A DNA stretch of 29,827 nucleotides from a virus: positions 1-29,827 of IMG/VR virus record IMGVR_UViG_3300010397_001070. One strand, 5' to 3'. Of this stretch, positions 1-29,827 are shown piece after piece (positions within the stretch are counted from its first letter, which is position 1; every line of letters starts with the position of its first letter). The notes below the pieces were generated by a model. It was not told the DNA's origin, ran no database searches, and saw nothing but the letters and a program-made list of their open reading frames with translations. The position numbers and the translations under genes are program-made.

Positions 1-156
1 TTACTCCTCTTTTTTCTTCTTGTCAAGTTCTGTAAGAGATTCTAGTTCCCTCACGGCGCTCCAGACCCAGGTATGGCTTTTGCCAATAACTTTCCCGATC
101 TCTCGAACCGTCAGTCCGGCCTTGTACATTTCCAGCGACTTGCGCTTCGTCTCCAT
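1..156 (-). CDS. small helix-turn-helix DNA-binding protein
   Basis: This 51-aa protein contains a helix-turn-helix signature, AGLTVREIGKVIGKSHTWVW, in which the first helix is followed by a conserved-type EIG turn and a recognition helix. It ends in a basic and acidic tail. The ATG at 154-156 is chosen because AAGGAG lies six bases upstream. A longer ORF begins at 189 but has no ribosome-binding site. The gene has its own strong promoter (220-249), whose -35 box overlaps the integrase stop codon, and an inverted repeat (195-216) near its transcript start. The position next to integrase suggests a lysogeny regulator or directionality factor, but that is inference. The last codon ends at the window edge and the stop codon is included. 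Confidence 0.75.
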   Translation of the reverse strand: METKRKSLEMYKAGLTVREIGKVIGKSHTWVWSAVRELESLTELDKKKKEE

Positions 157-194
157 GATCTTCTCCTTTTGGTATTTCGATACTGGCATAGGTG

Positions 195-216
195 TTTACA
201 TTATTTGTCCTGTAAA
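195..216. promoter_or_regulatory. operator-like inverted repeat
   Basis: TTTACA at 195-200 and TGTAAA at 211-216 form a perfect 6-bp inverted repeat with a 10-base spacer. It sits just downstream of the -10 box (220-225), over the expected transcript start of the small helix-turn-helix gene. A dimeric repressor bound here would block that promoter, so autoregulation is possible. This is inference from position only. Confidence 0.4.
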
Positions 217-219
217 AAG

Positions 220-249
220 ATACTAGCACAAAATGTAATATCCTGTCAA
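220..249 (-). promoter_or_regulatory. sigma70-type promoter of the helix-turn-helix gene
   Basis: On the minus strand TTGACA (244-249), an 18-base spacer and TAGTAT (220-225) form a near-consensus promoter with an upstream TG (extended -10, TGCTAGTAT). The -35 box overlaps the last bases of the integrase stop codon (246-248). Transcription would begin near 213 and run into the gene at 1-156. Confidence 0.8.
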
Positions 250-1073
250 TGTAAAGCACCCTTCAACTTCTGTTCCATTTCAAAGTCTTCTGGCTGGATG
301 TAGATTTGGGTAGTTTTTAAGTTAGCGTGTCCCAGTCCCCATTGGATAGCCCGCATGTCAATTCCGCTTCTATATCTTTCAGTCGCCCAAGAGGTTCTCA
401 AACAGTGAGGAGTTAGTTCGATCTCTGCTTTATTAGCGTAGTGTTTGACGATTCTCTGAATAGTCCGAGGGTCGATGATACAACCTAAGTAGTTTAAAAA
501 AATATACCCCCTCCCCCTATCCTTAATGACTTTGATCAGAGCTTTGTTCGTTCGGTCACTCCAAAAGATTCTTCTCAGTTTCCCGCCGTTTTTCTCGGAG
601 ACAATCACGGCACTTTGAGAGGTAAAATCCATATCTTCAATTAAAAGTTTCCGAAGTTCTCCTAGTCTTAGTCCCGTATCCCAAAAGAGAGTGAGAATAG
701 CATAGTCTCGTTTTCCCATTCTTGTTCCTTTATCTATCTGCTTTAAAATCTTCTCAAACTGCTCTGGTCTTATGGGCTTGTGGTGATCCGCTTCCCCTCT
801 GGGGTACTTTATCAATTCAAAAGGGATATCTTTAATCTTCGTTTTTCTTAACCAGTTGAAATAATCCTTTAAGACGGAGACGATGTACTGCCTCGTTTTG
901 ACCTTATATTTGACCTTGCAAGCGTTTAGATAGTTCGTAGCGTCTTCATAGCCCAAGTCCTCGGTTTCCTTCTGGTGGAACGCATAAAAACGCTCTAGCC
1001 ATACCTTGTAGCAAAAGGCGGCTCTTGGAGCGTAGCTTTCTTTCCATGCTAAATACTTCTCAACGTGATCCAT
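246..1073 (-). CDS. int: tyrosine site-specific recombinase (phage integrase)
   Basis: This 275-aa integrase cuts and rejoins DNA at the phage and bacterial attachment sites. The N-terminal half has a SAM-like core-binding fold (about residues 1-85). The catalytic domain carries the full set of residues, numbered from this start: Arg136 in TGLRLGELR, Lys161 or Lys165 in SEKNGGK, His223 and Arg226 in TPHCLRTSWAT, His249 in LGHANLKTT and Tyr258 as nucleophile. The open frame continues upstream to 1229, but that part contains a terminator (1150-1181) and a promoter (1118-1147). The ATG at 1071-1073 is therefore preferred, although its AGGAG is only one base away. It lies next to a tRNA and a repeat-rich region, which fits an attachment locus. 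Confidence 0.93.
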   Translation of the reverse strand: MDHVEKYLAWKESYAPRAAFCYKVWLERFYAFHQKETEDLGYEDATNYLNACKVKYKVKTRQYIVSVLKDYFNWLRKTKIKDIPFELIKYPRGEADHHKPIRPEQFEKILKQIDKGTRMGKRDYAILTLFWDTGLRLGELRKLLIEDMDFTSQSAVIVSEKNGGKLRRIFWSDRTNKALIKVIKDRGRGYIFLNYLGCIIDPRTIQRIVKHYANKAEIELTPHCLRTSWATERYRSGIDMRAIQWGLGHANLKTTQIYIQPEDFEMEQKLKGALH

Positions 1074-1117
1074 ACTCCTGAAAAGGGGTATGATTGCCGT
1101 CGGGGGTGTAACGAGTT

Positions 1118-1147
1118 GATTTAGCATACACTTGGGTAAAGTGTCAA
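1118..1147 (-). promoter_or_regulatory. promoter of the integrase gene
   Basis: Minus-strand TTGACA (1142-1147) is followed after 17-18 bases by CTAAAT/TAAATC (1118-1124), with a TG just upstream that gives an extended -10. It lies directly after a terminator and 45 bases before the integrase ATG. The -10 box overlaps the alternative ATG at 1127, which argues against that start. Confidence 0.6.
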
Positions 1148-1149
1148 AT

Positions 1150-1181
1150 AAAAAGACCCGTCTCAATAGAGTTTCGGGTCT
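1150..1181 (-). terminator. intrinsic terminator upstream of integrase
   Basis: On the minus strand AGACCCG (1175-1181) pairs with CGGGTCT (1154-1160). A small internal CTC/GAG hairpin sits in the loop, and TTTTT (1150-1154) follows. It would stop leftward transcription from the lysis side before the integrase promoter, so integrase would be expressed separately. Confidence 0.75.
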
Positions 1182-1255
1182 CCTTTCCTTTTGTTTCCTA
1201 AACTTACACCTTCCCTTTCTGTACCGCAAGTGCGTAGTCGGTGGATAACTTAACC

Positions 1256-1283
1256 TTGACTTTTCTGAAATTTCAGGTAGAAT
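1256..1283 (+). promoter_or_regulatory. plus-strand promoter with embedded palindromic operator
   Basis: TTGACT (1256-1261), a 16-base spacer and TAGAAT (1278-1283) form a plausible sigma70 promoter. The spacer contains the perfect 12-bp palindrome CTGAAATTTCAG (1265-1276), an ideal place for a repressor to block polymerase. It points into a structured, protein-free segment and then the tRNA. Confidence 0.55.
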
Positions 1284-1289
1284 AAGTAC

Positions 1290-1442
1290 ATTAACAAATA
1301 GGGCTGGTACCCCTTATATTAAGGCACTATCTGATACAAAGAGTATCAAGTCTTGGCGCAGGAACTTCTAATAGTACCATGCGCCACAAGCGTATTCCCC
1401 GAAAGGGATAGTGCGCCTGCGCCAGGACTCGGTACTTTTTTT
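1290..1442 (+). ncRNA. candidate structured RNA between integrase and tRNA
   Basis: No protein gene lies between 1074 and 1636; this stretch holds dense dyad structure. Positions 1349-1362 pair with 1416-1429 over 14 bp (one G-T pair). TGATAC/GTATCA forms a hairpin at 1332-1348. The arm TGGCGCA (1354-1360) can instead pair with TGCGCCA at 1380-1386. GCACTATC (1324-1331) is complementary to 1407-1414, and AGTACC (1373-1378) to GGTACT (1431-1436); both would cross the main stem, giving pseudoknots or alternative folds. A T7 run (1436-1442) follows. With the promoter at 1256-1283 this would be an RNA of about 150 nt. An alternative is that the repeats are integrase arm-binding sites of an attachment region. 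Confidence 0.45.
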
Positions 1443-1452
1443 GTTGGCAAAT

Positions 1453-1474
1453 AAAAAAGACCTATTTCTAGGTC
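1453..1474 (-). terminator. intrinsic terminator after the lysis genes
   Basis: On the minus strand GACCTA (1469-1474) and TAGGTC (1459-1464) form a perfect 6-bp stem capped by a GAAA tetraloop and followed by TTTTTT (1453-1458). It ends leftward transcription from the lysis genes and from the promoter at 1605-1633. Confidence 0.8.
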
Positions 1475-1481
1475 AGTGGAG

Positions 1482-1554
1482 GCCCCGGCAGCATAGCGGA
1501 TCATGCAGCACCTTCGTAAGTAGCAGATCGTGAGTTCGAATCTCACCCGGGGCA
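1482..1554 (+). tRNA. tRNA-Thr (anticodon CGU), imperfect anticodon stem
   Basis: The 73-nt sequence folds as a cloverleaf. The acceptor stem GCCCCGG/CCGGGGC pairs 7 of 7, the D stem GCAT/ATGC 4 of 4, and the T arm GTGAG-TTCGAAT-CTCAC 5 of 5. The anticodon loop is TTCGTAA (1513-1519), with CGT at 1515-1517, which reads ACG threonine codons. The discriminator base is A1554 and the next bases are CCCA, so a clean CCA is not encoded. The anticodon stem (1508-1512 with 1520-1524) pairs only 3 of 5, so the gene may be degraded or an attachment-site remnant. It is on the strand opposite to nearly all genes. Confidence 0.8.
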
Positions 1555-1581
1555 CCCATTGATTTTGAAAGGGTCTTTTTT
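1554..1581 (+). terminator. weak terminator behind the tRNA
   Basis: ACCC (1554-1557) pairs with GGGT (1571-1574), helped by two A-T pairs inside, and TTTTTT (1576-1581) follows on the plus strand. It would end the tRNA transcript. The stem is short, so strength is uncertain. Confidence 0.45.
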
Positions 1582-1604
1582 GCTTCTAAATTTGATTGTA
1601 TAGC

Positions 1605-1633
1605 ATACTAACAGTCTGTAAAGGTTCTGTCAA
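1605..1633 (-). promoter_or_regulatory. strong promoter antisense to the tRNA
   Basis: TTGACA (1628-1633), exactly 17 bases, then TAGTAT (1605-1610) on the minus strand. Transcription would start near 1598, run through the complement of the tRNA and reach the terminator at 1453-1474. This gives a protein-free RNA of about 145 nt. Read-through would continue toward the integrase. Confidence 0.7.
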
Positions 1634-1636
1634 TAC

Positions 1637-1837
1637 TTACACACTATTAGGAGTAATCGATTGGCTATTCAGATACTTAGAAATCTCTCCAGCAATTAGG
1701 CCTATAAAGACGACTGCATAAGGAGGGATTTGCAATTCTGTAGCGTTATCGACGACGAAACTTAGGGCCACAACTGAGATCATCATTCCAGTTCTCCAGG
1801 CTAATGATAAGACTCGGTGTTTTAGTTGTTCTGACAT
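1637..1837 (-). CDS. putative holin (two-helix membrane protein)
   Basis: This 66-aa protein has two hydrophobic segments, about residues 14-28 (TGMMISVVALSFVV) and 37-52 (IPPYAVVFIGLIAGEI), joined by a short polar turn. It has a basic N terminus and a polar C terminus. Size and layout match small phage holins, which form the inner-membrane lesions that let the lysin out or trigger lysis. It starts one base after the amidase stop codon, the classic lysis pairing. It was not matched to a named holin family, so the call rests on topology and neighbour. Confidence 0.65.
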   Translation of the reverse strand: MSEQLKHRVLSLAWRTGMMISVVALSFVVDNATELQIPPYAVVFIGLIAGEISKYLNSQSITPNSV

Positions 1838-1838
1838 A

Positions 1839-2333
1839 TTATATAGTTTTAATAAAATTAAATAAATTATTCCCTGGACAAGAAGTTGGGGAAAGCCTCA
1901 CTTCTCGGTGGCCGACTAATCCGCTGTGAATGAGGTTGGGAAGATCGGGGCGTTTGGTAAAGATATAATCCGTAAATTCTTTGAGCGCTTTTTTCTGTTT
2001 CGCATTTAACGTCTGCTGATTGTAGTCCCCTTGTACGCAAAGAGCGATAGAAGATTTATTGACTGGAAGATTCCCAGCGTGATATCCCACTTCGGTTTCT
2101 GGGAGACATTGGAAGATATCTCCGACGTTATCGCAAATATAATGGTAGCTCAGGTGATTCCAGTCTTTAGACACATGATAGGCGGCGTCCTTTTGGATCA
2201 TTTTTAAAGTATCGTAGAAGAGTGGTGTTTTGACGCCTGTATGGTGGATAACAAGTTTGGAGATTTTGTCTTTTTTCATTGTCCCGTTGGAGGCGACGAA
2301 AGGCAGTTTTGCGATGATGTTTTTTATGACCAT
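1839..2333 (-). CDS. N-acetylmuramoyl-L-alanine amidase endolysin
   Basis: The 164-aa enzyme belongs to the Amidase_2/PGRP family and cuts the bond between muramic acid and the stem peptide in peptidoglycan. The zinc ligands are visible: His30 or His31 in KLVIHHTG, His142 in LVGHREV and Cys152 in TSCPG. The core also has LSYHYICDNVGDIFQ and YHAGN, both typical of the fold. No signal peptide or separate wall-binding domain is seen, so export probably depends on the adjacent holin. Two bases separate it from the upstream gene and one from the holin. Length is that of a bare catalytic domain. Confidence 0.92.
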   Translation of the reverse strand: MVIKNIIAKLPFVASNGTMKKDKISKLVIHHTGVKTPLFYDTLKMIQKDAAYHVSKDWNHLSYHYICDNVGDIFQCLPETEVGYHAGNLPVNKSSIALCVQGDYNQQTLNAKQKKALKEFTDYIFTKRPDLPNLIHSGLVGHREVRLSPTSCPGNNLFNFIKTI

Positions 2334-2335
2334 AT

Positions 2336-2593
2336 TTATTCTGTTAAATCTTTATCAATTAGTTGCGTGTAACCGATGATGTCGTGCCATGAGTCTTTGT
2401 AAAATGGATCTCCGTTCAAAATTCTTCCAATTTTATGCGCAATCATCTCCAAAGCTTCTTTCATTTCTGGAGGAAGGTCGTTCCAGCGAGGCGAATCTTT
2501 CATAGCACTTTTGATGTTTTGAGTGATAAGAGCGTGAGTTTTAAAATCTCCGTACCTGTTGAATCGCTCTTTTAAAGTTTCGTCTATGGTCAT
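2336..2593 (-). CDS. small DUF6378-like phage protein
   Basis: The 85-aa helical protein contains MIAHKIGRILNGDPFYKDSWHDIIGYTQLI, with the K-x-x-R-I pattern and the DSWHDIIGY tail typical of DUF6378 proteins of phages. That family resembles all-alpha nucleotide pyrophosphohydrolases, but no catalytic role is proven and none is claimed here. Its start overlaps the exonuclease stop codon by 4 bases (ATGA), which points to translational coupling. Confidence 0.55.
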   Translation of the reverse strand: MTIDETLKERFNRYGDFKTHALITQNIKSAMKDSPRWNDLPPEMKEALEMIAHKIGRILNGDPFYKDSWHDIIGYTQLIDKDLTE

Positions 2594-3318
2594 AATTTTT
2601 GGATTACCTTATTGCCGTGAAACCACTTCCCACAGTCCCGACACTGATAGGATTGGTAGTGGGTGCCGTCAGCTAAAGCTCTGATGCCTTTTTTCAGCGG
2701 GACTCCTGCGCAGTGAGGGCACTTATTCCCTTCAAATACGACTTTCTTCTGGGTGATCCAGGCGAGATATTCTTCATAGAGGTTGGCGGTAATATCCACG
2801 TCGTGTTTGTTGTATTTCTTCATTTTCTCCCAGGCTTTCTTGTCCCCTGACATGCACTTCTCCCAGAGCGGGAAGCCCTCATGTTCGACTTTGCCCCCGT
2901 GACCTAACTGCTGGGAAACGAAGTCTAATTTGTTCGTCAGCCAGAGGAAATATCGTTTAGAAACCTTGAGGGTGTCGACGGTCTTAAACGGGCTAGGCGG
3001 CGGGAATTTATGTGTGATACAGCGAGTGTTGAACCACTTGAGGTCGAAATTATCCGAGTTCTGACCGATAACGATATCCGCTTTATCGAGAATGTCTCGT
3101 AAGGCTTTCACCACTTCGTAATCGTCTAGCTTTCCTTTCTTGTACTTTTTGAAATCCGGCTGGGCGACGACTTTTGTTTTCTCTCCGAGCCATTGATAGG
3201 CGAAACAGAGAATGGTGGGTTGCTTGGTGATTTTAATAATGGAAGTCTCCCAGGGCTTGCTCCAAAAGTAACCTTCGGCCGGAGAAGTTTCGATGTCTAT
3301 CACAACGAGCTTGTTCAT
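2590..3318 (-). CDS. DnaQ-like 3'-5' exonuclease with C-terminal zinc ribbon
   Basis: The 242-aa protein starts with an RNase H-like exonuclease fold. Exo motif I is DIETS (Asp8, Glu10), motif II lies in GQNSDNFDLKWFNTR (Asp89/Asp92 region), and motif III is YNKHDVD (Asp173/Asp175). These bind the two metal ions that cleave DNA or RNA ends. Residues about 200-229 add a zinc ribbon, CPHC then CRDC, likely for nucleic-acid binding. It most resembles stand-alone exonucleases related to the proofreading domain of family B polymerases. It overlaps the genes on both sides by 4 bases. A nuclease here, among lysis genes rather than replication genes, is unusual. Confidence 0.8.
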   Translation of the reverse strand: MNKLVVIDIETSPAEGYFWSKPWETSIIKITKQPTILCFAYQWLGEKTKVVAQPDFKKYKKGKLDDYEVVKALRDILDKADIVIGQNSDNFDLKWFNTRCITHKFPPPSPFKTVDTLKVSKRYFLWLTNKLDFVSQQLGHGGKVEHEGFPLWEKCMSGDKKAWEKMKKYNKHDVDITANLYEEYLAWITQKKVVFEGNKCPHCAGVPLKKGIRALADGTHYQSYQCRDCGKWFHGNKVIQKL

Positions 3319-3560
3319 TTCTTTACAATCAGCTTTTTAAAGATAAGAGAGGTATTGGAGTAGTTCTCTCCCCCGTCGTTGCCGTCTGTCAAAACGATGA
3401 CGTCTTTATCCTCATACACCACCTCTCCCCTTGTGACGCATGGTTTCTTTTTTGTTTCCGCTACCCATTTTTTAATGTCGTCTAACGATTGCCAGGCGCT
3501 ATCGCTAGCGTGATCGTGCCAGTAAACAGTGATGAACTTACTTTTTTTCATACGTGTCAT
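3315..3560 (-). CDS. hypothetical protein, 81 aa
   Basis: I do not recognise this gene. The product is a small mixed alpha/beta protein with a basic N terminus (KKSK), an acidic middle (EDKDVIVLTDGNDGGE) and a basic end. The SLDDIKKWVAETKKKP stretch looks helical. There is no membrane segment or signal peptide. A second ATG three codons in (3551) is an alternative start. It overlaps the exonuclease start by 4 bases and the upstream gene by 23, so it is part of the same packed transcript. Confidence 0.6.
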   Translation of the reverse strand: MTRMKKSKFITVYWHDHASDSAWQSLDDIKKWVAETKKKPCVTRGEVVYEDKDVIVLTDGNDGGENYSNTSLIFKKLIVKK

Positions 3561-3765
3561 CGATTATGGTGGCGCCTTTGTCTAACAGATAGAGGTGGTA
3601 TTCCTCATTGCTCACTTTCTGGAGGTTCTTTCTGGGTTGAGGTTGGTACACTTGTTTTGCTTCCTCTTGCTTCGCTTTCCAGTCTCTCGTTTCTAATCCG
3701 GAGGCATGATGAATGCCGTATAAACAGCCGGATATAAGAGAAGCAAGTAGAGTAGCCCCAAACAA
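3538..3765 (-). CDS. small membrane or lipoprotein-like protein with unclear N terminus
   Basis: The 75-aa version begins with a TTG codon at 3765 and reads MFGATLLASLISGCLYG, a hydrophobic stretch ending in a lipobox-like LISGC. The rest is polar. The same frame stays open for 36 codons upstream (to 3873) and encodes a basic stretch, IRVKIRQRENRN, right before the hydrophobic segment, as expected for a membrane anchor. That extension has no ATG, GTG or TTG, only ATT or ATA codons. The true start may be non-canonical, or an indel may be present. A phage spanin lipoprotein is possible given the lysis neighbourhood, but that is inference. Confidence 0.5.
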   Translation of the reverse strand: MFGATLLASLISGCLYGIHHASGLETRDWKAKQEEAKQVYQPQPRKNLQKVSNEEYHLYLLDKGATIIDDTYEKK

Positions 3766-3906
3766 AAGAGCGTAAAAACATTTGAAAATGAGATTTCGGT
3801 TTTCTCTTTGTCTGATTTTGACTCGTATAAAGGCGGGAATGTCATAGAGTTCTATAGGATATTCTTTAAAGAATTAATGCCTTTCCCAGGAAGGAAGGTC
3901 TTTCTC

Positions 3907-4437
3907 TTCTCTTAAATCAGTGTGCCTAATCTTTGTTAGATTAGATTGTTATATTACATTTACCGCCGACTTACACTCTCCTACGTGTTCACCCGTGCAG
4001 GCACAGTCCCCATATCGAGACGGTACGAGCGTTGGAAGGCGATTTTTCTCCCACGGATTATCAACCATTTCGATACGATCTTCTGCACTCAGCGCTTCTG
4101 ATATCCGATTGAACATTTCAGCGAATAAGCGAGAGTCTCTTTGTTTATATTCATCAAAGGCAGAATGGATTAGGTCTTTCACTGATTTTTGTTGCTCTGG
4201 TGTGAGACCAATTGCGTCAATCACAGTGAGCACTCTCCCAAGAAGAAAACTTCTATCTTCTTTTCTGACTTTCCCACTAGCGCTATCTAGAGTGAAAAGA
4301 AGCTCATTCGCTTCCATTACCTCTGCTTCACGCTTTCTAAATTCTTCTGACTCAACATTAACTGAACCATCCTCATTAAGGGGAAATTCTGATTTCGACA
4401 TAACTTTGACTTGACTAGACACACTGATTTTAAAGAA
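3907..4437. repeat. 25-bp inverted repeats flanking one gene
   Basis: Positions 3907-3931 match the reverse complement of 4413-4437 at 21 of 25 bases without gaps. The shared core is TCAGTGTG. The repeats lie 17 bases beyond the stop codon and about 14 bases before the likely ATG of the single gene between them. The whole unit is 531 bp. There is no transposase, and target duplications were not established. Confidence 0.6.
3949..4398 (-). CDS. hypothetical alpha-helical protein with Cys-rich C terminus
   Basis: This protein is not recognised. From the ATG at 4398 it has 149 residues; a GTG at 4422 would add eight, but that stretch lies inside the flanking inverted repeat. The body is charged and helical (for example LTPEQQKSVKDLIHSAFDEY and RLFAEMFNRISEAL). 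The C terminus has CACTGEHVGEC, a possible metal site or disulfide pair. It is bordered by inverted repeats and by non-coding DNA on both sides, unlike its tightly packed neighbours, which suggests separate acquisition. Confidence 0.65.
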   Translation of the reverse strand, partial: SKSEFPLNEDGSVNVESEEFRKREAEVMEANELLFTLDSASGKVRKEDRSFLLGRVLTVIDAIGLTPEQQKSVKDLIHSAFDEYKQRDSRLFAEMFNRISEALSAEDRIEMVDNPWEKNRLPTLVPSRYGDCACTGEHVGECKSAVNVI

Positions 4438-4439
4438 CA

Positions 4440-4632
4440 GATACTAGGCTTTTCTCGGCACCTAGCGTGAGCCTGATTTAAGTGGTAGAGCCACAGCCCC
4501 TGACGAGGCAAAGTACAGCCGAAATCCCGTGTCGAGGATACATTGAAGGTTTCCCTTCTAAGAACATCTAATTCACCGCTTTCGCTAGCTCCTTAGGTAG
4601 TTCTTAGAAAAGCTCCATGACGTTGCATGAAG
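4440..4632 (-). ncRNA. structured non-coding stretch upstream of the repeat-flanked gene
   Basis: About 190 bases without a convincing gene. A perfect 10-bp inverted repeat (4556-4565 with 4600-4609) continues inward with 4566-4571 and 4593-4598, giving a helix of about 16 bp with one bulge. Its minus-strand loop contains GCGAAAGC. An overlapping hairpin GAAGG-GAAA-CCTTC (4545-4558, minus strand) competes for the same bases. No T run follows, so it is not a plain terminator. It could be a leader RNA or a protein-binding site. A 29-codon ORF inside is not convincing. Confidence 0.4.
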
Positions 4633-4827
4633 TTATTGAGTGCCATAGATTCCCCGAAGGAAACGTACGACATAATCGGAGAGTTCTTGGCGAGCGAATT
4701 TCTGCTCGTCTTCCCGCAAGGCCTGCGGAGGTAGTTCTTTCCCGTAGCGACTCATGTAAGCCGCCCGGAGGAAGTCCCTCAGGCTGATTTTGTTTTCAGC
4801 GAGGTGAACTTGTGCGAGGGAGTACAT
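4633..4827 (-). CDS. hypothetical protein, 64 aa
   Basis: The function is not recognised. The 64 residues are mainly helical and charged, with SLRDFLRAAYMSRYGKELPP followed by EQKFARQELSDYVVRFLRG. There are no cysteines, membrane segments or signal peptide. It overlaps the upstream zinc-finger gene by 49 bases, in a chain of small overlapping genes. Confidence 0.6.
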   Translation of the reverse strand: MYSLAQVHLAENKISLRDFLRAAYMSRYGKELPPQALREDEQKFARQELSDYVVRFLRGIYGTQ

Positions 4828-4985
4828 GGCTTGCCCAGTGGAAGAGGCATCTGACGCATGGTCTTGTTCTTTTTGTATTTGAAATCCTCACGGCACTTCT
4901 CGGAACAGAGGTACTGGTTGTTCTCCTCCATCCCGACTTCCTTGCCGTCCTCGATGTCACAGTTGCATATCGTGCAGTACTTCAT
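4779..4985 (-). CDS. small zinc-finger protein (CxxC...CxxxC)
   Basis: The 68-aa protein begins MKYCTICNCDIEDGK and continues to YLCSEKCREDF, giving a four-cysteine CxxC/CxxxC knuckle followed by a basic helix, like TRASH or MYM-type zinc fingers. The ATG at 4985 is preferred over one at 5057 because AAGGAG sits seven bases upstream. Its start overlaps the end of the preceding zinc-finger gene, and the two share the CxIC ... CSxxC pattern, so they are probably duplicates. The target (DNA, RNA or protein) is unknown. Confidence 0.7.
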   Translation of the reverse strand: MKYCTICNCDIEDGKEVGMEENNQYLCSEKCREDFKYKKNKTMRQMPLPLGKPCTPSHKFTSLKTKSA

Positions 4986-5151
4986 TTTCACGCTCCTTGG
5001 CGAGTTCGCAGGTCTTGGAACAAGTGCCACCTTCGGCCCAGGCTCCGTAATACCCACGAGTGATAAGCTTGTGGCAGATACAGCATGGCTTCCAGTTGAT
5101 GACTGGTTCTTCTTGTGGACGAGGCAAAACAGGATTCGACATCCGCTTCAT
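4957..5151 (-). CDS. small zinc-finger protein (CCIC...CSKTC)
   Basis: The 64-aa protein has KPCCICHKLITRGYYGAW and GGTCSKTCELAKERE, a four-cysteine zinc knuckle with a charged helix after it, similar to the next gene. AAGGAG lies upstream of the ATG with good spacing. The N-terminal 20 residues are Pro-rich and probably flexible. It is the first clear gene after a structured 118-base gap. A 32-codon ORF (5148-5246) overlaps its start by ATGA. Confidence 0.7.
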   Translation of the reverse strand: MKRMSNPVLPRPQEEPVINWKPCCICHKLITRGYYGAWAEGGTCSKTCELAKERENEVLHDMQL

Positions 5152-5246
5152 TTTCTCTCCTTGTTTTGAAAGAACTGGCGAGGGCGAAGGGGTCTACCCT
5201 TCCTTATAAAGGCCCTCATAACTGGTTGTGAGCCAGTACCAAGCAT
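5148..5246 (-). CDS. possible 32-aa basic leader peptide
   Basis: An ATG at 5246 opens 32 codons encoding a very basic peptide (RAFIRKGRPLRPRQFF region). Its TGA overlaps the ATG of the next gene (ATGA), and that gene's AAGGAG lies inside it. Translational coupling would explain the arrangement. There is no clear ribosome-binding site of its own, and hairpins lie in the same DNA (for example GAAGGG/CCCTTC). It may be chance. Confidence 0.25.
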   Translation of the reverse strand: MLGTGSQPVMRAFIRKGRPLRPRQFFQNKERK

Positions 5247-5269
5247 TGAAGCCTAGTATCGGCCTACAA

Positions 5270-5632
5270 CTATTTTTTAAACCATTCCCGTAATCCGATA
5301 ACTGATCCGATAATAACTGTTACGCCTAATAAAAACTTGACCGCACCTGAAAATACTTTCTGAGAAATCTTTCCAAAAGCGTTGTAGTCTTCCCAAGCCA
5401 CAATGACGGGTTCGAGTTTTTTTCTAAAAGCAAGGTCTTCTTGACGGTGAAGAATGTCTTGTTTCTGATACTCTTCATCCGCTTTCATGTGGGTCTGCAC
5501 GATCGCGTCATTGATTTTATGCTCATCGGCGTGTTCCTTCATCATGTGTTGGAGCTTGTCGATTTTCCCGTTCACGGTTTCTTTGACGGCGAGCCTGATA
5601 GCCTCGACGATCTCATTTGATATTTCGGTCAT
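5270..5632 (-). CDS. coiled-coil protein with C-terminal membrane anchor (XhlA-like)
   Basis: The 120-aa protein has a long charged helical region (residues about 1-75, KIDKLQHMMKEHADEH and onward) and one hydrophobic segment near the C terminus, FLLGVTVIIGSVIGL, followed by basic REWFKK. This layout resembles XhlA-type holin accessory proteins and other small phage membrane proteins that follow tail-fibre genes. It may aid lysis or anchor something at the membrane. It follows the fibre gene and a 35-aa membrane protein. No catalytic motif is seen. Confidence 0.6.
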   Translation of the reverse strand: MTEISNEIVEAIRLAVKETVNGKIDKLQHMMKEHADEHKINDAIVQTHMKADEEYQKQDILHRQEDLAFRKKLEPVIVAWEDYNAFGKISQKVFSGAVKFLLGVTVIIGSVIGLREWFKK

Positions 5633-5666
5633 ACACTTTTACTAGGTTCAGTGTTATGATTGGGTA

Positions 5667-5695
5667 CCCCCTGCTGAACCCAGGGGGAGTTTTTT
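5667..5695 (+). terminator. plus-strand intrinsic terminator facing the operon
   Basis: CCCCCTG (5667-5673) and CAGGGGG (5681-5687) form a 7-bp GC-rich stem with a 7-base loop, then AG and TTTTTT (5690-5695) on the plus strand. No plus-strand gene lies just upstream, so it probably blocks antisense transcription. The T run overlaps the stop codon of the 35-aa gene. Confidence 0.7.
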
Positions 5696-5801
5696 AACTT
5701 AGAATCCATCCTATAAACGGGATAATTGAACCGAGAAGAAACCACGTTGCCCTTTGCTTGTCTTCCCATTTAATAAGTCCTGGTTTGAGCTTCTTTTTCA
5801 T
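5694..5801 (-). CDS. 35-aa single-pass membrane protein
   Basis: A short ORF encodes a basic N terminus (MKKKLKPG), a charged linker and a hydrophobic stretch FLLGSIIPFIGWIL that ends at the C terminus. AAGAG lies just before the ATG. It starts 17 bases after the fibre stop codon, in the gap before the coiled-coil membrane gene. The topology fits a small holin-like or lysis-helper peptide. It is below usual gene-finder limits. Confidence 0.6.
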   Translation of the reverse strand: MKKKLKPGLIKWEDKQRATWFLLGSIIPFIGWILS

Positions 5802-5818
5802 ACTCTTTAACTTCTAAG

Positions 5819-8800
5819 TTAGTCGATTTCGTAACGAATACTCCCAATTGCACGTTTGTTTCCCGAGGCAGTCCACGCAGCCCCAGCCATATCTTTTCCA
5901 ACGGTAATGATATTGTTTGCAACCGCTGTTGAAATTAGAAAACGCGCGGGTGATGTGAGGTTAACGCTGTTGTCTGTAGCAAAGACAGCACTCAAAACGC
6001 TTGATACGATGGACGCACTAGCAAGAACGGGGAGAGGGATAGTGAAAGTCGTTGCATTAGACGTTTGATTTGAATTAGAATAGTCGAAATCACACAACTT
6101 CCCGTTAATCGAAAACCGGCCTTCAATAGTTGCGGGATTAGATGAAAATCCAGTCGGAGTTGGTGTACAACTAAACTTACGATTCTCCTCAAACTGATAC
6201 CCACTTATAACCGCTGGTATATCCATCTTCAACAACCTCGGAAACCGTGACCAGTCATCTTTGGAGTGGTCGTATGGGAGAGAAGTAGAGCCTTCGTAGA
6301 GAGAGACTCGTCTAAACCAAGTATTCCCGTCTGAAGTAGAGTGTTTGAGTTGGATTCGGATATTCGTTGCCGTCGCTCCGATAGTCCCTGTGGCGTATTT
6401 CGTGAGCCATGAACCAGTCGTTGCGTCGGTTGCAGAGATAATCGTTTCGCTGGTTGTTCCGTCAGCTAAAGTAACGAGGAGAGAAATCTGTCCCGTGGAA
6501 GCGGTATCTTGGTACATATCAGCCCGTAAAGCGACAGTTTTTCCACGCAGTCTTTCAACTAAGTCCATTGGCAGGTCTTGGTATTGGATAGCGTTTGTGG
6601 TGGCACGGCGAATTTTCTGCCCTTTGTACAGCGTTTCAGCAAAGAGTTTCTTTACTTGGTTGTCAGTGAGAGCGACAGAGAGGACACAGGCGTTTTGGAT
6701 GAGACCGTCAAAGTAGTTATTTGATGTTCCACCAGTTCTTCCAATATTAAACGTGCTATTGGTTACAGATGCTGAACCACTAGCCGTGACTTCTTTCTTG
6801 ATACCATTGACCCATACTTTAAGTTTTGAATTTACAGAATCATACACTCCACACACAAAATTCCATTTACCTGTTGTGAGGATAACATCCGAATCTATTG
6901 TTGTGTTTGTTGTTAAGCCAGCAAGACTAAATTCTACACAACCAGAACCGGGTAATTGAAATACCTTATATGTCGTAGTTGCTGAATTACCCATAAAACA
7001 GCCTCCGCTAGCAGCTGTTTCTGGTTTAATAAATGCAAACCACGTCTGACTACCAGTGATACACGCGTTTGCAGCCGACCCAGAACCATATTGAGAAGAC
7101 CCAGACTCAAAATCGAGAGCCGTTCCCATTAATCCGTCCAAAGATGTTCCAGGTACATGTGTAGCTGAGTCTAATGGATAGTTATTAGAAGAAAGGTCAG
7201 CAAAGTCGTCGGTATTCACAAATCCATTGAGAGGATAAAGTGCTTCAATATCTCCATCTGCCACACCAAGAATATCGATTAAATTCTGTTTCGTCAGAGC
7301 TGGTATTCCACCCTGAACGGGATTGGCATTTGAGTTTGTCCAATCATCAGGCGTTCCACCATATCCATTAGTAGAGTTGTTAATGAAGTTCCCGTTTTTG
7401 AGGAGGTTGGGGGGGGCGATACCGAGAGCAACGTACGCATCAGCGAGGGCTTTAGGCGTAGCGAATTTTGCATCATCTGTTCCGGTAACGATTTCAGCAC
7501 CCGTGGCTTTGACTGGTGGAACGAAATGTTGTAAGAAAATTTGAATCTTTCCTGAAGCAGAAGAAGTAATAACTGTTCCCAGATGTATTTTCAGTGAAGG
7601 CGCAACGTTCGTAACGGCCCCAGCAGTCGCAGCACTCAGATACAACTCATCACCAGCTGAAAAGCCAGAAGTATCAAGTCCAGAAAATTCACCTTCGTTC
7701 ATTACTGTTCCGTAGGCGTTGTTGGCGATGTTAGCCAGGGCTAACCCTACACAAAGTGCTGTCGTTGAAGCATCAGCTTTCGCCAGAGCTACTGTGGGAG
7801 TCGTGCCGTTCGATCCGTTGATGTAAACCACTTGGCCTTTTGTGATTGTGGAACCAGTGGTATTCCGGACAGTTAAAACGCCATCTCGAAAGAAAGCGAG
7901 TACTGCGCCCGTTGATGTCTGCATGACCATACGAGCCACTCCTGATGGAGCGGATTCAGCATGGATATTTACTTTTCCGGAGGCAGGATTGGCTGGAGTG
8001 GAGATGGCGGTAAAGGCCTCAGAGCCTTCCAAGGCTAAATCGTGTGCGCCTAAATCAACATTCGTTGTCGCTCCTGTGTAGGGAACGAGGCCAGATAAAT
8101 CTTGGTCGCCAGAGTTCGTGCCTGTGAGACCTAAATCCGTTTTTAACGTAGCAAGAGTCTGGACTTCAGGAACCCCAGTACCTGCCGTCTTGCGATAAAA
8201 GACCGAAGCGGTGGCTACATCGTTCATTTTGACTAAAGTCACTGCTTTATCGGTAATCGTCGTTGCGTTTCCGACCGAAGTAACTGGACCTGTTAAATTG
8301 GCGTTCGTGGTGACCGTAGCGGCGTTGCCTGAAATATTCGTCTGATCTCCTGTGTTTGTCCCTGAAGTGTTTCCTAAAACAGTCAATTGAGCATCTGTGA
8401 CATATCGTTTGTTCGTTGAATCAGCAATATCGGCTGTCGTAGCGTCGGCTCCTGAAGTCACTAAGCCCTTAGCATCGTAAGTAATCTTGGTTTTCGTTGC
8501 CCCGGCAATAGCGACGTTTTTATCTACCTTTAAATCGAGAGCCGTCTGTTGTGCGGTTGAGACAGGCTTACTTGCATCCGAAGTATTATCGACGTTTCCT
8601 AACCCAACATCGCCCTTGACGAGAGACAATTCGGTCTTATCAACTGAAATAGCCCCGGTGGTATCATCATAATCCAAACCAGTTCCCACGTTATTCCCGA
8701 CTGCATCCTGCGCCATTTCGTCGGTGTAATTGGAGGCCGTAATAGTAACCGTCGTCGCATCATTTCCTGGATCATCGGCAGCCGTTACCCCATCTCCGAT

Positions 8801-9643
8801 AAAATTCAAATTAGAACGAGCAGTGAGGGGTGTTCCTTCTTCTTGAATTGTATGTCCTGATCCTGAAACTGCGGCCACGGAAGTGTTAACCCATTTCTTG
8901 GTTTCAGCACTATAGACCAGCGTTTGATTGGTAATAGGGTTTTTGATGTTAACATCGGTAGCATCATCAATTTTGTGAATACCTCCCCCATTGGCTGCGT
9001 CCCGTCCAGTAAACCCTCGTAAATCAACGGCTTCGCCCCAAGTTCCGTCTTGGTTTTGAAATTGCAGCTTAGAACCCTCCCAGCGGTGTGCAGGAGTAAA
9101 CCCGTCTTTCCCGTCTTTGACCAAAACAAGGACTTTCTTCACCACTCGTTCAACAAGAATCTCAGTATCTGCTTTAGTAAAATAATCAATGCCTTTAACG
9201 GGTGTTTTTCCGTCTTTGCCGTCTTTGCCATTGTCGGGAACTGGGATGAGACTCACCACAGCTTTAATCACCGCCTCTTTTTCGGAAGAGATTGAAGGCA
9301 TGAGTTTCTCTACCCATGCTCGGATCATCTGCTCCACTTGGGCTTTGGAATAGTAGTCAATTCCTGGGATTGGGGTTTTGCCTGCTTTCCCTGGTTCTCC
9401 TTGTGGGCCTTGAACGAGGTTTAAAGTCTTAGAAAGTTTTAACAGTCTTTTGAGTTCAAATTCATCGTCGGTTTTCACCTCTTCTTTCGGTGCTTGTGTC
9501 GTTTCAGTACCGTCCAGTTCTCGCTCTACCCCTTGAGAGTCGATAGCATACCAAACAACAGCGTTTTTAACCGCAGAATAAGCCTTTTTTGAGACTGTGA
9601 GTTTTCCGTAGATAGGGTGATAAAGGATTTGTCCGATGCTCAT
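5819..9643 (-). CDS. tail fibre / receptor-binding protein with collagen-like, LamG and CBM-like domains
   Basis: The 1274-aa protein is modular. Residues 1-75 form a probable virion-attachment part. Collagen-like Gly-X-Y stretches occur at 79-90, 138-148, 177-183 and 209-216, and the motif GKTPxxGIDYxxKA is repeated near 88 and 145. A phage-fibre repeat (GLGNVDNTSDASKPVS) lies near 347-362. A beta module (about 595-710) resembles one in the 255-aa fibre protein. A LamG/concanavalin-like domain (about 800-1000) sits between NLLKNGNF (747-754) and a beta-sandwich ending near 1120 that looks like a CBM4_9-type sugar-binding domain. The last 135 residues form a separate C-terminal domain. It most likely recognises a host surface glycan. 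A terminator lies directly before its ATG, and no strong ribosome-binding site is seen. Confidence 0.85.
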   Translation of the reverse strand: MSIGQILYHPIYGKLTVSKKAYSAVKNAVVWYAIDSQGVERELDGTETTQAPKEEVKTDDEFELKRLLKLSKTLNLVQGPQGEPGKAGKTPIPGIDYYSKAQVEQMIRAWVEKLMPSISSEKEAVIKAVVSLIPVPDNGKDGKDGKTPVKGIDYFTKADTEILVERVVKKVLVLVKDGKDGFTPAHRWEGSKLQFQNQDGTWGEAVDLRGFTGRDAANGGGIHKIDDATDVNIKNPITNQTLVYSAETKKWVNTSVAAVSGSGHTIQEEGTPLTARSNLNFIGDGVTAADDPGNDATTVTITASNYTDEMAQDAVGNNVGTGLDYDDTTGAISVDKTELSLVKGDVGLGNVDNTSDASKPVSTAQQTALDLKVDKNVAIAGATKTKITYDAKGLVTSGADATTADIADSTNKRYVTDAQLTVLGNTSGTNTGDQTNISGNAATVTTNANLTGPVTSVGNATTITDKAVTLVKMNDVATASVFYRKTAGTGVPEVQTLATLKTDLGLTGTNSGDQDLSGLVPYTGATTNVDLGAHDLALEGSEAFTAISTPANPASGKVNIHAESAPSGVARMVMQTSTGAVLAFFRDGVLTVRNTTGSTITKGQVVYINGSNGTTPTVALAKADASTTALCVGLALANIANNAYGTVMNEGEFSGLDTSGFSAGDELYLSAATAGAVTNVAPSLKIHLGTVITSSASGKIQIFLQHFVPPVKATGAEIVTGTDDAKFATPKALADAYVALGIAPPNLLKNGNFINNSTNGYGGTPDDWTNSNANPVQGGIPALTKQNLIDILGVADGDIEALYPLNGFVNTDDFADLSSNNYPLDSATHVPGTSLDGLMGTALDFESGSSQYGSGSAANACITGSQTWFAFIKPETAASGGCFMGNSATTTYKVFQLPGSGCVEFSLAGLTTNTTIDSDVILTTGKWNFVCGVYDSVNSKLKVWVNGIKKEVTASGSASVTNSTFNIGRTGGTSNNYFDGLIQNACVLSVALTDNQVKKLFAETLYKGQKIRRATTNAIQYQDLPMDLVERLRGKTVALRADMYQDTASTGQISLLVTLADGTTSETIISATDATTGSWLTKYATGTIGATATNIRIQLKHSTSDGNTWFRRVSLYEGSTSLPYDHSKDDWSRFPRLLKMDIPAVISGYQFEENRKFSCTPTPTGFSSNPATIEGRFSINGKLCDFDYSNSNQTSNATTFTIPLPVLASASIVSSVLSAVFATDNSVNLTSPARFLISTAVANNIITVGKDMAGAAWTASGNKRAIGSIRYEID

Positions 9644-9651
9644 AGGCGTAC

Positions 9652-9683
9652 AAAAAGAGACATCCCTGAGATAGAGATGCCCC
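9652..9683 (-). terminator. intrinsic terminator just before the tail-fibre start codon
   Basis: On the minus strand GGGGCATC (9676-9683) pairs with GATGTCTC (9657-9664) over 8 pairs (two G-T) around an 11-base loop, then TTTTT (9652-9656). The fibre ATG is only 9 bases further on, and a promoter lies about 30 bases upstream. The element would cut that transcript to about 50 nt unless it is overridden. Confidence 0.7.
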
Positions 9684-9712
9684 TTTGAAGTGTGGGCTAT
9701 TAAGTTAATACT

Positions 9713-9741
9713 ATTATGGCAGATTATGCCTTATTCGTCAA
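9713..9741 (-). promoter_or_regulatory. promoter upstream of the tail fibre
   Basis: TTGACG (9736-9741), 17 bases, then CATAAT (9713-9718) on the minus strand. It is back to back with the plus-strand moron promoter: the two -35 boxes are only six bases apart, so occupancy may be mutually exclusive. Confidence 0.65.
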
Positions 9742-9747
9742 TGGATG

Positions 9748-9776
9748 TTGACAAAAATATTGATTTAGAGTAGGCT
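9748..9776 (+). promoter_or_regulatory. moron promoter
   Basis: TTGACA (9748-9753), 17 bases, then TAGGCT (9771-9776) on the plus strand, about 20 bases before the ATG at 9796. It gives the two plus-strand genes their own expression, independent of the late operon. Confidence 0.7.
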
Positions 9777-9795
9777 TTGGGGTTATATTCTGAAT

Positions 9796-10155
9796 ATGTT
9801 TAGAGAACTACAATTAAGTTTATCTGTTGGAATAGTCATTATTGCTTTGTCAGTGGGCTATTATTTTGCGTTTTCCCTTCCACAATCTCGTGCAGAAACT
9901 ATCAGAGTTCAAGAAGAAAAGAATAGAGCAGAAATGGAGGCTAAGAATCAAGAACAACAGGTAATAGCTTTACGCATGGAATCACGAGCTAAATGTATCA
10001 AACAGGCAGACAGTGATAAGTTTAATCTTTGGAACGACACCTGCCACGATATTGGAAAACAGGATCATTGTTTCATGCCGACTAGCCAAGCAGAATACAT
10101 TCAGAAATTAGCGCAACAGGCTAAGGATAATTGTATTAAATTAACGAGCGAATAA
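9796..10155 (+). CDS. membrane-anchored moron protein, 119 aa
   Basis: One N-terminal hydrophobic segment (residues about 7-27, LSLSVGIVIIALSVGYYFAF) is followed by a charged coiled coil (ETIRVQEEKNRAEMEAKNQE) and a C-terminal part with four cysteines (KCIK, DTCHD, DHCF, DNCIK). It is probably a single-pass protein with its Cys-rich domain outside the cytoplasm, perhaps disulfide bonded. It has its own promoter and no clear ribosome-binding site, and is on the strand opposite to its neighbours. That is typical of a moron expressed from a prophage. The function is unknown; altering the host envelope is a guess. Confidence 0.75.
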   Translation: MFRELQLSLSVGIVIIALSVGYYFAFSLPQSRAETIRVQEEKNRAEMEAKNQEQQVIALRMESRAKCIKQADSDKFNLWNDTCHDIGKQDHCFMPTSQAEYIQKLAQQAKDNCIKLTSE

Positions 10156-10156
10156 T

Positions 10157-10243
10157 ATGACTCCATTAATTGTAGGATTAATCATTGGTGGCGTTATCTT
10201 CTTACTTTATATGAAGTTTGTACCTGATAATCTCGACGATTGA
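10157..10243 (+). CDS. 28-aa membrane peptide, second moron gene
   Basis: One base after the 119-aa gene an ATG opens 28 codons: MTPLIVGLIIGGVIFLLYMK, then a short acidic tail. It is almost entirely one transmembrane helix with small Gly residues (GxxxGG-like), which could pack against another helix. The stop codon touches the stop of the convergent 739-aa gene with no spacer. It is too short for normal gene finders but is supported by position and hydrophobicity. Confidence 0.6.
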   Translation: MTPLIVGLIIGGVIFLLYMKFVPDNLDD

Positions 10244-12463
10244 TTATTTTGCTATCTCTTCCAACACCTTCAGATCTTCTGGATTAAGTAGGTGCCCAGA
10301 TTCTTGTAATATTTTTCCGAGTCCTTTTCGTAGTGCCGGGCTGAGTAGTGCTTTTCCAGCTTTATAAGCTCCGTAGGCCGCGCCACCTGCTATAGCGACA
10401 CCTGGAGCCATCGTAGCTATTGTCCCTCCACCCAATCCAATACCGGCCGCTGCTATACTCTGTATTATTTTATTTTTTGAACCTATTTTACTTCCTAAAT
10501 TTTGTAAGGCTCGACCAACAGCAGTCTTTGCCTCTTCAGCTGCTTTTGGTGCGATATTATCCAAAGCATCCAACAAAGAAGATTGTTGTCTGAATGACTC
10601 CTTAACCCCTACATTTGGGGCTTTTTCGTCTAAGAGCTTGTTGATAGCATTTCTCACTTCTCGGTTAGCTACGCTAAATGCGTTTTCTGCTTTTGCATCG
10701 AACGCTTTAGGTTTCTGTTTTAATACCCATTCGTCATAAGCCTTTCGAGCCTTGAGCATTCCTGATCCAGTACCACTATTCTCATTAATAAAGCGTTTTG
10801 CTCCAGCGAGCAGTTTCTCTGCCATCTTTTCGGCTTCTCCCACAATAAGCGGGCTACTCTTAAGACCCTCTGCTGCTTTATTGAGTCGTGACAGCACTTC
10901 TTTCTTTGAGACGATGAAGTCATTCGCGCTGAGAGCTGTAATCAAATCATCGGCCTTTTGTCTGACTGCTTCCTTTATAGCATTGTAATTTTGCTGATAG
11001 GTATTGGATGGAGAAACCCCCTCAATCTTCATAATTTCCTGTGCTGATCTCTGCTCTGCTGCTGTTGGAGCAACAACGTTTTTCTTAAATGGCCCTATAC
11101 CCGTTTCAGTTGTTCTACCGACTTGATCTAAGCGAGCTGCTTTACTGTCTATCGGCATCACAAGTTCCTGTGCATATTTTTGAGCAGCTTCTGCGCCCGC
11201 CTTAACACCAGATGCTTCTAGTGCTTTTCCAGTCTTTGAGGCTACTGCTCCAATGCCTTCCTTAGCTACCTTTGCCCCTGCTCCACTTCCATAACCAAGT
11301 GCAAAAAAGTTAGCAATATTTCCAGTTGCTTCTATATTCCTTGCCATTTCAGGGTTCGATTGTTTAAAATCCTCCCACGCAGTAATTGTTTTCTTTGCAA
11401 CATCAGTATTTAATCCGGCACTAACCAGCTCAGTGATTTTTTCTTTCGCTGGCTTCTCGATAAAGTCTGGCGTAACGGCTTTCAATGTATTCACAACAGC
11501 ACTACCGACAGAATCACTAAAAAATCCAAGTTCTTGACCAGTAGTCTGTAGAATTTTTGATCCCGTCGAATCCCCAGAGTTGAGAGTATCGGCTATATTA
11601 TTCGTGCGATCAGTAAAACTTTTTGAAACATCACCTAAAAAGCCACCCTGCTGAGTGTTTGTATTTTGGCTTGTTTGAGCCAATTTATTCATATCAAAAC
11701 CGACACTCTCCAGTTTCTTTTTTACTTGGTCAGCCCGTGGATCAGTAGGGTTTGACTGTAACCATTTGGCTGCCTCCTCAGGCGTGTTCAGGGTGACTAG
11801 TTGGCCTGAACTAGGCTGTGTTGTTTGTTGCGGTGTTTCCTGGAATTGGCTTGTGTCATACCCCGCTTGTCCAAAAGATTCCAGTTGTGATTTTTTCTTT
11901 TGTTCGATGAGTTTACGAACAGTATCGAGCTTATTTTTTGCGGTTTCTGGAGTATCGTTGAGAGTGGGAAGTATCTTTGCATACTTCACTTCATCCTCGG
12001 CACGAAGCACTCCACCTTCTAGGTATTTACCGACAATTTGTTTAGTGGCATTGATTTGCCCTTGTATCGTCTGGGCTTGGGTATCATATGGATTGAGACT
12101 TCTTGCTCTCCCTTCAATAGGTCCCATGAGATCTTTATTATCCTGAACGCTCTTATCAAGGAGATCAAGCATGGAATTGGCCGCTCCGGCATCTCCAAGG
12201 TTGGCTGATTCGGCGGTTCCTATTTGTGCCCCACCAGGATTTGTATGATTTTGAGCTTGCGGTGGAAGAGGTTGCCCGGTTTGAATACTCTGTATACGGC
12301 TCAGTTCCTCATCGACAACCGAAGAATCATACCCGACTTGCTCGAGGGCATATTTAACATACGCCGGATCTTGGCGTTTCCTCATAAGTTCGTCTACTCG
12401 TGAACGGAATTTTGCCCGTTCTGCGTTCGGGGCGTATGCGTTTGTGGTCGTTGTTGTTGCCAT
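10244..12463 (-). CDS. putative internal virion / ejection protein, 739 aa
   Basis: The protein is long, low in cysteine and largely helical, with Gln/Thr/Asn-rich linkers in the first 280 residues and Ala/Lys-rich helices after. A Gly/Ala-rich hydrophobic stretch lies near residues 665-710 (IAAAGIGLGGGTIATMAPGV and onward), with a weaker one near 385. Such membrane-active segments are known in ejection proteins of short-tailed phages, for example P22 gp16/gp20, which enter the host envelope with DNA. No lytic transglycosylase motif is visible. It lies after the tail genes, the position of ejection genes in P22-like phages. Family membership is inferred from context. Confidence 0.6.
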   Translation of the reverse strand: MATTTTTNAYAPNAERAKFRSRVDELMRKRQDPAYVKYALEQVGYDSSVVDEELSRIQSIQTGQPLPPQAQNHTNPGGAQIGTAESANLGDAGAANSMLDLLDKSVQDNKDLMGPIEGRARSLNPYDTQAQTIQGQINATKQIVGKYLEGGVLRAEDEVKYAKILPTLNDTPETAKNKLDTVRKLIEQKKKSQLESFGQAGYDTSQFQETPQQTTQPSSGQLVTLNTPEEAAKWLQSNPTDPRADQVKKKLESVGFDMNKLAQTSQNTNTQQGGFLGDVSKSFTDRTNNIADTLNSGDSTGSKILQTTGQELGFFSDSVGSAVVNTLKAVTPDFIEKPAKEKITELVSAGLNTDVAKKTITAWEDFKQSNPEMARNIEATGNIANFFALGYGSGAGAKVAKEGIGAVASKTGKALEASGVKAGAEAAQKYAQELVMPIDSKAARLDQVGRTTETGIGPFKKNVVAPTAAEQRSAQEIMKIEGVSPSNTYQQNYNAIKEAVRQKADDLITALSANDFIVSKKEVLSRLNKAAEGLKSSPLIVGEAEKMAEKLLAGAKRFINENSGTGSGMLKARKAYDEWVLKQKPKAFDAKAENAFSVANREVRNAINKLLDEKAPNVGVKESFRQQSSLLDALDNIAPKAAEEAKTAVGRALQNLGSKIGSKNKIIQSIAAAGIGLGGGTIATMAPGVAIAGGAAYGAYKAGKALLSPALRKGLGKILQESGHLLNPEDLKVLEEIAK

Positions 12464-12466
12464 AAG

Positions 12467-13495
12467 TTAGAAGCCAAATTGTACGTTACCAATTGATCCG
12501 ATGAATGGAGCGTTACCCGTATTGCCTCCGGCAGAAGTCATACCGGTCTTTTTAAATGAGTCCCAGATACTCTGTTCAATGTCTTTGCCGTTTTCATCCA
12601 CGCCGAGGACTCCGCTGTTATCGACGGCTGTGTCCTTTTTGAATTTAGAAAGAGCGCTCTCGTAACTCAAGCCTTTGATTTTCATGTCCAGATTAAACTG
12701 CTCTTTCGCCATTTTAAATTGAGCGTCATCAATCTTGTATTGGAGTTTGAACTGTTTCTCAGCCATGTCCATTTTCTTCACATCCATGTTGTAGGAACGA
12801 TCTGATTCAAACACGCTTCGGGTGAAGTCACGCTCTTGAGAATAGACCTGATACTGAGTGGTCAGTGCTTGTAATGAAAAATTTCTCTGATCTGTCCACC
12901 GGGAATAGGCCGAATTATCCGCATTCACTAACCGGTCTTGTATAAATTGATTTTTCTCTGCTTGAAGAGAGGCCTGTTGAGCGTAGTTCCCATACTGGGC
13001 CGCAGCGAATTGAAGCTGTCCTTGAAACTCCTGGGATTGGAATTGACTGCGTAAATCCTGTTCGTTCTGCACCGCTCCACCTGAGAAAAACCCTCCCCGA
13101 CGGTTGATAGATTCCACTTCCTGTTGCATTCTCTTAGCGAAGTCTTTCTCGCTCTGGACTTTCTGGTCGGTATAGGAAGCCTGCTGGAGTTGTCTTATCG
13201 CTTCGAGCTGGGCTTGTTGAGGTGAGTAGACACTGTCAGCCGTGGCTTGGATACCGGGCAGATACTGATTGGGGTCGAACTGATAGTTCTGGGAACCTAA
13301 GGTAGCAATCCCGTTTTGTACCTGTTGGCCGACAGAAGGCTTAGCCTTAAAACCAGTCAGAAGGCTCGTCGCTTCTCCTGAAGTGAGTTTATTGCCGAAT
13401 CCTCCTTTGCCGAGGACGTAATCTTGCGCTCCCTGCCCCGCTTGTGTTAGGACAGCTTGTGCGTCTGGTGAGATTTCCATAGTTTTAGTCTGCAT
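12467..13495 (-). CDS. putative internal virion protein, Gln-rich coiled coil
   Basis: The 342-aa protein is rich in glutamine, phenylalanine and lysine. It has long helical repeats such as YSPQQAQLEAIRQLQQASYT and a region of alternating AKEQFNLDMKIKG-like and EKQFKLQYKIDDAQFKMAKE units (about 240-280) that look like repeats of 'QFxLxxKI'. There is no signal peptide. The position between the fibre-associated genes and the 739-aa protein matches a second ejection or inner-core protein. Its start overlaps the upstream gene by 11 bases; an ATG at 13480 is a possible alternative start. Confidence 0.6.
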   Translation of the reverse strand: MQTKTMEISPDAQAVLTQAGQGAQDYVLGKGGFGNKLTSGEATSLLTGFKAKPSVGQQVQNGIATLGSQNYQFDPNQYLPGIQATADSVYSPQQAQLEAIRQLQQASYTDQKVQSEKDFAKRMQQEVESINRRGGFFSGGAVQNEQDLRSQFQSQEFQGQLQFAAAQYGNYAQQASLQAEKNQFIQDRLVNADNSAYSRWTDQRNFSLQALTTQYQVYSQERDFTRSVFESDRSYNMDVKKMDMAEKQFKLQYKIDDAQFKMAKEQFNLDMKIKGLSYESALSKFKKDTAVDNSGVLGVDENGKDIEQSIWDSFKKTGMTSAGGNTGNAPFIGSIGNVQFGF

Positions 13496-13709
13496 TGACT
13501 GACCTCCAAGAGGCTCCGTCCCAATAATTAAGATATTGCGTATCTGTATTTAAAATAAGAATGTAAGATGTCGGAGTGACAATCAGCGCATCTCTTTCGG
13601 CTTCAGAATATCCGGGGATGGACCAGGTTAAAGCATCGTTCGGTTGGATAGGTTTCCCTACGTTCCGTACCTGATTCCCTTTCATGTTGGAAAATTCTGT
13701 CACTGCCAT
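13485..13709 (-). CDS. small fibre-associated protein, 74 aa
   Basis: The sequence begins with SNMKGNQVRNVGKPIQPNDALTW, the pattern of phage tail-fibre N termini and linker segments, and ends with YLNYWDGASWRSVNAD, another common phage fibre ending. It may be a short fibre tip or an attachment adaptor of the adhesins upstream. It lies one base after the Gly-rich adhesin gene and overlaps the next gene by 11 bases. Confidence 0.6.
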   Translation of the reverse strand: MAVTEFSNMKGNQVRNVGKPIQPNDALTWSIPGYSEAERDALIVTPTSYILILNTDTQYLNYWDGASWRSVNAD

Positions 13710-13710
13710 A

Positions 13711-14463
13711 CTAGAGTCCGTTTACGGTTTTTAGATTAGTGGTACTCAATCCGTTGACTGATTTATAGGAAGACAACCCGTTGATTGTTTTCGGTCCAAC
13801 AGTATAGGTAACACGGACCTGACCACGAGCCCCGGTTCCTCCGAAGTCCTCACCACCACCGGCTCCGCCGCCGGGAGCGCCGCCATTTCCTCCACCGGAA
13901 TTGTTTGCTCCACCTGACCCGCCACCACCGCCTTTTACATTAGAAACACCAGCCCCACCAGGAGAAGTCCCACCGGCTCCACCGGACCCGTTATCTCCAG
14001 CGCCGCCATTAGCGTTTGAATTTCCACCCGTTATTCCATCACCATCAGGACCAGCAGCACCACCACCGGCTCCGCCTTCTTGTGATCCTCCTGTACAGGT
14101 ACCGCTCGTGCCACCGGAAAACTTCACATCACCGATGCCAGCAGATGCCTGTCCTCCTAGCTTTGCTATATTCCCAGCTCCAGACAGCCCACCCTTAGCT
14201 AGAACCGTATTTGAATTAAAATTGGAATCGGCCGCTGCTCCACCAACGACATAGCTATACGCAGTACCAGGAGACACAGCGAGTACAGAGGCAGAATAGC
14301 CACCACCACCACCGCCAGAAGTGTTAGCCCCGCCCGAAGGAGAACCGCCGCCATCCTGTCCGTTTCCACCACCACCCCAGCATTCGACTAAGGCAGCATG
14401 AACACCGGCCGGAGCTGTCCAGGAAGCGGAACCAACAGAAGTAAAGGTTTCTACAGTGGCCAT
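13711..14463 (-). CDS. glycine-rich adhesin-like fibre protein
   Basis: The 250-aa protein has a small beta start (TFTSVGSASWTAPAGVHAALV) typical of phage glycine-rich domains, then about 170 residues dominated by Gly-Gly runs with Ser, Asn and Ala. That composition is known from polyglycine-II-type receptor-binding tips such as T-even gp38 adhesins, where variable loops between glycine helices bind the host. The C terminus carries three short repeats, KTINGLS, KSVNGLS and KTVNGL. It sits in the fibre gene cluster. Whether it is a tail-tip adhesin or a head fibre is unknown. Confidence 0.7.
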   Translation of the reverse strand: MATVETFTSVGSASWTAPAGVHAALVECWGGGGNGQDGGGSPSGGANTSGGGGGGYSASVLAVSPGTAYSYVVGGAAADSNFNSNTVLAKGGLSGAGNIAKLGGQASAGIGDVKFSGGTSGTCTGGSQEGGAGGGAAGPDGDGITGGNSNANGGAGDNGSGGAGGTSPGGAGVSNVKGGGGGSGGANNSGGGNGGAPGGGAGGGEDFGGTGARGQVRVTYTVGPKTINGLSSYKSVNGLSTTNLKTVNGL

Positions 14464-14466
14464 ACT

Positions 14467-15234
14467 TTAAACGTGAGTGGTGTAAGTGTTATCCGGTGAA
14501 AAATAGAGCTCATCGGCTGTCAGGCCAAAACCAATGACTCGTAGGACATAATCGGGCGTCGTTGGTTGTGTCACAACAATATCTCCTGTTGTCGAGGCAT
14601 AAACCGGAGCACCTATGGTGAGTGTAGGGAAATTAGCATCGGCTCTGACTATTCCGTGAAGTAGGACAGTCAGGGCTCCTCCGTCAGTCGATGAAGTTAC
14701 AGCAATCCCCAAGACTCCTCTTGCATCACCTGTGGCGGCAGCAGCTACTGAGATATCTGCGAGCTCCCAACGAGAGTCATCTTTATCAAGTGTCACTAAA
14801 TCTCCGAAAGCGATAGTTGCACCGCCCATTCCAGCAACAGTAATGCCGGAGTACTTTCCGTCAGCTGAGCCAGCAGGATCGAGAGCGAGTGCAGTGTTTT
14901 CCCCTAGTGTAATTGGGCCAGTCATAGTTCCGCCTGAAAGAGGGAGTTTTGTATCAGCATAGGCCTTAATACTTTGCTGAGTAGCTAACTTCGTGGCTGA
15001 ATCAGAAGCCATATTATCTTCATCGAGAATGGCGGTACCAGATACACCCGTATTAATCACTGGACTAGTTAAAGTCTTGTTCGTGAGGGTTGAGGTACTA
15101 TCATCCGTGACAGCGGTGGATTCAAATGTGTTGAACGTGGTCTCGATCTGTGAAAGGTCGGCCTTCAATGTATCGACTGAAGGTTTGTTCGTACTACTGT
15201 ATGTTTGCTCCGTAAAGGAAAGCGCCAGTGCCAT
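14467..15234 (-). CDS. fibre or head-decoration protein with phage fibre repeat
   Basis: This 255-aa protein has a helical N terminus (KPSVDTLKADLSQIETTFNTF), a phage-fibre segment (TLTNKTLTSPVINTGVSGTA, then a GGTMTGPI motif), and a C-terminal beta module from about residue 137 (FGDLVTL ... GVLGIAV ... LLHGIVRA ... GAPVYAS ... VIGFGL). That module resembles the one inside the 1274-aa fibre. It is probably a trimeric fibre. Neighbours on both sides are virion genes with 2-4 base gaps. Confidence 0.65.
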   Translation of the reverse strand: MALALSFTEQTYSSTNKPSVDTLKADLSQIETTFNTFESTAVTDDSTSTLTNKTLTSPVINTGVSGTAILDEDNMASDSATKLATQQSIKAYADTKLPLSGGTMTGPITLGENTALALDPAGSADGKYSGITVAGMGGATIAFGDLVTLDKDDSRWELADISVAAAATGDARGVLGIAVTSSTDGGALTVLLHGIVRADANFPTLTIGAPVYASTTGDIVVTQPTTPDYVLRVIGFGLTADELYFSPDNTYTTHV

Positions 15235-15235
15235 A

Positions 15236-16864
15236 TTATTTAAATTTAGGTTTGATTAAGAATTTCAGAGCGAAGCCATAAAATTTCACATCCTCCAAAG
15301 TGGTCACGGTTATCTTGAATTGGATGCCTCGGGGATTCTCCGAACTCTCCAGGTCGGTGATGACCTCGCCTTGGGCATTCGCCGCAAAGCCGTACCCTTC
15401 AGAAAACTGTCCAGAACTGCCATCCTCATAAGCTATTTCGAGTTCTCCGGTCTCGACGTTTTCAATGACATCGGTCCACTCTCCGTAGGGATTGTTTCGG
15501 TAAGAAACCGTGAAAGTGACATTTTGCAGAGCCTGAAGCTGGGAAAAAAGCTTTTTGTATCCTTTGACGTGGTACGGGACGTTTTCTGTAAAGAATTTGG
15601 AGATAAAATAGCCAGTCTGTGTCTCTCCACCCAAACCCGGAGTAATGAGATAATCCTGTGACGTCACGACTTTATAACTGTTGAGCCACCCGAAATTGGT
15701 GCCGGTACTCCGGGAGTCACCGACAAAGAGTGTCGTATCAAATCCGTAATCAAAGACGAAGTTTTCAATCCAGTAACAGCCATAATACCGTCGGTTTCTG
15801 GTCACCGCATACGGCTGAATCGGATCAGGCCGGGAGATATTTTTGTGAATGACATACTCCTGCGAGTTATACTCGGTGCTGATAGTCACATCCGGTATAG
15901 AGACCCGATACTCATAGTTGTAGTAAGCGGCACAGGCGAGATCGGATCGGTAAGATTCGTTTCTGCCCACTGGATCTATACGGCCAAAGACCTGTCGTAT
16001 AGCCCCACCGATAAACTCCTGCACTCGACCGTCCCCCGTAAACCACATGACTGAATTTTCAGTCGTAGCGACCGTTTGGTGACAGGTAAACAGAATATTC
16101 CCAACAAAATTCACATCGACGATTCCGTCATCCACGAATTGAGAGACTGAATAGAGTCCTGCCTGTTTGAAGAGTAAAAGTGATCCTTCTGGTGTCAGTC
16201 CTGCGCCCTTCAGATTTCCATGAGCGTTGGGGTCAATCAATTGGAAAGCGTTCGTATCAATCGAAGTCGGGTCGTTGATCGGGGTCCACTGGAGCAAGTA
16301 AGGAGACGCAGGTTGATCAAGAAATAACAGGCGATTATAGCCATTATTAAAGACCACTCGAGACTTGGGCAGTTCTTGGGCTGGAGAACCGTAAGTGGGG
16401 ATCGTCCAGGTCACTCCATCAGAAGACTGCATGACTGAATCCGTCCCGTTCGTCCAGGTGACAATGTTGTTTAAAATAGCGAAGGTACAGGGAATCTGGG
16501 CGAGAGAAATCGGAGCGGCCGGGGAGCCGGTTATAGGAACAGTGCAGACAACCCACGTCACCCCTCCATCAGCGGCGTATTCAAGCTTATCTTGACGTTG
16601 CCGGATCTCCACTAATGCCCCGTCAGCTTTGACAAAGGCAATCCCTCCCCAATACGGTCCGTAGTTTTGATTCGCCGCCGGACTGCCGGTCATGTTGTCA
16701 TCCCAGAGAGAAAACCCCGGAGCCATAGCCACTGTGTCCTCTTCGACAGTAAAATTTTCGCAATCAGCCATTTCAGCATCGTTTAACTCTTCAGCCGTCT
16801 GAGCTGTGTTGAGTCCGTAACGGAGACTCGGGATATTTCGTGTTTTGTATTGAGCGGAGAACAT
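15236..16864 (-). CDS. putative tail hub / stabilisation protein (beta-propeller-like)
   Basis: The 542-aa protein has repeating beta-rich units with aromatic and GSPA motifs (MTGSPAANQNYGPYWGGIAF, VPITGSPAAPIS, PTYGSPAQELP) and a middle typical of phage propeller proteins (GYNRLLFLDQPASPYLLQW, GSLLLFKQAGLYSVS). In P22 the comparable position is gp10, which closes the head and carries the tail needle and tailspikes. Its ATG overlaps the previous stop by one base. The gp10-like role is inferred from length, composition and order. Confidence 0.6.
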   Translation of the reverse strand: MFSAQYKTRNIPSLRYGLNTAQTAEELNDAEMADCENFTVEEDTVAMAPGFSLWDDNMTGSPAANQNYGPYWGGIAFVKADGALVEIRQRQDKLEYAADGGVTWVVCTVPITGSPAAPISLAQIPCTFAILNNIVTWTNGTDSVMQSSDGVTWTIPTYGSPAQELPKSRVVFNNGYNRLLFLDQPASPYLLQWTPINDPTSIDTNAFQLIDPNAHGNLKGAGLTPEGSLLLFKQAGLYSVSQFVDDGIVDVNFVGNILFTCHQTVATTENSVMWFTGDGRVQEFIGGAIRQVFGRIDPVGRNESYRSDLACAAYYNYEYRVSIPDVTISTEYNSQEYVIHKNISRPDPIQPYAVTRNRRYYGCYWIENFVFDYGFDTTLFVGDSRSTGTNFGWLNSYKVVTSQDYLITPGLGGETQTGYFISKFFTENVPYHVKGYKKLFSQLQALQNVTFTVSYRNNPYGEWTDVIENVETGELEIAYEDGSSGQFSEGYGFAANAQGEVITDLESSENPRGIQFKITVTTLEDVKFYGFALKFLIKPKFK

Positions 16865-17508
16865 CAGCGTCCGAATAAGGTGGGTTTTTTAATCGGCTTC
16901 TTGCCTGCGAGGTCCATTAACATATCTCCTAAAGCGCCTTTAACAACTCCCTGTGAGCCGTGTGGTCCCCGGAAGAGCCGTTCATACTCCAAAGCGTCAG
17001 GCAGGCCTTCATAGGCCTTAAATCGAGCAATCATGCCGAGGAGCATGACCCGGGTAAAGCGGTCAGGAATAACGGAAACAACGGCTCCTGAGAGTTCGTC
17101 TTGCACCTCTACGCCCGAGACCCGGCATGTCCCGGCGTTATCCGGAGCCATGTCGAAATAAATGCGGTTAGCTTTGATGTAGTAGCGAGAAGGAGTCGAG
17201 GCATCGGCATTCACAAAGCGTTCATAGTATTCGTCCTCAGTCGTCTCGTCTAAGACACGGAAATTGTCATCCGAAGCGTTTTTCCATAGAACTTTCCGTA
17301 TTTCAGAGTAAACATTCACCGGATCGACATATCTTTGGGAAGGCGTAGCCGTGATGTCCTCTTCAGTCGGAGCGATCAGATACCGGGCAGCATGAATCAG
17401 AATTTCCTGATAGGTGTCTTTCCCGGCTTGGTCGATGACATTTTTCCCACGCACTGAGGAGTCTTCGACTTCGTTCTGGACCAGATTGGTATAGTTGGCG
17501 AGTAGCAT
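16864..17508 (-). CDS. putative head-tail adaptor (P22 gp4-like)
   Basis: The protein has 214 residues from the ATG at 17508; a GTG at 17520 would add four. Motifs such as YVDPVNVYSEIRKVLWKNAS, RYYIKANRIYFDMAPDNAGT and RVMLLGMIARFKAYEGLPD are typical of the connector proteins that bind below the portal of short-tailed phages. It lies one base after a small zinc-ribbon gene and directly after the coat region. It should help seal the packaged head. No enzyme motif is visible. Confidence 0.65.
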   Translation of the reverse strand: MLLANYTNLVQNEVEDSSVRGKNVIDQAGKDTYQEILIHAARYLIAPTEEDITATPSQRYVDPVNVYSEIRKVLWKNASDDNFRVLDETTEDEYYERFVNADASTPSRYYIKANRIYFDMAPDNAGTCRVSGVEVQDELSGAVVSVIPDRFTRVMLLGMIARFKAYEGLPDALEYERLFRGPHGSQGVVKGALGDMLMDLAGKKPIKKPTLFGR

Positions 17509-17509
17509 A

Positions 17510-17671
17510 TTAGTAAGCACTGCGGGTTATTTGTTCATTCTCTTTTTCCACTTCTTCCATCGTCTTTTTCCCGGCGTAGAGTTTCCATGAACCGCACCGG
17601 ACACACCGGTCGGGCGTGTCTCCGACGGAACAGTCTTTGGGACAGCGATAGATTTTTATGGGTTCATTCAT
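17510..17671 (-). CDS. 53-aa zinc-ribbon protein
   Basis: The short ORF encodes a CPKDC and CVRC pair (residues 10-14 and 23-26), a four-cysteine zinc ribbon, followed by a charged helix (KKTMEEVEKENEQ). It starts after a hairpin that follows the coat gene, and its stop codon is one base from the ATG of the adaptor. Its place between coat and adaptor suggests a head-related or DNA-binding role, unproven. Confidence 0.75.
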   Translation of the reverse strand: MNEPIKIYRCPKDCSVGDTPDRCVRCGSWKLYAGKKTMEEVEKENEQITRSAY

Positions 17672-17684
17672 AGGCTTTAGGAGA

Positions 17685-17703
17685 GAGCTAAGCCAATTAG
17701 CTC
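17685..17703 (-). other. hairpin behind the coat gene
   Basis: GAGCTAA (17685-17691) and TTAGCTC (17697-17703) form a perfect 7-bp stem with a 5-base loop, 40 bases after the coat stop codon. There is no T run, so it is not a full terminator. It could stabilise the coat mRNA 3' end or partly reduce downstream expression, giving more coat than adaptor. Confidence 0.45.
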
Positions 17704-17742
17704 CCTGAAAAACGTATGAAATTGTATGTTTGCAACGACTAC

Positions 17743-18633
17743 CTAGTCATTCACAGTTCTAATCACAACACCGTGGTCGGCACGAAGGGTTTTGACACCC
17801 CAAGCGGCACGAACCGAACCCAAATCACTCATCGTGTCTTCATCGAAAGACATGGAGATCGTTGGGGTCTCTACCATTGCGATACCAAAGGCATCCTTAT
17901 GGAAGTACATGTTGGCGTAGGCCGTTTCGGCAGGAGAACCTGAAGAAAGCGTGGCTACGTTCGTTGACTGATACACTGGGGAACCAAGGATGGTACCGAT
18001 TCTGCCTGTCTCCAGAGGGATTCCAGAGCGGAAGTCCGAAGAGATGAAGTAAGAACCAGACATTCCGAGCAGTTCACCGTAAGCACTTGGATGGAATACC
18101 CAAGCACGGTCAGTTGATGGAACATCGACAGCGTTCAGAGTCGTGAAGGCGCTGATGATGTGAGCAACAACGAGATCACCTGTTTGGTCAGTCCCAGCAG
18201 GAGTGTTGATGTCAGTCGCTGTCAGGTCAGACTGCAAAGCACCGATAGTGGAGTCGATTTTTCGAGCAATCGATTCACCAGCAGCCGCCATGCGGTCAGC
18301 CTTGATGTTGTACATAGAGAGAGCGTTGGTCGTCCACTGCACCATGACTGGTGTGAAGTAGAATTGATCAACAGTGAGATCGACAACACCAGTCGTGTTA
18401 GCTGAAACGTTGTCGGTCAAACGCTTGCCGTCTGTGTAGGCAATCGCTGTCATCGAAGCGGTCACTGGGAAGTGAGCTATGTCACCACCGTTTGCGAGGT
18501 CGCTTGATCGGTCAGTCACCAACTGACGCATGACGAGGTTTTTGTTACGGAACTTGATAACGAGGTCTGACCAGATTTCTGGTATCTCGTTAGCGTTCGT
18601 AGTTGGGGTATTCATCCCAGTTACTGAAGCCAT
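17743..18633 (-). CDS. major capsid protein (HK97 fold)
   Basis: The 296-aa protein has the look of HK97-fold coat proteins: an N-terminal helix region (EIPEIWSDLVIKFRNKNLVM), an E-loop-like part, and a P/A-domain signature (DRAWVFHPSAYGELLGM, GSPVYQSTNV, YFHKDAFGIAMVETP). The C-terminal segment WGVKTLRADHGVVIRT is very typical of phage coat proteins of this type. It is directly preceded by scaffold and portal genes, the standard head order. No protease domain is seen. Confidence 0.85.
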   Translation of the reverse strand: MASVTGMNTPTTNANEIPEIWSDLVIKFRNKNLVMRQLVTDRSSDLANGGDIAHFPVTASMTAIAYTDGKRLTDNVSANTTGVVDLTVDQFYFTPVMVQWTTNALSMYNIKADRMAAAGESIARKIDSTIGALQSDLTATDINTPAGTDQTGDLVVAHIISAFTTLNAVDVPSTDRAWVFHPSAYGELLGMSGSYFISSDFRSGIPLETGRIGTILGSPVYQSTNVATLSSGSPAETAYANMYFHKDAFGIAMVETPTISMSFDEDTMSDLGSVRAAWGVKTLRADHGVVIRTVND

Positions 18634-18657
18634 GTCTTTGTGAGAGAGTCACACTAC

Positions 18658-19239
18658 TTATCCCAAGCGAGCGAGAGTCGCTTTATACGCTTCGAGCTGT
18701 CTTGGGTCTGCGTTCTCTAATCGGCCTTCTAAGGCTTCTTTGATGACGTTCGTAGTGCTTGTCCCTTTAGGGGTTACTTGTTTAGGGGGCACTTCAGGCT
18801 CGGTCTGAGAAACTTCTTTCTGCATTCGATCGAAGAATTCCGCTTTGATCGCCTTCACTGCTTCTTTGGCAGTCAGGTTGTCATCGCTCATTTTCTCGGT
18901 TATGAGAGCGAGGTTCTCTTTGACGAATGGGTCGGTGTTTACGAGCATCAGAACTTCCACATTGGCTTTTGTCCTCACGTCTTCGGTACTCACTGTGCCA
19001 TCGTCATCCGATACCTTGGCGGCTTCGACAGCGGCAAGTCTGGCTTTGATTTCAGCTAATTCAGCGTCTTTAGCTTTCTTCTCGTCCTTGTACTTGAGCA
19101 TGTCTTCACGCACCTTTTCGTAGACCTTACGATCCACCTTCGCACCATCGTCACTGACTGAGGTACTCGACTCACTTACTGGTTGGGCTTCCACAGTAGG
19201 AGCTACTGGTTCCACTACGCCCGTATTGACTTCCGTCAT
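18658..19239 (-). CDS. capsid scaffolding protein
   Basis: The 193-aa protein is highly charged, without cysteine or aromatic core, and has a Pro/Ser-rich N terminus and a coiled coil (about residues 35-75, VREDMLKYKDEKKAKDAELA and on). The C terminus is basic and helical (QLEAYKATLARLG), as expected for the coat-binding end of scaffolds. It sits immediately before the major capsid gene. GAGGAG is well placed before its ATG. The role is to guide procapsid assembly and then leave or be degraded. Confidence 0.75.
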   Translation of the reverse strand: MTEVNTGVVEPVAPTVEAQPVSESSTSVSDDGAKVDRKVYEKVREDMLKYKDEKKAKDAELAEIKARLAAVEAAKVSDDDGTVSTEDVRTKANVEVLMLVNTDPFVKENLALITEKMSDDNLTAKEAVKAIKAEFFDRMQKEVSQTEPEVPPKQVTPKGTSTTNVIKEALEGRLENADPRQLEAYKATLARLG

Positions 19240-19296
19240 AAGTACTCCTCATTTTTTTACTTGGTTTGGATTCCAAATTTATGACTTACTCAGAAC

Positions 19297-19461
19297 CTAA
19301 GACGCTTGTCTTTTTCTCTGAGCAAGCCACTCGCTTGCCTTCTTCTCATTGATAACGAACTTTTCCTCGAGTCCCTTTCCGTATCTCGTCTTTAAGAGAA
19401 AAGGGCTTTTCTGCTCTTTTTTCTCAAAGAATTTCTTAATATACTCATTTGTTACGCTCAT
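19297..19461 (-). CDS. 54-aa basic hypothetical protein
   Basis: A short ORF with a charged, lysine-rich composition (EYIKKFFEKKEQKSP, then ASEWLAQRKRQAS). It overlaps the upstream 58-aa gene by 17 bases and precedes scaffold by 57 bases. No domain is recognised. The tight packing in the head operon supports translation. Confidence 0.55.
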   Translation of the reverse strand: MSVTNEYIKKFFEKKEQKSPFLLKTRYGKGLEEKFVINEKKASEWLAQRKRQAS

Positions 19462-19621
19462 CGATTTGCTTCAGGGAAAACTTAATGTCTTTAATCGCCT
19501 TGATTCTCATGGCGGTTCCGTAGGCTTTTTCAAAGTCTCTCTGTTCAACTTGGTCGAACATTTCCTCTAGGAGTTTGGATTCGCCTTCATTGCTATCGAG
19601 ATACTGGGTGTATTTGTTCAT
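19445..19621 (-). CDS. 58-aa helical hypothetical protein
   Basis: A short acidic helical ORF (SKLLEEMFDQVEQRDFEKAY, then IKAIKDIKFSLKQIDERNK). It begins one base after the Met/Lys-rich gene ends. No domain or membrane segment is seen. Its place between portal and scaffold suggests a head assembly factor, but there is no direct evidence. Confidence 0.6.
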   Translation of the reverse strand: MNKYTQYLDSNEGESKLLEEMFDQVEQRDFEKAYGTAMRIKAIKDIKFSLKQIDERNK

Positions 19622-19622
19622 A

Positions 19623-19784
19623 TCACTTCATCATTTTTTGAGCTTTTTTCATCATGGCTTCCGCTTTAGCTATCATGTCCTTGCCTTTTTTCATCATCAT
19701 CTGCGCTCCTTTTTTTACTTCCGAGGCTTTGGCTTTCAAATTAGGAGTCTTCGATGGGTACATCATCATTCTTTTTCCTGGCAT
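19623..19784 (-). CDS. 53-aa Met/Lys-rich helical protein
   Basis: The short ORF is extreme in composition: 12 Met and 14 Lys among 53 residues, with repeated Lys/Met clusters (GKRMMM, AQMMMKKGKDM, AMMKKAQKMMK) along what is probably one amphipathic helix. It starts one base after the portal stop. Such a basic helix could bind DNA, RNA or the acidic portal or scaffold. The function is unknown. Confidence 0.65.
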   Translation of the reverse strand: MPGKRMMMYPSKTPNLKAKASEVKKGAQMMMKKGKDMIAKAEAMMKKAQKMMK

Positions 19785-19785
19785 A

Positions 19786-21831
19786 TTATTGTTGGTTAGT
19801 GGGTTGAGGATTCATCTGACTTTGCACCTTCTGCCCCATAGCGTTATCCATGGCCACGTTGATCGGACTCATCGCCCCACCCATTGAAGCGACATGAGCA
19901 TTCAGGTGAGAAGTGAGTAAGACCATCTGTTCCGGGGTGTATGGAATAACGTTCCCTTGAGCATCGGGATGTCCTTGTCCCTGAAGGGCTGCCTTATGGA
20001 GGGCGATATGGACCGCATGGATGTCGTTCGGCAGGACTCTGGCTGTCGCCGGGTCGAGGTTTTCTTGTTTGGCATCGTCAAGATTAGCCAGTTTCTGTTG
20101 GACAGTCGCTTCTTCCCGTTCTTTAAGTGAAGGAATGAGGTTTTCCGAGTCTTTAATCCCATAACCCTCCTCAGCCATACGCTCCCAGAGATAATCCCGA
20201 GAGATCGGTACTCCCACACCGGGAGGTAAAGCGGCCTCTTGAGCAGCGAGAGTCAGAAGTGACCCCCATTTATTCCTCATCTCCTGTTGCATGGTGTAAG
20301 CAGAAGAACCTGAGACAACCACCAAGTCTTTAATGGCTTCAATGTCCTTAAATTTGATTTGGTTTTCGAGGATCGCACCTTTTTTTCCTAAGATTCGGTA
20401 GACAATCTTCTGGGCGTTGGCTAGGTACTGCTTGTTTAACCACAACGCCGCTCTTCCAGAGGCTTCCAGCACTTCTCGCTCATAAGAGCGGAGCATTTTG
20501 TTGATTCTTTGCTCGGAAAGGAAGGTTTTAGATGAAACTTCATAAGCGGTTTGCTCCTTCTGCACTTGATTCGCCCCCGTCTGGTAATCAGTAATCGAGG
20601 AAACGTTCTGTTTGGCTTTTTCCAGGAACCCAAGGATAAAGGAAGAGGCTCCGAGGTCAGGTTTTGGCGTGTCCATGACGGCCACCGACTTGCCTAACTC
20701 TTTTACCGGGATCAAGACTCTTGCCCCGTACCGAAGTCCCGCTTCGTTTAAGATGTTGTCAGCCACATATTCCATTGGACGGGCCACGTCTACCCAGTGA
20801 GCTTCCAGAGAGATGTTAAAATCATCCTCTTCGGCGTCTAAGATACTGGCCGACTGTTCAATCACTCCGTAACCTTCCACTTTTCCTGGACGACGAACGG
20901 GACGAAAGAAAAACACCGGACAAAACTGGTTGTCGAAAGGATTAGGTTCAAAGCGGATCGAGACAGGTGACATACCTTCAACTTCAGTCACACCGGCCAA
21001 GGTCATCACATAGTTCTCGGTCACGCCCTGGTCGTTTAAGTACTCGATGTAGAGTTCGGCTACCTCGACGTTTATATCATCTAGAATCGCTCCCTGAGTC
21101 GTTCCAACGGGGGACTTCGTCATCTGCTCTCTCCAGTAATCGGGCTGGTCCTTAATCGCACCGACTAACCGGCGCACATCGAAACCTTCCATCTTTAATT
21201 CCTTGATGGTTTTTCTGGCTCGGTAGCCTTTGACTTTACTGTCTTCTGGTTTTCTCGCTTCCACGTCCCAGATGAGGTCATGTGGTCGGAGATCGGTAAT
21301 CGTCCAGTTGGAAATAGTCTCGGTTTCGTCCACCTTCACGTCTTTACCAATCTTTAACGTCTCGGCCATTTCGACTAAGATAGGATTCGTAATCTTCTTG
21401 CCTAAGATTTCCTTACCTCGTTTCTTGCGAACTAGCTCTTCTACTTTCCAGCCCATGAGAAAACCTGAAAGACCACAAATCCCACCCCACTTGGCAATCT
21501 CTTCGTAAGCGTCTTCGGAATTGGCAATATCATGCTGATAATCAGAAAACTCGTTGTATACTTCAGCGGGCTTTGAGTCACCCCGTTCTCTCGCTAAGTA
21601 ACGGAAGCGTCCCCGTTGGGCGTTAATCTTCGAGGTAAAGTTCTCAGTCAACGCAAACGCCTGCCCCAGCCGCACTTGCGCCTGGGTTTCGGCTGTAATC
21701 GAACCTTTCCGAAGTTGGTTCTCATAGCGGTTATATAAATTCGTCCACTCTTCCTTGAGCGGCTTGGAATAGGCTGAGTGTTTTTCTAGGACACTGATTG
21801 CTAGACGTTCGATGGTGTCTCGTGAAGCCAT
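19786..21831 (-). CDS. portal protein (P22-like)
   Basis: The 681-aa protein fits the large portals of P22-type phages (P22 portal is 725 aa). It has an N-terminal helical part, a wing region (GYRARKTIKELKMEGFDVRR, KVEGYGVIEQSASILDAEED) and a long helical C-terminal crown region rich in Gln and Met (about 560-681). The motif EDDFNISLEAHWVDVARPM and the following hydrophobic helices match the clip and stem area. The dodecameric portal forms the vertex through which terminase packs DNA. It lies two bases after the terminase large subunit, as expected. Confidence 0.85.
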   Translation of the reverse strand: MASRDTIERLAISVLEKHSAYSKPLKEEWTNLYNRYENQLRKGSITAETQAQVRLGQAFALTENFTSKINAQRGRFRYLARERGDSKPAEVYNEFSDYQHDIANSEDAYEEIAKWGGICGLSGFLMGWKVEELVRKKRGKEILGKKITNPILVEMAETLKIGKDVKVDETETISNWTITDLRPHDLIWDVEARKPEDSKVKGYRARKTIKELKMEGFDVRRLVGAIKDQPDYWREQMTKSPVGTTQGAILDDINVEVAELYIEYLNDQGVTENYVMTLAGVTEVEGMSPVSIRFEPNPFDNQFCPVFFFRPVRRPGKVEGYGVIEQSASILDAEEDDFNISLEAHWVDVARPMEYVADNILNEAGLRYGARVLIPVKELGKSVAVMDTPKPDLGASSFILGFLEKAKQNVSSITDYQTGANQVQKEQTAYEVSSKTFLSEQRINKMLRSYEREVLEASGRAALWLNKQYLANAQKIVYRILGKKGAILENQIKFKDIEAIKDLVVVSGSSAYTMQQEMRNKWGSLLTLAAQEAALPPGVGVPISRDYLWERMAEEGYGIKDSENLIPSLKEREEATVQQKLANLDDAKQENLDPATARVLPNDIHAVHIALHKAALQGQGHPDAQGNVIPYTPEQMVLLTSHLNAHVASMGGAMSPINVAMDNAMGQKVQSQMNPQPTNQQ

Positions 21832-21833
21832 AG

Positions 21834-23006
21834 TTAGTAACCTGTTTTATAATTGGTTCGTGTATTGACTGGTTTGTATGAGCTAAAGCCGTACCGTATT
21901 GCGTCCATCGGGTTACTCCACTCGTGTACTGAATCGTCTGGCTCGTTTATAAATTCCCCGTTCGGAAGTTTCTTATTCATGTAGTTCCGATATCCCTTGA
22001 TGGTTTTCAAACTCCTGGCTGTTATAGAAATCGGTTGATCTTGTACATACTGAATCCCCTGTAACACTGATCCTTGCCCCTTAATCGCTCCGATAATGTT
22101 CACTCCGTAACTCTTGATTTCATCTATACTTTTCGGTTCTGAGCTATCGGCAACAACGAGGATATTCCCATCGGTAGCATTTAACTTGTCTGCGATTGAT
22201 TTATTAGAAAGCCCTTTTTGATAGGTGTGTTCGTCGATGATGAAACCGCCGTTATACTCATAAATGTCTTCTATCACCGTTGGATCGATACTGTAACCAA
22301 AGTCCAGTCCTCTTCGTGATAGTCTTGCCTCATGGGGAATGTCCTGAATGATGTTCCAACCGGTATAGATTCTCCCCTCTACTTCTCCAAGTTGGCCGAG
22401 GCCGTAGACTTGCCACCATCTTGGATTATTCTTATGTGCTTCTATTTCTGATACTGAAATTGGATCGAGGGCTTCGTTGTCCAGATAAGTCAGGGTGATG
22501 AAATCAATATCCTCGCGCCTATTCAACATTTCGGTATAGAACCAAAACTCCTCAGAGGGGTTCCAGTCCATCCACACTATCTTTCTTGTTCTTGTAATGA
22601 GCTGGTCAACTATGTTGTAGTCGAGGTTGTTTGCTTCATTGAGGAAAAGAACGTCTCTTCTTGGTCCGTGTGCTTTTCCAAACTTATCGAAACTGATGAA
22701 CTCTAGAATGGTCTTATTGGGAAATGTGTAAGTATGATTTGATTCGTTCCAAGCGTTATCATCCCAATAGCCCTGAACCAACATGATGCTCTTGAAGTCT
22801 CTAATCGTTCCTAACTTGAGATGAGGATGAGACTCGGCAACGACTGTCATTACCTCTCCTTTTGTTGACTGTCCGTAATCTATGAGCCAAACAAGAATTG
22901 AAATCGTCTTTGATGCGCTAGTTCCTCCGCTAACTGCCCGGATTCGTTTCTTCAGGTTGAATATCTTCTTTGTCGCTGTTGTATTCTGAAACGCTAGCTC
23001 CGCCAT
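21834..23006 (-). CDS. terL: terminase large subunit
   Basis: This 390-aa DNA-packaging motor of the Terminase_3 (PBSX-like) type has an ATPase domain with Walker A GGTSASKT (27-34) and Walker B VLFLNEAN (Glu124), then an RNase H-like nuclease with metal-binding aspartates: Asp235 in LDFGYSIDP, Asp287 in VVADSSEP and Asp368 in MDAIRYGF. It pumps DNA into the procapsid and cuts the concatemer. Length is a little short for the family but all motifs are present. Its start overlaps the small-subunit gene by 77 bases. Confidence 0.95.
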   Translation of the reverse strand: MAELAFQNTTATKKIFNLKKRIRAVSGGTSASKTISILVWLIDYGQSTKGEVMTVVAESHPHLKLGTIRDFKSIMLVQGYWDDNAWNESNHTYTFPNKTILEFISFDKFGKAHGPRRDVLFLNEANNLDYNIVDQLITRTRKIVWMDWNPSEEFWFYTEMLNRREDIDFITLTYLDNEALDPISVSEIEAHKNNPRWWQVYGLGQLGEVEGRIYTGWNIIQDIPHEARLSRRGLDFGYSIDPTVIEDIYEYNGGFIIDEHTYQKGLSNKSIADKLNATDGNILVVADSSEPKSIDEIKSYGVNIIGAIKGQGSVLQGIQYVQDQPISITARSLKTIKGYRNYMNKKLPNGEFINEPDDSVHEWSNPMDAIRYGFSSYKPVNTRTNYKTGY

Positions 23007-23334
23007 AGATCGGGATTCCTTTATCGTTAGAAGTCACGTCTGATCTCTCCTTTAATGCGAGGATAAACTTCAGATACATCTCAATACTTTTCTCACTTCC
23101 TTCCTCAGCTTTTTCTCTTAATTTGTCTAACACACTCGATGTGCCTTTTTTGGCTTGACTGAGCGACAATTCCAAAACTAACTTCTCATTTTCCGGTTTC
23201 CTCATCTGGTAGTAGTAAGTGCTTTCGTCAATCTTCCATCTCCGAGCAAATTCAGCCACCGATTCTTGTCTCGCTGGCTTGGGGAGTGACTCTCTTTCAA
23301 TGGCGGCATCAATCCAAGTAATAACTTCAGACAT
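22930..23334 (-). CDS. terS: terminase small subunit
   Basis: The 134-aa protein has an N-terminal helix-turn-helix (VAEFARRWKIDESTYYYQMR, about residues 27-46) for recognising the packaging site, a coiled helical middle (KLREKAEEGSEKSIEMYLKF) for oligomerisation, and an acidic disordered tail. It is directly upstream of terL and overlaps it by 77 bases in another frame, so expression is probably coupled. A multi-hairpin leader, a terminator and a promoter lie before it. Confidence 0.85.
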   Translation of the reverse strand: MSEVITWIDAAIERESLPKPARQESVAEFARRWKIDESTYYYQMRKPENEKLVLELSLSQAKKGTSSVLDKLREKAEEGSEKSIEMYLKFILALKERSDVTSNDKGIPIYGGASVSEYNSDKEDIQPEETNPGS

Positions 23335-23445
23335 TTTTCTGTTCTTAACGGCGATCGGGTGTCGCGTTTCCTAGGTCATAGGGCGTAGACTATCCCTGCT
23401 GCCGTCGATAGGTGAGACCTAATCGCTGTCAAAAACATAAGAGCC
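23335..23445 (-). promoter_or_regulatory. structured leader of the terminase operon
   Basis: Between the terminator and terS the minus strand can fold into TAGGTC...GACCTA enclosing CTATC...GATAG, and a second hairpin AACG-CGA/TCG-CCGTT near the start of terS (one bulge). It may set translation of terS or hold a packaging (pac/cos) site, which lies in or near terS in many phages. The folds were found by eye. Confidence 0.4.
23405..23432 (-). promoter_or_regulatory. alternative terminase promoter
   Basis: TTGACA (23427-23432), 16 bases, then TATCGA (23405-23410) on the minus strand. The -10 is weak. If used, it would drive terS from downstream of the terminator at 23446-23480, so antitermination would not be needed. 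Confidence 0.35.
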
Positions 23446-23480
23446 AAAACGAAAAGAGACCCACGATATGTGAGTCCCTC
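23446..23480 (-). terminator. intrinsic terminator between late promoter and terS
   Basis: On the minus strand 23470-23480 pairs with 23454-23464 over 11 pairs (three G-T) around ATATC, followed by TTTTCGTTTT. It ends both the upstream glycan operon and any transcript begun at the promoter 23512-23540. Confidence 0.75.
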
Positions 23481-23511
23481 TGAAAGTATGGACTGGTATT
23501 CAATTGTCTCA

Positions 23512-23540
23512 ATCCTACACTATCTATTGTGTTTTGTCAA
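23512..23540 (-). promoter_or_regulatory. strong promoter before the head operon
   Basis: TTGACA (23535-23540), exactly 17 bases, then TAGGAT (23512-23517) on the minus strand, starting near 23505. It lies 22 bases after the stop codon of the 59-aa gene and about 30 bases before a terminator. It is the best candidate for the main late promoter. Confidence 0.75.
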
Positions 23541-23561
23541 GGTTAGCGGTAGAATGCGCCC

Positions 23562-23741
23562 TTATATTTCAATTTTCTTCTCTAAGATGGTTGTTCCCTT
23601 AATGACTTGTCTTTGGCCGGGTTTGGGCTTTTCAGTCGAGATGATGATTTTTCCCCCGAAATAAATCCACCCGCCCCGGCTACAGGCGAGTTCAAAGCTC
23701 TTTCTTAAAGCTTCTTTGAAAGATTCTGGAACTTCTTCCAT
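23562..23741 (-). CDS. 59-aa hypothetical protein after GroES
   Basis: A short ORF begins one base after the co-chaperonin stop. It has an amphipathic N-terminal helix (EEVPESFKEALRKSFELACS) and a short beta hairpin (GGWIYFGGKIIISTE) with a basic end. There are no cysteine pairs or membrane segment. It is the last gene of this transcript before the late promoter. The function is unknown. Confidence 0.65.
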   Translation of the reverse strand: MEEVPESFKEALRKSFELACSRGGWIYFGGKIIISTEKPKPGQRQVIKGTTILEKKIEI

Positions 23742-23742
23742 A

Positions 23743-24003
23743 TTACTTTTTCTTTTTAGAGACGACGAGACAAATGATTTGAGATTCTTTGGTGATGATG
23801 TAGTTCTTCTTCCCGTCTTTGAGGCCTGCTATGTTAGGGTCTTTTTCCAATACTACCTCATCACCCTTTTTATACTGCGATCCCTCTGCGACTTCCGCTA
23901 CGAGTAGATGTTTCTTTTGAAGGTTCTCTGGTAATAGAAGACCGGATTCTTCCTGTTCGACGACTGATTCGAGTAAAATGTTGTCTCCTACTGGCTTAAA
24001 CAT
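23743..24003 (-). CDS. GroES-like co-chaperonin
   Basis: The 86-aa protein has the 10-kDa chaperonin pattern: KPVGDNILLE at the start (compare the family RPLxDRVLV), a mobile loop EESGLLLPENLQKKH with the hydrophobic GroEL-binding LLLP, a YKKGDEVVLEK turn, and a C-terminal ITKESQIICLV strand. Phage co-chaperonins such as T4 gp31 replace host GroES so that GroEL can fold the coat protein. There is no groEL nearby. Its position just upstream of the head operon fits this role. It overlaps the upstream glycosyltransferase by 16 bases. Confidence 0.85.
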   Translation of the reverse strand: MFKPVGDNILLESVVEQEESGLLLPENLQKKHLLVAEVAEGSQYKKGDEVVLEKDPNIAGLKDGKKNYIITKESQIICLVVSKKKK

Positions 24004-24710
24004 AGTGTTGTTATTAACTTTTTAGCGATTGATTCCCACGAAACGACTTCTATTTCTCTGTTGCCTCCGTTAAGGTTTATAACTTCTGGCACTCCACAAG
24101 CCATTGCTTCAGCGACCGGCCTGCCCCATCCCTCTTCCTTCGAGCAAGAAAGAAAGCTCCTCGCTCTGTTATAAAGATATGGTATTTCTTCAATGCTTGG
24201 CGCATTGATAGTCTCAACTTCCCCAATACTTCGAGTGCTTCTTCCGAACCACACAACTCTTCTACCGAGCATATTGGCTTTTTGAATGGTTTCGTCGATG
24301 TTTTTGTTACTTTCATAATTTCCACAGATTAAAACGTCAATATCCCTCTCTAGTCCCATATCGCAGAACCTTTCATGCGTTCCGTTCCCTATAACAATGT
24401 CTGTTCCTATCCAATCCGCTATCCAATGACTCACCGCTATCTTTTTACTTCGGTGTGTCTTCCAGCGTTCGTCTTTGGTTCTGACATACGCCCACTCGGC
24501 TTCACACTTGGGACTGACGGCTATCGTAATCCCTTTTGGCACTCGTTCAACATGAGTGCTAAAGTAGTTTTCCAGTTCTTGATTATTGTGTTCCGAAATG
24601 ATATGCGCTTCGATGCCTAGTCGTTTTAAGGCTTGAGTGAGTTCAAAAGTTGAAAGGACGGCTCCGCAGGTTATGACTTCTTTGAATAGAAAGCTGATAT
24701 GAGTTGGCAT
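23988..24710 (-). CDS. GT4-type glycosyltransferase
   Basis: The 240-aa protein resembles a compact GT-B fold. It starts like GT4 enzymes (MPTHISFLFKEVITCGAVLS), and the donor-binding half has EEGWGRPVAEAMACGVPEV, the E-x7-E motif with Glu193 and Glu201. It should transfer a sugar from a nucleotide sugar to a glycan or protein. It is shorter than usual (about 350 aa), with a reduced acceptor domain. It overlaps the aminotransferase gene by 40 bases and feeds the same pathway by context. Confidence 0.8.
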   Translation of the reverse strand: MPTHISFLFKEVITCGAVLSTFELTQALKRLGIEAHIISEHNNQELENYFSTHVERVPKGITIAVSPKCEAEWAYVRTKDERWKTHRSKKIAVSHWIADWIGTDIVIGNGTHERFCDMGLERDIDVLICGNYESNKNIDETIQKANMLGRRVVWFGRSTRSIGEVETINAPSIEEIPYLYNRARSFLSCSKEEGWGRPVAEAMACGVPEVINLNGGNREIEVVSWESIAKKLITTLCLSQ

Positions 24711-25684
24711 ATTCGTTTAACGTCTTTTACCTGTAACTTTCTATGAATGGGAAGGGAAATGATGTGTTTAAAGACTTTTTCTGTTACTGGTAAGGGCGTA
24801 TTGTTCTTGAAGAATTTATAAAAATGCAGCGGTTTATAATGCAGGCCACAGGAGATCCCGTTTTCTGCCAAGTAGTCATAGAGCTGGTTTCTTCTTGGAA
24901 CTTGGATGGTATAGAGATGCCAGGTCGAGGACTTATAAGGCCGTTTGATAGATTTTGGTAAATACTGCTCGTAGGCGTGAGCCAGCATTTTCCGATGAAG
25001 GTTCCCTTTGTCGAGTTCTTTTAACTGTTCCAGGGCCACCACGGCCGTCATATCATTCATGTGAGCCTTCAACCCCGGTTCGTTGATGTTATAGTCCCAG
25101 GAGTACTTCCCTTTATTTCGAGCGTAGGTACTCTTATCAATTCCACACCAAGAAAGGGCCTTAGCTCGAAGATAGAGTTTCTTATCATTGGTTGTCAGCA
25201 TCCCGCCATCCCCTGTCGGCAAATTTTTCACTGCATGGAAACTCCAGCATGAAACAAGTCCTAAGTGTTTGTATCCCCCACAATGTGCCATGTCATAAAT
25301 CTTCCCTTTTCCCGAGATGTTTCCGGCGTACATGACTTGAATATCCGATTCATGCGTGGTCAGAGTCTCTTCATTAATGTCCACAAACTGTACTTCGTAT
25401 CCGGCGTTCAAGGGGGCTAGAGCGGAAGAGATAAACGTGAAGGCACTGACTTTGACCGGAGTATATTTACTAAATCCCACGATCCGCACTGCTATATCCA
25501 AAGCCGAAGTACAAGAATTGACGGCTACTGCATACTTCGCACCAGTGTACTTCGCCCATTTTTCTTCTAGTTCCTGAACCTTCGGCCCCATGCCAACCCA
25601 GCCCGATTCCATAATTGAGTCGAGTTCTTTTAAAATCTTTTTTCGCATCTCCTTTGGAAAATACGGGGTAAGGACTGGTATCAT
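24671..25684 (-). CDS. DegT/DnrJ/EryC1/StrS-family sugar aminotransferase
   Basis: The 337-aa PLP enzyme has the family features: an N-terminal GPKVQELEEKWAKYTGAKYA, a PLP-binding SCTSALD (about 57-63), an IYDMAHC aspartate region (Asp131), and HAVKNLPTGDGGML with Lys153 as the Schiff-base lysine. These enzymes transfer an amino group to a keto sugar of a nucleotide sugar, making 3- or 4-amino sugars for surface glycans. The ATG overlaps the upstream stop (ATGA). Which sugar is made cannot be told from sequence. Confidence 0.9.
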   Translation of the reverse strand: MIPVLTPYFPKEMRKKILKELDSIMESGWVGMGPKVQELEEKWAKYTGAKYAVAVNSCTSALDIAVRIVGFSKYTPVKVSAFTFISSALAPLNAGYEVQFVDINEETLTTHESDIQVMYAGNISGKGKIYDMAHCGGYKHLGLVSCWSFHAVKNLPTGDGGMLTTNDKKLYLRAKALSWCGIDKSTYARNKGKYSWDYNINEPGLKAHMNDMTAVVALEQLKELDKGNLHRKMLAHAYEQYLPKSIKRPYKSSTWHLYTIQVPRRNQLYDYLAENGISCGLHYKPLHFYKFFKNNTPLPVTEKVFKHIISLPIHRKLQVKDVKRICQLISAFYSKKS

Positions 25685-26514
25685 AGGTTTTCAATTATTT
25701 GTTTCCATTGTTTAGCAATCTCTTGTGCTTGATAGGTCATTGCGTACTCCCGACACCTCTCATCAAATCCGATATTGGTGAGTTGTGACCAGTCATCAAC
25801 TAAATACTTCTCACCCACTCCCGCCTCTGCCATAGCTTTCACATAGTCCGGCACTCGTGAGGTATAACAAGGAATCCCAATCGCCCAGCTCTTCAGGACT
25901 TTGTGCATTCCTTTCAAATTCCCTACCAGTTCGTCTGGCATGTAATAAGCAGTCATTTCGCACTGAGCCAAATCTTTATCTACTGTTTCTAAAGACCACT
26001 TTTCAAAGGTGAAAGGAAAATCAACGTGTTTTCCTACATCCTCACTCGTAATGAGTCGCCACTGGTACTGCCGGGATACGTCTTTCCCGATATCGTTCAG
26101 ATACGAGGCATTATTCCCGTGGCCTGTCCAACCCACCACTCCTTCCGCTACTCTCCCGGCGACTGTTCCGTCCCAGTCGAGGGCATCAGGAATGACTACG
26201 ACGTTTTTATTGATATGGACTAACTCTGCTTTTTTTGTTTCTGTATCCGTTGTGACCACATCAGCCATTTCGATCATGTGTTCGTAGGCACTCCGATACC
26301 AGTAGTAGTCGTCAATATCAAAAATGATTTTCGCCCCCTGGATTCTTGCTTTGTGGAGTTCGGCTGGATCGTGGACTTTCTGAATGATAAGAACATCGCC
26401 TTGTTCGTAGTGTTCCGGTACTCCTACCTGGGCGTTTAAATACGACGCCACCAAATAGACTCTCAGTCGAGAGCTAGCCACATCGTTATTTCCTAAAGGG
26501 AGAAAATATATCAT
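25681..26514 (-). CDS. putative GT-B glycosyltransferase
   Basis: The 277-aa protein begins with MIYFLPLGNNDVASSRLRVY, a pattern seen in phage and bacterial glycosyltransferases whose N-terminal domain reads the acceptor. It continues with GAKIIFDIDDYYWY, VVTTDTETKKAELVHINKNVVVIPDALD and a donor-like part (VGWTGHGNNASYLNDIG, LKSWAIGIPCYTSRVPDYV). The NVVVIPDALD stretch resembles the GT4 linker. It shares 4-base ATGA overlaps with both neighbours. A clean E-x7-E motif is not visible, so the donor is unknown. Confidence 0.65.
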   Translation of the reverse strand: MIYFLPLGNNDVASSRLRVYLVASYLNAQVGVPEHYEQGDVLIIQKVHDPAELHKARIQGAKIIFDIDDYYWYRSAYEHMIEMADVVTTDTETKKAELVHINKNVVVIPDALDWDGTVAGRVAEGVVGWTGHGNNASYLNDIGKDVSRQYQWRLITSEDVGKHVDFPFTFEKWSLETVDKDLAQCEMTAYYMPDELVGNLKGMHKVLKSWAIGIPCYTSRVPDYVKAMAEAGVGEKYLVDDWSQLTNIGFDERCREYAMTYQAQEIAKQWKQIIENL

Positions 26515-27047
26515 ACTTTTCGCTTATAGTCGTAAATATTACCCTCGAAATAGTGTATGCCCCCAAAGAAAGCAATCGGAAAAGACAACTGATCTCGCTT
26601 ACTACCAGAACAAACCATTTCCCACCAGTAGCGGTTAGCCCTTCTCACCGCATCTGTTTTTTTTCTCACTAGTACTCCACAGGCGGCGAGACCAGCATAT
26701 CGAGGAAAATCTTTGTATTTTTCAATATGTTCTCGTACCGCCCCTTCGGTGTCTTTTTTTAATCGAAGAATCTCCTCGGCTTCAGTGAAAATACAATCTC
26801 GCCAAGGATGCTTGAATGCTCCAACAAGCTTCCCGCTTTCCTTGACTTCTTCAATCAGTCTTTCGGCCAGTCCTTCCGGTAAAAAAATATCCGCATCCAC
26901 ATAGACGCTCCACTCCACCGGATCGTACACATGAGACAGAACCTTATAGAGACGAGAAGAGTAATGAGGATTTCCTAACTTATCCTCCGTGTAGCACTTG
27001 ATATCTGTGCGTTCTGGTCTATATTTTGCGATATTTGCCGTATACAT
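26511..27047 (-). CDS. DUF616 (TOD1/MUCI70-type) glycosyltransferase
   Basis: The 178-aa GT-A-like enzyme has the DUF616 signature: VYVDADIFLP with the DxD metal site (Asp51, Asp53), a FKHPWRDCIFTEAEEI block, the GLAACGVLVRKK strand, and WWEMVCSGSKRDQLSF (151-156) near the end. Family members are best known from plants and from bacterial polysaccharide clusters. It lies in the middle of the cassette, overlapping neighbours by 4 and 29 bases, and should add one sugar of the same glycan. Confidence 0.75.
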   Translation of the reverse strand: MYTANIAKYRPERTDIKCYTEDKLGNPHYSSRLYKVLSHVYDPVEWSVYVDADIFLPEGLAERLIEEVKESGKLVGAFKHPWRDCIFTEAEEILRLKKDTEGAVREHIEKYKDFPRYAGLAACGVLVRKKTDAVRRANRYWWEMVCSGSKRDQLSFPIAFFGGIHYFEGNIYDYKRKV

Positions 27048-27546
27048 AATTTCTCAATAACATAACTTCGTGATCGTTCCAGGAATGAAAGCGTATCGTT
27101 TCCTTTTCTTTTCCAGCCAGAGCCTCATCCAAATTCATCCAGACATCGTCAAGCCTTAAATCCAGAAACTCACAGGCGGCGTACAGTTCAGGGCTTCTCT
27201 TATTCCAGGTAGGGAAGTACCATTCAACTTTCGTATCAAACACAGTTTCAATTCTCTCTTTGGCTCGTCCAAGACTTCGGATAATGGCTTCGGTCGGCCA
27301 CGTCGAGTATCTCTCGTGATTCCATCCGTGTAAGCCAAAGGTAAATTCGTCTTTCCAAGTGTTGATATACTTCACCAATTCGGGATGGTTTGGGATTTCG
27401 GCGGCACAAATAGCGAGAGTGTGTTTCAGTCCAGCCGTAGCGAGAATGTCATGGACTTCCCTGTAGCGGTCGAAGTTATAAAAGAGTTTCCCGTCAGTCG
27501 GGCTTTCGGTAGCGAATACATCATCGTCCGTAATTAATGGAGTCAT
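27019..27546 (-). CDS. NodB-like polysaccharide deacetylase
   Basis: The 175-aa protein keeps parts of the NodB fold: LITDDDVF at the start (motif 1, Asp7-Asp9), GLHGWNHERYS (motif 2, H-x3-H with His73 and His77), EWYFPTWN (motif 3 variant with FP instead of RPP), a LDLRLDD strand, and RFHSWND (motif 5, His154). Such enzymes remove acetyl groups from N-acetyl amino sugars. The arginine usual in motif 3 is missing, so activity may differ. It overlaps the methyltransferase start by ATGA. Confidence 0.7.
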   Translation of the reverse strand: MTPLITDDDVFATESPTDGKLFYNFDRYREVHDILATAGLKHTLAICAAEIPNHPELVKYINTWKDEFTFGLHGWNHERYSTWPTEAIIRSLGRAKERIETVFDTKVEWYFPTWNKRSPELYAACEFLDLRLDDVWMNLDEALAGKEKETIRFHSWNDHEVMLLRNYVYGKYRKI

Positions 27547-28019
27547 GGCCTTTGCAGTTCAACGATTATAAAACGCTTGTTCCACTCCTCGTTTCGGATC
27601 CGCTTCCAGAGATGCAATCCGTAATCTCGTCCGTATACTTTTCCTCTTTGATTGTCCATGTCAAAGTAGTCAAACGTCTGAGTGGTGTAAAATGTTTTGT
27701 GCGAAGGGTCAGTTAAGGCAGCCATGAGATGATCTTTTAATTCTTCGAGTGTGTCATCAAAACTTACAGCTAACGGCAAGCGAATCCAGAACACGCCGCC
27801 AGGAGTCATCCGCTCCCACGCTTCGTTCATCACGGCCTTCATTTCCTCCCACGTCAGGTGTTCGAGGGTGTTATCCGCTCTCAGTCCTTCCACTTTCTCA
27901 GTTGCCCACGTCCAGGGATCACGAATATCTGCCACGATATCAGCTCCGCATTCAGGAGAAATATCCACTGTGGTAAATCCAGGTTCTTTGTTTTGTCCTG
28001 CCCCGAGATCGTATTTCAT
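27543..28019 (-). CDS. class I SAM-dependent methyltransferase
   Basis: The 158-aa enzyme starts MKYDLGAGQNKEPGFTTVDI, a motif I (GxGxN-like YDLGAGQ) with the acidic residue Asp19 after strand beta2. A further NTLEHLTWEEM motif is typical of methyltransferases in polysaccharide loci. It probably methylates a sugar. The ATG at 28019 is preferred over a TTG at 28040, because the latter overlaps the previous gene. One base separates it from the 55-aa gene. Confidence 0.8.
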   Translation of the reverse strand: MKYDLGAGQNKEPGFTTVDISPECGADIVADIRDPWTWATEKVEGLRADNTLEHLTWEEMKAVMNEAWERMTPGGVFWIRLPLAVSFDDTLEELKDHLMAALTDPSHKTFYTTQTFDYFDMDNQRGKVYGRDYGLHLWKRIRNEEWNKRFIIVELQRP

Positions 28020-28020
28020 A

Positions 28021-28188
28021 CTATTTTTTTGTTTTATCAACAGCCTTAGCCAGCAGTGTCAGGAAATTGGTGAATCCAGAGTAGTCCATCCCTAAAACCT
28101 GAACCCTGTTTTTATCATTTGTGAACACTCTGATAAAAAGTCCATCGTCTTCCACTGTGTATGCGCTATTTTTTGCGAGTACTTTCAT
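28021..28188 (-). CDS. 55-aa hypothetical protein
   Basis: A short ORF starts inside the stop of the previous gene (ATGA) and ends one base before the methyltransferase. The product (MKVLAKNSAYTVEDDGLFIR, then DYSGFTNFLTLLAKAVDKTK) looks like a small mixed alpha/beta protein. No domain is recognised. Coupled overlaps on both sides support translation. Confidence 0.6.
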   Translation of the reverse strand: MKVLAKNSAYTVEDDGLFIRVFTNDKNRVQVLGMDYSGFTNFLTLLAKAVDKTKK

Positions 28189-28391
28189 ATTTTTCCTTCT
28201 TCTTTAATTGATTGAATTGGTTCTCGATAACAAAAGCGACACATCAACCTTCCTCCATCAAGTAAGTAACAAAAGCCGAACACTTGATTGTTGCAGCGAG
28301 AGCATCTGTTTAAAACTCTTCTCCAATTGAATGTCAGGATCCAATAGAGTGAATTGATGCGTATTTTCCACGCCCACAGTCTGGTTTCCAT
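28185..28391 (-). CDS. small zinc-ribbon protein, 68 aa
   Basis: The 68-aa protein has a basic, hydrophobic start (RLWAWKIRINSLYWILTFNW) and two cysteine pairs, CSRC and CRFC, around a short GFCYLLDGGRLM hairpin, a zinc ribbon of about 25 residues. The hydrophobic N terminus could be a membrane-associated helix. It overlaps both neighbours, the glycosyltransferase by 1 base and the 55-aa gene by 4. Function unknown. Confidence 0.65.
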   Translation of the reverse strand: METRLWAWKIRINSLYWILTFNWRRVLNRCSRCNNQVFGFCYLLDGGRLMCRFCYREPIQSIKEEGKI

Positions 28392-29827
28392 TATTTCCCT
28401 ATGTGATAAAGATTATTTAAATTACCATGAAATGTTTTGTCCTCTGAATAAAGGTTCTGGAGAATGTTGAGGAGTCGCATTTTGTAGGTATGGTGCTTTT
28501 GAGCAAACTGAAAAGCGATCATTTTAATTTTTTCCCGTTCCCCTTCCGTGGTGTTTTCGATGGCGTTAAAAGCTTCCTGAATAGTTCTGAAAAAGAGTAG
28601 GTGCTCTCGATTGTTGAACATTTCCCCCAGTCCTATCGGTTTGTAACAGAGCGCACAGCCACCGGCACCTAAAATGGTGTAGAGACGATCGCTGGTGTAT
28701 TTCGCCACTTCCATTGAGATTGCTAATGAATAATCCGAAGCGTGGTAGTCGCCGTAGGAAGCGTTTTGAATCTTAGCTCGCTCATTTCTGAGTGATGAAT
28801 TTTTAGTGGTGATAGGTATGCGGTAGTTCTGCCGAAGGGTTTTGATAATGGAATGCCTATTCTCGTGATACTGTCCGGAAGACTCTGCCCCAATATGAAG
28901 GACTCGATAGCGTTCTCCCTTAATAGGTTTCGGATGTTGGATAGACCCCTGTGGCATGTAGTAAGTTTTTACTTTACATAGTTCCTCCCAGCAGGGTCGG
29001 TGCGTCTCGTTGCAAAGGAAAGTAGCCTCGTAGTAGGGAGAGAGATCAACCCGCATAGCTGGATCGCAACCAACAGCCTCGGTCACAGGACAGCGCATGT
29101 CATTAAAATAAAGAGCGGTTTTAATTCCTTTCCTTTTAGCTTCTCTCAGGAACTCGTATACGTTTTCTTTGTATTTCGTTTCGGTGTTTAGAACTAAATC
29201 TGGACGGAAAAAATCAAGTATCTCCGGAAACAAGTGTTCATCTCTCAATAAAAGCGCATTGGTACCGAAGAACTCGTCGCAGGCTTGCTCTAATCCACGA
29301 TGAAGTGGGAAAGGGTTATTTCTGCCACCGCCAATAATCAGTATTTTAAAATCTGGCCTTACCAAAGACCGTAGAATTCTCAAGCGATCCAAGTAGTTAT
29401 AATAATGGAATGCGCCCCACTTGGCCTCATCACTTAACGCCTCTCCGTTCTCAATCGCTTTTTCGAAACTCGATCCCTTATCGTGATGAACAAAGACTCG
29501 GCGATCCACCATGAGCTTGTAGCCTCGATCTTGAAGCTTACGGTTAAAAATTGATTCTTGCCCGTAAAACGGCATATCTTCGGGGAATTTCCCTACTTCT
29601 TTCCAGACAGACTTCCTGAAAACGTAACAGAAACCGGATAGATCGTTGATTTCTTCAATCTTATCTGACTTAACCATCCCTTTTTGAGCTGTGCCACAGT
29701 TATCTGTTACTGGTCCGATTGCACCAGTATTGAAGTGTTCTATAAATTCATGCGTTGCAGGTATTGTTTTATATAATTCGCATGACCGCATTCCTTCTTC
29801 CAACTTATCCGCCCATCCCTCCTCCAC
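28391..29827 (-). CDS. two-domain glycosyltransferase (GT2-like plus CgeB-like), cut by window edge
   Basis: This 478-residue partial protein runs off the right edge; the leftmost visible codon is GTG at 29827, which need not be the start. Residues about 50-135 match the C-terminal half of a GT-A (GT2) enzyme: SGFCYVFRKSVWKEVGKFPE, DMPFYGQESIFNRKLQDRGY and an HHDKGSS end. From about 160 on, a second GT-B domain resembles CgeB/DUF3880 enzymes: RPDLVLNTETKYKENVYEFL, RLYTILGAGGCALCYKP, IGLGEMFNNREHLLFF, and the QKHHTYKMRLLNIL tail. It probably adds two sugars to a growing glycan, or two to a protein. It opens the visible cassette. Confidence 0.8.
   Translation of the reverse strand: MEEGWADKLEEGMRSCELYKTIPATHEFIEHFNTGAIGPVTDNCGTAQKGMVKSDKIEEINDLSGFCYVFRKSVWKEVGKFPEDMPFYGQESIFNRKLQDRGYKLMVDRRVFVHHDKGSSFEKAIENGEALSDEAKWGAFHYYNYLDRLRILRSLVRPDFKILIIGGGRNNPFPLHRGLEQACDEFFGTNALLLRDEHLFPEILDFFRPDLVLNTETKYKENVYEFLREAKRKGIKTALYFNDMRCPVTEAVGCDPAMRVDLSPYYEATFLCNETHRPCWEELCKVKTYYMPQGSIQHPKPIKGERYRVLHIGAESSGQYHENRHSIIKTLRQNYRIPITTKNSSLRNERAKIQNASYGDYHASDYSLAISMEVAKYTSDRLYTILGAGGCALCYKPIGLGEMFNNREHLLFFRTIQEAFNAIENTTEGEREKIKMIAFQFAQKHHTYKMRLLNILQNLYSEDKTFHGNLNNLYHIGK

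Follow-up and report, generated by a model that had tools for sequence, protein, structure and literature searches.

The 29,827-nt stretch of viral DNA analysed here (the window) carries, next to a tyrosine integrase gene and a tRNA-Thr gene, a candidate structured RNA of about 154 nt that can adopt two mutually exclusive folds. The sequence elements, the significance of both folds and their predicted order of folding were established in this analysis. Our tentative preference is for a leader RNA whose conditional terminator would gate read-through into the tRNA, a layout predicted to be that of a transcription attenuator or riboswitch platform. The original prediction had proposed a switch or small RNA beside the integrase; it did not include the adjacent tRNA gene, and this gene changed the most likely reading. 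The features are as follows.

246-1229, minus strand: tyrosine integrase gene (PF00589, 4e-30)
1256-1283, plus strand: promoter-like site P1, TTGACT-16-TAGAAT (10/12 consensus matches, by consensus only; predicted start about 1289)
1265-1276: perfect 12-bp palindrome CTGAAATTTCAG, within the 16-nt spacer of promoter-like site P1
1289-1442, plus strand: structured RNA of about 154 nt, candidate leader or small RNA (z -5.0 for 1290-1442, -6.6 for 1320-1442)
1291-1320, plus strand: second promoter-like site, TTAACA-18-TATATT (10/12 matches; RNA start would be near 1326)
1324-1414, plus strand: fold B, nested, predicted to form first (-34.0 kcal/mol, z -4.8)
1338-1442, plus strand: fold A, terminator-like, with helix 1338-1362/1416-1440, a branched 53-nt loop and U7 at 1436-1442
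1446-1584, plus strand: long imperfect helix of about 28 bp around the tRNA, with A6/T6 ends (fold of -59.0 kcal/mol for 1446-1590)
1459-1474, minus strand: leftward intrinsic terminator GACCTAGAAATAGGTC-T6
1482-1556, plus strand: tRNA-Thr gene, anticodon CGU (ARAGORN; Rfam RF00005, 44.9 bits)

The plus strand of 1320-1442 had an MFE of -49.1 kcal/mol, which was matched by 0/200 shuffles. Its excess over the shuffles, -19.1 kcal/mol, was the largest among the 1,452 stretches of the window scanned for excess stability on both strands (window-wide standard deviation 3.7). The 14-bp helix 1349-1362/1416-1429 that had been predicted is present with 13 Watson-Crick pairs and one G-U, and it extends past one A-C mismatch into 1338-1347/1431-1440, an extension absent from the original prediction; the full main helix 1338-1362/1416-1440 thus has 24 pairs and one A-C mismatch. 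The run of seven T that was said to follow the helices was found at 1436-1442 and starts within the base of the main helix. As a terminator fold A may be weak, with a loop that is unusually large at 53 nt, and a simple terminator scan did not pick up the 1338-1442 helix and its U7. A ten-codon basic reading frame in the terminator loop (MRHKRIPRKG, 1379-1411) was rejected as probably due to chance, its ribosome-site spacing being poor.

The competing fold B consists of helices P1 (1324-1331/1407-1414), P2 (1332-1337/1343-1348), P3 (1354-1360/1380-1386) and P4 (1398-1400/1405-1407, with a GAAA loop). All three alternative pairings that had been proposed are exact: the 5' arm segment 1354-1360 is complementary to 1380-1386 over 7 bp, and the pairs 1324-1331/1407-1414 (8 bp) and 1373-1378/1431-1436 (6 bp) both cross the main helix. 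The P2 hairpin (1332-1348) had not been described. Given that 1343-1362 is used in both structures, folds A and B are mutually exclusive. To avoid circularity the shared arm 1338-1362 was kept constant while the remainder was shuffled, and -34 kcal/mol was then reached by 0/1,000 shuffles (z -4.6). The claim that helices excluding one another end at a run of T is thus supported as a property of the sequence, since each fold is significant by itself. When only the sequence outside the main helix was shuffled, 10% of the shuffles had an arm-to-loop match of at least 7 and 3.7% an upstream-to-loop match of at least 8; the two occurred together in 0.3%, and together with the 6-bp upstream-to-arm match in 0.02%, although these statistics are partly post hoc in that the matches were chosen after being seen.

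Base-pair probabilities along the growing transcript place the exchange between the two folds at a defined point. P3 is kept at a probability of 1.00-0.99 until the 3' end reaches 1426, while helix A has a probability of 0.86 at 3' end 1428 and 1.00 at 1436, and fold A hence overtakes fold B between 3' ends 1426 and 1428, these being equilibrium calculations and a real RNA one that could be kinetically trapped in either state. The exchange point corresponds to the RNA exposed with the polymerase on the U-tract. Helix P1 of fold B dominates for a short time only, with 98% at 3' end 1414 but 4% at 1420, and later gives way to a 1390-1416 hairpin. The best state before the exchange is about 9 kcal/mol less stable than fold A. 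Completion of the helix at the U-tract is, to our knowledge, common to all intrinsic terminators, so the timing of the exchange is not special by itself.

The idea of a pseudoknotted RNA was not supported. The 8-bp and 14-bp helices cross, and when stacked they would form about 22 pairs that the strand 1331-1349 has to span; when P2 (1332-1348) is formed, every nucleotide of this linker is taken up, and P2 and the full pseudoknot therefore cannot form together. On this geometry the full pseudoknot is sterically unlikely, and the 8-bp helix is probably better read as closing the competing nested fold, which is also the simpler arrangement.

Upstream of the RNA, direct reading and a repeat search bore out the proposed plus-strand promoter-like site with a palindromic spacer: the palindrome 1265-1276 is perfect and sits between TTGACT and TAGAAT. 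Only four perfect 12-bp palindromes, CTGAAATTTCAG among them, occur in the whole window. From its sequence it is a possible operator, and this idea was rejected as no further convincing copy was found: window-wide, 27 sites with at most three mismatches were observed as compared to 20 ± 4.8 expected by chance. Promoter-like sites in the region were twice as frequent as in shuffled sequence (12 vs 6.0 ± 2.6). The second promoter-like site, at 1291-1320, was absent from the original prediction.

The tRNA-Thr(CGU) gene, which had not been noted before, lies 40 nt beyond the T run on the same strand, and the promoter scan gave no plus-strand promoter-like site between 1442 and 1482. The tRNA has a canonical loop, UUCGUAA, yet two mismatches in the anticodon stem; it may be degenerate, or a phage tRNA with a special purpose. 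The helix that encloses it includes the pair 1453-1462/1572-1581, for which a repeat search gave 10/10 matches, and is likely to be the terminator of the tRNA unit, as judged from the predicted fold. On either strand the flanks 1446-1479 and 1556-1584 resemble a terminator carrying the tRNA as its loop.

The leader interpretation is based on the significance of both folds (fold B even with the shared arm fixed), the exchange at 1426-1428, the sigma-70-like promoter upstream and the T7 that follows, and the tRNA that follows on this strand after 40 nt with no intervening promoter-like site. One small transcription unit would then cover the plus strand between about 1289 and about 1583, with a promoter, the structured leader 1289-1442, a conditional U7 terminator, tRNA-Thr(CGU) and a terminator in that order. 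The nascent RNA would first fold locally into P2, P3 and either helix P1 of fold B or the 1390-1416 hairpin. The emerging 3' arm 1416-1440 would displace P3 and P2 and build the long helix A, which would release the polymerase at U7. Stabilisation of fold B by a bound ligand, a protein or a ribosome in the loop would instead give read-through into the tRNA, as would a delayed strand exchange alone. Transcription, termination, regulation and any ligand are the parts of this model that we infer. A regulated leader ahead of a tRNA gene would be unusual, and this was counted against the leader reading.

That a terminator arm can displace a fold lying upstream of it is an established mechanism (PMC7707468, PMC10085676, PMC9756952). 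The arrangement resembles the Bacillus subtilis pbuE adenine and Clostridium beijerinckii pfl ZTP riboswitches, in which the upstream fold shares an arm with the invading U-tract terminator (PMC7707468, PMC10085676). The RNA studied here differs from these in that it has no known aptamer (Rfam negative) or phylogenetic support, and in that the downstream gene is a tRNA and not an mRNA. Since no aptamer family was matched, we do not claim that the RNA belongs to a riboswitch class. That this is a riboswitch-like phage leader of a new class, gating transcription of a phage tRNA by cotranscriptional strand exchange, we consider improbable; if true, the phage would tune its own tRNA supply to a signal. 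More generally, a bistable leader in front of a phage tRNA would offer a case in which phage control of tRNA dosage by attenuation can be tested, while an RNA that is merely a small RNA or a terminator would be ordinary.

The best surviving alternative, which we regard as doubtful but possible, is a stand-alone phage small RNA of about 117-154 nt, trans-acting or protein-binding, served by a promoter and a terminator of its own. In that case the mature structure would be fold A, fold B would be merely a folding intermediate, and the tRNA would have an unrecognised promoter or receive read-through. The promoter and T7 that bracket the RNA fit this explanation, as does the advantage of fold A over the best pre-exchange state. 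Such RNAs are also common in phages and prophages, for example RNAC and RNAD of T4, which are small RNAs of unknown role from the phage tRNA region (PMC3014915), and the eight uncharacterised ncRNAs of BTP1 (PMC7067206). Like RNAC and RNAD, the present candidate lies beside a phage tRNA, whereas here T7 separates the RNA from the tRNA and the phage carries an integrase; no T4 record was among the blastn matches. The antisense matches of the RNA to the rest of the phage are, however, all at most 11 nt, the RNA is mostly paired, and the significant competing fold B would be left without explanation.

Other structured phage RNAs were also compared. ROOL and GOLLD are structured RNAs of phages and prophages that are often found beside tRNA islands and have no known function (PMC12286853), but they are much larger and conserved, and the RNA here had no Rfam match to either. 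STAXI and Lacto-int, both from PMC2864571, are structured elements that occur in phages or close to integrase genes; STAXI is a tandemly repeated pseudoknot, a tandem unit that is absent here, and the likeness to Lacto-int is by description alone, the element having no Rfam number in the table of that paper. The string AGGGCUGGUACC (1300-1311) resembles the T-box sequence AGGGUGGNACC with a 1-nt insertion and has a tRNA nearby; the resemblance was judged to be chance, and a T-box leader was rejected because there was no Rfam T-box match, stem I does not fit and the string lies outside the terminator. Structured phage RNAs near tRNA genes have been seen repeatedly and explained almost never.

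It is unlikely that the region is an unregulated structural spacer, that is, a strong and partly bidirectional terminator region between the integrase unit, the plus-strand tRNA and the leftward late operon, in which the alternative pairings would be by-products of a long imperfect hairpin. Terminator-like hairpins are indeed crowded on both strands in 1140-1584, and the minus strand across the RNA region is likewise well folded, with z of -2.9 to -4.2. Yet a good T run is missing on the reverse strand of the main helix, and a hairpin does not explain the stability of fold B, which none of 1,000 shuffles reached.

An attachment region (attP) with integrase arm sites had been put forward as the rival reading, and we hold it to be quite unlikely. 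In this reading the inverted and direct repeats would be the arm sites, the core would lie in the 3' end of the tRNA and the RNA folding would be incidental. Its appeal lies in the position beside a tyrosine integrase and a tRNA, tRNAs being common integration targets, and in short direct repeats at scattered positions (TAGCATAC at 1122 and 1601, ACTTACAC at 1202 and 1635, AACTTA-ACCTT at 1201 and 1247). In 1100-1660, however, 10 overlapping pairs of near-identical 10-mers were seen vs about 5 expected by our own estimate, which is about chance for AT-rich DNA, and no clear arm-site repeats flanking a core were found. Furthermore, an attP normally retains only the 3' part of a tRNA and the tRNA here is complete; arm sites are not built as long, perfect inverted arms in the order expected of an RNA with T7 behind them; and this integrase is missing from the terminase relatives.

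No homologue of the RNA was found in the Rfam, phage, plasmid and IMG/VR collections, where records are fragmentary and absence is weak evidence. Blastn against phages and plasmids gave no homologue of the RNA region, single-protein scans of IMG/VR with the integrase, exonuclease and portal gave nothing, and alignment scans with the terminase, exonuclease and integrase gave no relative carrying the RNA. The RNA was likewise not found when the whole records of relatives were searched by DNA, protein and a covariance model, the latter built from a single sequence and therefore of little reach. A DNA pattern of the paired arms gave 64 viral and 2 genomic matches, all apparently due to chance in GC-rich DNA with unrelated flanks. 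At the Rfam gathering threshold the window matched the tRNA alone, and at E values up to 10 nothing credible was added. Given that no relative was found, the present value of the bistable RNA is that of a well-defined experimental candidate, and as an orphan candidate it is credible.

Several known RNA types were considered and rejected: a phi29-type pRNA (no Rfam match, and packaging is encoded by a large terminase gene of the ordinary kind), an HDV-type ribozyme (the topology presumably lacks a position for P4), a retron or DGR RNA (no reverse transcriptase match among the window proteins searched, a subset of the open reading frames) and a tRNA-like fossil (1338-1440 gave no match to the tRNA model).

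The source is a 29.8-kb IMG/VR virus record that encodes a terminase, an SU10-type portal, a phrog_267 major head protein, tail proteins, an amidase, a DnaQ-like exonuclease, glycosyltransferases and the tyrosine integrase, and it is probably a fragment of a tailed phage. All recognised protein genes are oriented leftward, and 1230-1480 separates the integrase from the leftward lysis end. The integrase reading frame as called starts at TTG 1229, and its first 35 codons overlap a leftward terminator-like hairpin (1151-1180); the true start is probably an ATG near 1126. The terminator at 1459-1474 probably ends the leftward lysis and structural operon. The large terminase gene (21834-23006) has up to 73% identity to many IMG/VR contigs that otherwise share almost nothing with this phage, which at the sequence level indicates strong mosaicism, and the terminase relatives are therefore uninformative on the RNA.

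The leftward terminator-like hairpins 1142-1160 and 1445-1463 share a common tail, GGTCTTTTT(T)ATTTG[A/C]CA, and are 300 bp apart with the RNA gene in the middle. A GroES-like co-chaperonin gene (phrog_3188, 23743-24003) adjoins a cluster of glycosyltransferase and aminotransferase genes. Strong excess RNA folding was also seen at 19230-19352 (minus strand), 4552-4674 (minus strand) and 23330-23452 (plus strand), where a scan with 20 shuffles gave z of about -5 to -5.8.

Follow-up and report, generated by a model that had tools for sequence, protein, structure and literature searches.

Uncultured phages related to the virus analysed here carry a predicted promoter–terminator unit that is lineage-wide and stands at the start codons of virion genes, and regulated antitermination of the late genes is, judging from sequence, probably the best explanation of these units. 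Two copies occur in the window, which denotes the whole 29,827-nt stretch of viral DNA under study: one precedes the head operon (unit 1) and the other a tail-fibre gene (unit 2; Table 1).

Table 1. Coordinates of the two promoter–terminator units of the window and of the genes behind them
Feature	Position	Strand	Basis or description
Unit 1 promoter	23512–23540	−	−35 TTGACA (23535–23540), 17-nt spacer, −10 TAGGAT (23512–23517); consensus match only
Unit 1 leader, TGAGACAATTGAATACCAGTCCATACTTTC, 30 nt	23482–23511	−	Predicted start near 23505; sequence partly common to the unit 2 leader
Unit 1 terminator	23446–23481	−	12-bp hairpin (23453–23481) and U tract TTTTCGTTTT (23446–23455)
Further leader, terminator to terS	23335–23445	−	Strongly folded; z −3.4 for 23335–23505 as a whole
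terS-position gene, first of the head operon (then terL, portal, major head protein)	22930–23334	−	Position and homology to relatives' ORFs ahead of terL
Unit 2 promoter	9713–9741	−	−35 TTGACG, 17-nt spacer, −10 CATAAT, TG before the −10
Unit 2 leader, AGTATTAACTTAATAGCCCACACTTC	9687–9712	−	Sequence comparison with unit 1
Unit 2 terminator	9652–9686	−	13-bp hairpin (about 9655–9686) and U tract (9652–9656)
Tail-fibre/receptor-binding protein gene, 1274 aa	5819–9643	−	Its ATG lies 12 nt beyond the hairpin of unit 2

Unit 1 is flanked by the gene in the terS position and by a 59-aa ORF that follows groES. A preliminary description of this DNA had pointed to a strongest promoter before terS followed by an 11-bp stem with a T run, and both elements are present as an ordered pair that occurs above chance (0 of 300 shuffles). 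The promoter matches the consensus at 10 of 12 positions and is the top-scoring one on the minus strand between 20000 and 29827; the hairpin, AGAGGGACTCAC-ATATC-GTGGGTCTCTTT followed by TTTTCGTTTT, has a folding energy of about −15 kcal/mol and forms the longest terminator-like site on the same strand of that interval, with a stem measured at 12 bp. The predicted start and the U tract would yield an RNA of about 60 nt, the length that had been forecast. The terminator is separated from the gene start by 118 nt, and given this gap a downstream promoter is a possible alternative for unit 1 only. This candidate (23432–23405) has a perfect TTGACA and, at 16-nt spacing, the hexamer TATCGA; it was rightly ranked as the weaker promoter, because TATCGA fails the −10 rule of the scan.

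The stretch between the unit 1 terminator and terS is itself structured. A long imperfect inverted repeat (23340–23437) lies directly ahead of terS, and the sequence from 23335 to 23505 folds better than its shuffles; it could represent a cos/pac packaging site or a leader RNA, and a tRNA-like origin was dismissed after ARAGORN detected no tRNA there. In three relatives that share the gene order (L034, L036 and L047), gt240, terS and terL are tightly packed without a unit; the unit is therefore not essential at terS and its place appears to be mobile. The same three syntenic relatives are missing the window's stretch 23562–24003, in which a groES-like gene and the 59-aa ORF lie between the glycosyltransferase gene and terS.

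Unit 2 had been overlooked in the preliminary description. Our comparison of the two units reveals leader sequence and hairpin context in common, with a score of 34 that was reached by only 2 of 5000 shuffles. The long gene behind unit 2 was provisionally taken for a tape-measure gene, an identity dropped in favour of a tail fibre on later evidence. Promoter matches taken singly are no more frequent in the window than chance predicts (14 found, 13.7 expected). By comparison, strict units, defined as a promoter with at least 10 of 12 matches and a hairpin of −12 kcal/mol or lower with a U tract, 25–45 nt behind the −10, number two in the window, against none after 300 rounds of dinucleotide shuffling of both strands; hairpins were chosen by energy thresholds, and shuffles and other gene families served as controls. 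Elsewhere in the window, a tRNA-Thr (CGT) gene (1482–1556, plus strand) adjoins an integrase gene (246–1229, minus strand) and may mark an attachment site, and at 2336–3318 a phosphofructokinase-like fragment of 85 aa and a gene of the DNA polymerase exonuclease type are found beside an endolysin gene.

Relatives were found through TerL, which retrieved at least 80 viral contigs, whereas the window's TerS, portal, MCP and gt240, used as single-protein seeds, found no relatives among viral contigs. On the contigs found with TerL, the strong sense-strand promoter–terminator pairs mostly lie just behind terL and end at the portal start codon. A portal alignment search gave at least 80 loci, from which 61 distinct portal genes were examined; a hairpin with a U tract precedes the ATG in 54 of the 61, a count that includes eight seed portals picked for having the unit and three (L045, L048 and L076) added by hand, and that becomes 44 of 50 when these are left out. 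Two of the six unit-less portals in the set of 50 (L126 and L163) show by eye a unit at the start codon that the script missed. The distance from hairpin to ATG in the 54 portal units is 3–25 nt (median 7.5), a promoter with at least 9 of 12 matches is present in 48 of them, and a good sigma70 promoter usually lies about 35 nt upstream of the terminator. In the SU10-adaptor-type (head–tail adaptor) family c82, for which the scan partly returned the same contigs as the portal search, the arrangement recurs in 21 of 23 genes, 15 with the promoter.

Counts over whole contigs gave the same picture, with 23 strict units in 10 contigs versus zero or one in each of 10 full shuffle sets. Within these 10 unit-bearing contigs, units are found ahead of the portal gene in 10 of 10, hairpins ahead of c82 in 8 of 9, and units ahead of family c80 in 6 of 9, with nearly none ahead of other conserved gene families. 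The number per genome is two in the window and two to four in most relatives, whose records may be incomplete and many of whose contigs are akin to one another. Several further features of these contigs were recorded. All 10 of them (G002–G011) contain a sugar-pathway cassette with two adjacent genes, of families c71 and c72 (e.g., L175, 80–1082), that by eye resemble transketolase halves. A portal match at G004:C1:17159–18976 contains one TGA and one TAA, yet a 608-aa open frame is called over most of it, and a relative's contig has a group I intron match of 70 bits (L098, 8578–8769).

The leader between promoter and terminator is constrained in the relatives, both in length (median 35 nt, interquartile range 32–36) and in structure. 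All 65 distinct leaders, taken unpicked, fold at −5.0 kcal/mol versus −2.9 kcal/mol for their shuffles (sd of the mean 0.19). A small hairpin with a stem of 4–5 bp recurs: in 14 portal-type leaders 94.6% of its stem cells are paired, with 20 double changes, and in 11 adaptor-type leaders 96.4%, with 10 double changes, percentages that lean towards the hairpin because visual selection and alignment of the leaders centred on it. None of 500 shuffles reached these values in either group, and sliding the partners destroyed the covariation signal. The hairpin is preceded by a motif, often GCTAATA in portal types and TCTTTAC in adaptor types; in L110 and L112, whose leaders are long, it is the spacing of the motif to the terminator that is kept, not that to the promoter. 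The three best matches of a covariance model of the relatives' leader RNA (R1) are portal units; however, two of them belong to its training set and the next match, L192, is not a unit, so the model is a weak detector. The two window leaders form no small hairpin on folding and do not match the relatives' RNA model, so extending the RNA signal to the window is an extrapolation; both window units keep the layout and contain a TTRAATA-like motif, and their leaders probably carry a variant of the relatives' signal.

Taken together, the unit may be described as a compact late-gene switch, in which a sigma70 promoter that looks constitutive, some 30–35 nt of leader and an intrinsic terminator would be set at the starts of virion operons. 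On its own, RNA polymerase would halt at the terminator after some 60 nt; late in infection a factor, probably phage-encoded, may act through the nascent leader RNA in a nut-like manner and let the polymerase pass the terminator, whereupon transcription would extend into terS and the genes after it (unit 1) or into the tail-fibre gene (unit 2). The U tract of the portal, adaptor and fibre units stands too near the ATG to leave space for a promoter, so that late transcripts starting at the unit promoter must pass the hairpin, and since the promoter is near consensus and looks unregulated, regulated readthrough is the economical explanation. We infer from these features termination at the hairpins, regulation of the readthrough, a signal acting at the RNA level and a single factor common to all units. 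The fuller proposition, that several dispersed cassettes of promoter, leader hairpin, terminator and AUG control the virion operons throughout the lineage, with readthrough allowed by an undescribed factor on the leader RNA and a regulon distinct from those of Q and N, seems to us evenly balanced between true and false.

A classical attenuator or riboswitch was rejected: duplexes between leader and terminator arm are no better than those of permuted pairs, and the terminator is kept in 61 of 65 minimum-energy folds. Since no alternative pairing of leader and terminator is seen, a factor on the leader RNA or on the polymerase is proposed. A NusG paralogue of the RfaH/LoaP type (PF02357) was not found in 12 records, with a control positive in 11 genomes. 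The small protein c58 is linked to the portal unit in 54 of 61 cases, and its structure model, of moderate confidence (pLDDT 71), has one helix and three strands; as an antiterminator it was discarded, being missing from the window and from the unit-bearing L045, L048 and L076, and it is a neighbour of the portal unit only. An assignment of the host from a single MAG match was likewise dropped, as that MAG has two sets of 16S matches.

Regulated antitermination has to be weighed against four other readings. In the first, the unit would be a one-way valve, whose terminator stops transcripts from upstream while polymerases from its own promoter are made resistant in cis by the leader RNA, like put of HK022, with no trans factor. 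The structured leader of fixed length in the relatives, the lack of any known antiterminator gene among our finds and the same-strand upstream genes that could read in all speak for such a valve. We nevertheless regard it as unlikely: with a near-consensus promoter the late genes would be on from the start, a hairpin of 4–5 bp falls short of put, which has two stem-loops in about 70 nt (PMC9378689), and the window leaders do not fold. Decidedly improbable, in our estimate, is that hairpin and U tract act in the 5′ UTR on translation or on the stability of the mRNA, with little termination. The U tract does often run into the ATG, and a Shine–Dalgarno-like tetramer is present in just 9 of the 54 portal units; but a GC stem followed by 5–8 U is the anatomy of an intrinsic terminator, the hairpin goes with a promoter at fixed distance, and in unit 1 the gene starts well beyond it.

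Control of the true lambda type, in which a Q-like protein loads at a promoter DNA site during a sigma-dependent pause, would account for a promoter and a promoter-proximal terminator ahead of late genes, and the preliminary description had read unit 1 as a copy of lambda pR′/tR′ while seeing no Q homologue. The latter point stands: the search for Q genes that it had suggested gave no member of the Q families PF06530 and PF03589 in 12 records and none of PF06323 in the same records (where the positive control was silent too). No Rfam family matched the window region or the units of four relatives. A DNA element of the Q, AlpA or GafZ type between −35 and −10 is not found in the units, where the TG before the −10 alone is conserved, and spacers are no more alike within one genome (identity 0.356) than between genomes (0.33). 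Together with the several units per genome and an RNA hairpin as the conserved feature in the relatives, this makes a Q-type mechanism very doubtful. Antitermination control as such thus remains the best-supported reading, through the relatives' units at portal and adaptor ATGs, whereas the likeness to lambda lacks support in its details. Finally, a small RNA that functions in its own right, with the late genes transcribed from elsewhere, would suit a promoter–terminator pair that delimits a complete RNA and a structure conserved in relatives, but retains a bare outside chance, given that the units stay with virion gene starts and that the portal, adaptor and fibre units could not house a second promoter.

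If regulated antitermination holds, the units would constitute a family-wide, testable late switch, its terminator joined to the start codon, and their compact RNA signal, likely bound by a factor, would offer a sequence handle for finding new antiterminators. It would also furnish an annotation rule, by which a terminator at a start codon in such phages is read as the beginning of a late operon instead of an operon's end. Among 50,697 records of isolate phages, no close relative of the portal (query L039) or the adaptor protein was found, and the window portal had one weak match. The literature search, with preprints and papers under other licences outside its scope, returned analogues only, namely Q, AlpA, GafZ, put, conAn and SAS/ESAS.

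The SAS/ESAS elements of cluster K mycobacteriophages, a fixed 13-bp sequence and a conserved 17-bp repeat, respectively (PMC3203893), resemble the units as repeated inverted-repeat elements just upstream of the start codons of several phage genes. By comparison, the stems of the units vary freely, with a U tract after them and a promoter before them. The conAn system of pLS20-type plasmids (PMC8955417), set beside the units by description, also combines an RNA element and a protein in antitermination at operon starts, but its operons are those of conjugation, with many terminators inside them. With the antiterminators AlpA (PMC9371919) and GafZ (PMC11150451), polymerase gets past an intrinsic terminator downstream of the promoter of GTA or lysis genes; each of them binds DNA within the −35/−10 spacer, at an element for which the phage units yielded no counterpart. 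The put RNA of HK022, which serves early genes (PMC9378689), is likewise a promoter-proximal structured leader of similar overall length, and the leaders of the units could in the same way make polymerase termination-resistant; this is distinct from the phage units in that their second stem-loop is itself a terminator. With lambda pR′/tR′ and Q (PMC6606751), the units share a sigma70-type promoter, a terminator close behind it, late genes and readthrough as the switch. They differ in the absence of a Q family and of a conserved promoter DNA site from our searches, in their number per genome, in terminators fused to start codons and in the RNA hairpin conserved in the relatives. The lambda N/nut system (boxA, boxB) has a comparable order, a short leader motif and then a small hairpin of 4–5 bp ahead of a terminator, and the adaptor-type UCUUUAC presumably resembles boxA. 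Among the small conserved proteins that were inspected no N-like protein is known, short arginine-rich proteins being difficult to identify from sequence; unlike N/nut, the window copies are without the hairpin, the terminator follows at once, and it is late genes that the units would serve.
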